Positions 1 through 64,000 of a DNA stretch of 64,000 nucleotides are shown one piece after another (the stretch's first letter is position 1; every line of letters begins with the position of its first letter). Origin of the DNA: SAR86 cluster bacterium. Lineage in GTDB: Bacteria > Pseudomonadota > Gammaproteobacteria > Magnimaribacterales > Magnimaribacteraceae. The stretch spans positions 1,149,517-1,213,516 of the forward strand of contig CP097969.1 in assembly GCA_023703575.1 (NCBI GenBank), in the 5' to 3' direction. Both the position numbers and the translations under genes were made by a program. Below the pieces are notes generated by a model. It was not told where the DNA came from. It did not search any database and saw only the letters and a list, made by a program, of their open reading frames with translations.

Positions 1-282
1 CGTCACAGCAACTCTATGATCGCTCAGTATTTCACTCAAATCATCTTGTAAGAAAGGCGGCCTGACTGTCTCGAAAGATTCACCATTTACAGTCTTGCCT
101 TTGAGAGTGTAATTATCTGATGAAAACTCAACGCTCAGCACTTGATCACTTTCTACCTGTGATATGAATTCAGAATAAGATAATTCTTGATTAGATTGCT
201 CTGTACTAAAATTGTTAAATACAGAAAAAACAGTGATGGCTATAAAAAGCCACATTAATAAATTTTTAAGAAGTTCGCTCAT
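1..282 (-). CDS. ftsH: ATP-dependent zinc metalloprotease FtsH, N-terminal part only (runs off the left edge)
   Basis: An open frame starts with ATG at 282 and stays open to base 1 (94 codons). It begins MSELLKNLLMWLFIAITVFS, an inner-membrane anchor, followed by a small periplasmic segment with YSEFISQVESDQV and the VRPPF stretch typical of FtsH N-termini. The AAA+ ATPase and HExxH protease domains lie outside the window. The start codon overlaps the rlmE stop in an ATGA motif, so the two are probably translationally coupled. FtsH degrades membrane proteins and regulators such as LpxC and RpoH in related bacteria. Identity rests on the N-terminal sequence plus the conserved greA-rlmE-ftsH order. 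Confidence 0.9.
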   Translation of the reverse strand, partial: MSELLKNLLMWLFIAITVFSVFNNFSTEQSNQELSYSEFISQVESDQVLSVEFSSDNYTLKGKTVNGESFETVRPPFLQDDLSEILSDHRVAVT

Positions 283-881
283 GATTTTTTTAATTCCTTT
301 CCAATTATATAAATTTCCCTAGAGTTTGGTCTAGACGCTTTAGGTTTAGAAATTTTTACTTTATTGAATCTTTTTTTGAGGGCATCCCTAGTATAATCCA
401 AACTTTCTCCTTGGAATACCTTTATTAATACTGAACCTTTAATTTTTAAAAAGTTATCAATTACTGATAGGGTGCTGTTTACTAAACCTACCATCAAAGC
501 ATTATCTCTTTCTCTAATACCACTTATATTGGGGGCCATGTCCGATAAAACAAGATCAAATGGAACAAATTCAGAAATTTCTTCAAAGTCACTTTCATGA
601 ATTTCTTCAATCGACTTGTGAATGAAGAAGCAGTTTTGTAATTTCATTTCTTGTATATCAATTGCCACTACTTTCCCTGTCGGACCCACAAACTCGTAAG
701 CTACTTGCGACCAACTACCAGGGTATGAACCGAGATCAAAAACTGACTGGCCTTTTCTTATACTAAAATCAGTTGTAAGTATCTCTTTTAACTTGTAAGA
801 GGCTCTTGATCTGTAGCCTTCTTTTTTAGATTTTTTTGAAAAAAAATCTCCATCTCGATAATTTGATTTAATTGACACCAC
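279..881 (-). CDS. rlmE: 23S rRNA (uridine-2'-O)-methyltransferase RlmE (FtsJ/RrmJ)
   Basis: The 200-residue protein methylates the ribose of U2552 in the 23S rRNA A-loop late in 50S assembly (known for the family). The SAM-binding motif I reads DLGSYPGSWSQ (residues 49-59). The K-D-K-E catalytic tetrad is visible as K30 (SYKLKE), D114 (LSDMAPN), K154 (LIKVFQGE) and E189 (SREIYIIG). Length is close to the usual 209. It sits between greA (4 bp upstream) and ftsH (4 bp overlap), as in other gammaproteobacteria, except that the small RNA-binding gene yhbY normally found between greA and rlmE is absent. Confidence 0.96.
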   Translation of the reverse strand: MVSIKSNYRDGDFFSKKSKKEGYRSRASYKLKEILTTDFSIRKGQSVFDLGSYPGSWSQVAYEFVGPTGKVVAIDIQEMKLQNCFFIHKSIEEIHESDFEEISEFVPFDLVLSDMAPNISGIRERDNALMVGLVNSTLSVIDNFLKIKGSVLIKVFQGESLDYTRDALKKRFNKVKISKPKASRPNSREIYIIGKELKKS

Positions 882-885
882 TGAA

Positions 886-1356
886 TCAAAGATATTCTAC
901 TTTCTCAATCTCATATTCAGTAAGTCCGCCTGGAGTTTCTAATTTGATTAGATCTCCTTCGAACTTTCCAATTAATTTTTTTGCCAAGGGTGAAGCAAAC
1001 GAAATTTTACCGGCACTAGCATCTGCTTCGTCCTCTCCGACAATTTTATAAGTAAGTGATTTTTCTAAATTGGAGTTATAAACTTTTACTGTAGTTCCGA
1101 ATATTACTTTATCCGAAGATTCGATGGTTGTGACATCAATTACTTGGGCACTGGAGAGTTTTGATTCAATATCGCGAATTCTGGCTTCAGCTAAACTCTG
1201 TTCTTCCTTTGCAGCATGATATTCTGCATTTTCTTTTAAATCGCCGAATTCTCTAGCCGAGGCTATAGCATCAATTATTCTAGGCCTATCTTCCGATTTA
1301 AGTTTTTTCAGCTCTTCTCGTAAAAGAACTTCTCCTTCTTTTGTAATTGGATTCAT
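886..1356 (-). CDS. greA: Transcription elongation factor GreA
   Basis: The 156-residue protein has the GreA layout: an N-terminal antiparallel coiled coil (about residues 1-75) carrying the acidic tip [15 protein letters not shown], then a C-terminal globular domain ending in [14 protein letters not shown]. GreA enters the RNA polymerase secondary channel and stimulates cleavage of backtracked RNA. The start ATG overlaps the end of carB by one base, so it is probably cotranscribed with the carbamoyl-phosphate synthetase genes. This carB-greA adjacency is common in pseudomonads and relatives. Confidence 0.96.
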
Positions 1357-4300
1357 TATGAGATTTTATCATGAAGGTCTTGAAGTCTCTCAACCGACCA
1401 TAGGTCTTTATTGCGTATTACTGAGCAAACTGCCCGTCCACCTTCTAATGTCGTGGTGCAATAAATCTTTTCTTCTAAGGCAGTTCTTCTGATTGAGGCG
1501 GAATCAAGAATAGATTGTTTCCCTTCTGTGGTATTGACGATAAGGTCAACTTGTCCATTTTTCATCGCATCTACAACATGAGGTCTTCCTTCGGCTACTT
1601 TTTTAATAATGTCAACCTGTATTCCTGCTTCATTTATGTGTTTTGCAGTACCTTTAGTAGCAATAATATTAAATCCTAAATCAAAAAACTCCTTTGCAAG
1701 TTCTGCAACGAAAGGTCTATCTGAATCCCTCACGCTTAAAAAAACAGATCCCTCTCTAGGAATGATCTCACCCGCACCTAACTGTGCCTTAGCATAGGCT
1801 TCAGAAAAACTAGAACCCACTCCCATTACTTCTCCGGTCGATTTCATTTCAGGTCCTAAAATTGGGTCAACGCCTAAAAACTTATTGAAAGGAAAAACTG
1901 CCTCTTTAACAGAAAAATATTCTGGAACTATTTCCGTATTAAAATTTTGATCCTTGAGGCTAATACCGGCCATGCATAATGCTCCGGCTTTGGCCAATGA
2001 TCTTCCTATGCATTTCGAGACAAAGGGAATTGTTCTTGAAGCTCTGGGATTTACTTCAAGTAAATATAACTTTTCATTGTAGTAAGCTAGTTGAACGTTT
2101 ATAAGTCCTATAGCTCCAATCTCAATGGCTATCTTTTTAACCATCTGAGTAATTTCATCGATTAACTCTTCAGATAGACTGTATGGAGGTAGAGAGCAGG
2201 CAGAATCACCAGAATGTATCCCTGCCTGTTCAATATGCTGGAGAATTCCCCCAATAATGACGGTTTCACCGTCACATACGGCTTCAATATCCATCTCTAC
2301 AGCTTGATTGAGAAATCCATCTAGAAGTACAGGACTTTTTGCACTTGCCTGAACTGCTTCAACAAGATAATTTTCTAGATCTGTTTTTTTATAGACCACC
2401 TCCATAGCTCTTCCACCAAGAACATAAGAGGGTCTTACGACAAGTGGGAAACCAACTTGTTCAGAAACTTCCATCGCTTCCTCAACACTAGAAGCAATTC
2501 CATTTGGAGGTTGTTTCAAGTTATGTTTATTTACAAATTCTTGGAATCTCCCTCTATCTTCAGCCAGATCAATTGAATCAGGAGATGTACCCAAAATTGG
2601 AACACCGTTCTTTTCAAGCTCTTCCGCTATCTTCAAAGGCGTTTGTCCCCCATATTGAACAATAACACCCTGGGGTTTTTCGATATCCGTAATGGCAAGA
2701 ACATCTTCGACTGTTATTGGCTCAAAATATAATCTATCTGATGTATCAAAATCAGTTGAAACTGTTTCAGGGTTACAATTGACCATTATTGTTTCGTATC
2801 CTTCTTCTCTCAAGCCAAGAGCAGCATGTACGCAACAGTAATCAAACTCTATACCTTGCCCTATCCTATTAGGACCTCCTCCCAAGACCATAATTTTTTT
2901 ATTTTGAGTCACATTAGCTTCACATTCTTCCTCATATGTTGAGTACATATAGGCAGTTGAAGATTCAAACTCAGCAGCACATGTATCAACTCTTTTAAAT
3001 ACAGGATTTAGATTTAATGATTTTCTAAGTTGCCTAACTTGGTCTTCTGAACTTCCAATTAATTCACCGATTCTTGAATCAGAGAAACCTTTTCTCTTTA
3101 AACCGTATAATTGCTCATAGTCTAAATCTTTTAAGGAAACATTCTCAAGACTAACTTCTATATCTACGAGGTCTTTAATTTGAACCAAAAACCAGGGATC
3201 AATCTTAGAATATTCAAATACCTCGTCGGGTGTTAAACCATTCCTAAATCCATCTGCTACAAACCAAAGTCTATCGGGGCTAGGTATGCTTATTTTTTGC
3301 TTAAGAGTCTCAAATTCATCATCCTCATTAAAAATTGGATCAAGACCGCTGCGTCCGGTCTCTAGACCTCTGATAGCTTTTTGGAGCGACTCTTGAAATG
3401 TCCTACCAATAGCCATTACTTCTCCTACAGATTTCATTTGTGTTGATAAGACTGGATCTGTTTGGATAAACTTTTCAAAGTTAAATCTGGGAATCTTGGT
3501 CACAACATAGTCTATAGAAGGTTCAAAAGACGCCGGTATAACACCACCAGTAATATCATTACTCAATTCATCTAATGTATAGCCAACAGCTAGTTTTGCA
3601 GCAACCTTAGCTATCGGGAAGCCAGTTGCTTTTGAGGCTAAAGCTGAAGATCTGGAAACTCTTGGGTTCATCTCAATAATTAACATCTCACCATCTTCTG
3701 GATTGATGGTGAATTGGACATTTGAACCTCCAGTTTCGACTCCTATTTCCCTGAGAATATCAATGGAAGCATTTCTCATAATTTGATATTCCTTATCAGT
3801 AAGAGTTTGAGAGGGGGCGACGGTTATTGAGTCTCCTGTATGAACTCCCATAGGATCAAGATTTTCTATGCTACAAACGATTATGCAATTGTCATTCTTA
3901 TCTCTGACAACTTCCATTTCATATTCTTTCCAACCACCAAGAAATTTATCAATAAATATTTCAGAAGTTGGGGAAAGTTCTAATCCTCGTTTACAAATTT
4001 CATCAAATTCTTCTATGTTGTAAGCAATTCCTCCACCAGAACCACCCATAGTGAAGTTTGGTCTTAATACACAAGGAAAACCAATTCTTTCCAAAAGAAT
4101 GTGAGCCTCTTCATTATTATGTGCCAAACCAGATTCGGGAACTTTTAAGCCAATCTTTTCCATACACGCTGCAAATAATTCTCTATCCTCAGCCTTATCA
4201 ATTGCTTCTTTAGTTGCTCCTATCATTTCAACACTATGTTTTTTTAATATACCCCTGCTATCTAGATCTAGAGCAGCATTTAACGCAGTTTGACCTCCCA

Positions 4301-4568
4301 TAGTTGGTAATAATGCATCTGGTTTTTCTTTTTCAATTATTTTTTCAATAGTCTCCCAATGAATTGGTTCGATATATGTGGCATCTGACATGCTTGGATC
4401 TGTCATAATTGTTGCAGGATTTGAGTTGATTAAAATAACTCTATAACCATCTTCTTTTAATGCTTTGCAAGCTTGTGCTCCGGAATAATCAAATTCACAT
4501 GCCTGGCCAATTACGATAGGACCGGCTCCTATAATTAAAATTGAGTTTATGTCCTTTCTTCTAGGCAT
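1356..4568 (-). CDS. carB: Carbamoyl-phosphate synthase large subunit
   Basis: This 1070-residue protein uses ammonia delivered by CarA, bicarbonate and two ATP to make carbamoyl phosphate for arginine and pyrimidines. Two homologous ATP-grasp halves are visible: residues about 1-400 ([17 protein letters not shown] near the N-terminus) and about 555-935 ([18 protein letters not shown]). They flank an oligomerisation region, and an MGS-like allosteric domain occupies roughly the last 130 residues. Length matches the usual 1070-1075. The start lies within the last codons of carA (8 bp overlap), typical of a coupled carAB pair. Confidence 0.98.
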
Positions 4569-5676
4569 TTATACTCATATTTTTATCAAATGTTGAGAAT
4601 AGATAAGCCAAATCATGAGGTCCAGGGCTGGCTTCAGGATGCCCTTGAAAACTAAAAAAGGGTTTAGAAGAATGTTGAATTCCTTGAATAGTTCCATCAA
4701 ATAAGGATTTATGAGTTATCTCAACATCTGCAGGTAAGGAATTTTCTTCGACTGTGAAGCCATGATTCTGAGAGCTTACTGAAACTTTTCTTGTTTTGAG
4801 GTCTTGGACAGGATGATTTGCTCCATGATGACCAAATTTCATTTTTGATGTCTTACCACCCAATGCTATTGCTAGTAATTGATGACCTAGACAAATACCA
4901 AATACTGGCATACTGATTTGTATTAATTCTTTAATTGTCTCGATGGCATAGATGCATGGTTCAGGATCGCCAGGTCCGTTGGACAAAAACACACCATTTG
5001 GTTTGAAATCTAAAATTTCTTGGTACGAAGTTTTTGCGGGGAAAATTTTTAATTCATACCCATGGTCAGCTAATATTCTTAATATATTTTTTTTAATTCC
5101 GAAATCTAAAACTGCAACTCTAAAATCAGATTCACCATGATTTCCTCTCCATGTTCCTTCTTTCCAATCATAACTAGATTCTGTTGTAACTTCTTTTGCG
5201 AGATCTAATCCAGCTAAACCTTCAAAATCTTTCGCAAAATCTATTGCGTTGTTTGAATCAACTGAGTTACCAGTAAATATTGATGCTGACTGAGCACCTT
5301 TTTCTCTTATTATTCTTGTCAATTTTCTTGTGTCTATATCTGATATTCCTTGAATATTATTTCTAATTAGATAATTTGATAATGTTTCAGCATTACGCCA
5401 ACTACTTTCGGCCTGAGAAAGCGACCTTATAACTAATCCAGAACACCAAATTTTATCTGATTCAGTATCCTCACTATTTGTTCCTGTATTTCCAATATGT
5501 GGATAAGTTAAGGTTACTATTTGCTTGGCATATGAAGGGTCTGTAAGAATTTCTTGATAACCTGTCATTGAAGTGTTGAAAACAATTTCACCATTTACCC
5601 GTCCTGAAGCGCCAATACTTATGCCTTCGAAGATTGTTCCGTCTGCCAAAGCAAGTATTGCCTTTTCTTTACTCAT
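4561..5676 (-). CDS. carA: Carbamoyl-phosphate synthase small (glutaminase) subunit
   Basis: The 371-residue protein has an N-terminal CPSase small-subunit domain (about 1-180) and a class I glutamine amidotransferase domain. The catalytic triad is C262 (FGICLGHQL), H346 and E348 ([13 protein letters not shown]). It hydrolyses glutamine and channels ammonia to CarB. Its start overlaps the pyrF stop by 4 bp (ATGA), putting it in the same transcript as pyrF and behind the upstream attenuator-like leader. In pseudomonads and E. coli carA usually follows dapB; here dapB is elsewhere in the window. Confidence 0.98.
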
Positions 5677-6356
5677 GCAATTTTTAAATTGATTTCTTCT
5701 AAAGTGGCTCTGGGATTTTGGGAACCAGTAATGGGTCTTCCTATAACAAGAAAATCAGAACCATTTTTAACTGCTTCTTCGGGTGTTGATACTCTGCTTT
5801 GATCATCTAAATCAGATCGGAATGGTCTTATTCCAGGAGTTACTGTTAAAAAATCTTCACCGAATTCTTCTTTAATGTCTTTTGTATCTGAAGAGGCGCA
5901 CACAACACCATCTAACTCACATTCTTTAGCTAATGTCGCTAATCTTAAAACTTGCTCTGAAACTCCCTTTAAGCCAACTTCTTTGAGAGCATCTTCAGAT
6001 AGACTTGTTAAGACAGTAACACCGATTAAGAAGGGAGGTTGATCATAGCCTTCTAAGGCCCTTCTTGAGGCTTCCAGCATTTTAATGCCACCAGAAGCAT
6101 GAACATTTACCATCCATACTCCAAGATCAGCAGCGGATCTTACTGCTTCGTAGACAGTATTTGGAATATCGTGAAACTTTAAGTCTAAAAATATTTCAAA
6201 TCCCAGTCCTTTCAGATCAGTAATTACTTGAGGACCTGATGAAGTGAATAATTGGTTACCTACCTTTAACCTGCAGATTTTTGGATCAAGAGTTTTGGCA
6301 ATATTTAAAGCATTAATATGATCAAGATCTAGAGGAATAATGATTCTATTTTTCAT
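5673..6356 (-). CDS. pyrF: Orotidine 5'-phosphate decarboxylase
   Basis: The 227-residue TIM-barrel enzyme catalyses the last step of UMP synthesis. The catalytic D-x-K-x-x-D motif is D58-K60-D63 in [13 protein letters not shown]. The C-terminal phosphate-binding region reads TPGIRPF and [11 protein letters not shown]. Its ATG is not preceded by a Shine-Dalgarno but overlaps the stop of a 32-codon leader ORF (ATGA), suggesting translational coupling. It heads a pyrF-carA-carB transcript, a pyrimidine grouping that I do not know from model gammaproteobacteria. Confidence 0.96.
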
Positions 6357-6451
6357 ACTTTAATCAGGAGAACTGATAAAATTTGACAAAAAAAAACGAA
6401 CCAGAAAGGTATCTGAAGTTCGCATTTTTTATTTTTAAGGCCTAATGGCAT
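6353..6451 (-). CDS. Candidate leader peptide (32 aa) of the pyrF-carA-carB operon
   Basis: An ATG at 6451 opens 32 codons, beginning MPLGLKNKKC and ending SVLLIKV. It reads straight through the terminator hairpin at 6397-6422 and its T-run, where the T's encode FVFF. Its TGA overlaps the pyrF start codon. This geometry matches E. coli pyrBI, where a ribosome following closely behind RNA polymerase through the leader prevents the attenuator from forming when UTP is scarce. There is no clear Shine-Dalgarno, and the predicted transcript starts only about 6-8 nt upstream. A second overlapping frame (6360-6425, 21 codons) also crosses the hairpin but is less attractive because it stops just before pyrF. 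No protein-level evidence is available. Confidence 0.6.
   Translation of the reverse strand: MPLGLKNKKCELQIPFWFVFFCQILSVLLIKV
6388..6422 (-). terminator. Intrinsic terminator (attenuator) in the pyrF leader
   Basis: On the minus strand an inverted repeat CGAAC/GTTCG (6397-6422) is extended by CAGA/TCTG with a 2-nt bulge and a 6-nt loop. It is followed directly by nine T's (6388-6396). It lies 31 bp before the pyrF ATG and downstream of its predicted promoter, so it must be read through for the operon to be expressed. This is the clearest intrinsic terminator in the whole window. Confidence 0.75.
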
Positions 6452-6462
6452 TAAAACCACAC

Positions 6463-6468
6463 TATAAT
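6463..6468 (+). promoter_or_regulatory. Predicted -10 element for the map operon
   Basis: TATAAT on the plus strand at 6463-6468 is a perfect -10 hexamer about 48 bp before the map start. No good -35 is visible 16-18 bp upstream. It overlaps the minus-strand -10 of the pyrF promoter by five bases, so the two divergent operons may share one melted region. Confidence 0.4.
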
Positions 6469-6493
6469 AAATGTATGTTTCCCTGTCTATCAA
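6464..6493 (-). promoter_or_regulatory. Predicted sigma-70 promoter of the pyrF operon
   Basis: On the minus strand, TTGATA (6488-6493) is followed after 18 bp by TATTAT (6464-6469). The predicted first transcribed bases are about 6456-6458, giving a transcript starting near GGTTTTAATG. A run of T's at the very start of a pyrimidine-gene transcript resembles sites of UTP-dependent reiterative initiation known for E. coli pyrBI, carAB P1, codBA and upp. The exact start point is inferred. Confidence 0.5.
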
Positions 6494-6516
6494 AACCTTA
6501 GAAAATTAAAGAAAAA

Positions 6517-7275
6517 GTGATTAATAATTTAGAAGAACTCAATGGAATGAGAAAGGCAGGCAGTCTTGCGGCTGAAGTATTGGAGATGATTGGAGAATTT
6601 ATCAAACCAGGAATCTCAACTGGAGAATTGGATAAAATTTGTTACGACTATATTGTAGACGTTCAAAAGGCTATTCCTGCAAATATAGGATATAGGGGTT
6701 TTGAGAAAACATTATGTACGAGTATCAATCAAGTTATATGTCATGGCATACCAGATGATTCTCGAATTCTTAAAAGTGGAGACATTATGAATATTGATGT
6801 CACAGTGATCAAAGATGGATGGCATGGGGATACTTCAAAAATGTATCTTGTTGGAAAAGTCCAAGCTCACAACGAAAGACTTGTAAAAATTACACAAGAA
6901 TGTCTCTATAAAGCTATAGAAGTTGTAAAACCCGGGGCAAGCCTAGGAGATATCGGTCATGCAATACAAACTCATGCGGAAAAAAATTACTACACTGTAG
7001 TTGAGGAATATTGTGGTCATGGAATTGGTAAAATCTATCATGACGAACCCCAGATACTTCATTATGGGGAAGCCAATACAGGACAAGAAATTATTGAGGG
7101 CATGTGTTTTACAATTGAACCTATGATCAATTTAGGCTCGAAACATACCAAACTATTAGAAGATGGATGGACAGTAGAAACTAAGGATGGCAAGAATTCA
7201 GCACAGTGGGAGCACACTATTTATGTAAATAAAGATGGCGCAGAAATTCTTACGCAAAGATCTGAAGAAAAATAA
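6517..7275 (+). CDS. map: Methionine aminopeptidase, type I
   Basis: The 252-residue enzyme removes the initiator methionine. The five metal ligands of type I MetAPs are present: D94, D105, H168, E201 and E232, in NIDVTVIKDG, HGDTSKM, YCGHGIG, FTIEPM and QWEHTI. The start is a GTG; translation from it aligns with the N-terminus of known family members, whereas the next ATG would remove the first helix. It opens the map-glnD-dapC-dapD-dapE operon. In E. coli and pseudomonads map is divergent from rpsB, but here it is divergent from pyrF. Confidence 0.96.
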   Translation: MINNLEELNGMRKAGSLAAEVLEMIGEFIKPGISTGELDKICYDYIVDVQKAIPANIGYRGFEKTLCTSINQVICHGIPDDSRILKSGDIMNIDVTVIKDGWHGDTSKMYLVGKVQAHNERLVKITQECLYKAIEVVKPGASLGDIGHAIQTHAEKNYYTVVEEYCGHGIGKIYHDEPQILHYGEANTGQEIIEGMCFTIEPMINLGSKHTKLLEDGWTVETKDGKNSAQWEHTIYVNKDGAEILTQRSEEK

Positions 7276-7284
7276 AACGCTTAG

Positions 7285-9861
7285 ATGTTTGAGAATATAG
7301 TTGAGCAAAAGAATATTGATAACAAAGATTTATCAAAACAATTTGAAAAATGGCTTTTTGATGACCGAGGAAGACAGGTAAGAGGAATTAAATATTTTTT
7401 AAACAAAAGATCTGATAATACTGATGCTTTAATTCAATCTATAGCTAATCAAACTAAGCTTAACGAAATTAAAAACTTTGGTATCTTCTCTGTTGGTGGC
7501 TATGGGAGAGGAGAACTTCATCCCTACTCTGACATAGATTTGCTGCTTTTATCAAAAAATAATTTGTTGAAGTCTGACAAGAAAAAAATTGAAGAATTCA
7601 TTAGCTCATTATGGGATTTAGGTTTAGAAATTGGACATAGCGTAAGGACTACAGATGAAGCAAGGAATCAAGCAAGAGAAGATCTCTTCACAATGACAAA
7701 CATGCTCGAGTTTAGAAGACTAACTGGTGATGATCAATTACATAAAGAATATCTAAGAATAATAGACACTAAAAACTTGTGGAGAAATAAGCCTTTTATT
7801 CAAGCGAAACTTCAGGAACAAATAGAGCGTCATGAAAGTTTCAATAATACTTCTTATAATCTTGAACCAAATATTAAATCCTCGCCAGGGGGACTTAGGG
7901 ATATTCATACAATTGATTGGTTAATAAAAAACAATCTCAGGAATACTTCTGATGAAGAAAAATTTATTGGTGTTCTGACTTTCGATGAAAGGCAAGAGCT
8001 TAATAAATCTAAGTATTGGCTTTGGTTAATCAGATATCTACTCCACATCGAAGCTGGCAGAGAGGAAGACAGGTTACTATTTGAGCATCAAATACCAATT
8101 GCAGAGAAATTATTCCCTACTATCAAGAGCCCAAATCAAGCAGCAGAGAAATTGATGCATAGATATTTTCGATCCTCATTAAATATTTCTGAAATTAACT
8201 CTACATTCATCAAGGGTTTAAAAGAAAATTATGGGTTAACTAGATATTCAAGAAAAAAGAAAATAGATAAAAATTTCTATGTTAAAGATAATCTTATTCA
8301 TCTGTATGATCTAAATGGTTTTAAAAAGGATCCCAGTCTACTCTTAGATCTCTTTATCAAATTAAGTGAAAATACTTATATTGAAGATATTGGCTCTGAA
8401 ACATTAAGAGCTCTCAAAAGAGACAGGAATCTGATTGATTCAAAATTTAGATCAAAAAAACAAAATATTAAACTTTTCTTAAAACTTCTTAAATCCAAAA
8501 GACTTTTAGTCACGCAGTTGGAAAATATGAAAAATTTAGGGATATTGGGAAGATACCTTCCAGAATTTGGAAGGATTACTGGACAGATGCAGTACGACTT
8601 ATTTCATATATACACGGTAGATGCTCACACCCTGCAAGTACTGAGAAATATGCGTTGGATGTCACTTGGAAAATCTAAGGAAAAATTCCCTTTAGCATCT
8701 CAACTAATTGATAAGCTTCCTAAACTAGAAGTGCTTTACATATCTGGTTTATATCATGATATTGGTAAAGGAAGAGGTTCAGATCATTCAGAACTAGGAA
8801 AAACCATCGTGAGGAATTTCTGTAAAAAACATTTTTTTTCTGAAGAAGACACAAAAAAAATTGAATGGTTAGTCGAGAATCATCTATTAATGTCTGTTAC
8901 TTCACAAAAAAAGGATCTTGCAGATAATGAGGTTATTAAGGATTTTGCGAAAAAGATCAAAGATCTAGATACTCTCAATTATATGTATTGCCTTACTGCA
9001 GCTGATATAAGTGCAACAAATCCCAGATTATGGAATTCTTGGAATGCCTCTCTTTTAAAACAACTTTATGACCGCACTAAACTTTATTTTGAAGACGAGA
9101 TACTGCTTAATACATCCATAACAGAGGAAAAGGCTAAAGCTATGGAGCTTTTGGGAGATTTTAGGAAACAGGATGTAAAAAAACTGTGGAGTAATTTTTA
9201 TGGAGATTACTTCGAAGCTTCAGATCATCAAGACCTTCAGATTCATGCTCAAAATATCCTCCTTTCTAAAGGAATGTCAAATATAAAACTTTTTCAAAAA
9301 GATGCTGATTCTTTGACTACGATTTTCATAAATACTCAAGATAGAGCTAACCTTTTTGCGACAATTATAGGAGTCCTTGATTCGGAAAATATTAATTTTG
9401 TTGATGCTAAACTCTTTGGCATGAAAAATGGATATTGTACTGATCTAATAACTATCAGTGATAACGGAAAAAGGGTCGAATTGGATTCTGAAAAAGCTAA
9501 AGTTTTAATAGATAAATTAGAAGAGGCAATAACTCCACGAATCCTGAAACCTAAAATTGTACAAAGAAGGCAGCCGAGAAATCTGAGGCATTTCAAAACT
9601 GATACTGAAATTAGTTTTAAGCATGATATGAAAAATAGATGGACAGATTTAGAAATCAGTACTTCGGACAGACCTGGTTTACTGGCATCAATATGCCAGG
9701 TCTTTTTAAAGCATGGAGCGTTGATTAAAAAAGCAAGAATAGCAACCTACGGTGAAAAAGCTGAAGACAGATTTAGCATAACTTCCAAGCAAGATACGCC
9801 TTTTGTAAAGAGAAATGACTTAAATAATCTTATAGAAGATATCAAGGTTGCATTAAATTGA
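7285..9861 (+). CDS. glnD: Bifunctional PII uridylyltransferase/uridylyl-removing enzyme
   Basis: The 858-residue protein is the glutamine sensor that uridylylates and deuridylylates PII. The N-terminal nucleotidyltransferase motif is GGYGRGELHPYSDIDLL with metal ligands D83 and D85. The central HD domain shows YHDIGKGRGSDHSELG (H491-D492). Two C-terminal ACT domains begin near residues 673 and 786 (SDRPGLLASICQVFLKHG in the second). Length is slightly under the 890 of E. coli. It lies 9 bp after map, an order conserved in gammaproteobacteria. Its target PII protein gene is not in this window. Confidence 0.96.
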   Translation: MFENIVEQKNIDNKDLSKQFEKWLFDDRGRQVRGIKYFLNKRSDNTDALIQSIANQTKLNEIKNFGIFSVGGYGRGELHPYSDIDLLLLSKNNLLKSDKKKIEEFISSLWDLGLEIGHSVRTTDEARNQAREDLFTMTNMLEFRRLTGDDQLHKEYLRIIDTKNLWRNKPFIQAKLQEQIERHESFNNTSYNLEPNIKSSPGGLRDIHTIDWLIKNNLRNTSDEEKFIGVLTFDERQELNKSKYWLWLIRYLLHIEAGREEDRLLFEHQIPIAEKLFPTIKSPNQAAEKLMHRYFRSSLNISEINSTFIKGLKENYGLTRYSRKKKIDKNFYVKDNLIHLYDLNGFKKDPSLLLDLFIKLSENTYIEDIGSETLRALKRDRNLIDSKFRSKKQNIKLFLKLLKSKRLLVTQLENMKNLGILGRYLPEFGRITGQMQYDLFHIYTVDAHTLQVLRNMRWMSLGKSKEKFPLASQLIDKLPKLEVLYISGLYHDIGKGRGSDHSELGKTIVRNFCKKHFFSEEDTKKIEWLVENHLLMSVTSQKKDLADNEVIKDFAKKIKDLDTLNYMYCLTAADISATNPRLWNSWNASLLKQLYDRTKLYFEDEILLNTSITEEKAKAMELLGDFRKQDVKKLWSNFYGDYFEASDHQDLQIHAQNILLSKGMSNIKLFQKDADSLTTIFINTQDRANLFATIIGVLDSENINFVDAKLFGMKNGYCTDLITISDNGKRVELDSEKAKVLIDKLEEAITPRILKPKIVQRRQPRNLRHFKTDTEISFKHDMKNRWTDLEISTSDRPGLLASICQVFLKHGALIKKARIATYGEKAEDRFSITSKQDTPFVKRNDLNNLIEDIKVALN

Positions 9862-9869
9862 AAAAGTAA

Positions 9870-11057
9870 ATGAATAAACAATTAGATTTTTTAACGGAGT
9901 ATCCATTCCAGTACCTCTCAGATTTGCTCAAAGACATAAAAAAAAATCCATCAGATGTCATAGGACTCCATATAGGGGAACCGAAAGAACGAGCGCCAAT
10001 GCAAGCACTGGATATTATCAATGAAAACTCTTTATCCTATTCAAAGTATCCGACTTCTTCAGGTGAATTTAATTTGAGAGAAAGTTACTGCAATTACTTA
10101 AACGATAGATTTTCTAGAAGTAATATTAACCCAGATATTCATGTTTTACCTCTTTCAGGCAGTAGAGAAGGAATTTTTTCGTTCATTCAGTCGACAATAG
10201 ATTCTACAAAAAAGAACCCAATAGTAATTTTGCCAAATCCGTTTTACAAAATTTATGAAGGTGCTGCGATTATGGCAGGTGCAGAACCCTACTACTTAAA
10301 TTCCATCGAGTCTGAAAGATTTAAACCTGACCTTGAAAGTATACCCGAGGATGTCTGGAAAGATTGTCAACTTTTTATAATATGTTCTCCCTCAAACCCC
10401 ACTGGATATTGTTTTGATAAGAAAGAATACGAGGAACTGCTTGAAAAAGCGGAAAAATATGATTTTCTCTTATGCTCTGATGAATGCTATATCGATATCT
10501 ATGATAGTTCATCAAATGCTCCTTTGGGATTATTAGAATGTGATGATGTAACTATGACAAATTCAAAATCAGTCATATTTCACAGCCTCTCTAAAAGATC
10601 TAGTCTTGCGGGTCTACGATCAGGATTTATTTGTGCTTCAGAACCGATAATAAAGAAATTAAGTTTATATAGAACTTACCATGGTGTTACTCTTTCTTTG
10701 CCAACTCAATTAGCCAGTACCTGGGCTTGGAAAGATAGTAAGCATGTTGAATCTAACAGGGCTGAATATGATAAAAAGTATAAAGCTGCCATTTCTTGCT
10801 TAGATAGCTTTGATGATGTGAAGAGACCTGATGGAGGGTTTTATATTTGGTTAAAATTACCCTGTGATGATCAGACCTTCGCAAGATTGTTATATGAACA
10901 AGAGTCAGTGCTTAGTTTGCCTGGATCATACTTAGGTAAGAAGATTGATGGCATTAATCCTGGAGAAGGGTTTTTAAGATTAGCTGTAGTGCATGATGTT
11001 GATACAATAAATAAGGCCTTTACTGCAGTAAATAGAACCATGCAATCCTTAAATTAG
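9870..11057 (+). CDS. dapC: Succinyldiaminopimelate aminotransferase (DapC-type class I PLP aminotransferase)
   Basis: The 395-residue fold-type I aminotransferase has the PSNPTG substrate motif, LCSDECYIDIY with the PLP-contacting Asp, and the Schiff-base lysine K242 in SLSKRSSLAGLRSGF. The sequence alone allows several class I activities. Its position between glnD and dapD-dapE is the pseudomonad dapC arrangement and points to conversion of N-succinyl-2-amino-6-ketopimelate to N-succinyl-diaminopimelate. It starts 8 bp after glnD. Confidence 0.85.
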   Translation: MNKQLDFLTEYPFQYLSDLLKDIKKNPSDVIGLHIGEPKERAPMQALDIINENSLSYSKYPTSSGEFNLRESYCNYLNDRFSRSNINPDIHVLPLSGSREGIFSFIQSTIDSTKKNPIVILPNPFYKIYEGAAIMAGAEPYYLNSIESERFKPDLESIPEDVWKDCQLFIICSPSNPTGYCFDKKEYEELLEKAEKYDFLLCSDECYIDIYDSSSNAPLGLLECDDVTMTNSKSVIFHSLSKRSSLAGLRSGFICASEPIIKKLSLYRTYHGVTLSLPTQLASTWAWKDSKHVESNRAEYDKKYKAAISCLDSFDDVKRPDGGFYIWLKLPCDDQTFARLLYEQESVLSLPGSYLGKKIDGINPGEGFLRLAVVHDVDTINKAFTAVNRTMQSLN

Positions 11058-11091
11058 ATTTTTTAATCTACCTCTAAAGTTAACCAGAACT

Positions 11092-11097
11092 TATAAT
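11092..11097 (+). promoter_or_regulatory. TATAAT hexamer directly before dapD
   Basis: A perfect -10 hexamer at 11092-11097 ends 6 bp before the dapD ATG. No convincing -35 or Shine-Dalgarno is present in the 46-bp dapC-dapD gap, which also holds a weak AT-only hairpin (TAGATT/AATCTA, 11055-11070) without a T-run. If it is used, the dapD transcript would be leaderless. Confidence 0.3.
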
Positions 11098-11103
11098 ATA
11101 TAA

Positions 11104-12090
11104 ATGAATATTTTTCCGTTGGTTGCCGTTGGTGTTTCTACATTGAATTCAAGTGATGATTTGCTGGATGTTAGATATCACTTAATTTTAAATGAAGAGC
11201 AGGAACTGCTGAATACTATGAACATTGATAATCCAGGATTTGATAATCTTTATTCAATGGCAAGCGGAGATGAAAACAAAGAGTTTTTTGATAAGATCAG
11301 CAATTCATTATCTGTTACAAATAGACAGAAATTAATATTTCATAAAATCGATAAGGATGTACCTATCTCAAATATATGTGATGCTTATTTAAAGCTTTAT
11401 CTTTTATCATTGAAAGTCTCAAAACCAAACAGTATTAACCTAGAAAATATATTCGGATCTTTAGCTAACGTTGCATGGACTAATCTTGGTCCTGTTGATG
11501 TGAAGGACTTGAATTTATTTAGATCTAAAAATAAAGAAGTCTTTGTTAGATCGGTAGATAAATTCCCTTCCCTCACCGATTATATAATTCCTGAAGGAGT
11601 AAGAATAGCTGATTGTTCTAGAGTGAGGTTAGGAGCCCATTTGTCTGAGGGAACAACAGTAATGCACGAAGGTTTCGTCAACTTTAATGCAGGAACACTG
11701 GGCTCAGCAATGATAGAAGGTAGAATATCAGCAGGTGTGGTTATAGGAAAAAACTCAGATTTGGGCGGAGGTTGTTCAACGATGGGTACTTTGTCGGGTG
11801 GGAATGAGGTAAAAATTTCTGTTGGCGAAGATTGTTTATTGGGCGCTAATTCTGGGTTAGGTATTCCTTTAGGAAACAGGTGCATATTAGAAGCGGGCTT
11901 GTACTTAACAGGAGGATCTAAAGTAGAAATTTTAAATTCAAACAATGAGTTGATAGAAACTGTAAAGGCATCCACCTTATCTGGCAAAGATGACCTATTA
12001 TTCATAAGGAATTCCCTTACTGGTGCAATTCAATGTAAACCTAATGGAAAAAGTGTTGTTTTGAACCAAACACTGCATAAAAACGACTGA
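11104..12090 (+). CDS. dapD: Tetrahydrodipicolinate N-succinyltransferase, long form
   Basis: The 328-residue protein has an N-terminal alpha/beta region (about 1-155) followed by left-handed beta-helix hexapeptide repeats (about 160-285), with GTTVMHEGFVNFNAGTLG and GANSGLGIPLGN. This is the longer DapD form found in pseudomonads and actinobacteria rather than the 274-residue E. coli form. It succinylates tetrahydrodipicolinate in lysine/DAP synthesis. It is flanked by dapC and dapE, which catalyse the next two steps. Confidence 0.92.
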   Translation: MNIFPLVAVGVSTLNSSDDLLDVRYHLILNEEQELLNTMNIDNPGFDNLYSMASGDENKEFFDKISNSLSVTNRQKLIFHKIDKDVPISNICDAYLKLYLLSLKVSKPNSINLENIFGSLANVAWTNLGPVDVKDLNLFRSKNKEVFVRSVDKFPSLTDYIIPEGVRIADCSRVRLGAHLSEGTTVMHEGFVNFNAGTLGSAMIEGRISAGVVIGKNSDLGGGCSTMGTLSGGNEVKISVGEDCLLGANSGLGIPLGNRCILEAGLYLTGGSKVEILNSNNELIETVKASTLSGKDDLLFIRNSLTGAIQCKPNGKSVVLNQTLHKND

Positions 12091-12099
12091 ATCAAAGAA

Positions 12100-13233
12100 A
12101 TGAGTAAAGTTTTAGAACTTACAAGAGAGCTAATATCAAAGAAATCTGTGACACCCGATGATGCTGGATGCCAAAGCATTATTTCTACAAGATTGGAAAA
12201 AATTGGTTTTTCAGTCGAGCACCTTAGGTATGGAGATGTAGACAACCTTTGGGCTACTTATGGAGATGCCGGCCCTATTTTTGCTTTTCTAGGTCATACT
12301 GATGTAGTTCCTACAGGTCCACTGGAAGATTGGGAGAGTGATCCTTTCGTAGCAACTGATAAAGACTCTTTACTAGTTGGAAGAGGAGCAGCAGATATGA
12401 AAGGAAGCGTTGCTGCTTTTGTCACTTCTATTGAAGAATTTTTAGCTGAAGAACCGATCTTATCAGGAAGAATTGCTATTCTATTGACCAGCGACGAAGA
12501 GGGTCCTGCTGTGGATGGAGTAACTAAAGTTGTTGATTATCTTGAAGAAAAGAACGAAAAAATTGAATGGTGTCTTGTTGGAGAGCCCACAGCTGATAAT
12601 AATGTGGGAGACGTTATCAAAATAGGAAGAAGAGGTTCAGTTTCAGCGAAGGTTATAGTCAAAGGAACTCAGGGTCACGTGGCCTATCCAGAAAAAGCGA
12701 GTAACCCTATACATAATTTCTCCTCTCCTCTTGCTGAACTATCTAAGCTCAGCTGGGAAGATGAAACAGGTAAGTTTCAAGATAGTGTTTTACAAATATC
12801 TAATCTCAACTCTGGTACCGGAGCAACAAATGTTATACCAGGAAGCTTAGAATTAAGTTTAAATGTACGTCACTCACCCTCAACTTCTGTGCAGCAAATA
12901 AAAGATGATGTTGAGTCCATAATCAATAAGTACAATGTTGAATGTGAGATTTTTTGGGAAGTTGGAGGAAAGCCATTTCTTACTACTCAAGAAGAGCTTA
13001 TCTCAGCAGTGAAAAGCTCAATAAAAGAAGTGACAGGGTCAGAACCCAAATGCACTACTGATGGAGGCACATCAGATGGTAGATTTATTGCACCTACCGG
13101 ATCACAAGTTGTTGAGCTTGGGCCAGGTAATGCATCTATTCATAAAGTAAATGAAAGCGTAAAAAAAGAAGATCTCGAGGAATTGCATAAAATATACAAA
13201 ACAATACTAAGCAAACTCCTCACTAATTTATAG
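12100..13233 (+). CDS. dapE: Succinyl-diaminopimelate desuccinylase
   Basis: The 377-residue M20 metallohydrolase has the di-zinc ligands H66 (GHTDVVPTG) and D99 (GRGAADMKGS) with catalytic E133 and metal ligand E134 (TSDEEGPAVDG). A dimerisation insert follows (RRGSVSAKVIVKGTQGH) and TDGGTSDGRF lies near the C-terminus. It releases succinate to give LL-diaminopimelate. It follows dapD by 9 bp and closes the operon; its stop is 16 bp from the stop of the convergent transporter gene. Confidence 0.96.
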   Translation: MSKVLELTRELISKKSVTPDDAGCQSIISTRLEKIGFSVEHLRYGDVDNLWATYGDAGPIFAFLGHTDVVPTGPLEDWESDPFVATDKDSLLVGRGAADMKGSVAAFVTSIEEFLAEEPILSGRIAILLTSDEEGPAVDGVTKVVDYLEEKNEKIEWCLVGEPTADNNVGDVIKIGRRGSVSAKVIVKGTQGHVAYPEKASNPIHNFSSPLAELSKLSWEDETGKFQDSVLQISNLNSGTGATNVIPGSLELSLNVRHSPSTSVQQIKDDVESIINKYNVECEIFWEVGGKPFLTTQEELISAVKSSIKEVTGSEPKCTTDGGTSDGRFIAPTGSQVVELGPGNASIHKVNESVKKEDLEELHKIYKTILSKLLTNL

Positions 13234-13249
13234 AATTATCAATATTTCC

Positions 13250-14737
13250 CTAGTCCCCTTCCTTAGTCTCAGTTGCCTTTAAAAATCTATTTGATATTAG
13301 GAGTAAAATTCCTACTACGAAAAGCGCAATAATAATTTGCATAAAAAGATCCGGCATTGAAGCTATACCAGCCTCAAATGATTTGCTTGCAAGTAAGCCT
13401 GCAAGACCAGCCGCTAAAGAAGACGATAGAAACCAAATTCCCATCATTTGACCTCTGTATCTAATTGGAGAATATTTCGCAGTAGCAGAAAGGCCCACTG
13501 GGCTCAAACATAGCTCGCCTAGTGTGTGAAAAAGATATGTTATAAGAAGAAACTGAATACCAGCTTTTTCATTCTGCATAGCAGCCTCAACACCAAAAAT
13601 AATTACTAAAAAACCAATAGCCATGAGGAAACATCCCAAAGCAAATTTTTGAGGTGTTTCAGGATCTAAGTTCTTTTTTCCAAGAGAGATCCAAAATGCT
13701 GCGAAAAAAGGAGCAAAAATTACTACCATCAAAGGATTTGCGACCTGAAGAAAGGTCGCTGGCATCTCCCACCCAAAGATAAATAGATCCGTGTAGTCTT
13801 TAGCAAAAAGATTTAAAGATGAGCCCCCTTGGTCAAATCCGGCCCAAAATAATACAGCTCCGAAAAATAATAATAATAACATTTTGATATTTTCAATTTC
13901 ATCAGTGCCTAGTCCTGCAAAAAAGAATAAATATATGAAGTAAGAAATAGCCACAATTAATATCAAATAAACAGTAAGTTGGTTAAGTAGTTGTGGATCA
14001 ACACTCCAAAGTCCAGCAAAGCCAGAAGTAACTACTAGGAAAATAGCTATTGAACTATATTTAAATATATTCATGTACTTTGATTCATCTTCAGTAGGAG
14101 CCAAATTAGTATTTTTTCCAGCTTCTCCTAATGAATTTCTAGTGAAAATATATTGTAAAACACCAAAGGTCATTCCTACACCAGCGGCTCCAAAACCCCA
14201 ATGCCATCCCACCTTCTCTCCAAGATAGCCACAAACAAGGAATCCGAGCATACTTCCTATGTTGATAGACATATAGAAAATCGTGTAGCCAGAATCAATT
14301 CTTACATCTCCTGGTTTGTAAAGTTGCCCTACAATAGTTGAGATGTTCGGCTTTAAAAGACCTGTACCGATTGAAACAAGAACCAAACCAAGAAAAAAGG
14401 TTTTATCATAAGGAATTGCCAGCACATAGTGACCTAGAGTTATAATAACTGCACCGTAGAGAACTGTTCTCTGCGCTCCAAAAAGCTTATCTGCAATCCA
14501 TCCGCCAGGAACGCATAGAAAATATACTGAAGCACCGTATATTCCGTAGATCGCCATAGCCTCAGGAGCATCAAGATTCATACCTCCTTCAGTTACCTCC
14601 CTTGTCATGAACAAAACAAGCAACCCTCTCATTCCGTAGAAGGACATTCTTTCCCACATTTCTGTTAAAAAAAGTGTTACTAGACCTTTGGGATGGCCTA
14701 AGAAAAAGGTATCACTAGATTTGGATATATCATGCAT
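13250..14737 (-). CDS. POT/PTR2-family proton-coupled peptide transporter
   Basis: The 495-residue inner-membrane protein has about 12-14 hydrophobic helices and the POT hallmark near the N-terminus, FLTEMWERMSFYGMRGLLVLF, corresponding to the family ExxERFxYY region. GDVRIDSGYTIFYMSINIGS and GELCLSPVGLSATAKYSP are further conserved POT segments. The family imports di- and tripeptides with protons. Substrate range cannot be read from the sequence. It is a single gene, divergent from an RDD-family gene with only 56 bp between starts. Confidence 0.88.
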   Translation of the reverse strand: MHDISKSSDTFFLGHPKGLVTLFLTEMWERMSFYGMRGLLVLFMTREVTEGGMNLDAPEAMAIYGIYGASVYFLCVPGGWIADKLFGAQRTVLYGAVIITLGHYVLAIPYDKTFFLGLVLVSIGTGLLKPNISTIVGQLYKPGDVRIDSGYTIFYMSINIGSMLGFLVCGYLGEKVGWHWGFGAAGVGMTFGVLQYIFTRNSLGEAGKNTNLAPTEDESKYMNIFKYSSIAIFLVVTSGFAGLWSVDPQLLNQLTVYLILIVAISYFIYLFFFAGLGTDEIENIKMLLLLFFGAVLFWAGFDQGGSSLNLFAKDYTDLFIFGWEMPATFLQVANPLMVVIFAPFFAAFWISLGKKNLDPETPQKFALGCFLMAIGFLVIIFGVEAAMQNEKAGIQFLLITYLFHTLGELCLSPVGLSATAKYSPIRYRGQMMGIWFLSSSLAAGLAGLLASKSFEAGIASMPDLFMQIIIALFVVGILLLISNRFLKATETKEGD

Positions 14738-14793
14738 AATAAACTCACAATTTTATATAGAATAATAAAAAAAAATATCTTCTCCAAATTATT

Positions 14794-15204
14794 ATGGAAA
14801 ATTCAGGTTTTTTTAAGAGAATCTTTTCTCTTGTTTATGACAGTTTACTGATTTTAGGGATAATCTTTTCTTTAACTTTACTACTCGTATTTTTAAATGG
14901 CGGAGCGCCTGAAAATGGTGGATTTATTGATTTACTGCAGCTTTTCGTCACTATTTTCTCTGGACCAATCTTTTACTCTTATTTTTGGTTGGTCAATGAT
15001 GGACAGACTGTAGGCATGCAGGCATGGAAAATAAAACTTATTTCTGAAGAGAAGTTAACAATAAGAATTTGTCTCTTACGTTGCGCTTTTTCTACCTTTT
15101 CTTTCTTGTTCTTTGGTCTTGGCTACTTATATATTTTTTTTAACGAAGATAAAAAGTCGCTGGCTGATATAGCAACAAAAACAAGGATCGCCAAGATTAA
15201 TTAG
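14794..15204 (+). CDS. RDD-family small membrane protein
   Basis: The 136-residue protein has three predicted membrane helices: about residues 12-32, 45-65 and 92-113. The RDD-type N-terminal motif FFKRIFSLVYDSLLI and the conserved DGQTVGMQAWKIKLI loop place it in the RDD family, whose function is mostly unknown. The last 8 bp overlap the 3' end of lptG on the opposite strand, so neither gene has room for a terminator. It lies next to the lptF/lptG-pepA block. Confidence 0.8.
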   Translation: MENSGFFKRIFSLVYDSLLILGIIFSLTLLLVFLNGGAPENGGFIDLLQLFVTIFSGPIFYSYFWLVNDGQTVGMQAWKIKLISEEKLTIRICLLRCAFSTFSFLFFGLGYLYIFFNEDKKSLADIATKTRIAKIN

Positions 15205-16255
15205 ATTTAAGTTTCCAGAATGAAGCTGTTAAAACAATAACTGCCGCTATAGGAAAAGTAACTGCATAGAAAGGGCTTAGTAGAGAGACAGCTGCCATGC
15301 TAGCAAAAAGATTTTGAAAAATATTCAAAGAAAATGCGAATAAGACTCCAAAAAGAATTCTTTTGCTAATAGAGTCATCTCTCACTCTCCCAAAAACGAA
15401 AGATGCAGCTAATAAAATTAATGATATTGTTGTGATGGGATGGAATATTTTCTTCCAATACTCCAGAGATAAGTTATTTCTTCTGTATTCAGATATGTTT
15501 AATTTTAGAGCTTCATTAAGCTCACCAATAGAAAGATACCTAGGAGATAGAATTCTTCTCATGTCACTATCTTTAGGACCTTCTTGCCATATTTTTTCTT
15601 CTTGAAGGCGAATAGAATTTTTTTGAAAGTCTGTTATTGTTAAATCAAATAGAGTCCAGATTCCATTTTGACGTTTAGCATATTTCGAATCTATTATTTG
15701 AGTAATATTTCCCTCTTCTCCAAATTGATAAGTCGTGACGTTATTAATAGAATCTTTACTTGGAGAAGTTTTAAAAAAATTAATTGAAGAATCAGAAGCA
15801 AACCAATAACCATCCTCTGTATTGATTCTGTCTTGCTTCAATAATCTATTTTCCTCATTGGCTTGTGACAATGAAGGAAGTAACGTTTCTTGAAATAAAA
15901 AGGCTATTGCTATTATTACTATCGCAGGCCTTAAAGATGCTATAGCCATCCTAAAATTCGATTTACCTAAAACTTTTGCACCTATAATCTCCCCCTGTGA
16001 GTTTAAACTTCCTAAACCGACGACCGCTCCAATAAGACAAATATATGATAAATATTCATAAATTGAACTTGGAATTGAGTAAAAACAATAAATTAGTGCA
16101 TCAAACACAAAATAAGAATTTGATATATCAGAGATTTCAGAAATAAATTTAAATAAAAAGTCCAGCAAAGAGATTGCAACTGCGACAATACAAATACTAT
16201 GAAATATTCTCTTGGAGATATTTCTTTCTATTATGTCTCCAAATATATGAATCAT
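15197..16255 (-). CDS. lptG: LPS export permease LptG
   Basis: The 352-residue LptF/LptG-family protein has N-terminal membrane helices (two to three before about residue 120), a periplasmic beta-jellyroll-like domain (about 130-265) and C-terminal helices (SLILLAASFVFGR onward). With LptF and the LptB ATPase it extracts LPS from the inner membrane. Its start overlaps the lptF end by 4 bp. It is assigned LptG rather than LptF because it is second in the lptF-lptG pair and has the LptG-like start with IIERNISKRI. Confidence 0.9.
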   Translation of the reverse strand: MIHIFGDIIERNISKRIFHSICIVAVAISLLDFLFKFISEISDISNSYFVFDALIYCFYSIPSSIYEYLSYICLIGAVVGLGSLNSQGEIIGAKVLGKSNFRMAIASLRPAIVIIAIAFLFQETLLPSLSQANEENRLLKQDRINTEDGYWFASDSSINFFKTSPSKDSINNVTTYQFGEEGNITQIIDSKYAKRQNGIWTLFDLTITDFQKNSIRLQEEKIWQEGPKDSDMRRILSPRYLSIGELNEALKLNISEYRRNNLSLEYWKKIFHPITTISLILLAASFVFGRVRDDSISKRILFGVLFAFSLNIFQNLFASMAAVSLLSPFYAVTFPIAAVIVLTASFWKLKSN

Positions 16256-17256
16256 GATTTTGTCCTGAGCATATATAAATTCAAAAGAATAGAAAAAACC
16301 AAAAAAAGGAAATGAACCAAAAGAATTGAAATTAAATTAGAGGATTCTGAACCTTTAAATGTCAACAAAACCCCTAAGTATGCTGAAAATATTAATAAAC
16401 CAGGAAGTATTTTAGAGTATCTGCCTTTACGCGGAGATCTTTCTGATAAAGGCACAGCGATGAAAATACTTAATAATGTCATAAAACTTATAGAGCTTGA
16501 CCATAACAAAGGATTTACTGAATCTTTTAGCTCAAAATTAACTTCACCATAATTTTTCGACATGAAATCAGCTTTTAATTTGAGATTATCAAACTTGACT
16601 GAAAATATTTCATCAGGTTCTTCTTTCGAATATGAAAACCCTTTACCAAAATTCAGATCTCCATTTCCTGACCTATTTGGCCTCAATCCCTCAGCTACGA
16701 TAGTCAAACTTGATTCCCTATTGGAATCCTTCACAAGGAGAAAAACATCCTTCAGTTCGTCATTTCGCTTTTCCTTAGCATAAATAAGATAAGAATCATT
16801 TAATTTGTGAAATTCACCCGGAAGTAAAGCATCGAAGGTTTCTTCTAGAGATTTAACTTCAAGTAAACTCTTTACCCGCAAATCTAATCCAGGACTAAGC
16901 ACTAAAGAAAAGAAAAATATTAACAAAGCTATCAATACTGCAGGAATTGACAATAGTGAGTAGATTCTTGAGTTACTAAAGCCAATCTGTTCCATGATCG
17001 TAAGTTCATTTTCTGAGCTAAATTTTCCAATAGTCAAAACAACGGACATAAAAAAACTTAGAGGCAAGATTAATTCTAAAAATTCTGGAAGCCTATACAA
17101 GACAACATAAAAAACAACTTGAGGATTTATTTCACCTCTTGATGCTTGCTCTAAGTATTGTATTGACCTCGAAGATACGATTATAAGAATAAAAACTACG
17201 CTTATAGCCAGAGTATATGAGAAAATAGTCTTTAAAAAATAACGATTTAAAATCAT
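16252..17256 (-). CDS. lptF: LPS export permease LptF
   Basis: The 334-residue protein begins MILNRYFLKTIFSYTLAISV and carries the family segments LPEFLELILPLSFFMSVVLTIG and SSENELTIMEQIGFS. Six membrane helices surround a central periplasmic domain (about 115-235). It forms the LptBFG transporter with LptG. It is divergent from pepA with 128 bp between starts, the conserved gammaproteobacterial arrangement. Confidence 0.93.
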   Translation of the reverse strand: MILNRYFLKTIFSYTLAISVVFILIIVSSRSIQYLEQASRGEINPQVVFYVVLYRLPEFLELILPLSFFMSVVLTIGKFSSENELTIMEQIGFSNSRIYSLLSIPAVLIALLIFFFSLVLSPGLDLRVKSLLEVKSLEETFDALLPGEFHKLNDSYLIYAKEKRNDELKDVFLLVKDSNRESSLTIVAEGLRPNRSGNGDLNFGKGFSYSKEEPDEIFSVKFDNLKLKADFMSKNYGEVNFELKDSVNPLLWSSSISFMTLLSIFIAVPLSERSPRKGRYSKILPGLLIFSAYLGVLLTFKGSESSNLISILLVHFLFLVFSILLNLYMLRTKS

Positions 17257-17373
17257 AAACGAGTATTTGAAAATCTATATAGTCAATCCTACTCTTTATT
17301 AGAAGAATATTCTCTATTTGGAGATAACTTTTATTATTTATTGATAAAATATTATGACAACAATCTTTTTTAA

Positions 17374-17379
17374 AAGGAG
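17374..17379 (+). promoter_or_regulatory. Strong Shine-Dalgarno of pepA
   Basis: AAGGAG at 17374-17379 lies 5 bp before the pepA ATG. It is one of the few canonical Shine-Dalgarno sequences in this window, where many genes start without one, and it fixes the pepA start. A TATTAT hexamer at 17350-17355 is a possible -10; no convincing -35 is visible. Confidence 0.65.
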
Positions 17380-17384
17380 ACATA

Positions 17385-18899
17385 ATGAAAAAAAGACTCA
17401 CACTAAGCCTTAACCAAGAACTATCGAAAAATCTTTTAAAAACAAAAATCGATGTTTTAGTTGTCGGTGTATCCGAGGGAAGGACTTTAAATTCAATCGC
17501 AGAAAAAGTTGATAAAGCAACTCAAGGTAGTATTAAAAAGCTTATAAAAAGGGGTGAGTTTGAGTCAAAGGTGGGCCAGACAGCTTACATCGCAACTAAT
17601 GATGGTACTTCTGCTGAAAGAATTTTCTTAATTGGTTGCGGTAAACCAACGAAAGGTCTTAGCAGTGAAGATCTGGATAAGATTGCAATGACTGTAACAA
17701 CTTGTTTAACTTCAAAAAAATCTTCAACAGGTATTGTTTCATTACCTTCCATGAAACATGAATCTAAAGAAAATACCGATGAGACTTTGCTGCAGAAAAT
17801 AGGTACTGCTGTTGAAAGCAAGGCTTATACCTACGACGCGAAACTTAATAAGAAAAATAAAAAAATTAATTATCTTAAAAAAGTCTCAATTGTTATTGAT
17901 TCAAAGCAAAGTAGCGCTAAATTGCGCAAAGGGCTCAAAACTGGACAAGTCATAGGTCAAGGAATGAATGTAGCTAAAGATTTAGCAAATCTTCCTGGAA
18001 ATGTGTGCACTCCATCCTATTTAGCAACAAGTTCTAGATCTGCAGCCAATAAATATCAAAAACTAAGTTGTAGAGTTTATGGTGAAAAGGAGATGAAAAA
18101 AATGGGTATGGATTGTTTGCTTTCAGTTGGAAACGGAAGTGCGCAAGAGTCAAAACTTATTTCAATGAATTATCAAGGCGGAAAAAAAGGCGATAAACCA
18201 TATGCGATTGTTGGAAAAGGCATTACTTTTGATACGGGAGGAATAAGCCTCAAGCCTCCTCCGACCATGGATGAAATGAAATTTGATATGTGTGGTGCTG
18301 CGAGTGTTATAGCGACTATGCAAGTAGTTTCAGAACTTAAACTGCCGATCAATATTGTTGGTGTTGTGGCAAGTGCAGAAAATATGCCAGGTAGTAAAGC
18401 CACAAAGCCTGGTGATGTCGTACGCACAATGTCAGGTAAGACTGTTGAAATATTAAATACTGATGCTGAGGGACGATTGGTCCTAGCTGATGCTTTGACT
18501 TATGTTGAAAGATTTGAACCCCGATCAGTAGTAGACATCGCTACACTTACCGGAGCGGTGATAATGGCGTTAGGTTATTCCACATCTGGACTAATGTCTA
18601 ATAACGACAAACTCGCAGAAGAATTATTAGAGGCTGGCCGTAAAGCTTCAGACAGAGCTTGGCAATTACCCTTATGGGATGTTTACCAAAAAGATTTGGA
18701 TAGTAATTTTGCAGATATCGCAAATATAGGTGGTCGAGCTGGTACGATTACCGCTGCATGTTTTTTATCAAGATTTGCAGAGAAGTACCCTTGGGCACAT
18801 CTCGATGTGGCCGGAACTGCTAGTTATAAAGGTGCTGCAAAAGGTGGTTCAGGTAGACCTGTACCTCTCCTGAGTCAATATCTCATAGATAAGTCTTAG
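17385..18899 (+). CDS. pepA: Cytosol (leucyl) aminopeptidase PepA
   Basis: The 504-residue M17 peptidase has an N-terminal macro-like domain (about 1-170) and a C-terminal catalytic domain. Metal-binding residues include K278 and D283 (GKGITFDTGG) and D360/E362 in the family signature NTDAEGRL (358-365), with R364 beside them. In E. coli PepA is also a DNA-binding repressor of carAB and an Xer accessory factor; whether it has such a role here is unknown. It is followed by holC after 2 bp. Confidence 0.96.
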   Translation: MKKRLTLSLNQELSKNLLKTKIDVLVVGVSEGRTLNSIAEKVDKATQGSIKKLIKRGEFESKVGQTAYIATNDGTSAERIFLIGCGKPTKGLSSEDLDKIAMTVTTCLTSKKSSTGIVSLPSMKHESKENTDETLLQKIGTAVESKAYTYDAKLNKKNKKINYLKKVSIVIDSKQSSAKLRKGLKTGQVIGQGMNVAKDLANLPGNVCTPSYLATSSRSAANKYQKLSCRVYGEKEMKKMGMDCLLSVGNGSAQESKLISMNYQGGKKGDKPYAIVGKGITFDTGGISLKPPPTMDEMKFDMCGAASVIATMQVVSELKLPINIVGVVASAENMPGSKATKPGDVVRTMSGKTVEILNTDAEGRLVLADALTYVERFEPRSVVDIATLTGAVIMALGYSTSGLMSNNDKLAEELLEAGRKASDRAWQLPLWDVYQKDLDSNFADIANIGGRAGTITAACFLSRFAEKYPWAHLDVAGTASYKGAAKGGSGRPVPLLSQYLIDKS

Positions 18900-18901
18900 T
18901 A

Positions 18902-19345
18902 ATGGTAGAAGCTACTTTTATAGCTTCTGGCAAAAATATGGAAGAAGCTTTGAACTTCACTTGTTCTCTAATTAGTAAATTAATTATGGGCGGCATAGAT
19001 CTAATTCATACTAGTAAAATAGATATTTTTTGTGATGATATAAATGATGCTAAATATTTAGATGAGAGGTTATGGAATGAGCCTAAATATGGACTAATTT
19101 CTCATAATCTTGTTACTAATAAAGCAGATGATCTGATAAATATTGGTTATCCTGGCACTAAGTTCGCTTTAGGTTCTGATTTGATTCTTAATCTATCTCC
19201 AGATATGCCGAAAAACTTAGATGGATATGAAAATTTTATACAGCTAGTAATTATGGATGGTGCCGATCTCAGAGAGAGAGCAGCGAGTACGTGGTCTAAA
19301 TGTAAAGATCTAGGATTAAAAACAAAATTCGTAGAGTCAATATGA
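18902..19345 (+). CDS. holC: DNA polymerase III chi subunit
   Basis: The 147-residue protein is recognisable by the ATFIAS start, the LDERLWNEP segment followed by HNLV, and LGSDLILNLS, matching LDEALWARP and HNL of E. coli chi. Chi joins the clamp loader through psi and binds SSB. It sits between pepA and valS (4 bp overlap with valS), the conserved order. A psi-like gene is present at 27070-27471. Sequence similarity is modest, as usual for this fast-evolving subunit. Confidence 0.87.
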   Translation: MVEATFIASGKNMEEALNFTCSLISKLIMGGIDLIHTSKIDIFCDDINDAKYLDERLWNEPKYGLISHNLVTNKADDLINIGYPGTKFALGSDLILNLSPDMPKNLDGYENFIQLVIMDGADLRERAASTWSKCKDLGLKTKFVESI

Positions 19346-22089
19346 AGAAAAACTACGAGCCGAGTTCCACTGAAACGGAAATTTACGAGAATTGGGAAAA
19401 ATCAGACTTCTTTAAAGCGCAACCTGACGAATCAAAAGAATCCTTTTGCATCATGATTCCTCCACCCAATGTTACTGGAACACTTCATATGGGTCATGGG
19501 TTTCAAAATACTCTAATGGATGCACTTATTCGCCATAAAAGAATGTCAGGATTCGATACACTCTGGCAAGTGGGCGTAGATCATGCCGGAATAGCAACTC
19601 AAATGGTTGTAGAAAGACAACTTGAAGCAGAAGGATTATCTAGAGAGGAGATCGGTAGAGATGAATTTGAAAAAAAAGTATGGCTTTGGAAAGAAAAATC
19701 AGGAAATAAGATAACACAACAACTGAGAAGACTAGGCGCTTCGGTTGACTGGTCAAGAGAAGCTTTCACCATGAGCGATGATTTAAGCACAGCAGTCAAG
19801 GAGGTTTTCATAGAACTTTATGACCAAGGATTGATTTATAAAGGAGAAAGATTGGTCAATTGGGATACAGTACTTGAGACTGCCTTGTCAGATCTTGAAG
19901 TTTCATCTGAAGAAGAAAATGGATCTCTTTGGTATATTGATTACTTTACTTCAGATAGTGAAAAATTAACTGTTGCAACAACTAGACCGGAAACATTGCT
20001 TGGAGATACAGCTCTTGCAGTAAATCCTGAAGATGAAAGGTATAAGGGACAGATAGGAAAAATGGCACTTTTGCCAATTGTGAATAGAGAAATACCTATC
20101 ATTGCTGATAATTATGTTGAATCAGAATTTGGGACTGGTTGTGTGAAGATTACACCTGCACATGATTTCAATGATTTTGAGATGGGCAAAAGACATGGAC
20201 TTGAAGTGATCAATATCTTAAATTTTGATGGCACTCTAAATGACAAAGTTCCAGATAAATATCAAAACTTAAATATTGAAGACGCAAGAAAACTTATCCT
20301 AGAAGACCTTAATACAATTGGTCAACTGAATAAAACTGAGTCTTATAAAGTCCAGATCCCAAGGAGTGAAAGAAGTAATTCTATCCTTCAACCTTTGTTG
20401 ACTAATCAGTGGTTCGTTAATGTTGAAAAACTTTCCCAAGAAGCTATCAGAGTTGTTAAGGAAAATGAGACAGAGTTTATACCTAAGAATTGGGAAAATA
20501 CCTATTTTGCTTGGATGAAAGATATACAGGATTGGTGTATCAGTAGGCAGTTGTGGTGGGGACATAGAATACCAGCCTGGTTTGATAAGGATGATAATTT
20601 GTATGTTGGGGAATCTGAGAAAGCCGTAAGAGAAAAATATAATCTCGATAATATAGAATTGAAACAAGACGAGGATGTTCTGGATACTTGGTTTTCTTCT
20701 GCTTTGTGGACGTTTTCAACTCTTGGATGGCCAAAAAAAGAGAACTTACTTTCAAGATATCATCCTACAAGTGTCTTAGTGACGGGGTTTGATATCATTT
20801 TCTTTTGGGTAGCAAGAATGATAATGATGACTACTCATTTCATCAATGAGGTACCCTTCAAGAAAATATTAATTCATGGTCTTATAAAAGATTCAGAAGG
20901 CCAAAAGATGTCTAAATCTAAGGGTAATACCTTGGATCCTTTGGATATCATAGATGGAATTAACCTAGATAACTTGATCAAGAAGAGAACTGAAGGGTTG
21001 ATGCAACCAAAAATGAGAGATCGGATCATAAAACAAACCAAAAAAGAATTTCCCAACGGTATCGAAGCTTATGGAACTGACGCATTGAGACTAACTTTCT
21101 GCTCGCTAGCGACGGGTGGGAGGGATATCAATTTCGATGTTAAAAGAGTAGAAGGTTATAGAAACTTTTGTAACAAGCTTTGGAATGCGGCCAGATTTAT
21201 AGATTTAAATATTGATAACTATGGTATTTCCACAAAGAGAAGTGAAAGTTCAATTGATTCCTGGATTGACTATAAATTCAATCAAACGGTAAAGAAAGTA
21301 GACCAGTCAATGAATGAATTTAGATTTGATTTGACCACTAAAGCAATCTATGAATTTATATGGTACGAATTTTGTGATTGGTTCATAGAGCTTCAGAAAA
21401 TAAGTCTTAGAAAAAATGACATGAATAAAGCAGAGATTGTTAGGTCTTTGGTCGATATTCTTGAAAAAACTCTAAGACTTGCACATCCAATCATGCCTTT
21501 CATAACGGAAGAAATTTGGAAACAATTTAAGGTGCATCATAATTCAACTCATGAGAGCATAATGGTATCTGAATACCCGTTAGGTTCAGAAAATACTTCT
21601 GAACGAGACTACCAATCAGTAGAATGGCTTAAAGATATTGTATCTGGAATAAGAAATATACGTGGCGAGCTTCTTATCAAACCTTCAATTAAAATTTCTT
21701 CAATCTTTAAGGGAGGAGATCAATTAGATAAGGGAAACTTAAATGAAATTGGTAGTTATATAGAAAAGCTATGTGGTCTCAAAGAGATTATTTGGGCTGA
21801 AGAGAGTTCTCAAGACATTCCCTCATCAATATTTACTCGAGACAATCTAAAAGTAATGATACCCCTTGAAGGACTCATAGACGCAAAGGAAGAAATGCAA
21901 AGGCTCAATAAAAAAATATCTAAACTTATTCAAGAAAAGGAAATGTTAGGTAGTAAACTTTCTAATCAGAACTTTGTTGAAAATGCTCCAAAAGATTTAG
22001 TGGAGGCTCAAAAAGATAGATTTTCTCTTTTATCTAAAGAACTAGAAAATCTTGACTTGCAAATAAAAGAAATTAAAAAAATGATTTAG
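19342..22089 (+). CDS. valS: Valyl-tRNA synthetase
   Basis: The 915-residue class I synthetase has the HIGH-type motif HMGH at residues 49-52 (PPPNVTGTLHMGHG) and KMSKS at 522-526 (GQKMSKSKGNTLDP). Between them lies the CP1 editing domain with TTRPETLLGDTALAV. An anticodon-binding domain follows and a C-terminal coiled coil (about 850-915, rich in K/E/L) matches the ValS tRNA-binding arm. The start overlaps holC by 4 bp. Confidence 0.98.
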   Translation: MKKNYEPSSTETEIYENWEKSDFFKAQPDESKESFCIMIPPPNVTGTLHMGHGFQNTLMDALIRHKRMSGFDTLWQVGVDHAGIATQMVVERQLEAEGLSREEIGRDEFEKKVWLWKEKSGNKITQQLRRLGASVDWSREAFTMSDDLSTAVKEVFIELYDQGLIYKGERLVNWDTVLETALSDLEVSSEEENGSLWYIDYFTSDSEKLTVATTRPETLLGDTALAVNPEDERYKGQIGKMALLPIVNREIPIIADNYVESEFGTGCVKITPAHDFNDFEMGKRHGLEVINILNFDGTLNDKVPDKYQNLNIEDARKLILEDLNTIGQLNKTESYKVQIPRSERSNSILQPLLTNQWFVNVEKLSQEAIRVVKENETEFIPKNWENTYFAWMKDIQDWCISRQLWWGHRIPAWFDKDDNLYVGESEKAVREKYNLDNIELKQDEDVLDTWFSSALWTFSTLGWPKKENLLSRYHPTSVLVTGFDIIFFWVARMIMMTTHFINEVPFKKILIHGLIKDSEGQKMSKSKGNTLDPLDIIDGINLDNLIKKRTEGLMQPKMRDRIIKQTKKEFPNGIEAYGTDALRLTFCSLATGGRDINFDVKRVEGYRNFCNKLWNAARFIDLNIDNYGISTKRSESSIDSWIDYKFNQTVKKVDQSMNEFRFDLTTKAIYEFIWYEFCDWFIELQKISLRKNDMNKAEIVRSLVDILEKTLRLAHPIMPFITEEIWKQFKVHHNSTHESIMVSEYPLGSENTSERDYQSVEWLKDIVSGIRNIRGELLIKPSIKISSIFKGGDQLDKGNLNEIGSYIEKLCGLKEIIWAEESSQDIPSSIFTRDNLKVMIPLEGLIDAKEEMQRLNKKISKLIQEKEMLGSKLSNQNFVENAPKDLVEAQKDRFSLLSKELENLDLQIKEIKKMI

Positions 22090-22110
22090 GGTTTATGAAA
22101 TCATTTTGGT

Positions 22111-22116
22111 TATAAT
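22111..22116 (+). promoter_or_regulatory. TATAAT hexamer just before the cold-shock-domain gene
   Basis: TATAAT at 22111-22116 ends 8 bp before the ATG at 22125. The only transcript start consistent with it would leave 0-3 nt of 5' UTR, and there is no Shine-Dalgarno. No clear -35 is seen. Confidence 0.35.
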
Positions 22117-22124
22117 TTAGCATT

Positions 22125-22511
22125 ATGTTTTTCAGAGCTCTAATAACAAGCTTTATTATATCGAGCCTATTCACTGGGCTAGTTTTCTCTATCGGGGATC
22201 TTGCTTTTGGGAGTAGTCTTATGTACCAAGCTCTTGTGACGTTCTGGAGCATTGGATTTCTTTCGATTATTGGTTTTATATATGGAAGAAAAATAAAGAG
22301 AAATTTTAGAGGAGAAACTGGAACCATAAAATGGTTTGACCCAAGTAAAGGATACGGGTTTTTAATTCGAGACAAAGGTGGGGATTTATTCGTTCATCTT
22401 AGGGCTGTTCAAAATCAAGACAGGAGAAAACTTAAAGAAAATACTAGGGTAAGATTTTCTGTTGAGGAAACAGAAAAAGGGCCTCAAGCTGAAAATATTA
22501 GAATAATCTAA
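22125..22511 (+). CDS. Membrane-anchored cold-shock-domain protein
   Basis: The 128-residue protein starts with two hydrophobic helices (about residues 4-25 and 33-55) and a short basic linker. A C-terminal cold-shock domain (about 62-128) starts TGTIKWFDPSKGYGFLIRDK. The RNP1-like KGYGFL and RNP2-like DLFVHL motifs are intact, so nucleic-acid binding is expected. A CSD tethered to the inner membrane is less common than free CspA-like proteins; its role is unknown. Its last 4 bp overlap the end of the HupE-like gene on the other strand. Confidence 0.8.
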   Translation: MFFRALITSFIISSLFTGLVFSIGDLAFGSSLMYQALVTFWSIGFLSIIGFIYGRKIKRNFRGETGTIKWFDPSKGYGFLIRDKGGDLFVHLRAVQNQDRRKLKENTRVRFSVEETEKGPQAENIRII

Positions 22512-23698
22512 AATAGTCTCTCTAAAAACCAATATGTTCCCAAGCAGGACAAAGCTGATGCAGCACAAACTCTTATTGTGTTTATACTCTCTCCGATGAA
22601 CTTAGTTATCTGAGAAAGAATTAGATAAACAACTAAAACTATCAAAAGTTGTCCGAGCTCAACTCCAATATTAAATCCTGCGATTGCAGGTAAAAGCCTG
22701 CCCTCCATCAAACCGATAGTAGATAAATTTCCAGCAAACCCAAATCCATGTATTAAACCGAAAAAAGAAGTTACAAGTAAGGTTATTGAGGAGCCTGGAT
22801 GCCTTCTTACAAGATTTAAGTAACAAAAAGAGAATATGCTTATACCTACCAAACCAATTATGAATTTTTGTAATCCAAAAAAAGCCAAAAAGATAACGAG
22901 AGATGAAGAAAAATAAATCAACAATCTTCCATATAGGCTGTGATTATGAGTAACTGAAGCAATACACTCTATAGCTATAATGACTATGGAATATCCAATT
23001 AAAGCTTCAACAAATTGCGAGGAAGGCGTGACTAAACCTAAAGCCCCTAACGCTAAAGTGATGCTATGGCCAATTGTAAAACCCGTAATTACTATGATTA
23101 AATTCTTTAAGGCAAAACCTAGAATTAATATTGCAAAAAGGAATGCTAAATGGTCATATCCAGACAATATATGATTGAATCCAAGTTCAAGATAATCTCT
23201 AAAAGAATCAAATCTTGATTCGCTTTTAGATTCATTATCAGTTTCTTTCCACTCCCTTCTAGAAGATGTGAAAACCTTTTCAGGACTAGCTACAGAATTA
23301 ATGTAAAAAGTGGATACATGAGTATGAGTCGGATCTTCATCAAAAAAGAGCTCAAAATTTATTGTGGATTCTTCAAGTTCACACTCCATCGTCCAGAGCA
23401 AAGTTAAGTAACCAGTAGAAAAAGAATTTTTCAAAAAAGGTGTCTTGGAGATATTGCAATTTTTATTAAAATTAAAATTATCTATAACTTTATTTGTAAG
23501 TTCTTCCTCCCAGTTTTCAGTAAAATTTAAATTTAGCCTTTGTAATACTGATGTTTGAATACTAAATTCTACTTCAATAGATTTTGATTCAGCAGTAGAG
23601 TCTATATTGATCTTAGAATAAGACTCACTTCTTTGATGCGAGAATAATACTGTACTCAATAAACAAGATATTAAACCTATTGATAAAAGTTTCGACAT
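22508..23698 (-). CDS. HupE/UreJ-2 family membrane protein
   Basis: The 396-residue protein has a signal-like N-terminus, an extracytoplasmic domain (about 25-165) and a C-terminal membrane domain of about seven helices. The membrane domain opens with LGFNHILSGYDHLAFLFAILILG, matching the HupE/UreJ-2 hallmark GxxHIxxGxDH. It carries further His/Asp/Glu-bearing helices (TGFTIGHSITLAL, GLIHGFGFAGNL). Family members are suspected metal transporters, but this subfamily is uncharacterised. It is last in a four-gene operon, directly abutting the PPIase gene. Confidence 0.75.
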   Translation of the reverse strand: MSKLLSIGLISCLLSTVLFSHQRSESYSKINIDSTAESKSIEVEFSIQTSVLQRLNLNFTENWEEELTNKVIDNFNFNKNCNISKTPFLKNSFSTGYLTLLWTMECELEESTINFELFFDEDPTHTHVSTFYINSVASPEKVFTSSRREWKETDNESKSESRFDSFRDYLELGFNHILSGYDHLAFLFAILILGFALKNLIIVITGFTIGHSITLALGALGLVTPSSQFVEALIGYSIVIIAIECIASVTHNHSLYGRLLIYFSSSLVIFLAFFGLQKFIIGLVGISIFSFCYLNLVRRHPGSSITLLVTSFFGLIHGFGFAGNLSTIGLMEGRLLPAIAGFNIGVELGQLLIVLVVYLILSQITKFIGESINTIRVCAASALSCLGTYWFLERLF

Positions 23699-24556
23699 TT
23701 ATTCAGGTAAGTTCCTTGAAATATCGTACCAATTCTTGAGATTCTCTAAATATTCTCTCAAGGAATTATCATCTCTTCTTTTAGAATATTCCGCCATAAC
23801 AACATCTCTAACTTGATCTAAGTTTGGCTGTCCTGCTAACTCTTTTTCCAATAAGAAAATGATCTTATAACCGCCAGGAACCTTGATTGGTTGACTAAAT
23901 GTACCAGGTTGTAAATTCCTGGCTAAATTCATGAGGCTGGGCCCAATATACTCTCTTACTTTTGATAATGTCATTAAACTATTTGGAATTTTCAAGGCAG
24001 AGTCACTCCCTAAATTGGAAACCTCAACAAAGCTGCTACCAGAAATTAAAAGGTCATAAGCTCGAGTCGCATCTTCAAAGGATGAGTTTTCGGCCCCTTC
24101 ATCAGAGAAATAAAGTTGTTGAATTCTCAACCTTGATGATTTAGTGAAAAACCCTATATTCTCTTCAAAAAATTCATTTAATTGTTTATCAGATACTTCG
24201 TATCTCATATTTTCTGCAATGATAGTCTTTATCATCTGCTGAACAATTGTTCCTCTTGCTATGGGATTATTTTCAAGCATTCCAAGGTCTAAAGCCCTTT
24301 TAATTAAAAGTTCCTCTTCGATCATTCGCTCAAGAACATATTCTTTATCTTTTTGCGTTATAGGTGATTTCTTGTCTTTTGCAAGACCTTCAAGTTGGAC
24401 TAAATATTTCTCCATAGAAATTGAAGTGTCTTCGATTTTCGCAGCATATTTGAAATTTGTAATATTAGATTCTTGAATAATAGAAAGCCCTGCCAATAAA
24501 GCTCCAACAATTAAGCCTGCAGACAAAACTAAAGTGTAGAACTTTTCTTTATCCAT
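23699..24556 (-). CDS. Membrane-anchored peptidyl-prolyl cis-trans isomerase (parvulin/SurA-like)
   Basis: The 285-residue protein has one N-terminal membrane anchor (about 8-28). A SurA/PrsA-like chaperone helix bundle follows (KEYVLERMIEEELLIKRALDLGM), then a PpiC-type domain (about 140-255) with LRIQQLYFSDE and QPIKVPGGYKIIFLLEK. The catalytic core looks divergent, so isomerase activity is uncertain and a chaperone role is equally possible. It overlaps elaA by 8 bp and abuts the HupE/UreJ-like gene, suggesting it helps fold that protein's outer domain (inference). Confidence 0.75.
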   Translation of the reverse strand: MDKEKFYTLVLSAGLIVGALLAGLSIIQESNITNFKYAAKIEDTSISMEKYLVQLEGLAKDKKSPITQKDKEYVLERMIEEELLIKRALDLGMLENNPIARGTIVQQMIKTIIAENMRYEVSDKQLNEFFEENIGFFTKSSRLRIQQLYFSDEGAENSSFEDATRAYDLLISGSSFVEVSNLGSDSALKIPNSLMTLSKVREYIGPSLMNLARNLQPGTFSQPIKVPGGYKIIFLLEKELAGQPNLDQVRDVVMAEYSKRRDDNSLREYLENLKNWYDISRNLPE

Positions 24557-25019
24557 TTCTTATCATTTGAATATGAGGAATTCCATCTTCGTCATACACT
24601 TCGCCATTTACTTTAAAGCCGTGTCGTTCATAAAATTTAATCAAATATTCTTGAGCAGAAATAGTTGATTTATCAGTCATATAATTTTCTGAACTTCTCT
24701 TTAGGCCTTCATCAACTAATCTTGATCCAATGCTAAGACCTCTCAGACTGTCAATTACTGCAATACGCCCTATAGACGGTGTTTTGTACTTAATTCCAGG
24801 AGGAGTTAACCTTAAGTAACCTACTAAATGTCCTTCCTTTTTCAAAAGAAGATGATCACTAATTTCGTCTAATCCATCCGCATCTTGATACCAAGATTTC
24901 TGCTCTACAACAAATATGGATTGTCGAAAACTAAGAACCTCATAAAGTTCTAACTTTGAAAGCTCATCAAAAGATTTCCAAAAACTCTGTAAATCTAAAT
25001 TTTCAGAGTTCAAGGACAT
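24549..25019 (-). CDS. elaA: ElaA-type GNAT acetyltransferase
   Basis: The 156-residue GNAT protein closely follows the ElaA pattern: LYEVLSFRQSIFVVEQKSWYQDADGLDE at the start, then GYLRLTPPG, the acetyl-CoA loop IGRIAVIDSLRGLSIGSRL, and the C-terminal FYERHGFKVNGEVYDEDGIPHIQMIR. The substrate of ElaA proteins is not established. It overlaps the aldo/keto reductase gene upstream by 10 bp and the PPIase gene downstream by 8 bp. Confidence 0.82.
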   Translation of the reverse strand: MSLNSENLDLQSFWKSFDELSKLELYEVLSFRQSIFVVEQKSWYQDADGLDEISDHLLLKKEGHLVGYLRLTPPGIKYKTPSIGRIAVIDSLRGLSIGSRLVDEGLKRSSENYMTDKSTISAQEYLIKFYERHGFKVNGEVYDEDGIPHIQMIRNG

Positions 25020-26050
25020 ATATTAGGATTTTTTCTATGTATCAAAGAAATTTGTTCTAAGTCTTCATCAGATAATTTCACATCAATACTTCCAATGGCT
25101 AGCTTTAGCTGCTCCATAGTGGTTGCACCGATGATATTAGAAGTTACAAAATCTCTTGAATTCACAAAAGAATTAGCCATTACAGATGGATCCATATTTA
25201 TGGAACGAGCATAATTGACATAGGATTTAACCGCCTCATTTGCGCCGGGAACCTCATAACGATCTCCTCTTTCAAATAAAGTTGTTCGGGCTCCTTCAGG
25301 TCTAGCACCATCGATATACTTTCCTGTCAAATAGCCTTGTGCTAAAGGGGAATAAGCTAGAAGACCTACTTGTGATCTATGATGAAATTCAGACATACCG
25401 ATCTCGTAAGATCGGTTTAAAAAATTGTATGCATTCTGAACTGATACAACTCTTGGTAAATCATACATTTCTGAAAATTTGATAAATTCCGAGAGGCCCC
25501 ATGGTGTCTCATTTGATAAGCCAATATATCTAATTTTTCCAGAATCTACTAATTCGGAGAGTACTTTCAATGTTTCAAGTATTGGAACTGTTTCAGCTTC
25601 ATAATGCTTATAACCTAAACCATCAGCACCAAACATGCTCATTCTTCTGTCAGGCCAATGTAATTGATACAAATCAATATATTCAGTCTGTAGTCTTTTT
25701 AAGCTAGAATCTATAGCACTTTCGATATTCTCTCTATCCAAAAGAGTCCAGTCTCCTCTAAACCAATTCATAGGCGCCCTTCCAGCTACTTTAGAAGCAA
25801 GAATTATCTCTTCTCTCTTCCCGGTTCTCTTAAACCAATTTCCTATGCATTCCTCAGTCTTCCCTTGTGTATCAGGCTTCGGAGGTATTGGATAGAGTTC
25901 AGCTGTATCAAAGAAATTTACTCCTTGCTCAACGGCATAATCCATCTGCTCATATCCTTCCTCAAAAGTATTCTGTTCCCCCCAAGTCATAGTACCCAGA
26001 CAGATAACGCTTACATTTAAATCAGTATTTCCTAATTTTCTATACTCCAC
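25010..26050 (-). CDS. tas: Tas-like aldo/keto reductase
   Basis: The 346-residue TIM-barrel NADP-dependent oxidoreductase closely resembles E. coli Tas, with shared stretches such as LGTMTWGEQN, AELYPIPPKPDTQGKTE and RYIGLSNETPWG. The AKR catalytic tetrad is D48, Y53, K87 and H131. NADPH-binding residues lie near the C-terminus (NIIGATTMEQLK). Tas complements tyrosine auxotrophy in E. coli, but its natural substrate is unclear. It is first in the tas-elaA-PPIase-hupE-like operon and divergent from a glutathione peroxidase gene. Confidence 0.85.
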   Translation of the reverse strand: MEYRKLGNTDLNVSVICLGTMTWGEQNTFEEGYEQMDYAVEQGVNFFDTAELYPIPPKPDTQGKTEECIGNWFKRTGKREEIILASKVAGRAPMNWFRGDWTLLDRENIESAIDSSLKRLQTEYIDLYQLHWPDRRMSMFGADGLGYKHYEAETVPILETLKVLSELVDSGKIRYIGLSNETPWGLSEFIKFSEMYDLPRVVSVQNAYNFLNRSYEIGMSEFHHRSQVGLLAYSPLAQGYLTGKYIDGARPEGARTTLFERGDRYEVPGANEAVKSYVNYARSINMDPSVMANSFVNSRDFVTSNIIGATTMEQLKLAIGSIDVKLSDEDLEQISLIHRKNPNICP

Positions 26051-26105
26051 CCTTCTCTCCTTACAAAGTTGTTATAATTAATATTATAAAAAATTAAATT
26101 CAAAA

Positions 26106-26594
26106 ATGACTAAAAACATTTACCAATTCTCCTGTGAGGACTCATCTGGTCAAAACGTAGACTTAAGCGATTTCAAAGGAAAAACCTTACTGATAGTTAA
26201 TACTGCCAGCCAGTGTGGCTTTACACCTCAATATAAAGGCCTAGAACAACTTCAAAATAAATTTTCGAATGAGGAATTTTCTGTTTTGGCCTTCCCTTGT
26301 AATCAATTTGGTGGTCAAGAGCCAGGGACTAATCAAGAAATTGTTGAATTTTGCAGCTTAAATTATGGAAGTACTTTTCCAATCTTTAGTAAAATTGACG
26401 TAAATGGAGACAATGCCCATCCTTTATATAAATTTTTAACTACTGAAAAGAAAGGTCTACTTGGAACGGAAAAAATTAAATGGAACTTCACCAAATTCCT
26501 TGTTAATAAAGATGGTGAACCTGTGAATCGATACGGATCTTCAACAACGCCAGAGCAGATAGAGTCTGATATTGAAAAGTTGATTAACTCTTAG
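26106..26594 (+). CDS. Glutathione/thioredoxin peroxidase (BtuE/GPx family)
   Basis: The 162-residue peroxidase has peroxidatic C37 in NTASQCGFTPQY, with Q71 (FGGQEPGT) and W126-N127 (IKWNFTKF) completing the catalytic tetrad. It uses cysteine, not selenocysteine. It reduces hydroperoxides, probably with thioredoxin, as do bacterial Cys-GPx enzymes. An extended -10 (TGTTATAAT, 26070-26078) precedes it; there is no Shine-Dalgarno. The 3' end overlaps rimI on the opposite strand by 11 bp. Confidence 0.92.
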   Translation: MTKNIYQFSCEDSSGQNVDLSDFKGKTLLIVNTASQCGFTPQYKGLEQLQNKFSNEEFSVLAFPCNQFGGQEPGTNQEIVEFCSLNYGSTFPIFSKIDVNGDNAHPLYKFLTTEKKGLLGTEKIKWNFTKFLVNKDGEPVNRYGSSTTPEQIESDIEKLINS

Positions 26595-27060
26595 AAAAAA
26601 ATAAATTACTTACAAAACCCTTTTTGAGGGTCTTGGACATCACATAGGCATCTTCTCTCCCTTCAGGAAGTCTATAATATTTTTTCCTCGCACCAATCTG
26701 ATGAAATCCTAGTTTCTCATAAAGCCTATAAGCTATTTTATTTGAGACCCTTACTTCAAGAATTATTTTCTTACTTCCCATGACTTCAGCAGCAATTATC
26801 ATTTTTTTTAATATTCTCTCTCCGTTACCAGATCTTCTAAAATCTTTATTAACACCTATATTAAGAAGATGTGACTCTTCAGATGAAATAGCCATAATAG
26901 CGAATCCTATCAACCTTTCATTGTCCTCAAGGGCCAAAGAGTAATAACCTTTCTCTAGGCAGTCAGTGAAGTTTCTTTCTGTCCAAGGGAAAGGGTTAGA
27001 TTCTCTCTCTATTTCGAGAACTGAATCTAAGTGACTAAGATCTAAATAAGAGTAGTCCAT
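26584..27060 (-). CDS. rimI: Ribosomal protein S18 N-acetyltransferase RimI
   Basis: The 158-residue GNAT protein has FPWTERNFTDCL near the start, the LLNIGVNKDFRRSGNGERIL acetyl-CoA site, and LEVRVSNKIAYRLYEKLGFHQIGARKKYY followed by GREDAYVM, all diagnostic of RimI. It acetylates the S18 N-terminus in known members. It lies 9 bp downstream of a holD-like gene, the same holD-rimI pairing as in E. coli. Confidence 0.93.
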   Translation of the reverse strand: MDYSYLDLSHLDSVLEIERESNPFPWTERNFTDCLEKGYYSLALEDNERLIGFAIMAISSEESHLLNIGVNKDFRRSGNGERILKKMIIAAEVMGSKKIILEVRVSNKIAYRLYEKLGFHQIGARKKYYRLPEGREDAYVMSKTLKKGFVSNLFFSKS

Positions 27061-27069
27061 AAAATATCT

Positions 27070-27471
27070 TTATAAATTTAAAGCTTGTAACTTATTCAAA
27101 AATAGCTTTTTAGACTCTTTTGATGAACATATTTCTGCCATGGAATCATAAGATGATATTTTAGAATTTATATATAGCTCGAAATATCGTGGAAGATTTG
27201 TTCCTAAAACTAGGATATTGTCTATTAATTCTGGATTTTCTAGTTTATTTATTCTTAGGGGTTTATTTTTTCCAATAGACTTAGCAAGCGTCCTTAAAAA
27301 AAATATTTTATCCTCCTCTGAAACTTGCTCATCTTTTTTTCCGAGACATAGAATGCAATTTCTGTCGATTAAATAGACTTCGTCATGAAAAATAGTAGCT
27401 TCTTGCTCAGATCTTTTTTTCCATATATCTATACCCAGCTCTTGGAGTTTTTGATATTTTGACAAAACCAT
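27070..27471 (-). CDS. holD: Probable DNA polymerase III psi subunit (HolD-like)
   Basis: The 133-residue protein starts MVLSKYQKLQELGIDIWKKR, resembling the psi N-terminus (QLQQLGITQW) that binds chi. Its C-terminal helix region (SYDSMAEICSSKESKKLFLNKL) aligns in pattern with ALTDLRANPTARAALWQQI of E. coli psi. I chose the ATG at 27471 because it gives the family's usual length (137) and N-terminus; a TTG 57 bp upstream would add an unrelated extension. Linkage to rimI supports the call. Similarity is weak, so this remains probable rather than certain. Confidence 0.7.
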   Translation of the reverse strand: MVLSKYQKLQELGIDIWKKRSEQEATIFHDEVYLIDRNCILCLGKKDEQVSEEDKIFFLRTLAKSIGKNKPLRINKLENPELIDNILVLGTNLPRYFELYINSKISSYDSMAEICSSKESKKLFLNKLQALNL

Positions 27472-27508
27472 ATTTTGTAATTTTACTATTTGGAAAAAAA
27501 GACTCAAC

Positions 27509-27537
27509 TTGACCTTAAATGCTTGCAAATATAAGCT
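27509..27537 (+). promoter_or_regulatory. Predicted promoter of the leuA leader
   Basis: TTGACC (27509-27514) is followed by TATAAG (27530-27535, 15-bp spacing) or TAAGCT (27532-27537, 17-bp spacing). Either places the transcript start at about 27541-27545, at or a few bases before the leader ORF's ATG at 27545. Confidence 0.45.
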
Positions 27538-27544
27538 AGCGCCG

Positions 27545-27613
27545 ATGATTTTAGTCGCTTTAAAAATTATTCAGCTACGACTGACTTTCCCGGTCTCTTT
27601 TTTAAAGAGTTAA
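27545..27613 (+). CDS. Candidate branched-chain amino-acid leader peptide before leuA
   Basis: A 22-codon ORF begins MILVALKIIQLRLTF and ends FLKS. Eleven of its 22 codons are Leu, Ile or Val (5 Leu, 4 including consecutive Ile-Ile when counted with the first Ile, and 2 Val), the end products of the pathway leuA feeds or branches from. Its stop TAA touches the 3' arm of the GC-rich hairpin at 27589-27618, so ribosome position would decide whether that hairpin forms. This resembles leu and ilv attenuation leaders of enterobacteria. There is no Shine-Dalgarno and the predicted transcript starts almost at the ATG. Confidence 0.5.
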   Translation: MILVALKIIQLRLTFPVSFLKS

Positions 27614-27618
27614 CCGGG
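27589..27618 (+). promoter_or_regulatory. GC-rich hairpin in the leuA leader
   Basis: CCCGGT/ACCGGG is extended by CTCTTT/AAAGAG with a 3-nt bulge and 3-nt loop, a 12-bp stem in very AT-rich DNA. A second small palindrome, GTGCTTTAAGCAC, follows at 27629-27641. Neither is followed by a T-run, so a classical intrinsic terminator is not evident. The hairpins overlap or follow the leader ORF and lie 57 bp or less before leuA, whose own Shine-Dalgarno (TGGAGA) is at 27664-27669. Confidence 0.5.
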
Positions 27619-27656
27619 CATTACTTCGTGCTTTAAGCACCAATCTCAATAATTAA

Positions 27657-29354
<1,698 letters not shown>

Positions 29355-29405
29355 TAGCTCAAAACTATAATATGACTATAGAATTTATCATTTCTAGGGG
29401 AGTTA

Positions 29406-30800
29406 ATGCGTACTGAGACAGTTCAGCGAAATACAATATTTGCTTATGGAGGACTTGCAACTCCTTTAGCAATGATTGGCTATCCAATAGCAATCTGGCT
29501 AATTCCCTTTTATTCTGAGGTTGTAGGCATCCCACTTTATATCATTGCCAATCTCCTTTTAATTGCAAGGTTCACAGATGTGATTACTGATCCAATTCTT
29601 GGGCAGTTAGGTGATTCTACTAGGACTTCAATTGGAAGAAGAAAGCCTTGGATTATATTAGGCGTACCTTTGATGATGTTGGCTATCTATAAGTTATTCA
29701 TCCCTGGTTCAGAAGTCTCAATAGCCTACTTTGTGATTTGGATGATGCTTATGTATTTAGGTTCAACCATAATTAATATTCCTTATGGTGCATGGGGTGC
29801 TGAAATATCAACTGACTATCATCAAAGATCAAGAGTCGTCAGCGGTAGAGAGGGATGGACTTTAATTGGTTTGTTGATTTCTGCCCTTATACCTCTTGCT
29901 ATTGAAGTCTCAGGACAGGGAATAGGATTCCTGGAATCAGTAAAGAGGATGCTTGCAGCAATTTTCATTTTTCAAGATTTTTCTACTTCGGGAAAAATGT
30001 CAGATATTTTGGCGAGCATGGGGATTGGTATTGTTATGTTGCTGCCCATCTTTGCAGCGTGGGCAATTTGGAAAGTGCCAGACCCAATGCCTAAGATTGA
30101 AAAAAAGATTCCTTTATTTGAAGGACTAAAATATGCTGCCGAAAATCCTTTACTAGTAAGAATTTTATTAATCATTTTCTTAGTGATTGCAGGAGAGTCA
30201 TTTAGAAATACTTTATCTCTCTGGTTTGTAAGAGATGTGATTGGAATTGAGACTGTTGGTGCTTCTTATGCAAGGTACTTTATTGCGGGATTAATAGGAA
30301 TTCCTTTCTGGCTTTGGCTTGGTAAAACTTTAGGTAAGCATAAGGCTTTTTGTATAACTCTTGTAGGCACCGGAACAGTAAGTTTCTTATGTTTTTTTCT
30401 TGAAAGAGGCGATTTCTCTCAGTTTCATATACTTTTTCTTCTCAAAGGATTCTGTTTTGGTGGCCTTCAATTCCTCCCCGCCTCTATGTTGGCAGATGTT
30501 GTTGACCTAGATTCTTTAAAAACTGGCGGGAGACGTGCTGGAACATTCTTTGCATTGAATGGAATGATAGCTAAAGTATCAGCAATGATAGCCGTTTGGG
30601 CTGCGGCTATATTAGTAGACTTCTCTGGATTTGTACCTGGAATAATAAATTCAGACGATGCGATGCTAGCTTTAAGAATTTATTATTGCCTGGGTTGTGC
30701 CGTATTTTTTCTGCCTGCTTTATTTCTCACTTGGTATTACCCTCTTACCAAACAGAAACACAAAGAGCTTAGAATGGAACTTGAAAGTCAGAACAAATAA
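29406..30800 (+). CDS. GPH/MFS-2-type sugar:cation symporter
   Basis: The 464-residue inner-membrane protein has about 12 helices. The N-terminal segment LIARFTDVITDPILGQLGDSTRTSIGRRKPWIILG is the hallmark of the glycoside-pentoside-hexuronide (GPH) family. LPASMLADVVDLDSLKTGGRRAGTFFAL in the second half is also typical. It probably imports a sugar or uronide with a cation; the substrate is unknown. A purine-rich Shine-Dalgarno (GGGGAG) precedes the ATG. The 3' end is 3 bp from the convergent hydratase gene. Confidence 0.85.
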   Translation: MRTETVQRNTIFAYGGLATPLAMIGYPIAIWLIPFYSEVVGIPLYIIANLLLIARFTDVITDPILGQLGDSTRTSIGRRKPWIILGVPLMMLAIYKLFIPGSEVSIAYFVIWMMLMYLGSTIINIPYGAWGAEISTDYHQRSRVVSGREGWTLIGLLISALIPLAIEVSGQGIGFLESVKRMLAAIFIFQDFSTSGKMSDILASMGIGIVMLLPIFAAWAIWKVPDPMPKIEKKIPLFEGLKYAAENPLLVRILLIIFLVIAGESFRNTLSLWFVRDVIGIETVGASYARYFIAGLIGIPFWLWLGKTLGKHKAFCITLVGTGTVSFLCFFLERGDFSQFHILFLLKGFCFGGLQFLPASMLADVVDLDSLKTGGRRAGTFFALNGMIAKVSAMIAVWAAAILVDFSGFVPGIINSDDAMLALRIYYCLGCAVFFLPALFLTWYYPLTKQKHKELRMELESQNK

Positions 30801-30803
30801 ATT

Positions 30804-31577
30804 TTATTTAAAGTTAGGTTGTCTCTTTTCCATGAAAGCTGTGACTCCCTCAATATTATCTTCTGAACCTGTAAGTGTATTTTGGGTTTTAGCCTCTAGA
30901 TCATAAATATCGCTATAAGTACTATCTAAAGCCTTTCTCATTATCTGTTTTGTAAGTTTTAAAGATTGAGAAGACCGGAGACTCAATTTATCTGCCCATG
31001 ACAGTGCCTCGTGTAGCAAAGCTTCACCAGGAACTACTTTATTTATTAACCCTAATTCTAAACATCTACTAGATTCTATTCTTTCTCCCTCTATTGCAAT
31101 TTGATATGCAAGTTTATAACCAACTGTATTGGTTAAAAACCAATTCGCTCCCCCATCAGGAATTAGACCAATATTACTGAAAGCCTGAAGGATATATGCT
31201 TCTTCTGACATGATAGTTAAATCACAAGCCATTGCGTAAGCACTTCCTATGCCTGCTGCAGCACCGTTTACCGCAGATATGACAGGTTTAGGTAATGTCA
31301 TTATTTCATGCAGACTTGGTAAGTACCCATCAACTAAAGCAGCTTCTGTATCTGACCACTTATTATCTCTTGCAGAAAGATCTGCACCCGCTGAAAAGCT
31401 TAGTCCTTCACCAGTCAAGACTATAACTCGGATCTCACTATCCAATTTAGCCTCTATCAATGCTTCAAGAATATCCTCGGTCATCTTAGCATTAAATGCA
31501 TTCCTTACTTCAGGCCGATTAAACTTGATCAAAGCAACAGTTCCTCTTTTTTCATAAATTACTGTCTCTAAATTCAT
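30804..31577 (-). CDS. Enoyl-CoA hydratase/isomerase-family (crotonase) protein
   Basis: The 257-residue crotonase-fold protein has the oxyanion-hole segments FSAGADLS and GAAAGIGSAYAMACD. Relative to the mitochondrial hydratase, the first catalytic Glu position appears replaced (SAY rather than CEL). The second region reads FSNIGLIPDGGANWFL, with an Asp as in PaaG-type isomerases. It may therefore be an isomerase or PaaG-like hydratase rather than a beta-oxidation hydratase. It lies 9 bp downstream of tilS at the end of the rpsB-to-tilS run, with no other fatty-acid degradation genes nearby. Confidence 0.82.
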   Translation of the reverse strand: MNLETVIYEKRGTVALIKFNRPEVRNAFNAKMTEDILEALIEAKLDSEIRVIVLTGEGLSFSAGADLSARDNKWSDTEAALVDGYLPSLHEIMTLPKPVISAVNGAAAGIGSAYAMACDLTIMSEEAYILQAFSNIGLIPDGGANWFLTNTVGYKLAYQIAIEGERIESSRCLELGLINKVVPGEALLHEALSWADKLSLRSSQSLKLTKQIMRKALDSTYSDIYDLEAKTQNTLTGSEDNIEGVTAFMEKRQPNFK

Positions 31578-31586
31578 AATTACTCC

Positions 31587-32909
31587 CTATTTGTTTACAC
31601 TATCATTCCACACTATAGAAATACCACTCTCATCTAAATTAGTATGAAATTCATCACAAACCCATAAATCTCCCACTGCAGCTATCTGACCGTTTATGTA
31701 GATTAGTGGGATAGAATTCCTTTTCCAATCTGGTATCTCAAATTCTTGAAATAGATTCTTTATTTTTTGACTCTTGTCTCTTCCAAAAGGCTTACATCTC
31801 TCTCCTCCAACTCTAGCCTTTATAATTACATCATCTTTGAGATATTTTTTATCCAATCCTTTTCCATAGGATTCTTGAGTTGAAAGTTCTCCAGAAGGAA
31901 TTTTTATGGATTTTTTTAAATCCCAATTGACTCTTAAGTTTTCTGGTAAAGGTCTTACTGAACCTTGAACTAATATTCTTATCTCCTTTGAAGACACAAT
32001 AATTCTTATTTCAGTGTTAAGTGAGTCTGAATGAATAATAAAACTGCTCGATTCTGGAGATGGCTCTGAGATAGATGATAAGATCTGAAAAATTAATTTT
32101 GAAGAAACATAAAAATCATTTTCGTTACTTAGCCAAAAAACTATTGCATTTTTCTGCCTCTCTTTAGATAAAGATTTTAATCTTTTCATATTTATCTTAT
32201 CTTTACTTGCATCAATACTATCTAAATCCTCTCTAGCGACTTCTGTAAGTATCTTCTGATTCCATTTGGCCTCTGCTGAAAGCTTACCTATTGATTTACC
32301 GATAGAAGGCCATCGAGATATAATTTTTGGCATCAATTCATTTCTAATCATATTTCTAGAAAATTTAGATTCTCTGTTAGAGTCGTCTTCAACCCAGCTA
32401 AGATTATGTTCTTGGGCGTATTTGAGTATCTCCTTTTTTTTATTTTCCAAGAAGGGTCTATAGAAGTTCATCTCCCGGACTTTAGAAATTTCTTTAATTC
32501 CTTCTAGACCTTTAATGCCCGTTCCCCTAAAAAGTCTGAATAAAACTGTCTCAATATGATCATCTAAATGATGACCCGTAATAATTAAATCATTGTGATC
32601 TGCCCAGCTTTTAAATACTTCGTGACGTTTATTTCGTAAGATGTCTTCTGAGATTTTATCTAAATCTTTGAGTTTCCAGGATTTAAAATCAACACCCAAT
32701 TCAGCAGCAATTTGAGCACAGAATTCTTCCCACTTATCTGAATCATTATTGATACCATGATTAACGTGAAGGGCTGTAATTCTGTCTTTTTGTATATCTT
32801 GTTCTGAAATAAGTTTAAGAAGGACAGACGAGTCAAGACCTCCTGAAAAAGCAATACCTAATTTATTGAAATCATTGAGAGTTTTATTATTTAAAGTTAA
32901 ATTTGCCAT
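31587..32909 (-). CDS. tilS: tRNA(Ile)-lysidine synthase
   Basis: The 440-residue N-type ATP pyrophosphatase has the SGGLDSS loop at residues 22-28, ALHVNHGIN, and GHHLDDHIETVLFRLFRGTGIKGL, followed by TilS substrate-binding and C-terminal domains. It modifies C34 of the tRNA-Ile CAU anticodon so that AUA is read as isoleucine, an essential function. It overlaps accA by one base, the gammaproteobacterial accA-tilS order. Confidence 0.95.
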   Translation of the reverse strand: MANLTLNNKTLNDFNKLGIAFSGGLDSSVLLKLISEQDIQKDRITALHVNHGINNDSDKWEEFCAQIAAELGVDFKSWKLKDLDKISEDILRNKRHEVFKSWADHNDLIITGHHLDDHIETVLFRLFRGTGIKGLEGIKEISKVREMNFYRPFLENKKKEILKYAQEHNLSWVEDDSNRESKFSRNMIRNELMPKIISRWPSIGKSIGKLSAEAKWNQKILTEVAREDLDSIDASKDKINMKRLKSLSKERQKNAIVFWLSNENDFYVSSKLIFQILSSISEPSPESSSFIIHSDSLNTEIRIIVSSKEIRILVQGSVRPLPENLRVNWDLKKSIKIPSGELSTQESYGKGLDKKYLKDDVIIKARVGGERCKPFGRDKSQKIKNLFQEFEIPDWKRNSIPLIYINGQIAAVGDLWVCDEFHTNLDESGISIVWNDSVNK

Positions 32910-33856
32910 TAAACATATCCATAGCTCATTAACCTTTTGTATCTCCTATCGAGAAGTGAATCGATAGACATGCTAGTTAAGTCATCTAAGTTTTTAATTA
33001 AAACCTTTGATAAATTTGATGATGCCTGGTCAAAACTTCTATGTGCACCACCCAAAGGTTCAGGAATAACTTCATCTATCAAACCCAAATCATAGACACT
33101 TTCCGCATTTAATTTCATAGCCTCTGCAGCGAGATCTGCTTTGGTGGAATCTCTCCATACAATGCTTGCGCAAGCTTCAGGCGATGCTACTGAATAGGTA
33201 GAATGCTCAAGCATAGAGATATGATCTCCTACACCTAAAGCAAGAGCTCCACCAGATCCACCCTCACCTACAACATTAACAATAATTGGAGTTTTTAGTG
33301 AAGACATAACCCTCAAGTTGTGAGCTATTGCCTCACTTTGACCTCTTTCTTCGCTATCAATGCCAGGATAGGCTCCAGGTGTATCGACAAGAGTAACTAT
33401 TGGAAGCGAGAACCGCTCTGCTAACTCCATTAACCTACAAGCCTTTCGGTAACCTTCCGGTTGAGACATTCCAAAATTATGTAGAATCTTTTCTTCAGTT
33501 GACCTGCCCTTTTCATGCCCTATAAACATTACTTTATATTCACCTATAGACCCAATCCCACCTATGACTGCTCTGTCGTCTGAGAAATGCCTATCACCAT
33601 GAAGTTCATCAAATTCATCAGAAATTCTTTCGATATAATCTAAGAAATGAGGCCTCTCGGGATGTCTAGCAACTTGAACATTTTGCCAAGGAGTTAAGTT
33701 AGAGTATATTTTTTCGGTAGTTTTCAAGATAGACTCATTGAGTCTTATAACTTCAGTCTTTATTGACTCATCATCTAAATCAGAATCTTTTAGATCTATA
33801 ACTTGTTGTTCAAGATCAGCAATAGGTTGTTCAAAATCAAGATAACTTTTTAGCAT
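32909..33856 (-). CDS. accA: Acetyl-CoA carboxylase carboxyltransferase subunit alpha
   Basis: The 315-residue protein matches AccA throughout: YLDFEQPIADLEQQV at the start, HGDRHFSDDRAVIGGIG, GHEKGRSTEEKILHNFGM, TLVDTPGAYPGIDSEERGQ and GEGGSGGALALGVGD. It forms the carboxyltransferase with AccD in malonyl-CoA synthesis. It lies 9 bp after dnaE, as in E. coli. Confidence 0.98.
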   Translation of the reverse strand: MLKSYLDFEQPIADLEQQVIDLKDSDLDDESIKTEVIRLNESILKTTEKIYSNLTPWQNVQVARHPERPHFLDYIERISDEFDELHGDRHFSDDRAVIGGIGSIGEYKVMFIGHEKGRSTEEKILHNFGMSQPEGYRKACRLMELAERFSLPIVTLVDTPGAYPGIDSEERGQSEAIAHNLRVMSSLKTPIIVNVVGEGGSGGALALGVGDHISMLEHSTYSVASPEACASIVWRDSTKADLAAEAMKLNAESVYDLGLIDEVIPEPLGGAHRSFDQASSNLSKVLIKNLDDLTSMSIDSLLDRRYKRLMSYGYV

Positions 33857-33865
33857 TTAGGATTA

Positions 33866-36800
33866 TTAATTTATGTGATATTGACTATGATAAACGAACT
33901 TAACATTTTCTGGTCCAAAACGTTTCCCCAAGGCCTTTATTGAAGAATCATCAAGTCTCACTGAGAAATCACTTGGCAGAACAATATCTGCTACTGCCGA
34001 CTCTCCCTTGTAAGATATTAGAACTTGATTACCTTCTTTGCTATTTGCAATTAATTTTAAAGAATTAATCACCTCTTCTGAGCTAATATCGTTATTTTCA
34101 ATATCGATTTTAATGTTCTTTACATACTCATGACGAGCTTGGTCAAAAGTTAAAATCTTATCAGCGATCATTTTGTGTTTTGCAAAGTTAGAATATTCAT
34201 CCTTCTCGATCATGCCTTCAACAACTAAAACCTGTCCTTTTTTTAGCAAGCTCCTATATTTTTCAAACACATCTGCCCAGATCGAGACTTCTATTTTTGA
34301 GGAACCATCATCTAAAGTCGCGAAAGCAAATCTACCTCTTTTGCCCTGTCTCACATTAAACTGCATTAAACATCCTGCAATTCTTTGCGTGTGTTCTTCG
34401 GATTGAAGTTCAGAAATAAAAAAACCACACATATTCCTAACCTCTTTCTTTTTACTTTCTAAGGGGTGAGAATCTAAATAAAAACCTAAAGCACTCCATT
34501 CAGATGATACTTCATCAAACTCTATGTCATTGTTAACAACATCCTCTGCAGGAGAAATAATTTCTTCCCCAAAAAGATCTTTAATATTACTCTTATTCCT
34601 CTCAGAAGCCTGTTCTGCATTCTTAAGATAAGAATCAATTCTTCTGAAAAGATCTTCTCTTTTTCCGAAAGAGTCCATGGCACCTGACCCAATTAATGTA
34701 GTTAAAATTCTTCTATTAATTCTATTAGATCCAATTCTCATACAGAAGTCATGCATATCTTTGAATTGTTCAATATTGCGTTGAGAAATTATTTGTTCTA
34801 CTAAAGATTCACCTATACCTTTGATTGCACCCAAACCATATAAGATTGTTCTTGAGTCTAAGTCTTCAAATCTATATGAACTTCTATTTATATCAGGTTT
34901 CTCAATTGATAATCCTATGTTTCTGCAATCATCTACAAATAATTGAATATTATCTGTATTTCCTAAATCACATGATAAGACTGAAGCCATAAATTCAGCA
35001 GGAAAATGAGTTTTCAGCCATGCAGTTTGATAGGCAATAAGTGCATAACCTACGGAATGAGATCTATTGAAACCGTATCCTGCAAATTGCTCTATTTGGT
35101 CAAACAAATTTGCAGCATATCTCTCGTTTACATCTTTCTTAACTGCTCCGTCTACAAATGTGGACCGTAGACTTTCCATTTCTTCTTTCTTCTTTTTCCC
35201 CATGGCCCTTCGCAAGATATCTGCTTGGCCAAGAGAGAAGCCTGAAAGTTCCTGAGCTATCTGCATTACCTGTTCTTGATAAACTATTACTCCATATGTA
35301 GTACTCAGTATTTTTTTTACTGATTCATGACCATAGGTAACTTCTTCCCTACCGTGCTTTCTATTTATATAAGAATCTACCATGTTCATGCCCAAGGCTC
35401 CTGGACGGTACAAAGCGTTCATGCTTACAATGTCTTCAAAATCATTAGGGACTAATTGTTTTAAGTAGTCCCTCATACCTCTTGATTCAAGTTGAAATAT
35501 ACCAGTTGTTTCCCCTCTTTGTAGTAGTTCGAAAGTTTCCGGATCTTTCAACGATAAATTATCAATATTTATGTGATCTCGCTCGCTTTTCGCCTTTGCA
35601 TTAATTCGTCTTACAGATTGATCTATTATCGTGAGAGTTTTTAGACCAAGAAAATCAAATTTAACTAAGCCTGCAGACTCAACATCGCCCATATCAAATT
35701 GTGATGCAACTGTTCCTTTATCAGAATCTAAAAAAAGAGGTGTAAAATCTGTCAAAGCTGTTGGCGCTATAACTACTCCAGCTGCATGAGTTCCAACACT
35801 CCTTGATAAACCTTCCAACTTAAGTGCCATATCAAAAACTTCTTTTGATTCATCTGATTCATCGATAATCTCCTTGAATTGCTTATCCTTATATGCCTCT
35901 TCAAGACTTATTCCTAAAACATCTGGTATTGCTTTTGCAAGTCTATCGCCAAATCCGTAAGGCTTGCCCAATACTCGAACTACATCACGTAACACAGCCC
36001 TTGCTGCCATTGTTCCTCTAGTACTTATCTGTGCAACTGAATCTTTACCATATTTGTTTGTGACATATTCTAGAACTTTGTCTCTACCCTCAATGCAAAA
36101 ATCTATATCGAAATCAGGATTACTAACTCGTTCTGGATTAAGAAATCTCTCAAATAAAAGATCATATTTGATAGGATCAATTGCAGTTATACCTAAGGCA
36201 TAAGCGACTATAGATCCAGCTCCAGAACCTCTGCCAGGACCAACAGGAATATCATTCTTTTGAGCCCAATTCACAAAATCAGCTACAATTAAAAAATAAC
36301 CTGCGAAATCTAGCTTACAGATCATGTCTAATTCGTATTCTAGTCTTTTTTTATAAGTATGCTCATCCAGTTCATAAGAATCGGCGGACCCTTTAAGGTC
36401 GTTTATTCTTTTGAGTAGACCATCATTTGAAATTTTTCTTAAGAATTCTTCTCTAGAATAGTTATTTGGAACTTCAAAATCAGGGAGATAAAATTTTCCT
36501 AACTCCAAGTCGATGTTACATTTTTCCGCGATCTTTACCGTATTAATAAGTGCTTCAGGTATATCAGAAAATAAGTCAAACATCTCCTCTTTACTTCTAA
36601 AGAATTGCTCTTCGGTATAATTTTTAGGTCTTCTTGGATCATCCAGAATATCCCCTCTTTGAATACAAACCCTCGCCTCATGAGCTTCAAAATCAGAAGG
36701 AGAAATATCAGGATCAACCGCTTCTAAAAACCTTACATTATTGGTTGCAACAACGGGAATCTCCATTTTTGAAGCAAACTGCAATACTGCTTCATTGTAT

Positions 36801-37345
36801 TCCTTTTCGTTAGGCTTACCTGTTCTTTGAACTTCAATAAAAAAATTATCTTTATAAATCTTTTTAAAGAAGTCTATACGAGACTCCGACAATTGCTTAT
36901 TTCCTGCCAAAATTGAATTCCCAATATGTCCCTCCATGCCTCCCGATAAAGCAATTATTCCTTCTGAAAATTCTTCAAGCCAATTAAAAAGAACAATAGG
37001 ATCACCCTTTACTTGACCTTCCACATAAGCTTTAGAAACTAACTTTGTTAAATTTATATAGCCTTGTTTATTCATAGCTAAGAGCACAATAGGAGCTGAA
37101 ATTGAGTCTTTATCTTTTGCTACATTTATCTCCGAACCCACAATAGGTTTAATGCCCCTACTTCTTGCAGATCTATAGAATTCAATTAATCCAAAGAGAT
37201 TAGTTAAATCTGTTAAAGCAACAGAGTGATATCCAAGACCAATAGAACGATCTAGTAATTCATCAACTCTTATGATGCCATCCACTAAAGAGTATTCCGA
37301 ATGGACATGAAGATGAACAAAATCTAAATTATCTAATTGACTCAT
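33866..37345 (-). CDS. dnaE: DNA polymerase III alpha subunit
   Basis: The 1159-residue replicative polymerase opens with the PHP domain (HLHVHSEYSLVDG). The palm shows GPGRGSGAGS and the catalytic PDFDID at residues 410-415. Thumb and fingers follow, then a helix-hairpin-helix region (YGLGAIKGIGE) and a C-terminal OB fold (RIAGCLMQF onward) with the tau-binding tail. Length matches the 1160 of E. coli. Its first 17 bp overlap the end of rnhB. Confidence 0.98.
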   Translation of the reverse strand: MSQLDNLDFVHLHVHSEYSLVDGIIRVDELLDRSIGLGYHSVALTDLTNLFGLIEFYRSARSRGIKPIVGSEINVAKDKDSISAPIVLLAMNKQGYINLTKLVSKAYVEGQVKGDPIVLFNWLEEFSEGIIALSGGMEGHIGNSILAGNKQLSESRIDFFKKIYKDNFFIEVQRTGKPNEKEYNEAVLQFASKMEIPVVATNNVRFLEAVDPDISPSDFEAHEARVCIQRGDILDDPRRPKNYTEEQFFRSKEEMFDLFSDIPEALINTVKIAEKCNIDLELGKFYLPDFEVPNNYSREEFLRKISNDGLLKRINDLKGSADSYELDEHTYKKRLEYELDMICKLDFAGYFLIVADFVNWAQKNDIPVGPGRGSGAGSIVAYALGITAIDPIKYDLLFERFLNPERVSNPDFDIDFCIEGRDKVLEYVTNKYGKDSVAQISTRGTMAARAVLRDVVRVLGKPYGFGDRLAKAIPDVLGISLEEAYKDKQFKEIIDESDESKEVFDMALKLEGLSRSVGTHAAGVVIAPTALTDFTPLFLDSDKGTVASQFDMGDVESAGLVKFDFLGLKTLTIIDQSVRRINAKAKSERDHINIDNLSLKDPETFELLQRGETTGIFQLESRGMRDYLKQLVPNDFEDIVSMNALYRPGALGMNMVDSYINRKHGREEVTYGHESVKKILSTTYGVIVYQEQVMQIAQELSGFSLGQADILRRAMGKKKKEEMESLRSTFVDGAVKKDVNERYAANLFDQIEQFAGYGFNRSHSVGYALIAYQTAWLKTHFPAEFMASVLSCDLGNTDNIQLFVDDCRNIGLSIEKPDINRSSYRFEDLDSRTILYGLGAIKGIGESLVEQIISQRNIEQFKDMHDFCMRIGSNRINRRILTTLIGSGAMDSFGKREDLFRRIDSYLKNAEQASERNKSNIKDLFGEEIISPAEDVVNNDIEFDEVSSEWSALGFYLDSHPLESKKKEVRNMCGFFISELQSEEHTQRIAGCLMQFNVRQGKRGRFAFATLDDGSSKIEVSIWADVFEKYRSLLKKGQVLVVEGMIEKDEYSNFAKHKMIADKILTFDQARHEYVKNIKIDIENNDISSEEVINSLKLIANSKEGNQVLISYKGESAVADIVLPSDFSVRLDDSSIKALGKRFGPENVKFVYHSQYHIN

Positions 37346-37898
37346 TAATATTTCTAACGGGTTTAAAACTTAACCTATGTTCTAAAGTTATACCATGTGA
37401 TTCTAATGCTTCTAGGTGCATCTTTGTAGGATAACCTTTGTGTTGTTTAAAGCCATATTCTGGAACGGACTTATCTAATTCTTTCATATAATTATCTCTA
37501 TAAACCTTAGCAAGGATTGAAGCCGCCATAATATTCTCATTTGACTGGTCTCCTTTAATTATAGTCCTTACTTTCAGATCCGTTTCAGGTGAAAACTGAC
37601 CATCTACAGATATAAGTTCGGGACTCACATCCAAACCATCTATGGCTCTCCTCATAGCTAACAAAGATGCTCTAAGAATATTAATATCATCGATCTCTTT
37701 GGCTGTACTCATTCCTATAGACCATGAAATAGCATTAACTTTTATATCTTCTGCTATCAGTTCCCTTCTTTTTTCAGAAATCTTTTTTGAGTCGTTTAGA
37801 TTAGATATTGAATGTTTCTTGCCTAATATAACTGCTGCAGCAAAAACTGGACCTGCTATAGGACCCCTTCCTGCTTCATCAACTCCAGCTTCAATCAA
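37329..37898 (-). CDS. rnhB: Ribonuclease HII
   Basis: The 189-residue enzyme has the DEDD metal-binding set D7-E8 (GVDEAGRGP), D99 (SVDGQF) and D117 (IKGDQSN). The AASILAKVYRD segment and QHKGYPTKMH near the C-terminus are also typical. It removes ribonucleotides from RNA-DNA hybrids. It overlaps lpxB by 4 bp and dnaE by 17 bp, in the conserved lpxB-rnhB-dnaE order. Confidence 0.96.
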   Translation of the reverse strand: MIEAGVDEAGRGPIAGPVFAAAVILGKKHSISNLNDSKKISEKRRELIAEDIKVNAISWSIGMSTAKEIDDINILRASLLAMRRAIDGLDVSPELISVDGQFSPETDLKVRTIIKGDQSNENIMAASILAKVYRDNYMKELDKSVPEYGFKQHKGYPTKMHLEALESHGITLEHRLSFKPVRNINESIR

Positions 37899-39016
37899 TT
37901 TAATAACTTTAAAACCTCAACAGACGCCTTATCTGCTCCCCCAGCCTTTAGCTTTTCTTTTATAAAATTAAACTCTTTTCTATAGAATTCAAAGCCTCTA
38001 GCCTCTAATAGATTTACTGAAGAGATTATCTTTTCTATAGTTGCTTCAGACTGCAATAGCTCAGGTAAAATTTTCTTACCTAAAATTAAATTTGGTAATG
38101 AAAAAGAGTCAATATGAAGTAATGGTTTAATTAATAAATAAGACAACCAATTAGTCTTATATACAGCTATACAAGGAGTGAATGATAAGGCAGCCTCCAA
38201 GGTTGCTGTTCCAGATGTAATAATTGCCATAGAAGCTTTCTTTAAAACATCTTGAGAATTCTCATATGAAATATGAATGAAATCTTCCGTATCTTCCTTA
38301 AAAAGGTCCAGATGAGATGAATCTGATAATGGCATAAAAAATTGGTAGTTTGGATTCATTAGCTTCAGTTTCTTTGCCGACTTAATCATCAAATCACCCA
38401 TTAGTAATATCTCTGACTTCCTGCTTCCTGGTAATAACGCAATACTATTTTGAACTTTGGATTCTATTTCCATATTGTTAATATCAATTTTGTAAGACAA
38501 AGGGTGTCCTACATAACATGTCTTGATCTTCGAATTGGAATAAGCAGTCTCTTCAAAAGGAAAAAGGGTTAAAACAGAATCTATTGATCTCTCCATAGAT
38601 TTTATGCGGCCTTTACGCCATGCCCAAACAGAAGGACTTACGTATTGTATTGTCTTGATTTGAAGATTCTTTTTCAAAAAATTTGCAATGGGAAGATTGA
38701 AGTCAGGTGAGTCAATTCCTATAAAAATATCGGGCTTATGATGGTGTAAATATTTTTTTAAACCCTTTCTAAGTTTTAATAATTTTCTTAAATTTAATAA
38801 AGGTTCAATAATACCCATTACTGATATCTCACTCATATCAAAGTAAGATTCAAGCCCCTCAGAAGTCATCTTCGAACCTCCGACACCTATAAACTCAATT
38901 GAAGGATTGATTGATTTCAAGGATTTCATCAAGGGTGCGCCTAATTCATCACCTGACCTTTCACCTGCCACTATTGCGATCTTTAAAGGATTATTTTCAA
39001 GGGTATTCCCTATCAA
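37895..39016 (-). CDS. lpxB: Lipid-A-disaccharide synthase
   Basis: The 373-residue GT-B (GT19) enzyme starts with IAIVAGERSGDELGAPLM and contains FIGVGGSKM, DIFIGIDSPDFNLP, QYVSPSVWAWRKGR and ALLPGSRKSEI, all strongly conserved in LpxB. It joins UDP-diacylglucosamine and lipid X. It overlaps lpxA upstream and rnhB downstream by 4 bp each. Confidence 0.97.
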   Translation of the reverse strand: MIGNTLENNPLKIAIVAGERSGDELGAPLMKSLKSINPSIEFIGVGGSKMTSEGLESYFDMSEISVMGIIEPLLNLRKLLKLRKGLKKYLHHHKPDIFIGIDSPDFNLPIANFLKKNLQIKTIQYVSPSVWAWRKGRIKSMERSIDSVLTLFPFEETAYSNSKIKTCYVGHPLSYKIDINNMEIESKVQNSIALLPGSRKSEILLMGDLMIKSAKKLKLMNPNYQFFMPLSDSSHLDLFKEDTEDFIHISYENSQDVLKKASMAIITSGTATLEAALSFTPCIAVYKTNWLSYLLIKPLLHIDSFSLPNLILGKKILPELLQSEATIEKIISSVNLLEARGFEFYRKEFNFIKEKLKAGGADKASVEVLKLLN

Positions 39017-39783
39017 CGAGATATACCTCTCTTAGAGCCTTCAATTGAACTTAAGAATATATCTACTTCAATAAAATCCTTTCTTAAAGAATCAAGATCC
39101 TTCATAGCCTCATCGACCGTAAGCTTCTTTCTATAAATTGATCTATAAGCAGCTCTTAATGCTTCTATAGTTTCCTTAGAATATCCGATTCTTTTTATGC
39201 CTGTTACGTTTACTCCAAAAGGTTTAGCCGGATTACCTCTGACTTTCACATATGCAGGTATATCTTTATTTACCGCGCTGCCCATTGCACAAAAACTGTA
39301 ACTGCCAATAGAGCAAAATTGATGAACAATGGCATAACCTCCAAGTATTGCGCCATCTCCAACATGAACAGAACCAGCTAGTGCAGCCTGATTAGTTAAA
39401 ACAATATCATTTCCTAATACACAATCATGCGCAATATGAGAATAAGCCATAATAAGATTTCCATCGCCGATAAGAGTTTCACCACGATCCTGAATAGTAC
39501 CTCTGTGAATTGTTACACCCTCCCTTATGATATTGTCATCTCCAATAACTAGGGTAGTAGGCTCATTGTTATATTTCTTGTCCGGACTTCCATCACCTAA
39601 AGTAGAAAACTGGAATATGTGATTTCTTTTCCCTATCTTCGCAGGTCCTTTCAAAATAACATGAGACTCTATTTTTGTGCCTTCCTCTATTTCTACTTCC
39701 GGTCCGATAAGACAAAAAGGACCAATTTCTACTGAATCATCAATTTTGGCAGAATCGTCAACTATTGAAGAGGAGTGGATCAT
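39013..39783 (-). CDS. lpxA: UDP-N-acetylglucosamine O-acyltransferase
   Basis: The 256-residue left-handed beta-helix enzyme has catalytic H119 in YSHIAHDCVLGND, HRGTIQDRGET, and the C-terminal helical domain from about residue 185. It catalyses the first step of lipid A synthesis with a hydroxyacyl-ACP donor. Acyl-chain length cannot be judged safely here. It is part of lpxD-fabZ-lpxA-lpxB. Confidence 0.97.
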   Translation of the reverse strand: MIHSSSIVDDSAKIDDSVEIGPFCLIGPEVEIEEGTKIESHVILKGPAKIGKRNHIFQFSTLGDGSPDKKYNNEPTTLVIGDDNIIREGVTIHRGTIQDRGETLIGDGNLIMAYSHIAHDCVLGNDIVLTNQAALAGSVHVGDGAILGGYAIVHQFCSIGSYSFCAMGSAVNKDIPAYVKVRGNPAKPFGVNVTGIKRIGYSKETIEALRAAYRSIYRKKLTVDEAMKDLDSLRKDFIEVDIFLSSIEGSKRGISR

Positions 39784-39785
39784 AA

Positions 39786-40232
39786 TTATTTTGGCCTATC
39801 AGCGCAAAGTATCGTAGCCTTTGCTACAAGCTCACTGTCTACGGTTGCTGAACAGTCAAACTTCCAAATCCCTTTCTTATTGGTTATTACCTTTGAATTC
39901 AAAATGAGTTTATCGCCAGGAATTGCAGGTCTTTTAAATCTTAGATCATCAGCTCCTACAAAGTAGTATATTGACCCATCTTCAGGCCTTTTATCCATTG
40001 TTTTAAAACCTAGGATGCCCGAAGCTTGGGCCATGGCTTCAACAATCAAAACACCTGGCATGACCTGTTTTCCAGGAAAATGTCCCATAAAAAAAGGCTC
40101 ATTAGTAGTAATATTTTTATAAGCTGTAACAGATTCACCTAGAACCATATCCGTAACTCTATCCACGAGAAGCATGGGATATCTGTGAGGCAAAAACTCT
40201 TGAATCTCTTCTATATTTATTTCTACTTCCAT
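39786..40232 (-). CDS. fabZ: 3-Hydroxyacyl-ACP dehydratase FabZ
   Basis: The 148-residue hotdog-fold enzyme has catalytic H51 and E65 in [23 protein letters not shown] and the [14 protein letters not shown]-terminus. It dehydrates hydroxyacyl-ACP in fatty-acid elongation and competes with LpxA/LpxD for the same substrate pool. It lies 4 bp after lpxD and 2 bp before lpxA. Confidence 0.97.
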
Positions 40233-40236
40233 AATT

Positions 40237-41235
40237 TTACTTTTTGATTAATCCATGCAGTCTTTTAAAGGCAACTGCATTTTTTTTCCAGTCAGAGTTT
40301 TTCATAAATGGTGTGCCTGACGAATAATAACCGCTCTCTTTTATTGATTTTGTTATCAGTGACATTGCTGTAACGTGCACCTCATCTGAAATCTCGATGT
40401 TATCAACAATGGCAGAACACCCTGCAAGAGTACAATTCTTTCCAATTTTTGTGCTCCCTGCGATTGCACTATTACCTGCAATAGCAGTACCGGAACCAAT
40501 CACTACATTATGTGCTACATGAACTTGATTATCTATTTTCACATTATCTCCAATCACAGTATTGCCGATTGATCCTCTGTCAATTGTACTGTTTGAACCA
40601 ATTTCAACGTTAGCTCCAATTATTACTTCTCCTAAGTGTTCAATCTTTATCCACGAGCCGTTATCTTTGGCAAAGCCTAAACCATCTGAGCCAACTACTA
40701 CTCCAGAATGTAGAATACATTCTTCGCCAATATTTACGGAATCATATATTGATACGTTTGCATATATAATTGAGCTCTTCCCAATTCTACTGCCTGCGCC
40801 AATGAAAACTCCAGGCATTAATACAACCTCGTCTTCTATCACAGCATTTTCTGATACTGTTACAAAATTTCCTATTGATGCAGTATCAGAAATTATTGCC
40901 GTATCTTCAATGGCTGCTAAGCTAGAAATTCCGGTTCTGATAGTAGGTTTTTTTTTGAAGAGTTCAGTACATCTAGCGTAAGTTAAATAAGGATTTTCAC
41001 ATATCAATTTGTTACCAGTAAATAATTCCGAGTAATCTGTATTGCAAATAACTGCACCAGCCTTAGTAGTAGATAATTTTGTTAAATATGACTCTCTAGC
41101 AATAAAGGAAACTTCTTGGTCTGAAGAATTTTCAAGAGTATTTATTCCAATTATTTCTTTAGAGGCATCACCTTCGAGTTCTGCTCCAAGGATTTCAGCA
41201 AGTTGAGATAACTTAAAGCTTTTTAGGGAAGACAC
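40237..41235 (-). CDS. lpxD: UDP-3-O-(3-hydroxyacyl)glucosamine N-acyltransferase
   Basis: The 332-residue protein has an N-terminal uridine-binding domain (about 1-100) and then hexapeptide repeats of the left-handed beta-helix (about 105-300). The catalytic His region is [13 protein letters not shown], with [16 protein letters not shown] just before it. It adds the second acyl chain in lipid A synthesis. It lies 6 bp downstream of skp, as in the canonical bamA-skp-lpxD order. Confidence 0.97.
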
Positions 41236-41241
41236 GAAAAA

Positions 41242-41784
41242 TTAATCTTCTTTTTCATTCATAGCATCGATTACTTCTTGAGTAATATCGTAGCTTTGAT
41301 CTGCGTGAAGAAGTATTTGCTGTTGTGCTCCACTATTTATTAAGAGTGTTATTCCTTTTGCTCTAATTAATTCAGTGACGATGACTTGAAATTTCTCTGC
41401 CTGTTCTTGCGAAAGCAATTGAAGAGTTTGATTCCTGAATTGATTAGTTTTTTCTCTTAAAAAATTAATATCCTGCTGGAGAGACTGAAATTTCTGTGCT
41501 GCTTCTTGTTTTTCTTCATCAGACATTGTTGGACCATCTTTTTGAGTTCTTTCTTGTATCTCTCTAGCCTCAGTTGCTTTCGCTTGAAGTTCTTCAACAA
41601 CTTCTTTCCATTCGTCTGAATTTTCTAATTCTTCAAGCTCTTTTTTTGCAACATTAGTGCTAAATAAAGCTGCTTGAGGATCCAGAGTGGCTATATTTAA
41701 ATCTGCCGACTGAAGAGTAAAAGTAAAAAAGGATGCCGTAAGCACGGCAAATAAAGTTTTAAAAAATTTCATAGTTTTTCCCAT
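41242..41784 (-). CDS. skp: Periplasmic chaperone Skp (OmpH)
   Basis: The 180-residue protein has a signal peptide (KFFKTLFAVLTASFFTFTLQSA) and then the Skp fold with a long coiled-coil arm (about 50-130, rich in E, Q and K). It ends in a short beta segment. It holds outer-membrane proteins in the periplasm before BamA. Either the ATG at 41784 or the one at 41772 could be the start; GGGA upstream of the second is a plausible Shine-Dalgarno, giving a 176-residue protein. It lies 60 bp after bamA. Confidence 0.88.
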   Translation of the reverse strand: MGKTMKFFKTLFAVLTASFFTFTLQSADLNIATLDPQAALFSTNVAKKELEELENSDEWKEVVEELQAKATEAREIQERTQKDGPTMSDEEKQEAAQKFQSLQQDINFLREKTNQFRNQTLQLLSQEQAEKFQVIVTELIRAKGITLLINSGAQQQILLHADQSYDITQEVIDAMNEKED

Positions 41785-41844
41785 TAAGTAACCTGTCGTC
41801 GAATTCTACAGTTTTGTAAGCTAATTTAGTAGCATTAAGAGAAT

Positions 41845-44253
41845 TTAAAATTGTGTCCCTATTTCAAATTGAAAATTTTCTGTTTCATCTAAAGGGCCTT
41901 CATTAGAAGGAGCTGCAATAGCAAGAGACATTGGGCCCAACTGAGTTATCCAAGTCACTCCAACTCCATAAGAATACCTCAACTCCCCTAAGTCGAGTTC
42001 GCTGCAATTTACGTTTGATTGATCGAATCCACAGTCCTTAGAAAATACATTTCCGACATCCACAAAGAAAGAGCTACGCATTGATCTTTGGTCCTCAATG
42101 AAAGGTAGCTTAAATATAAAATCGAAGCCACCTTCTACTAAGTAAGCTCCTCCTATTGACCTATCATCTCTGTAATATGAATAAGGATTTGCAACCGGAT
42201 TACCATCTTGGCCAATTATAGGATTACCTTCATTATCTAAATAAAACTGTGAGGGTATAGCTCTTGGACCAAGAGTATTTTGCTTAAAGCCCCTTACCGA
42301 ACTAATCCCACCAGAATAATAATGCTCAAAGAAAGGAGCTACTTCTGTATCTCCATAAGCCTCTAGTACTCCAAGCTCACCTCTAAATCCTAGTACGAAT
42401 CTTCCATCAAAAATTGGTCGGAAATATTTATGTCTATAGGTGAGTTTAGAGTATGTCAAAGAACTACCTGGAACAGCAACTTGGAGGGCGAAAGATTGTG
42501 ATTGGCCTGCAGTAGGGAATAGCCCCCTATTCAAGGTAACTCTTGACCAGATGAATTGGGTCTTAAATACTTCAAATTTAGTACCTTCAGATTGGGTGAA
42601 AGCTAGAATCTGCGATGCAGGAGTAGAACCAGTATCAATACTTGTATTATCGTAATTTAAGTTGAGTCCTATTCTCTCAATATCGCTTATTGGCAGACCA
42701 AACTGTATGCCTGCTCCAAAAGAATCAGACGTATAACTTGCAATATTAAATTGACCATAGTCAGACTCTCTAAAATAAGCACTATAACCTCTGCTCACTC
42801 CATCTATATTAAAATATGGCTCTCCATAGCTAAAAGAGTAGCTGCGTTGCCAGGTGCTATCATTAATACCTATGCCAACTGCTCGCCCTGTTCCAAAAGC
42901 ATTATTTTCATTGTAATTGAGACCTAGAACTAAGCCATAGGCTCCATATCCTAAACTGCCTCCAATTGATCCTGAAAACTCTTCTTCAACTGTAAACTCA
43001 ACATCGATCTGATCGTTAACTCCAGGAACAGGTATAGTCTCTGATTCAACCTCTTTGAAGAATCCTAATCTCTCGAGTCTTAACTTCGAATTTTCTATGA
43101 GATTATTGGATGCCCAGGCGCCTTCCATTTGCCTCATTTCTCTTCTAAGCACTACGTCATGTGTCCTCTTATTTCCTTTAAAAATAATGCGTCTAACGTA
43201 TGTTCTTTGTTGAGAATCTACATAGAATGTTAGGTCTACATTTCCTGAATCTTCGTTTACATCAGGGACACCTCGTACTTCAGCGAAACTATACCCTTCA
43301 TTACCTAGTATATTTTTAAAAATCTCTTCTGTTTCTGTAACTAAAAACTGATTAAAACGCTCTCCTTTTCTAATCAATATTAGCGATTTAAGAACTTCTT
43401 CTTCAATAGGTAGGTCTCCAACTATCTTGATTTCATTAACATCATAAGTTGTTCCTTCGGAAATATTGAGTGTAATAAAAACGCCAGATTTATCGGGCGA
43501 AACGCTCACTTGAGAACTTTCTAAACGAAATTCAACATAGCCTCTATTTTTGTAAAATGACTCTAGAGATTCGATGTCACCCTTTAATTTCTCTCTTGAA
43601 TATCTATTATCATTTGTAAAAAAAGAGAACCATCCACCTGTGGTTAGCTCAAAATCTTGTAAAATCTCTTCATCAGAGAATGATAGATTACCTATTACAT
43701 TTATAGTTTTTATCTCAGCTACCTCTCCCTCATCTATTTCAATATTCAAAGATACCCTATTTCTAGGCTCATCCTCACTTGTAACTTCAACCTTCGCACC
43801 GTAACGACCTTGAGAAACATATTGCCTTTGAATTTCTAATGCCAAACTATTCACAATCGACCGTTTAAAAACTTGGCCTTCTGAAAGTCCTGCGTCATCT
43901 AATCCTTTCAGCAGGTCTTCAGTTTTCAAAGCCTTGTTTCCATCAAGATCTATAGATGCTATTGAAGGTCTTTCTACTAAACTTATTATTAAAGTATTCG
44001 CTTCTCGGCCGAGTTGGATATCATCAAATTGACCTGTCTTAAATATCGTCTTTGCAGTAGTTTGGAGGTCATATACATTGACGGTATCACCAACAGCAAT
44101 TGGCATAACATTAAATACACTTCCTGCTGAAACTCTCTGCAAACCGCTGATTCTAATATCACTAACAACCCACTCTTCTTCGGAACTGATATTTTGGGCT
44201 TGAAAAAGACCTGCTAAAAGTAGGATAAAAAATACTTTAATTTGCATCTTCAT
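41845..44253 (-). CDS. bamA: Outer-membrane protein assembly factor BamA
   Basis: The 802-residue protein has a signal peptide of about 22 residues, five POTRA domains (about 25-425) and a 16-strand Omp85 barrel. The conserved loop-6 motif VRGF is present (ISSVRGFKQNTLGPR), and the C-terminus ends FEIGTQF with the terminal Phe of outer-membrane barrels. A substrate-like cysteine pair occurs near the end of the barrel (CGFDQSNVNCSE). It inserts beta-barrel proteins with BamE (encoded at 55809) and other Bam lipoproteins. It follows rseP by 2 bp. Confidence 0.97.
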   Translation of the reverse strand: MKMQIKVFFILLLAGLFQAQNISSEEEWVVSDIRISGLQRVSAGSVFNVMPIAVGDTVNVYDLQTTAKTIFKTGQFDDIQLGREANTLIISLVERPSIASIDLDGNKALKTEDLLKGLDDAGLSEGQVFKRSIVNSLALEIQRQYVSQGRYGAKVEVTSEDEPRNRVSLNIEIDEGEVAEIKTINVIGNLSFSDEEILQDFELTTGGWFSFFTNDNRYSREKLKGDIESLESFYKNRGYVEFRLESSQVSVSPDKSGVFITLNISEGTTYDVNEIKIVGDLPIEEEVLKSLILIRKGERFNQFLVTETEEIFKNILGNEGYSFAEVRGVPDVNEDSGNVDLTFYVDSQQRTYVRRIIFKGNKRTHDVVLRREMRQMEGAWASNNLIENSKLRLERLGFFKEVESETIPVPGVNDQIDVEFTVEEEFSGSIGGSLGYGAYGLVLGLNYNENNAFGTGRAVGIGINDSTWQRSYSFSYGEPYFNIDGVSRGYSAYFRESDYGQFNIASYTSDSFGAGIQFGLPISDIERIGLNLNYDNTSIDTGSTPASQILAFTQSEGTKFEVFKTQFIWSRVTLNRGLFPTAGQSQSFALQVAVPGSSLTYSKLTYRHKYFRPIFDGRFVLGFRGELGVLEAYGDTEVAPFFEHYYSGGISSVRGFKQNTLGPRAIPSQFYLDNEGNPIIGQDGNPVANPYSYYRDDRSIGGAYLVEGGFDFIFKLPFIEDQRSMRSSFFVDVGNVFSKDCGFDQSNVNCSELDLGELRYSYGVGVTWITQLGPMSLAIAAPSNEGPLDETENFQFEIGTQF

Positions 44254-44255
44254 TA

Positions 44256-45617
44256 CTAGATCAACCTTGCAATATCATTTGCAAAGGCAAATATCATTAA
44301 ACTTACAACGAGAACTAATCCAATTCGCATGGAATATTCAATTGCAATTTCAGAAACGGGAGACCCTTTAACTTTTTCTATAGCAATCATTAGCAATTGA
44401 CCGCCATCTAGTATAGGTATTGGAAGAAGATTCAATAGTCCCAGATTGATACTCAATAATGCCACCATTGATAAAAAAGTAACATATCCTGCTTTGGCAG
44501 CAGATCCTGCAAGCACTGAAATCTGTATTGGACCTCCAAGGTTATCAGCTGATATTGATCCGCTTAACATCTTACCTATTGAAGTAATAATCAAAATTGT
44601 ATATCTGTAGGTGTCCTCAATGCCAACTAATAAGGCTGGAAAGAAGTTCTCTTTTTTTTCAACCACAAAATCTGCAGGCCAATTATTAATATTATTAGAA
44701 GCAAGTATACCTATCCTGCCCTTTTGAACTCCTGTCTCATCGATAAAACTTGAACTCTCAAGCATCAGTATTTTCGATTCCTGGCCTCTCAGTACTTTAA
44801 TCTCAATAAGCTGATTAGGCAAAAGACTGAGAATTCTCGATAATTCTTGCCAAGTAGAAACATCTTTACCATTAATGGCTTGTATCAAGTCTCCTTCTTT
44901 TATACCGTACTTAAGTGCAGGTCCGTCCTCTTGGAGTTCACCAACTATCGGAGGAAGAAATGGCTGAAGTCCTAAGGCTTGACTTGGAGCAATTTGATCA
45001 TTATCGGATAACCAATTGTCTATTGGTAACAAAGCTGTTCTCTCCTGACCTTCTCTAATATATTTAATATTGACAACTCCAGTATCTCCAATCCTCTTCG
45101 AAAGAATGAGGTTTATATCATTAAATACCGTGACCGTTTCATTATCTATTTGTACTATCTTGTCATTAACTGAAATACCGTATTCTTTAGAAAGACTCTC
45201 AGGAATAACCTCACCAATTAAAGACGAAAGTTGGGTCGTACCAACTAGTGCTAAATAAAAATAGACAAAGGCAGCAAGGAAAAAATTAGCAATTGGACCT
45301 GCTACTGTTACTGCAGCTCTCTCTCCTAGAGAAGCCTGTAGATAAGATTTTTTATTTTCAAAAGATCCTTCAGATCCCTCTTGAACAGGATTATTCTCAC
45401 CCAACATTTGTACATAGCCACCTAACGGTAGTACCCCGAATGAATATGTACAATCTTTCTTATCCTTATAAGAAAATAGTTCTTTACCGAAACCTATCTT
45501 AAACTTCAGAACATGAATTTTACAATATCTTGCTGTTAAGAAATGGCCAAGCTCATGAATGCCCACAATGATGCTTATAAGAAAAATAAAAGAAAATATG
45601 GTGAATAATAGGTCCAT
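44256..45617 (-). CDS. rseP: Site-2 zinc metalloprotease RseP
   Basis: The 453-residue inner-membrane protease has HELGH (zinc ligands H21 and H25, catalytic E22) in the first helix, two PDZ domains (about 115-190 and 205-290) and the C-terminal NLLPIPILDGGQL motif carrying the third zinc ligand. In E. coli it cleaves RseA to release sigma-E and trims signal peptides. It abuts dxr (one-base overlap) and bamA. Confidence 0.96.
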   Translation of the reverse strand: MDLLFTIFSFIFLISIIVGIHELGHFLTARYCKIHVLKFKIGFGKELFSYKDKKDCTYSFGVLPLGGYVQMLGENNPVQEGSEGSFENKKSYLQASLGERAAVTVAGPIANFFLAAFVYFYLALVGTTQLSSLIGEVIPESLSKEYGISVNDKIVQIDNETVTVFNDINLILSKRIGDTGVVNIKYIREGQERTALLPIDNWLSDNDQIAPSQALGLQPFLPPIVGELQEDGPALKYGIKEGDLIQAINGKDVSTWQELSRILSLLPNQLIEIKVLRGQESKILMLESSSFIDETGVQKGRIGILASNNINNWPADFVVEKKENFFPALLVGIEDTYRYTILIITSIGKMLSGSISADNLGGPIQISVLAGSAAKAGYVTFLSMVALLSINLGLLNLLPIPILDGGQLLMIAIEKVKGSPVSEIAIEYSMRIGLVLVVSLMIFAFANDIARLI

Positions 45618-46774
45618 TAATTTAGGTTTATAAGTTCTTTAGTCATCTCTCTAGATTGCACATCAGCTTCGAAAATATCTTCTATTTCTTCGACCATCTT
45701 TATATCTGATTTATCCAAGACTTCTGAAATAATTTTATGTATATCCAAGTAGCCTATTCTACCTTCTAAAAAGGAAGCTACACACACTTCATTTGCAGCA
45801 TTTAAAGTAGAAAAGCTTGTTCCACCAGAATTAATACAATCCTTTGCAAGAACTAATGAAGGAAATTTTTTTAAATCTGGCTTTACAAAAGAAAGATTGC
45901 TGATCTTTTCAAAATCAAGTGAATCACAACTAGAGTTGATTCTTTCAGGGAAACCCAAACCATACGCTATTGGAATTTTCATATCTGGAATAGAGAGTTG
46001 GGCTATCAGAGATTTATCTTTAAACTCAACCAAGGAATGAATAATACCTTCTGGATGGATCAGCACATCTATGTCGTCAAATCCAAATAACCATTTAGCT
46101 TCTATTATTTCTAAGCATTTATTCATCATGGTTGATGAATCAACCGAGATCTTATCCCCCATATTCCAAATAGGATGTGCGGTTGCCTCTTTAGGAGTTA
46201 TATTCTTAAAGTCGTTAATATCTCTATTGAGAAAAGGACCACCCGATCCTGTTAATATTATCCGTGATATTGATTCTTCATTTTTAACTCCCATTAAACA
46301 CTGATGAATTGCACTATGCTCGCTATCTATTGGAAAAATTGTAGCGTCGGTTTTTTTAGATAAATTATTTAAAATTTCTCCTGCTACAACATAAGACTCC
46401 TTGTTTGCTAATAAAATATGCTTTCCATGCTTTATTGCTTGGAATACAGGCTTTAATCCCGCTATTCCAACCATAGCAGCAACAACAATTTCTAAATCTT
46501 GTGAAGCAATAATTTGGTTTAATTCCTTCTCATTTGATAGGAAAGTCACTTGAGGATTATTTGTTCCCAGTTCGTCCAAAAATGACTTTTGGGCTTCTTT
46601 ATTTTCTAGATAGACGAATTTTGGAGTAAATTCATTACACTGTTCTGCCATTAAACGGAAATTGGTTCTAGCTGCGAGTAATTCAATTTTAAATTCGTCT
46701 TTATTTTCTCTTATGACATCTAAAGTTGATTTTCCGACAGAACCCGTAGAACCTAAAATAGCTAAACTTTTCAT
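45617..46774 (-). CDS. dxr: 1-Deoxy-D-xylulose 5-phosphate reductoisomerase
   Basis: The NADPH site GSTGSVG lies at residues 8-14 of the protein that starts MKSLAILG. I chose the ATG at 46774 (385 residues) over an upstream one at 46807, because it puts the Rossmann motif at the usual position and leaves a 2-bp gap after cdsA instead of a 31-bp overlap. Conserved segments include ANKESYV, PIDSEHSAIHQCL and TGSGGPF (metal and substrate site). It catalyses the second step of the MEP isoprenoid pathway, feeding UppS upstream in the operon. Confidence 0.95.
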   Translation of the reverse strand: MKSLAILGSTGSVGKSTLDVIRENKDEFKIELLAARTNFRLMAEQCNEFTPKFVYLENKEAQKSFLDELGTNNPQVTFLSNEKELNQIIASQDLEIVVAAMVGIAGLKPVFQAIKHGKHILLANKESYVVAGEILNNLSKKTDATIFPIDSEHSAIHQCLMGVKNEESISRIILTGSGGPFLNRDINDFKNITPKEATAHPIWNMGDKISVDSSTMMNKCLEIIEAKWLFGFDDIDVLIHPEGIIHSLVEFKDKSLIAQLSIPDMKIPIAYGLGFPERINSSCDSLDFEKISNLSFVKPDLKKFPSLVLAKDCINSGGTSFSTLNAANEVCVASFLEGRIGYLDIHKIISEVLDKSDIKMVEEIEDIFEADVQSREMTKELINLN

Positions 46775-46776
46775 TT

Positions 46777-47592
46777 TTAAACTATATTCAATAAAAAAAC
46801 AAAACAAGGAAAAGCTGCAACATGGCTGTCTAAGCGATCGAAAAGACCGCCATGTCCAGGAATCAAATTTGAATAATCCTTCACTTCTACAACACGCTTC
46901 ATCATGCTAGCAAAAGCATCTCCTAAAACAGAATATAAAGAAACTACTAACAATATACTTAAAACTAAAAAGAACGGTAAATTGAGAATATTGAAAGCTG
47001 TGGTCGATAAAAGAAGAGGTGTAACGACAATTGCAGCCATAAAACCCTCAAGTGTCTTATTTGGGCTAACATTTGTTATAAAAGGTCTTTTACCAAGACT
47101 TTTTCCTGCAAAAAAAGCAATAGAGTCCATGAGAATGGCAATTAAAACAATATAAAATATTAAAAATTTTCCACTCTCTATTTCAGGAAATATAAATTGA
47201 AAATTATTGTTAGAAATAATCTGAATTAAGGATGCAAAGAATCCAAGGTGGATAATAAATCCAAATAAACTCCAAATCATAGATCTTTTTAGGAAATTCT
47301 TATTCAAAGGAAAACTTAAGATAAGAATTGAGGACAAAAAGTAAGTGATTACACTCAGTGTGATAAATAAATAACTAAAGAAAGGTGAAAAAGAAACAAA
47401 CATCAAAATTAGGAAAAGGAATACTCCTAAGATAGAAACAGCATTTGTAAACCTAACCTTCAAAAATTCCCAAAGAGAGATGGATGAGATTAAAGCAACA
47501 AGATATGTTAAGTATTGGTTATTTAATAATAGTATAAGAAGGCTGATTCCAAGTATTATTATAAAAGCACTTAGTAACCTTTGATTTAGCAT
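46777..47592 (-). CDS. cdsA: Phosphatidate cytidylyltransferase
   Basis: The 271-residue membrane protein has about eight helices. The CDP-alcohol synthase signature appears as SVLGDAFASMMKRVVEVKDYSNLIPGHGGLFDRLDS, where the acidic residues bind metal. KRPFITNVSPNKTLEGFMA precedes it. It makes CDP-diacylglycerol for phospholipid synthesis. It lies 2 bp downstream of uppS. Confidence 0.96.
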   Translation of the reverse strand: MLNQRLLSAFIIILGISLLILLLNNQYLTYLVALISSISLWEFLKVRFTNAVSILGVFLFLILMFVSFSPFFSYLFITLSVITYFLSSILILSFPLNKNFLKRSMIWSLFGFIIHLGFFASLIQIISNNNFQFIFPEIESGKFLIFYIVLIAILMDSIAFFAGKSLGKRPFITNVSPNKTLEGFMAAIVVTPLLLSTTAFNILNLPFFLVLSILLVVSLYSVLGDAFASMMKRVVEVKDYSNLIPGHGGLFDRLDSHVAAFPCFVFLLNIV

Positions 47593-47594
47593 CT

Positions 47595-48320
47595 TTACAA
47601 CTGAAAATTAGATTTATCTCCGAAACGCCTAGATCTTTTTGAATATTCTTTGAGTGCGTTATCGAAGTGTTGATCATCAAAGTCTGGCCAAAGCACTTCA
47701 GAGAAATATAATTCTGAGTATGCTAATTGCCATAACAAAAAATTGCTTATTCTAAGTTCATTGCCAGTTCTAATGCATAAATCAGGATCTGTAAATTTTG
47801 ATGTCGATAGAAATTTATCAAAACCCTCCTCGGTTAGTTCTCCATTTGATCCTGAATCTAGATGTTTATTTATTGCATTGACAATATCCCATCTTCCGCC
47901 GTAACTTGCAGCAACAACTAAATCCAATTTTTTTCTTTTGGTATCGCAATGAGTTAGTTTTTCTGATTCTTTCATTTGCTCTATAAGTTTCTGATCAAAT
48001 TGAGACAAATCACCTATAAAGCTTAGCTGGACTGAATTTTTAATGAGATTAGGCACCTCTTCTTGAAGAGCACTATTTAATAGTTGCATCAGAAGGTTAA
48101 CTTCTTCTGATGATCTGCCCCAGTTCTCGCTGCTAAACGCAAATAAAGTGAGAGTAGATAAACCCCTTTGGACAGCATATTCAACAGACTCTCTTGCCCT
48201 TTCAACGCCTTTTTTGTGTCCTGCAACCCCGGGAAGATTTTTCTCTGATGCCCATCGGTTATTGCCATCCATTATTATGGCAACATGTTTAGGTAAGGTT
48301 TCAGTTTGATTACCTTCCAT
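47595..48320 (-). CDS. uppS: Undecaprenyl diphosphate synthase (cis-prenyltransferase)
   Basis: The 241-residue enzyme has HVAIIMDGNNRWA with catalytic D18, FAFSSENWGR and the C-terminal DLCIRTGNELRISNFLLWQLAYSELYF. It builds the C55 carrier for peptidoglycan and O-antigen. It follows frr by 9 bp, as in the canonical operon. Confidence 0.97.
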   Translation of the reverse strand: MEGNQTETLPKHVAIIMDGNNRWASEKNLPGVAGHKKGVERARESVEYAVQRGLSTLTLFAFSSENWGRSSEEVNLLMQLLNSALQEEVPNLIKNSVQLSFIGDLSQFDQKLIEQMKESEKLTHCDTKRKKLDLVVAASYGGRWDIVNAINKHLDSGSNGELTEEGFDKFLSTSKFTDPDLCIRTGNELRISNFLLWQLAYSELYFSEVLWPDFDDQHFDNALKEYSKRSRRFGDKSNFQL

Positions 48321-48329
48321 TTTTAAAAA

Positions 48330-48887
48330 TTAGAAATCTAAAAGATCCTTTTCTTTAGAGTTCAGTGCTAAATCTACTTTTTCAACGAAAGTATCGGTTA
48401 ATTTTTGGATTAATTCTTCTCCCTGTCGTTCTTCATCTTGAGATATCTCCTTCTCTTTTAGAAATTCTTTTAATTGAGAGTTACCCTCTCGTCTAACATT
48501 TCTTATAGATACTTTTGCATTCTCTGCCTCAGCCTTGGCTTTTTTTATGAAATCCCTTCTGGTTTCTTCTGTAAGATCGGGCAAAATTACCCTAATTGTG
48601 TCTCCTGATGTGGCAGGATTTAATCCAAGATCAGATTCAGAGATTGCTTTTTCTATCTGTTGCACGACACCCTTCTCCCATGGAACAATAGCTAAAGTTT
48701 TTGCGTCTTCTATGCTTATACTTGCTACTTGCGCCAGAGGAGTAAGCTTATCGTAATAATCTACCTTAATACTATCGAGTAAGGATGGTGTTGCTCTTCC
48801 AGTTCGGATCTTTTTGAATGCTACGTCTAAAGCATTCAAACTCTTTTCCATGCCTGACTCGGCATCTTCAACAATCTCGTTTAACAT
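48330..48887 (-). CDS. frr: Ribosome recycling factor
   Basis: The 185-residue protein has the RRF pattern throughout: IRTGRATPSLLDSIKVDYYDKLTPLAQVASISI, then TLAIVPWEK, then IRVILPDLTEETRRDFIKKAKAEAENAKVSIRNVRRE. It splits post-termination ribosomes with EF-G. Its start codon directly follows the tsf stop. In most gammaproteobacteria pyrH lies between tsf and frr; here there is no space for it. Confidence 0.97.
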   Translation of the reverse strand: MLNEIVEDAESGMEKSLNALDVAFKKIRTGRATPSLLDSIKVDYYDKLTPLAQVASISIEDAKTLAIVPWEKGVVQQIEKAISESDLGLNPATSGDTIRVILPDLTEETRRDFIKKAKAEAENAKVSIRNVRREGNSQLKEFLKEKEISQDEERQGEELIQKLTDTFVEKVDLALNSKEKDLLDF

Positions 48888-49745
48888 TTATCCTTCGATC
48901 TGAGACATTACTTCACTAGCAAAATCTACTTTTTCCACCTCAATGCCCTCTCCGACTTCATATCTTGTAAAGCTTGAAATACTAGCATTATTATCAGCTA
49001 ACAGTTTACTTATTTTGACATTTGGGTCTTTGACAAAGTCTTGCTCAGTTAAACTAACTTCAGCTAAGAATTTTGATATTTTACCTTCAATCATTTTTTC
49101 AATAATTTCTGGAGGTTTACCAGACTCTTCTGATTGAGCTTTGAATATTTCTCTTTCTTTGTCTACTGTTTCTTTCGGTATATCCGAAGGAGAAACTGCC
49201 ATAGGATCAGTTGCAGCAGCATGCATAGCAATATCATTTGCAAGAGCTTCGTCTCCACCCTCTAAAGAAACAATACATCCAATTTTATTATTACTATGTA
49301 AATAAGAACCGCTAATAGAAGAATCATCGCTTTTAGCCAGTCTTCTAACAACGATATTCTCACCTAATTTCTGAACTAATTTTTCTCTATTATCTTCTAC
49401 ACCACTTTCTAAAAGTTGCTTTAATGAGTACGACGGATTGTTGGAATATATATCAAGAGTCTCTTTCGTGAAATTTATATATGATTCATCTCTTGCAACA
49501 AAATCAGTTTCGCAATTAACTTCGATCATAAAAAAATCTTTATCTCTATTGGTGATACCAATCAAACCGTCAGCGGCTGACCTGCCTGACTTTTTACTTG
49601 CTTTTATACCGCTAGTTTTTCTTAACTCTTCTATTGCTAAATCTATATCTCCATTTGCTTCTTCCAAAGCTTTTTTACAATCCATTAAACCTAAACCCGT
49701 TTTTTCTCTTAATTCTTTAACTTGTGAAGCTGAAATAGCACTCAT
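48888..49745 (-). CDS. tsf: Elongation factor Ts
   Basis: The 285-residue protein has the N-terminal UBA-like domain (VKELREKTGLGLMDCKKALEEANGDIDLAIEELR) and the core motif FFMIEVNCETDFVARDE. Two dimerisation subdomains follow. It is the guanine nucleotide exchange factor for EF-Tu. It lies 2 bp after rpsB and directly abuts frr. Confidence 0.97.
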   Translation of the reverse strand: MSAISASQVKELREKTGLGLMDCKKALEEANGDIDLAIEELRKTSGIKASKKSGRSAADGLIGITNRDKDFFMIEVNCETDFVARDESYINFTKETLDIYSNNPSYSLKQLLESGVEDNREKLVQKLGENIVVRRLAKSDDSSISGSYLHSNNKIGCIVSLEGGDEALANDIAMHAAATDPMAVSPSDIPKETVDKEREIFKAQSEESGKPPEIIEKMIEGKISKFLAEVSLTEQDFVKDPNVKISKLLADNNASISSFTRYEVGEGIEVEKVDFASEVMSQIEG

Positions 49746-49747
49746 AA

Positions 49748-50659
49748 TTATTCCTCGTCCTTTACTTCTTTATTATCTTCTTCAATAGCGTCTAGCTTTG
49801 ATGCTTTATCATCTGAGAGTTCTTGTATTTCTTGTGATTCATCAGCAGCTTCTTCATTTGATATTGAATCAGACACTTCAACATCTTTCTTTGAAGATTC
49901 TTCTGTAGTTTCATTAGTATCAACCTTACGAACAATTGCGGGTCCCGATTGAGGTTCATCCTGTTTAAGTCCAGTCGCTGCTTCAGAACCTTTCAAACAA
50001 GCATCTGCAACTGCCTCAGTAAAAAGGGCAATTGACCTAATAGAATCATCATTGCCTGGTACAACATAATCAATGCCTTCAGGATTACTATTTGAGTCGA
50101 CGATGCCCACAATGGGGATACCCATTTTACTTGCCTCAGACACTGCAATAGACTCTCTTTTAACATCTATTATGAATAAGGCATCCGGTAAGCCGCCCAT
50201 TTCAGTCACTCCACCAATAGACTTTTCAAGTCTATCGATGTCGCGTTGTATCTTTAAACCTTCTTTTTTAGTGAGCTTATTGAATGTTCCATCTTCCTTT
50301 TGTCTCAAAAGATTTTCTAGCCTAGTGATAGATGATCTTATAGTTTTATAGTTAGTAAGCATTCCCCCTAACCATCTTTCATTTACATATGGCATAGAGC
50401 ATCTAATTGCTTCGTTTTTGATGATATCTGTTGCTGTTCTTTTAGTTCCAACAAAAAGAATTTTGTTATTTTTTGCAGCGACTCCCTCAATAAACTTTAG
50501 GGCCGGTTTAATCATTTCTACCGTATGCTCTAGGTTTATGATGTGAATCTTATTTCTGACACCAAAAATATATTGATCCATTTTTGGATTCCAGTATTTG
50601 GTCTGATGTCCGAAGTGGACACCTGCTTGTAGCATTTGTTCTAGCGATATTTCAGCCAT
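49748..50659 (-). CDS. rpsB: Ribosomal protein S2 with an acidic C-terminal extension
   Basis: Residues about 1-228 are a complete S2: [12 protein letters not shown]-like start ([19 protein letters not shown]), [26 protein letters not shown] and [25 protein letters not shown]. Beyond that, about 75 residues form a low-complexity tail rich in E, D and S that is not part of the S2 fold. E. coli S2 is 241 residues, so this one (303) is long. It heads the long minus-strand run and is preceded by a good Shine-Dalgarno (GAGGAGAG). Confidence 0.97.
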
Positions 50660-50829
50660 TAGCTCTCCTCAATTTATGAAGAACATTACATTCCTCGGGT
50701 TATACTTCCATGAACTTACAGAACTTACTAAAGATGAGCAATCCTTAGCACCTTAGATCTGAAACAGTTTCATGTGTTTCGTTATCGGCACTTGCCTTAA
50801 AAAAGGCTTTATATCATATTTATACTAAA
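50660..50829 (-). promoter_or_regulatory. rpsB upstream region with probable promoter
   Basis: This 170-bp gap between dapB and rpsB holds a minus-strand TATAAC (50699-50704) as a possible -10, with TAAGTT 17 bp upstream. A near-perfect tandem repeat on the plus strand, TGAACTTAC then AGAACTTAC (50711-50728), overlaps that -35 region. A small inverted repeat GCCTT/AAGGC with a 4-nt loop lies at 50793-50806, without a minus-strand T-run. S2 leaders are often autoregulated in gammaproteobacteria; I cannot identify a known leader fold here. Confidence 0.35.
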
Positions 50830-51570
50830 TCAAGAAGAATAAATATCACTCATAGAATACAAGCCGGCAGACCTTTTGACTAACCATGCCGCTCCTTTTA
50901 GAGCTCCCAAAGCAAATATTGATCTGTCTTCTGCCCTATGAGTAAATTCTATTTTCTCATTATCTAGAGAAATACTGACTGTATGTTCTCCTGAATTATT
51001 ACCTTCCCTATAGCTTTTTATCGCCACTTTAGCTTCTGGATAAATAGATCTAATTGCTTTTTGTAAATCTAATGCTGTTCCTGAAGGTGAGTCTTTTTTC
51101 TCGACATGATGGGTTTCCCGTATAGAGAATTCATGATCTTCAGAAAATAGATTTTTCGATATGTTAAGAATATTCTTTAATATTGCTATACCTGAGCTTG
51201 TATTAGGAGCAAATAATACAGGGATTTGAGTGCTAGCGATTTCTATTTCTTTGAAATCATCCTCACTAAAGCCAGTTGTTCCTATAAGAATTGGAATTTT
51301 CTTTCTCATGGCAAGCTGCAAAATTTTCATTGAACTTTTTGGAGAAGAAAAATCGATGATGATATCTACACCAAGATCTTCAGACATTTTTTCTGATATT
51401 TGAATCCCTGTTTCGTCTATTTCAAGCAATGTTCCGACATCTTTTTTAAAAAAGTTATTTTCAGGTGAGCAACTCCCGCCAACTAACTTGAAATGGTTAC
51501 TTTCTAAAGCATAAGAAGATAAAAGCTTGCCAACTTTACCTGTTATTCCTGAAATGAATAGATTCTTCAA
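50830..51570 (-). CDS. dapB: 4-Hydroxy-tetrahydrodipicolinate reductase
   Basis: The 246-residue enzyme has an N-terminal Rossmann motif (SGITGKVGKLLS), IGTTGFSEDDFK, FAPNTSSGIAILKNI, and the catalytic ETHHVEKKDSPSGTALDLQ with the conserved His pair and Lys. It feeds dapD, dapC and dapE at the other end of the window. It lies 5 bp after dnaJ, as in pseudomonads, but the next gene is rpsB rather than carA. Confidence 0.96.
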   Translation of the reverse strand: MKNLFISGITGKVGKLLSSYALESNHFKLVGGSCSPENNFFKKDVGTLLEIDETGIQISEKMSEDLGVDIIIDFSSPKSSMKILQLAMRKKIPILIGTTGFSEDDFKEIEIASTQIPVLFAPNTSSGIAILKNILNISKNLFSEDHEFSIRETHHVEKKDSPSGTALDLQKAIRSIYPEAKVAIKSYREGNNSGEHTVSISLDNEKIEFTHRAEDRSIFALGALKGAAWLVKRSAGLYSMSDIYSS

Positions 51571-51575
51571 AATTC

Positions 51576-52697
51576 TTAATTGCTAGTATCAAAGAATGAT
51601 TTTACCTTAGAAAACCATTCATCTCTTAATGGATTCTGCCGAGAATCATCAGAGATTGAAGTTTGAAATTCTTTAAGAAGTTGTTTTTGATCTTTTGAAA
51701 GGTTTTGTGGTGTTTCTATCACGGCTCTGCATAAAAGATCACCAGTAGAGCCTCCTCTGATTGGACTTATACCTTTACCCCTTAGTCTGAATAGTTTTCC
51801 TGTTTGTGTACCCTCAGGTATTTTTATTTTTACTTTACCATCTAATGTAGGTATTTGAATTTCGCCACCCAGTGTTGCATCTATAAAGCTAATAGGAGCT
51901 TCGCAATAAAGATGTTTACCATCGCGTTCAAATACATCATGGGGCAAAACTTTAATTTGAACAAATAAATCTCCTGAAGGACCACCATTTAATCCAGCCT
52001 CACCTTCTCCTGAGAGCCTTATTCTGTCTCCTGTATCAACTCCTGCAGGAATTTTTACAGATAAAGTCTTGCGTTTCTCAACTCTTCCTTGTCCTTTACA
52101 AACCTTACAAGGGTTGCTAATTACTTGGCCAGAACCACCACATCTGCCACATGTTTGAGCTACAGAGAAGAATCCCTGTTGCATCCTTACTTGACCAGCA
52201 CCACCACATGAATCACATGTTATAGGTTGACTACCTTCACTGGCTCCTGTCCCATTGCACGAACTGCAACTTTCAAGCGCAGGAATAGCTATCTTTTCAG
52301 TTACTCCTCTTACTGCATCTTCAAGTGATATTGTCATAGAATATTGAAGATCTGAGCCTTTATTGGATCGTTGTCTACGTCCAAAAGGGTCGCCTCCACC
52401 GAAGATATCTCCGAAGATATCGCCAAAAATATCATTGAAGCCCTGAGAGCCGCCACCTCCAAAGCTAGAGGGATCAACACCATCATGACCAAACTGATCG
52501 TATGCATTTCTCTTTGATCCGTCTGATAAAACTTCATAAGCCTCTGAAGCTTCTTTAAATTTTTCAGCGGCTGAGGGATCATCTGAATTCCTGTCAGGAT
52601 GATATTTCATTGCAAGCTTACGATAAGCTTTTTTCAAGTCGTCATCAGATGCTCCCCTTTGAACACCTAAAACATCATAATAATCCTTTTTAGACAT
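51576..52697 (-). CDS. dnaJ: Chaperone DnaJ
   Basis: The 373-residue co-chaperone has the J-domain with HPD at 33-35, a G/F-rich linker containing a repeated DIFG unit ([10 protein letters not shown]), and four CxxCxGxG zinc motifs ([32 protein letters not shown]). C-terminal substrate-binding domains follow. It stimulates DnaK ATPase. The gap to dnaK is 30 bp with no terminator, so it shares the heat-shock transcript. Confidence 0.98.
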
Positions 52698-52727
52698 CTG
52701 TTAATTGCAGCCTAATAGGAGGAATAC

Positions 52728-54647
52728 TTAAGAATTTTGGCTTTCTTTTTCTTCGGTTACTTCCTCAAAGTCAGCATCTACGACATCTGAATCAGCATCC
52801 TGAACTTCTTGTTCTTGAGATTCTTTACCCTTAGCTTCCTCTTCGTACATTCTTTGCGCAAGAGGTGCAGAAGCTTCGGAAAGAGCTTTTACTTTATTAT
52901 CTATTTCTTCTTTATCTTCACCTTTCAAGGCCTCTTCTAGTTCTTGAATTCCATTTTCAATGGCTTCCTTTTCACTATCTTCTACTTTGTCTTTAGCCTC
53001 ATCTAAAGTTTTCTTGCAACTATGAACTAAATTTTCTCCTAAATTCTTAGCTTGAACTAACTCTTCAAACTTCTTGTCGTCTTCAGCATGTGCTTCGGCA
53101 TCTTTCACCATCTGCTCAATTTCTTCATCCGATAATCCACTTGAAGCTTTAATCTCTATAGACTGTTCTTTTCCAGTTGCTTTGTCTTTGGCTGATACAT
53201 TGAGTATTCCATTTGCATCAAGATCGAAGGATACTTCGATTTGAGGCATTCCACGTGGAGATGCAGGTATATCTGTTAGATTAAATTGACCAAGTGTTTT
53301 ATTTTCAGTGGCTTGCTTTCGTTCACCTTGTAACACATGCACAGTGACGGCAGTTTGGTTATCTTCAGCCGTTGAAAAGACTTGTGACTTATTTGTAGGA
53401 ATCGTCGTATTTTTATCTATCAAAGGCGTCATCACACCTCCCATAGTCTCTATGCCCAAAGTCAGAGGAGTTACATCTAATAAGAGTACATCAGTAACAT
53501 CTCCAGCTAATACAGCACCCTGAATCGCGGCACCAACAGATACGGCTTCGTCTGGATTAACATCTTTTCTTGCTTCTTTCCCAAAGAAAGTTTTAACTTT
53601 TTCTTGTACAAGTGGCATTCTTGTTTGTCCACCGACCAATATAACTTCGTCTACTTCAGAAGCTTTCAGGCCAGCATCTTTAAGAGCAATCTCAGTAGGT
53701 TTTATCGTTCTATCAACTAGGTCTTCAACTAGGGATTCTAATTTTGCTCTAGTTAATTTATGCACAAAATGCTTTGCACCTGATGAATCGGCTGTTATGT
53801 AAGGGAGATTTATTTCAGACTGTTGATTGCTTGAAAGCTCGATTTTAGCTTTTTCAGCAGCCTCTTTTAACCTCTGTAGGGCAGCCGAGTCATTGTGTAG
53901 GTCTAAACCAGACTCCTTTTTAAATTCGTCTGCGAGGTATTCGATTAGGGCAATATCAAAATCTTCACCTCCAAGAAAAGTATCGCCATTTGTTGATAGG
54001 ACTTCGAATTGATGTTCTCCATCAATTTCTGCGATTTCTATGATAGAAACATCAAACGTTCCGCCACCTAAGTCGTACACAGCAATCTTTTGATCACCTT
54101 TGCCTTTATCCAGTCCATAAGCCAGAGCAGCTGCTGTTGGTTCATTTATAATCCTTTTTACTTCTAAGCCAGCTATTTTTCCAGCATCTTTTGTTGCTTG
54201 TCTTTGTGAGTCATTAAAATAAGCGGGTACTGTTATAACTGCCTCCTTAATTTCTTGCCCAAGATAATCCTCAGCAGTCTTTTTCATTTTCTTTAGAATC
54301 TCAGCAGAAACTTGTTGTGGGGCTAATTTTTTTCCTTCGGCCTCGACCCAAGCATCTCCATTATCGGCAGCAAGAATTTTGTATGGCACCATATCACTAT
54401 CTTTTTTAACAACGTCATCATCGTGTTTTCTTCCAATAAGACGCTTTATGGCATACAAAGTATTTTCTGCATTAGTGACAGCCTGGTTTTTAGCTGAATC
54501 ACCAACCTTTATTTCATCCCCGTAGGCAACTACCGAAGGAGTAGTTCTTTTACCTTCAGAATTTTCTATTACCTTAGCTTGATCCCCTTCCATGACCGAA
54601 ACACATGAATTTGTTGTTCCTAAGTCTATACCAATTACTTTAGCCAT
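52728..54647 (-). CDS. dnaK: Chaperone DnaK (Hsp70)
   Basis: The 639-residue protein has the ATPase domain ([46 protein letters not shown]), the [11 protein letters not shown] linker region, the beta-sandwich substrate-binding domain, and a helical lid ending in an acidic tail. It sits between grpE and dnaJ. A sigma-32-type promoter lies at 54678-54705, and TTGGAG before the ATG is a usable Shine-Dalgarno. Confidence 0.99.
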
Positions 54648-54677
54648 TTTTTCGCTCCAATTAAGTTCTAATACATA

Positions 54678-54705
54678 AGTTGGGGCTTATGCATACTATT
54701 TCAAG
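54678..54705 (-). promoter_or_regulatory. Sigma-32 (heat-shock) promoter of dnaK-dnaJ
   Basis: On the minus strand CTTGAA (54700-54705) is followed after exactly 14 bp by CCCCAACT (54678-54685). This closely fits the RpoH consensus (CTTGAA, 13-15 bp, CCCCATnT). The predicted start leaves about 25 nt of 5' UTR before dnaK. Confidence 0.8.
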
Positions 54706-54710
54706 TTTTT

Positions 54711-55286
54711 TTATGATTTTTCTTGAGATTTCTTTGAAACTACAACTTTTGCAGGCCTGAGTGTTCTATCCATTATTGTGTAGCCCTTTTGCACAACATC
54801 AATAATCGTATTAGTATCGAGGGAATCGTCTTCTATTAATGAAATAGCTTCATGTTTTTCAGGATCAAAATTTTTGTTGCTAGTATCAATAACCTCAATA
54901 CTTGATGAATTTAAAGAGCCTTCTAGACTCTTAAGCGTCAATTCAAGACCTTCTTTTACAGAGAGGAATTGTTCTTCCTCGCCACATGCTTCTATTGCTC
55001 TTTCTAGATTATCTGCAACAGTTAAGAAATCTTTAGCTAATGACTCTACCCCGAATAACCTTGCTTTGGTTACTTCCTGTGCGGCTATTCTTCTTACATT
55101 TTGAACTTCTGCCTTAGCTCGAAGAAGCTGATCTTCTAAATCTTTGATTATTTCTTCTTGAGAAATTTCTTCTGGTTCCTCAAGGGTATCATTTTCTTCA
55201 ATCTCTAGAGAAACTTCTTCTTCTGCACTATTTTCTTCTTTTTCTTGATTTTGTTCTTTAGTGTCTTTGTTCAATGTTTTCTCCAT
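54711..55286 (-). CDS. grpE: Nucleotide exchange factor GrpE
   Basis: The 191-residue protein has an acidic, disordered N-terminus (about 1-45), a long coiled coil (EEIIKDLEDQLLRAKAEVQNVRRIAAQEV) and the C-terminal beta domain with NFDPEKHEAIS and VVQKGYTIMDRTLRPAKVVVSK. It releases ADP from DnaK. Its start follows a sigma-32-type promoter by 9 bp. recN, which lies between fur and grpE in pseudomonads, is absent. Confidence 0.97.
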   Translation of the reverse strand: MEKTLNKDTKEQNQEKEENSAEEEVSLEIEENDTLEEPEEISQEEIIKDLEDQLLRAKAEVQNVRRIAAQEVTKARLFGVESLAKDFLTVADNLERAIEACGEEEQFLSVKEGLELTLKSLEGSLNSSSIEVIDTSNKNFDPEKHEAISLIEDDSLDTNTIIDVVQKGYTIMDRTLRPAKVVVSKKSQEKS

Positions 55287-55295
55287 TCAAACCCT

Positions 55296-55323
55296 ATATG
55301 GGGTTTAAAGCAGCCTATTCAAG
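55296..55323 (-). promoter_or_regulatory. Sigma-32 (heat-shock) promoter of grpE
   Basis: On the minus strand CTTGAA (55318-55323) is followed after 14 bp by CCCCATAT (55296-55303), essentially the RpoH consensus. The -10 ends only 9 bp before the grpE ATG (55286), so the transcript would begin within a few bases of the start codon. Confidence 0.85.
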
Positions 55324-55328
55324 TATTT

Positions 55329-55733
55329 TTATTTTTTGATAGGTTTTACATATAAAACCATACTATGATCTATAATTTCATAGCCATGCTCTGTAGCTAG
55401 TATCTTTTGCCTCTCTTCTATGACATCATCTGTAAACTCAATTACATCTCCGGTATCCAGGCAAACCATATGATCATGATGATCAGAAGGAGTTAATTCA
55501 TAAACTGCATGGCCTTCTTCAAAGTTATGTCTTATACAAATTCCGGCTTGCTCAAATTGAGTTAAAACTCTGTAAACGGTCGCTAAACCTACTTCTTCAC
55601 CTGCATCAATAAGTTTCCTATAAATATCTTCTGCGCTCAGGTGAGCTTGATCTTCTTCCAGGAGCTCAAGTATCCTCAACCTTGGAAGAGTTACTTTTAA
55701 ACCAGCCTTTTTTAATTCTGCATCATCTGTCAA
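55329..55733 (-). CDS. fur: Ferric uptake regulator Fur
   Basis: The 134-residue repressor has a winged-helix DNA-binding domain (KAGLKVTLPRLRILELL, EEVGLATVYRVLTQFEQAGI) and a dimerisation domain with the metal site HHDHMVCLDTGDVIEF. As in Pseudomonas Fur, the second Cys of the E. coli CxxC zinc site is replaced (CLDTG). The in-frame start is a TTG at 55733 preceded by AAAGG; no in-frame ATG exists near the N-terminus, and the translation matches Fur from its first residues (MTDDAELKKAG). It is divergent from bamE, a conserved neighbour. Confidence 0.95.
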   Translation of the reverse strand: MTDDAELKKAGLKVTLPRLRILELLEEDQAHLSAEDIYRKLIDAGEEVGLATVYRVLTQFEQAGICIRHNFEEGHAVYELTPSDHHDHMVCLDTGDVIEFTDDVIEERQKILATEHGYEIIDHSMVLYVKPIKK

Positions 55734-55776
55734 TTTGAGTACCTTTAAATAATTAAGATTAATTGATAGTTAATAT

Positions 55777-55782
55777 TATAAT
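55777..55782 (+). promoter_or_regulatory. Predicted -10 of bamE
   Basis: TATAAT (55777-55782) with TTAAGA 18 bp upstream (55753-55758, four of six matches to TTGACA) lies 26 bp before the bamE ATG. The start would fall near 55789. No Shine-Dalgarno is visible. Confidence 0.4.
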
Positions 55783-55808
55783 GGCCTAAAACCCATAATA
55801 GAAAATTA

Positions 55809-56138
55809 ATGAACACAAAATTGAAAGTAAGCTCTTTATTGCTAATTGCTCTTTTTCTTACAAATTGCAGTATACCCAGAATTTTTCAAGTTGTGGTGAG
55901 CCAAGGCAACTTAGTTGATCAAGAAATGTTAGATAAACTTGAGATAGGAATGACAGAATCTCAAGTTAAATTCGTTATGGGAACTCCTTTGATATCTGAC
56001 ACTTTTTATCCTAATAGATGGGATTACTTCACATCAGTAACTCAGGGTGAGAATACTTATACTAACCAAAAAATCACTTTATTCTTCGAAGACAATAAGC
56101 TGTTAAAATGGGAAGGAGAAATAGATATTCCCGAATAA
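55809..56138 (+). CDS. bamE: Outer-membrane assembly lipoprotein BamE
   Basis: The 109-residue lipoprotein has a signal peptide ending in the lipobox LTNC with lipidated C20. The BamE/OmlA domain shows LVDQEMLDKLEIGMTESQVKFVMGTPLISDTFYPNRWDYF. It is an accessory part of the BAM complex with BamA (encoded at 41845). It is adjacent to fur, as in pseudomonads, and its stop is 1 bp from the stop of the convergent symporter gene. Confidence 0.95.
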   Translation: MNTKLKVSSLLLIALFLTNCSIPRIFQVVVSQGNLVDQEMLDKLEIGMTESQVKFVMGTPLISDTFYPNRWDYFTSVTQGENTYTNQKITLFFEDNKLLKWEGEIDIPE

Positions 56139-56139
56139 A

Positions 56140-57483
56140 TTAAATAAAAAAGTATAGAAAGACACAACCAACCATTACGGGCGAAATATAACGAATACTA
56201 AAATACCAAAATTTAAAAATTAAATTTTCTTCAATATCAAGCTCTTCCAAAACATTCTCTTTCTTCATTACCCAACCAACAAAAATAGCTATAAATATTC
56301 CACCTAAAGGGAGCATGATCTGATTAGTTAAAAAGTCTGTGGCATCAAAAAAGTTTTTTCCGAAAATTGTAAATTCGGAAAGTAAATTGAAAGATAAGGC
56401 ACTAAATAATCCTATAAACCATGCGATAAATCCTAACAAAAGAGTTGCTGTAATTCTTTTAATTTTAAGAGATTCAATCAACCAAGCTACACCGGGTTCA
56501 ATCAGAGAGATTGATGAACTTAACGCCGCAATGCTTAGTAAAACAAAGAATAAGGTGCCGAAGAACACTCCTAAAGGCATGGAGCTAAATGCAATGGGTA
56601 ATGTAACAAAAACAAGACCTGGACCCTCAGATGCGGCTAAACCATTTGCAAAAACAATTGGAAATATCGCTATACCTGCTAATAAGGCTACTCCGGTGTC
56701 TAATGCAGCTACAGAAATTGCTGTTTTACCGATATTTTGACTTGCTGGCATATAGGCTCCGTAAGCCATAATAGCTCCCATACCTAAACTCAGAGTAAAG
56801 AAAGCCTGTCCTAATGCCTCCAGCATAACTTCAGGAGTAATTTTACTAAAGTCAGGCTGAAATAAGTAAATTAAACCCTCTACAAAAGCTCCAGATTGAG
56901 TTGCATACAGACATAAAAGTATAACTAATACGAATAACATAGGCATCAGAGTATTTATCCATTTTTCCAGACCCTCTAAGATCCCTCTTGCAACTACAAA
57001 TACCGTGACTGATAAAAAGAGTGTATGCCAAAAAATTAGAGAAGTTGGGCTGGCGAGTAACGAATTGAAACTTTGCGTAGAACTCTCAGCGGTTACGTTT
57101 TGAAATCCATTAAAAACATAAGAAAGTGCCCAGCCAGCAGCAACACTGTAAAACGATAAAATTAATAATCCAGCTACAGCTCCAGTTGCGCCTAGTAAAG
57201 TCCATGCACTATTGGTATTTGCTTCAAATGCTAAGGCTTTCATGGTGTTGGCAGGACTGCTTCTCCCTCTCCTGCCAATCATAATCTCACCTAACATTAT
57301 CGGTAACCCAATAATTGCTATGCAAGCCAAATATACCAGCACAAAAGCACCTCCCCCATTATCCCCTGCCATGTAAGGAAATTTCCAGATGTTTCCCAAA
57401 CCAACTGCTGAACCTGTTGCGGCTAATATGAATGTCCATCGGCTAGACCATGTTCCATGGATAGACTTTCTTTCTTGTGACAT
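56140..57483 (-). CDS. NSS-family sodium-dependent transporter
   Basis: The 447-residue membrane protein has about 11 helices. The first helix carries the family signature WSSRWTFILAATGSAVGLGNIWKFPYMAGDNGGGAF, with the unwound sodium and substrate site (GSAVGLGN). It belongs to the SNF/LeuT-like group that imports amino acids or related amines with sodium. The substrate is unknown. It lies 1 bp after a small membrane-protein gene, probably in one transcript with it. Confidence 0.9.
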   Translation of the reverse strand: MSQERKSIHGTWSSRWTFILAATGSAVGLGNIWKFPYMAGDNGGGAFVLVYLACIAIIGLPIMLGEIMIGRRGRSSPANTMKALAFEANTNSAWTLLGATGAVAGLLILSFYSVAAGWALSYVFNGFQNVTAESSTQSFNSLLASPTSLIFWHTLFLSVTVFVVARGILEGLEKWINTLMPMLFVLVILLCLYATQSGAFVEGLIYLFQPDFSKITPEVMLEALGQAFFTLSLGMGAIMAYGAYMPASQNIGKTAISVAALDTGVALLAGIAIFPIVFANGLAASEGPGLVFVTLPIAFSSMPLGVFFGTLFFVLLSIAALSSSISLIEPGVAWLIESLKIKRITATLLLGFIAWFIGLFSALSFNLLSEFTIFGKNFFDATDFLTNQIMLPLGGIFIAIFVGWVMKKENVLEELDIEENLIFKFWYFSIRYISPVMVGCVFLYFFI

Positions 57484-57484
57484 A

Positions 57485-57973
57485 TTAATTATAGATTCCT
57501 AATGGGTAAGTATAAGGATTAACCCAGTAAGTTAAGATTAACACAAGACAAATACACAAGATAATGCTTATTTTATCGAATAAGTTGTTATAAGAATCGT
57601 CAAATAAAGAGATTATCGAATTTATAATTTTTAAATGTCGTGTAGAAAAAGTAGAGACTAGCATCAAAAGAATTCCCCATGCAGGATTGATAAAAATTGA
57701 AAAAGAGGCTCCTGTGACTGCTACAGCTAAAGGTATCAAAGAAATTACAGTAATCCTGGTCTTATAGTGACTATTATCAAAGTCACGAAACGACCAAATA
57801 CTTCCATATAGAAAGAACAGAAGAATAGAAAAATAGATTTGAGCTAAATGAGCCAGAATGTATGCGGTTTTATCATCAGTAAACCATAAAGAAGCGGTTA
57901 GCAATATTAGTGGCCCAACAGAAATATAAGCAATTCCCTGGATTGACCTAAATAAAACATCATGATCTTTCAT
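57485..57973 (-). CDS. Small multi-helix membrane protein of unknown function
   Basis: I do not recognise this gene with confidence. Starting at the ATG at 57973 it encodes about 162 residues with four or five hydrophobic helices, the first being IAYISVGPLILLTASLWF. The helical pattern with FFLYGSIWSF is reminiscent of DUF3429-type proteins, but that is a weak match. An upstream ATG at 58066 would extend it across the smpB start, which is less likely. It directly precedes the NSS transporter gene, so the two may work together. Confidence 0.55.
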   Translation of the reverse strand: MKDHDVLFRSIQGIAYISVGPLILLTASLWFTDDKTAYILAHLAQIYFSILLFFLYGSIWSFRDFDNSHYKTRITVISLIPLAVAVTGASFSIFINPAWGILLMLVSTFSTRHLKIINSIISLFDDSYNNLFDKISIILCICLVLILTYWVNPYTYPLGIYN

Positions 57974-58011
57974 GTCTGATACAATTTTATAACAAAGTTG
58001 AGATTCGAACT

Positions 58012-58485
58012 GTGGCAAAAAAAAATAAAAAAAATGGAAATACAATTTCTGAAAATAGGAAAGCAAGGTTTGACTTTGAGATTTCTAAAAAGTACGAAGC
58101 TGGTTTATCTCTCTTAGGCTGGGAAACAAAAAGTATCAGAGAGAATAATGCTCAAATTGCAGAAGCTTATACTCTACTTAAGGATAGCGAGGCCTATCTA
58201 ATAGGAAGTTACATTGATCCTTTGAAGAATAGTAATCAGGAGATGGATCCAACTAGATCACGAAAACTGCTCCTAAATAGAAAGGAATTAAATGAAATAA
58301 TCAAATCTACCTCCCAGAAAGGAAATACTTGCATACCCACCAAACTATATTGGAAGAATGGTCTTATAAAATGTGAAATTGCACTTGCAATGGGTAAGAA
58401 ATCCCAAGATAAAAGAAATACAATTAAATCGAGAGATTGGGAACGTCAAAAAGCTCAAGAATTAAGAGAAAGAAACAAAAATTAG
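58012..58485 (+). CDS. smpB: SsrA-binding protein SmpB
   Basis: The 157-residue protein has the SmpB OB fold: ENRKARFDFEISKKYEAGLSLLGWETKSIRENNAQIAEAY, DPTRSRKLLLNRKEL and LYWKNGLIKCEIALAMGKK. A basic C-terminal tail follows that enters the mRNA channel. The start is GTG at 58012. It binds tmRNA for trans-translation; the tmRNA gene starts 41 bp downstream, a tight smpB-ssrA pairing. Confidence 0.96.
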   Translation: MAKKNKKNGNTISENRKARFDFEISKKYEAGLSLLGWETKSIRENNAQIAEAYTLLKDSEAYLIGSYIDPLKNSNQEMDPTRSRKLLLNRKELNEIIKSTSQKGNTCIPTKLYWKNGLIKCEIALAMGKKSQDKRNTIKSRDWERQKAQELRERNKN

Positions 58486-58505
58486 TTAAGTTTCAGTAGG
58501 AAAGG

Positions 58506-58511
58506 TATAAT
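58506..58511 (+). promoter_or_regulatory. Predicted -10 of ssrA
   Basis: TATAAT at 58506-58511 lies 14 bp before the mature tmRNA 5' end. TTAGTT (58482-58487) is a weak -35 with 18-bp spacing that overlaps the smpB stop. A start near 58518 would give a precursor with a short 5' extension. Confidence 0.5.
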
Positions 58512-58525
58512 CACGCAGCTTTTTT

Positions 58526-58880
58526 GGGGGCGAACTGGCTTCGACAGTAGATATAAAACCTCAAGTGCATGTCGAGAAGGTAATAATTCTCGTTAAAAAA
58601 TTATTGCAAACTTGTTAGTTGGCGAAAACGCAGACTACGCTCTAGCCGCTTAATTGGCTAGCTGTCCCTGGTAACGTGCTCGTGCGCCTCCAGAGACAGA
58701 CGATTACACGAGATGCTGAAGTTACTCTTCTCATTAGTAATTTCTTAAGAATAAATTGAGATCGTCTTTTAATCCCTGTTTATCGGGTGTCAAAAGATTA
58801 AATTAATAGATAAAACTAAACATGTAGATCTTGTGGCAGAGTACTAGTGGACGCGGGTTCAATTCCCGCCGCCTCCACCA
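58526..58880 (+). ncRNA. ssrA: Transfer-messenger RNA (tmRNA)
   Basis: The 5' end GGGGGCGAACTGGCTTCGAC and the 3' end GACGCGGGTTCAATTCCCGCC followed by GCCTCCACCA are diagnostic. The acceptor stem pairs GGGGGCG with CGCCTCC (one G-U), the T arm is complete, and CCA is encoded. It is about 355 nt, one-piece form. It rescues ribosomes stalled on broken mRNA together with SmpB, encoded just upstream. The proteolysis-tag ORF is listed separately. Confidence 0.97.
58621..58653 (+). other. tmRNA proteolysis-tag reading frame
   Basis: The frame ending TAA at 58651-58653 encodes GENADYALAA, whose YALAA end matches the ClpXP degron of E. coli (ANDENYALAA). The resume codon is taken as GGC at 58621, because TTAGTT just before it resembles the E. 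coli ATAGTC determinant upstream of its resume codon. The upstream in-frame codons would lengthen the tag if a different resume codon were used. Confidence 0.65.
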
Positions 58881-58899
58881 AAAGTGCTATCATATTTTC

Positions 58900-58977
58900 A
58901 TGGTAGAACAGCAAATCCTCATAACAATAGCAATGCTTGCTGAAACCTTGGTAGGCAAGAGAAAAAAGCCAAATTAA
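58900..58977 (+). CDS. Possible 25-codon small ORF between ssrA and the SDR gene
   Basis: An ATG at 58900 opens 25 codons (MVEQQILITIAMLAETLVG then KRKKPN) ending 16 bp before the SDR gene. The hydrophobic middle and basic end look like a small membrane peptide, but there is no Shine-Dalgarno. It may be chance. Its ATG lies in the 3' arm of a small hairpin (58888-58907) following ssrA. Confidence 0.2.
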   Translation: MVEQQILITIAMLAETLVGKRKKPN

Positions 58978-58993
58978 TAGCAAGGAGAGAGTT

Positions 58994-60076
58994 ATGTCAG
59001 TAATAACAAATAAAGATGGGGCAGTAGCGGTAACTGGAGCAAGCGGATATATCGGATCCAGAATAGTAGAAGACCTCTTAAATAAGGGTTACGACGTGCA
59101 TGCTTGCGTTAGGGATGTAAGTAATAGCATAAAAGTAGATCATCTCATTGAATTAGGGAAAACTGCTCCTAATTCAAGTGTAGAGCTATTTGAGGGTGAC
59201 CTATTTGAAAAAGGAAGCTATGACAAGGCATTCTCCGATTGTGTAGCAGTAATTCACGCGGGTGCTACTGTTGGCTTCAATAGAGAGACACCTCAAGAAG
59301 TATATGATGGATGCTTCACAGAAAATGAGCACGTAGTTGAATCTGTCAAAAAGTCTGGCAGTGTTAAGCGCTTTGTTTTTACAAGTTCTTTTGCGGCTGT
59401 AGCGCATCCAAGACCAGAGGGTTATGTATTTGATGAAAAAGATTGGTGCGGAGATAATGTTGAAGCCTACAAAGGGGCGTGGACTGAAGAAAATATCTCT
59501 AAAAACAGAGATATTGCTTATGCAATGGCTAAAGCTAACACTGAAAAGATGATCTATAAAATAGCAGAATCTGATGGGAATTTTGAAGCTATTTCAATTA
59601 ACCCTCTACATGTTGTAGGACCATTAATGACTGAAAACCATAATCAATTCTTTAGTTGGCAATATTTTGTTTGGCAACTACTCCAAGGTAATAACTTTGG
59701 TGTATTGGATGGAAAGCAATTACGAGGGGATAGAATGTTATGGAATTTGGTAGATGTAAGAGATGTAGCCAAAGCGCATGTTTTAGCTGCAGAGAGTAAA
59801 AATGCAACGAATGGATCCCGATATATCCTATCCGCAACTGATACCTCTGGTGAAATGTTTACATGGCAGCTGCAAACAAAACTTCAAGAATTATTTCCGG
59901 AAATAAAAGAAATCGGTGGCGAAGCAATGAAAAATGGTGAACCTGAGAAGAGTACATACGACTCACCCAGATCTTATTGCTTAAAAGCTATTAATGAATT
60001 AGGACTATCTACATATTCTATTGAGGATACCTTAAAGCAGACTGGAGAATCTTATAGAAGAATGGGTCTTCTTTAG
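58994..60076 (+). CDS. Extended short-chain dehydrogenase/reductase (dihydroflavonol-4-reductase-like)
   Basis: The 360-residue protein has the N-terminal Rossmann motif TGASGYIGS (14-22). The catalytic YxxxK is Y176-K180 (AYAMAKANTEKM), with an upstream active-site Ser region FTSSFAAVAH. It contains INPLHVVGPLM, typical of the DFR/cinnamoyl-CoA reductase-like group. The natural substrate is unknown. A clear Shine-Dalgarno (AAGGAGAG) precedes the ATG. It stands alone between ssrA and convergent marC. Confidence 0.85.
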   Translation: MSVITNKDGAVAVTGASGYIGSRIVEDLLNKGYDVHACVRDVSNSIKVDHLIELGKTAPNSSVELFEGDLFEKGSYDKAFSDCVAVIHAGATVGFNRETPQEVYDGCFTENEHVVESVKKSGSVKRFVFTSSFAAVAHPRPEGYVFDEKDWCGDNVEAYKGAWTEENISKNRDIAYAMAKANTEKMIYKIAESDGNFEAISINPLHVVGPLMTENHNQFFSWQYFVWQLLQGNNFGVLDGKQLRGDRMLWNLVDVRDVAKAHVLAAESKNATNGSRYILSATDTSGEMFTWQLQTKLQELFPEIKEIGGEAMKNGEPEKSTYDSPRSYCLKAINELGLSTYSIEDTLKQTGESYRRMGLL

Positions 60077-60078
60077 TA

Positions 60079-60705
60079 TTAGATACTAAAAGTTTGTCTT
60101 AGGCCCTCTATAACGAATTCAATTGCTAAGGCACCGAGCAAGAGTCCGAAAGTTCTTTGCAAGGCTGAAGATATAGATGTAGGCAGCCTCTTCGCTATCT
60201 TTCCGGAAGCCCATAAACTAATAGCATTTAGAATCAGAACTATAATAATGGGACTAAACCCAACTATTTGATTTTCGATAGAGGTTCCAGATTTCTCGGA
60301 TAACAACATAACCAGAGTAATTGCTCCTGGTCCTGCTATTAAAGGAATAGCTATTGGGAATGTTGCCAGCGAAGAAAGCTCCTCATCATCCATAACTTCC
60401 TCTACCGTTTCTTCCCTTCTTTTTTGCCTTTGTTCAAATACCATCTGATATGCAATAACCATTAAGAACATACCTCCAACAATCCTAAAAGAATTGATAT
60501 TGATTCCCATAGTTTGAAGTAAGGCGCTTCCAAATAGCCAAAATAAAAGCAAAATACCAAAGGCTGTTAATGTGCTCCTCAAACACAGAGTAATTAAATC
60601 TTTTTTGTTAAGGCCTTTGGTGAAAGTAGCAAAAATAGGCAATATAGTAATTGGATCAATTGCTACAAAGATTAAAACAAAATTTTCTAAAAAAAGATTC
60701 AACAT
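60079..60705 (-). CDS. MarC-family (UPF0056) integral membrane protein
   Basis: The 208-residue protein has six hydrophobic helices. It matches MarC in LIFVAIDPITILPIFATFTKGL, FRIVGGMFLMVIAYQMV and FPIAIPLIAGPGAITLVMLL. MarC proteins were once linked to multiple antibiotic resistance, a role not upheld; their function is unknown. It is last in a GT9, SMP-30, marC transcript (2 bp after the SMP-30 gene). Confidence 0.9.
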   Translation of the reverse strand: MLNLFLENFVLIFVAIDPITILPIFATFTKGLNKKDLITLCLRSTLTAFGILLLFWLFGSALLQTMGININSFRIVGGMFLMVIAYQMVFEQRQKRREETVEEVMDDEELSSLATFPIAIPLIAGPGAITLVMLLSEKSGTSIENQIVGFSPIIIVLILNAISLWASGKIAKRLPTSISSALQRTFGLLLGALAIEFVIEGLRQTFSI

Positions 60706-60707
60706 AC

Positions 60708-61583
60708 TTAAGGTCTGCCAACTCCTCGCACGTCTACTTCAACTATTTCTATCTTCCCTGATTTTTCTCTTAATGCTGAATCTGGATCTACTCCAGAACC
60801 GCTTGAAGTGCAAATGAACAAGGTTTTTCCATCCTCCCCTCCAAGCATGCAAGCAAATGCATTGGTCTCAACAGGAATTCTTTCAGAGATCATACCTCCC
60901 TCGTGTACTCTAATGACTTCTGAAGTTGATGGAGAGGCGACCCATATTGCTCCCTCCTCATCTAAACACATTCCGTCGGGTATTGGCACTAGACCCTCTG
61001 CCGCATTTTCCTTCAGATCTGCCCAAGTTCTTCGATTAGATAGACTACCATCAGCAGCTTTGTCGAAAGCAGTCAATCTAGCTGCGTAAGTCTCGGCTAC
61101 TATCAAAGTTTTATTGTCAGGGGTGATCACTGTACCATTTGGAAAGAGCAAGTCATCTGCCGCAATGACTGGATCCTCACCTGGCTTCACTAATATTAAA
61201 TTAGTAGGCTTAATTTCTTCTCCTTCGTAGGTATTAAATCCAAAATTTCCTATATAGGCATTGCCGGAGTGATCTACAACCATATCGTTACAATGAAAAC
61301 CTGCAAATTCAGATAAGTCAGCTTCTTCTTCTAAAATTTCGTCTTTAAAGCTAAGTAACTTTCTGTCTATCATCGAGACAATTAACATTGTCTCATCCGG
61401 CCTCCATCCTAATCCTGAAGGTTGACTCGGAACTTCCACTATTACTTCATAATTTCCTTCAAGATCTAAACAATATACTTTATGACTATAAAAATCAGAG
61501 AAATAAAATTTGTTGTTATACCACCTTGGACCCTCTCCAAAAGTCAGTCCATCCATTAATGTTTTTAATTCTCTTTTCATCAA
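60708..61583 (-). CDS. SMP-30/gluconolactonase-family protein
   Basis: The 291-residue six-bladed beta-propeller has the metal-site residues of the family: E17 in LTFGEGPRW, an Asn in FHCNDMVVD and an Asp in PIPDGMCLDEEGAIWVAS. It probably hydrolyses a sugar or other lactone. It lies between a GT9 gene and marC, and the substrate is not indicated by the context. Confidence 0.88.
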   Translation of the reverse strand: MMKRELKTLMDGLTFGEGPRWYNNKFYFSDFYSHKVYCLDLEGNYEVIVEVPSQPSGLGWRPDETMLIVSMIDRKLLSFKDEILEEEADLSEFAGFHCNDMVVDHSGNAYIGNFGFNTYEGEEIKPTNLILVKPGEDPVIAADDLLFPNGTVITPDNKTLIVAETYAARLTAFDKAADGSLSNRRTWADLKENAAEGLVPIPDGMCLDEEGAIWVASPSTSEVIRVHEGGMISERIPVETNAFACMLGGEDGKTLFICTSSGSGVDPDSALREKSGKIEIVEVDVRGVGRP

Positions 61584-61595
61584 TCCCTCCTCTAG

Positions 61596-62600
61596 TTATG
61601 GATACATTTCTTCCACAAGACTAATAACATCTCCAACTTCAATGTTCTTAAGATCATCCCGCTCAATTACTTTAGCTCTATTGGACCAAGGCTTCCAATT
61701 ATTAGGATTACTTGGTCCGAACAAAGTTATGGACTCTTTATTCACTGAGGCAGCAATATGCGATGCAACAGAATCTAGACCTATAAAAAATTTAGATCTG
61801 CTAATGAGAGCAGCTAGACCCAAAAGGCTTGTCTTGCCAGCAAGATTTAATACTTGTTCATCGACAATATCACCATTCTTTAGTATTTCTTCAACATATC
61901 CTATCTCATGAAAATCTGGTCCAGAAGTTATGACAACAGAAAAGTTTTTTTTAACTAATAAACTTATTAATTCTCCAAACTTTTCTTTATCCCATAATTT
62001 TTTTTCACGTCTTGAAGTAGGATGGATTAAACAATACCCATTGTCTTGATTTAAAAAAGGAAAACTATCAGACAATATTTTATATTCTTTTTCTAAAGGG
62101 ACTGGATCGAGCATTAAATCCTCGTTGAAGACCTTTAATCCTAAGCTTTTTAATGCTGAGAGATTTCTCTGAACAATATGATTCTCTAAAGCTTCAGGAA
62201 AAATTGTGGAAAAAGATTTTATCCATAGTTGTTTTCTTCTTTTTTTATCATCTACCGCCGCTTTCATTGCTTTGCCTATAGACCAACTAATAGGAACTAC
62301 TCTCCATTGCGTAGTTAAAAAGAAAGCATATTTATATTTTTTTGATCTAACTTTAGCCCACAACTTGATCTCTTTCTTTATTCTAGTAAATAAATTCTCT
62401 TCAGAGGAATTATCTATTTCTATAATTTCCGCAATATTTGTTTCTTGTTCTAAAATAGAGCCCGTACCCTTATACACAAGAAGATCTATTTCGCCATCAG
62501 GATCATTGAGCATGATGTTATCAATCATGGGTTTAGTAAGCAGAACATCGCCATGAAATCGTAGTATTACAATTAAATACTTATTAGACATATCAGACAT
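61596..62600 (-). CDS. Glycosyltransferase family 9 (heptosyltransferase-like)
   Basis: The 334-residue GT-B protein starts YLIVILRFHGDVLLTKPMI, typical of GT9 heptosyltransferases, and has CLIHPTSRREKKLWDKEKFGELI. The C-terminal nucleotide-sugar region is LAALISRSKFFIGLDSVASHIAASVNKESITLFGPSNPNNWKPW. The pattern is closest to the WaaQ (heptosyltransferase III) type, so it probably modifies the LPS inner core. No other core-LPS transferase genes are nearby, so the acceptor is uncertain. Confidence 0.85.
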   Translation of the reverse strand: MSDMSNKYLIVILRFHGDVLLTKPMIDNIMLNDPDGEIDLLVYKGTGSILEQETNIAEIIEIDNSSEENLFTRIKKEIKLWAKVRSKKYKYAFFLTTQWRVVPISWSIGKAMKAAVDDKKRRKQLWIKSFSTIFPEALENHIVQRNLSALKSLGLKVFNEDLMLDPVPLEKEYKILSDSFPFLNQDNGYCLIHPTSRREKKLWDKEKFGELISLLVKKNFSVVITSGPDFHEIGYVEEILKNGDIVDEQVLNLAGKTSLLGLAALISRSKFFIGLDSVASHIAASVNKESITLFGPSNPNNWKPWSNRAKVIERDDLKNIEVGDVISLVEEMYP

Positions 62601-62606
62601 TGTTAC

Positions 62607-62635
62607 TTGACACTTTGCTCTTCAGAATGCATTAT
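62607..62635 (+). promoter_or_regulatory. Sigma-70 promoter of rpsT
   Basis: A perfect -35 TTGACA (62607-62612) is followed after 17 bp by CATTAT (62630-62635), one mismatch from an optimal -10 in a strong ribosomal-protein context. The start would be near 62642, leaving a 22-nt 5' UTR before rpsT. Confidence 0.75.
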
Positions 62636-62663
62636 GCGCGCCTCTCAGTGATATACAAGATTT

Positions 62664-62924
62664 ATGGCAAATATTAAATCAGCAATAAAAAGAGCAAGGC
62701 AAAATGTAAAAAGAAATGCTCTTAAAAGCTCTCAAAGAGCATCTACCAGAACAGCTGTTAAGTCTGTTCTGAGCGCTATTGAAGCAAACGATAAAGAAAT
62801 GGCAAAAAGTGCATTGGCAGGAGCAGAAAAGACACTTGATTCAATGGCTGGTAAAAAAGTGATCACAAAAAACAAAGCCTCTAGGACTAAATCTAGATTA
62901 TCAAAAAAAGTTAAGGCCCTTTAA
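62664..62924 (+). CDS. rpsT: Ribosomal protein S20
   Basis: The 86-residue basic helical protein starts MANIKSAIKRARQNVKRN and ends KNKASRTKSRLSKKVKAL, matching S20. It binds 16S rRNA early in 30S assembly. It is monocistronic behind a strong promoter. Its stop overlaps the proB stop on the opposite strand by 4 bp (TTAA), leaving no room for a terminator. Confidence 0.97.
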   Translation: MANIKSAIKRARQNVKRNALKSSQRASTRTAVKSVLSAIEANDKEMAKSALAGAEKTLDSMAGKKVITKNKASRTKSRLSKKVKAL

Positions 62925-64000
62925 CTTAAGACCAAATTATTACGATGGATTACCTCTTCTTGGGTAAGATAGCCTAGAGTGGTAGATATTTCTTCAGAAT
63001 TAAGGCCTTTAATCGCCTTAACCTCTTCATTATTAAAATTAATTAGTCCAGTAGCAATTTCATTTCCTCTTTTATCTGTGCATCTAACTAAGTCACCTTT
63101 ATTAAAATTACCTACAACATCAGTGATGCCAACAGATAGAAGACTTTTGCCTTTTGTTAATAAGGCTTCAATTGCTCCATCATCCAACTTTATGGTACCT
63201 GAAACAGAACCAAATGATGAAATCCAAAGTTTTCTGGAAGATAGAGTAGATTTATTTGTAGTTATTTGAGTTCCAACCTCTTCTCCATTATATATCTTCA
63301 ATAAAGTATCTTCCCCAAATCCGCTTACTACCCATGTAGCAGCTCCAGAGTTGAGAGAGATTCTGGCAGCTTCGATTTTTGTTTTCATCCCTCCTCGACC
63401 TAAAAGGCCTGAGGTACTATTTAATTGTTGAGAAAGATCAATATTTTCGTCATCCAAGTTTATTAGACCTAATAATTTAGCTTCTTTGTTTTTTGAAGGA
63501 TCATCAGTAAAAATTCCATCTTGATCCGTCAACATCACGAATCTATCGGCCCTAATCAATCCTGCTAGTGCTGCTCCTAATCTATCATTATCACCAAAAG
63601 AAATCTCTTCTGTTGCGACGCAATCATTCTCATTAACAATAGGGATGATTCCGAGCTCCAAGAGTGTTTCTATGGTATTTTTGGCATTCAAGTATCGTGT
63701 TCTATTGGCAATATCATCATGTGTTATGAGTACTTGACCGGTAGTATATCCAAGCTTTTCAAAGGTTTTTTGGTAAATTTCTGAGATACCTCTTTGACCA
63801 ACTGCAGCGCAAGCCTGAAGCATTGCCAGCTGATCGGGTCTTTTTTCTAAACCTAAATCATTCATACCTTTAGCAACAGCTCCAGAGGAAATAATGATAA
63901 CTTCTTGCTTATTCTTTCTTAAAAAATCTATTTGAGAAGCTAATTTAGATATGAAGTCTATATTTAGACCTTCATGATTGCCTGATACCAGACTACTTCC
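62921..64000 (-). CDS. proB: Glutamate 5-kinase (N-terminus beyond the right edge)
   Basis: The frame stays open to base 64000, giving 359 visible residues. They start at GSSLVSGNHEG, the phosphate-binding loop that normally lies around residue 12, so only about a dozen residues are missing. The amino-acid kinase domain shows IIISSGAVAKGM, PIVNENDCVATEEISFGDNDRLGAALAGL and LLGRGGMKTKIEAA. A C-terminal PUA domain (about the last 85 residues) follows. It catalyses the first step of proline synthesis. An internal ATG at 63865 is not the true start. Confidence 0.96.
   Translation of the reverse strand, partial: GSSLVSGNHEGLNIDFISKLASQIDFLRKNKQEVIIISSGAVAKGMNDLGLEKRPDQLAMLQACAAVGQRGISEIYQKTFEKLGYTTGQVLITHDDIANRTRYLNAKNTIETLLELGIIPIVNENDCVATEEISFGDNDRLGAALAGLIRADRFVMLTDQDGIFTDDPSKNKEAKLLGLINLDDENIDLSQQLNSTSGLLGRGGMKTKIEAARISLNSGAATWVVSGFGEDTLLKIYNGEEVGTQITTNKSTLSSRKLWISSFGSVSGTIKLDDGAIEALLTKGKSLLSVGITDVVGNFNKGDLVRCTDKRGNEIATGLINFNNEEVKAIKGLNSEEISTTLGYLTQEEVIHRNNLVLS

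Follow-up and report, generated by a model that had tools for sequence, protein, structure and literature searches.

What sets the expression of the operon that begins pyrimidine and arginine synthesis in SAR86, an abundant marine lineage that has small genomes and has hardly been brought into culture? The window, by which we mean the whole 64,000-nucleotide stretch of SAR86 DNA that was analysed, carries on its minus strand, in this order, a promoter, a leader, pyrF, carA and carB, with overlaps of a few bases between successive genes (Table 1). A tmRNA gene at window positions 58526-58880 is the only match of the window at the Rfam gathering level. The first-pass annotation had read the region ahead of pyrF as a pyrBI-style attenuator. 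Our analysis leads to a larger finding: the leader is probably a cis-acting, translation-coupled transcription attenuator of the carAB operon, of the pyrBI type, and it includes two elements that had been overlooked, namely a 5' hairpin containing the leader ATG (here called P1) and a family of related genomes in which the terminator is missing.

Table 1. Positions in the window of the leader elements, the operon genes and the divergent neighbour.
Feature	Position	Strand	Basis
-35 element, TAGACA	6484..6489	-	promoter scan; TRGACN at the same place in 103/103 leaders
-10 element, TATAGT, spacer 17	6461..6466	-	promoter scan; leader alignment
P1, TTTTAATGCC-NNTA-GGCCTTAAAA, one U-C mismatch, encloses the leader ATG	6433..6456	-	folding, leader alignments
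Leader ORF, 32 codons, ATG at 6451, stop TGA 6355-6353	6353..6451	-	read directly
Terminator hairpin, 5+4 bp with bulge	6397..6422	-	read directly, folding
Terminator T-run, nine T	6388..6396	-	read directly
pyrF, orotidine-5'-phosphate decarboxylase	5673..6356	-	NF001273, TIGR01740
carA, carbamoyl-phosphate synthase small subunit	4561..5676	-	TIGR01368
carB, carbamoyl-phosphate synthase large subunit	1356..4568	-	TIGR01369
map, methionyl aminopeptidase, divergent neighbour	6517..7275	+	TIGR00500

We searched 203 genomes of the SAR86 order, belonging to four families labelled f1 to f4, and obtained a carA match in 177 of them (by row count, 30 in f1, 92 in f2, 35 in f3 and 20 in f4). At 111 loci (29, 43, 33 and 6, respectively) we read the DNA ahead of the leading gene of the operon, which is either carA or pyrF; the f2 loci were chosen to span genera, with g18 not covered, and among the f1 genomes G012 and G018 were omitted, their contigs beginning inside the operon, while G006 was added via its pyrF end. 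A parsing pattern made up of a -10-like hexamer, 9 nt and AATG matched 104 of the 105 loci outside f4, the remaining locus being cut by a contig end. The parsed leaders number 103 (29 f1, 42 f2 and 32 f3); outside the counts stand L208, where a leader is present and the carA start was left unresolved by the script, L184, which runs into a contig end, and the six loci of f4. In three of the four families (103 leaders), the leading gene of the carAB operon is preceded by a common arrangement of the promoter, a leader ATG 9 nt downstream, P1 around this ATG and the leader ORF. No leader was seen at the six f4 loci (L176-L181, from a family with carA in 20 genomes), where carA starts 13-14 nt past TATAGT.

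For the promoter, the register TTGATA-18-TATTAT had originally been proposed, and here our reading departs from it. TAGACA-17-TATAGT (6489-6461) is the more likely promoter of the window, since TRGACN sits 17 nt before the -10 element in 103/103 leaders, an arrangement that the parsing pattern did not demand. The -10 element itself occurs as TATAGT (48 leaders), TAAAGT (42) or TAGAGT (13). Numbered from the base after the -10 element, positions 1-4 are variable and conservation starts at position 5: positions 5-8 are pyrimidines in 102, 103, 103 and 103 of the 103 leaders, and positions 9-12 read AATG, as the pattern demanded. A Shine-Dalgarno 4-mer is found before the leader ATG in none of the 103 leaders and before the first gene in none of the 29 f1 leaders, and direct reading bears out the earlier remark that pyrF lacks one.

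The device had also been taken as peculiar to a pyrF operon, which the relatives contradict. Although pyrF heads the operon in 18 of the 29 f1 leaders (16 in g1, 2 in g4), carA lies directly 3' of the leader in the other 11, as it does in f2 and f3, and by this gene order we read the leader as a property of carAB, not of pyrF. Six relatives that were read have pyrF outside the car operon, from which we infer that pyrF probably moved into a pre-existing carAB operon in g1 and some of g4, the leader stop coming to lie close to the start of the first gene once more. Upstream of pyrB, no like leader was seen by eye at 12 g1 loci (L272-L283; L277 offers 62 nt only), and a terminator scan of the same loci gave a match at -7 kcal/mol or lower in two, L276 and L279, where the hairpin and T-run look like part of the end of an upstream ORF. 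By eye, pyrF stands behind a small membrane-protein-like ORF in L017, L019, L020, L021, L026 and L029.

The terminator of the first-pass annotation, a bulged 9-bp hairpin with nine T inside the leader ORF, is upheld. In the window, CGAAC pairs with GTTCG and CAGA with TCTG around a 2-nt bulge. The 51-nt region that holds this hairpin has a folding energy of -12.5 kcal/mol (z -3.9), and none of 200 shuffles folds as well. A simple terminator scan (loop 3-8 nt) did not report this hairpin, presumably through its bulge-free rule. A hairpin followed by 8-9 T is present in all 61 f1 and f3 leaders, at -6.7 to -13.0 kcal/mol, and a stricter scan recovered 60 of them (28/29 f1, 32/32 f3). The hairpin, the T-run and the leader frame, on whose conservation the annotation had staked its claim, are thus kept among relatives. 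It had also suggested looking for compensatory stem changes. Among the 22 distinct f3 sequences, the closing pair of the terminator is AU 11 times, UA 10 times and GU once; none of 500 shuffles reached as high a covariation score, but a slide of the partners by -3 scores just as high (0.096 versus 0.093, with 45.9 versus 92.7% paired). In f1, two stem pairs are altered on both sides (25 distinct sequences of 29), but the total score is not above that of shuffles, 98 of 500 being as high.

A leader ORF running through an intrinsic terminator, its overlap with the first gene and its conservation among relatives are borne out, and to this extent the earlier reading stands. For pyrBI-like sensing of UTP the picture is mixed: a run of at least three T in the interval from leader ATG to hairpin base occurs in 5/29 f1 and 18/32 f3 leaders, and no conserved U-rich tract was found ahead of the hairpin in the 29 f1 leaders. 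As the f1 leaders do not keep the pause tract that a strict copy of pyrBI would have, the sensing step is likely to lie nearer the 5' end, where a fixed spacing, a pyrimidine tract, the AA and a hairpin are found.

Family f2 has no intrinsic terminator (0/42 leaders). Its loci (among L160-L241) retain the promoter, P1 and the leader ORF, and a C-rich, G-poor tract lies where the terminator would be: in the stretch from P1 up to 16 nt ahead of the gene, C makes up 20.1% and G 2.9%, and the C/G ratio of the P1-to-gene tract is 7.0, compared with 1.67 for f1 and 1.45 for f3. Such a composition is described for Rho sites in the accessible part of PMC5021804, and a rho gene was found in 9/9 f2 genomes searched and in 54/61 genomes in all. 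We regard it as possible, if short of probable, that in f2 the intrinsic terminator was swapped for something else, perhaps Rho.

Does the leader frame bear the marks of a translated sequence? In the window, direct reading confirmed the 32-codon ORF as first described, with a stop that overlaps the pyrF ATG (6356) as ATGA. In f1 and f3, the ORF reaches or crosses the hairpin in 61/61 leaders, and the stop falls within -15 to +17 nt of the next start in 95/103 leaders, an interval chosen after inspection of the data; the exceptions are all eight g13 leaders, with the stop inside the hairpin (six) or just before it (two). The stop overlaps carA in f2 by one base (e.g. TAATG) in 30 of 42 leaders, by four in 7 and by eleven in 5; in the ten f1 leaders whose frame closes ahead of the gene start, the stop falls 1-15 nt short of it. 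In shuffled post-P1 DNA the chance of a stop in this interval is 0.12-0.75 per genus, so that an open frame by chance is not rare; multiplied over 18 genera with one draw each it becomes about 10^-9.7, a figure to be taken only as a guide because the interval is post hoc, the genera are related and g13 is excluded. Of the three reading frames downstream of P1, frame 0 stays open as far as the gene start in 19/29 f1, 42/42 f2, 23/24 f3 leaders outside g13 and 0/8 g13 leaders, frame +1 in 13/29, 16/42, 1/24 and 0/8, and frame +2 in 4 f1, 0 f2, 1 f3 outside g13 and 6 g13 leaders. Given these control counts, we judge the frame evidence to be strong for both f2 and f3, but weaker for f1 taken by itself.

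Differences after P1 are spread evenly over codon positions 1, 2 and 3, with counts of 191/162/169 in f1, 209/203/207 in f2 and 158/152/163 in f3 from within-genus leader pairs (35, 43 and 96, respectively) that are not independent of one another. Because the codon positions diverge in this even manner, it is translation of the leader that seems to be selected, and not the sequence of the peptide. The frame relative to the hairpin also differs between g1 and g2, the hairpin being crossed in both. That carAB feeds arginine synthesis as well might suggest an attenuator sensing arginine via the leader codons, and 31/103 leaders have at least one Arg within the first 12 codons. However, only 1.4% of the leader residues are Arg in f1, 2.2% in f2 and 3.5% in f3, two adjacent Arg occur in 2/103 leaders, no Arg run precedes the hairpin and the leader peptide is not conserved, making this the least credible of the readings considered here.

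As a translation-coupled attenuator, the leader would work in the following manner. Transcription would start just ahead of the Shine-Dalgarno-less leader ORF, and ribosomes moving close behind RNA polymerase would cover an arm of the terminator, so that no hairpin forms and transcription reads through into (pyrF-)carA-carB; the leader stop, placed at the next start, would pass these ribosomes on to the first gene. With the leader untranslated in time, the hairpin and T-run would terminate transcription. Translating ribosomes are described as suppressing intrinsic terminators in the accessible parts of PMC4824070, PMC3641672 and PMC7818426, and termination together with its suppression by ribosomes is very likely the mode of action here. 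P1, with the leader ATG in its stem, would be the gate, a complete and folded P1 excluding ribosomes, and we give this gating of the leader start an even chance. Low pyrimidine supply would favour leader translation, and a low pyrimidine nucleotide pool (UTP) is a reasonably likely signal.

The properties of P1 itself bear on this gate. The first arm, at positions 6-13 (6-12 in f2), faces the second with standard pairs at positions 8, 9, 10 and 12 in 103/103 leaders, at position 7 in 102 and at position 6 in 95, while position 11, the U and middle base of the ATG, is mismatched or unpaired in 23/29 f1 leaders. Pair 7 is U-A in 69 leaders, C-G in 28 and U-G in 5; by family, it is U-A in 28/29 f1 and 41/42 f2 leaders, and in f3 C-G in 28/32 and U-G in 4/32. 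Shuffles fold as well as P1 in a mean of 2.8 (f1), 3.7 (f2) and 0.1 (f3) per 100. The hairpin is near-invariant within each family, and f2 has no pair with changes on both sides. CATTA stands in a codon phase in f1 (g2, g6, g7) unlike that in f2 and f3, for which reason we take the second arm to be maintained as nucleic acid and not as codons. Around this arm, f2 has a conserved stretch of the type ATTTTAGCYCATTA.

Arms that are near-palindromic and nearly invariant could also belong to a DNA operator of a dimeric repressor, placed at the start site by chance. Against such an operator, the arms are separated by 8 nt in f1, 19 nt in f2 and 7 nt in f3, and pair 7 in five leaders is, as DNA, T-G and not Watson-Crick, and we consider it improbable. 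No second copy of P1 was found in its own genome (1 match at up to 3 mismatches), and a search of the 203 order genomes at up to 1 mismatch gave one match each in 20, all of them in g1 and g4. A metabolite riboswitch would also present itself as conserved leader RNA ahead of a biosynthetic operon, and a carA riboswitch candidate has been proposed in Polynucleobacter, according to the accessible part of PMC8632094. Yet no loop core is common to the families, the leader has no Rfam match at the gathering level (in the window and at 17 loci), and a riboswitch would leave the upkeep of the frame unexplained, so that we hold it to be very unlikely.

If the translation-coupled attenuator senses UTP near its 5' end, the choice of start nucleotide offers one route, in which a pyrC-like start-site switch is joined to pyrBI-like attenuation; this would refine the preferred explanation without excluding it. 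At high UTP, transcripts would start in the pyrimidine tract (positions 5-8) and form a complete P1 with the leader ATG hidden inside it. At low UTP, starts at A9 or A10 would yield a near-leaderless AAUG transcript in which P1 is weak, so that the leader is translated and transcription reads through. The pyrimidines kept at positions 5-8 beside variable positions 1-4 fit this switch, as does the AATG at positions 9-12; moving the start from position 6 to position 9 changes P1 from -6.0, -5.6 and -8.5 to -3.5, -2.6 and -3.5 kcal/mol in f1, f2 and f3, a difference of 2.5 to 5 kcal/mol between U and A starts, and the fixed -10-to-ATG distance and the missing Shine-Dalgarno would both be accounted for. 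However, in f3 the ATG is still predicted to be paired with a start at position 9 (unpaired 0.02-0.06) and, for the most part, with one at position 10 (0.19-0.33), and in f1 its unpaired fraction rises only from 0.29 to 0.47 (position 9) or 0.56 (position 10). We put the switch forward tentatively, as our boldest reading, and with the same reserve the two-layer UTP sensor that it would complete, in which a U or A start decides whether P1 hides the leader start, leader translation then decides termination, and f2 couples the same front end to a Rho-type tract. We have not met such a two-layer sensor in print.

UTP-sensitive slippage of the pyrBI kind (reiterative transcription on a T-run at the start) is another conceivable route. 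A run of at least three T at positions 4-9 is present in 29/29 f1 and 42/42 f2 leaders, and E. coli carAB P1 (a name unrelated to our hairpin) slips on GUUUGC, as stated in the accessible part of PMC6245113. In f3, however, the run is seen in 11/32 leaders and is thus not kept across the order, whereas C7 in 28/32 preserves the P1 pair; because most f3 leaders interrupt the T-run and yet retain the pair, slippage is an unlikely sensor.

The attenuator read in this way would be a regulator of about 100 nt that uses no dedicated protein and is kept in three families despite changes of terminator, loops and downstream gene, resembling an RNA switch that turns genes on when the supply of building blocks is low. 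It illustrates how small genomes may control a nitrogen-costly synthesis, and its natural variants make start choice, leader translation and terminator type separately testable. We found no description of a SAR86 leader of such kind in the literature searched, whose coverage left out most subscription papers; the accessible text of PMC2965389 yielded nothing on carA.

Several known systems resemble the SAR86 leader in part. In E. coli pyrC, a 5' terminal hairpin whose completeness is set by the start nucleotide blocks pyrC translation directly, whereas the SAR86 hairpin would gate a leader ORF ahead of a terminator. In pyrBI, translation of the leader matters and the peptide does not. E. coli pyrBI (and pyrE) and SAR86 have in common a leader ORF that crosses an intrinsic terminator upstream of an operon for pyrimidine synthesis; unlike pyrBI, the SAR86 leader serves carAB, lacks a Shine-Dalgarno, has its ATG inside a 5' hairpin and, in f1, has no conserved U-rich tract ahead of the terminator hairpin, and no such leader stands before pyrB at the 12 g1 loci. 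The pyrBI leader ORF is described in the accessible parts of PMC4824070, PMC3641672 and PMC7818426 as containing a U-rich stretch and spanning the intrinsic terminator. E. coli carAB is similar in having pyrimidine control at the carAB start and a T-run at the P1 start; there, P1 is described as controlled by slippage and protein factors, and P2 is said not to be subject to attenuation (accessible part of PMC6245113). Pseudomonas aeruginosa carAB, compared here by description only, shares a single promoter, a leader peptide, a stem-loop and the carAB genes themselves. Kwon reportedly described this leader in 1994. For Pseudomonas carAB, the accessible part of PMC4997734 gives a leader peptide, attenuation and a stem-loop on which the response to pyrimidines depends.

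Among other Gammaproteobacteria, we read 90 loci from 97 genomes with a carA match (L242-L271, L284-L343). A hairpin with a T-run lies within 140 nt of carA in 45/90, and 28 of those 45 have a CGGGA..TCCCG core with a T-run beginning 21-62 nt before carA; these terminators may represent a class-wide carA attenuator of their own. An ATG leader ORF running through the terminator and ending near carA was counted in 5/90 loci, GTG and TTG starts being left uncounted. Because half of these loci have a terminator near carA, attenuation ahead of this gene is probably of long standing, and we read the SAR86 form as a variant of it in which the leader frame is maintained, a 5' hairpin covers the start of the leader and one family is without the terminator.
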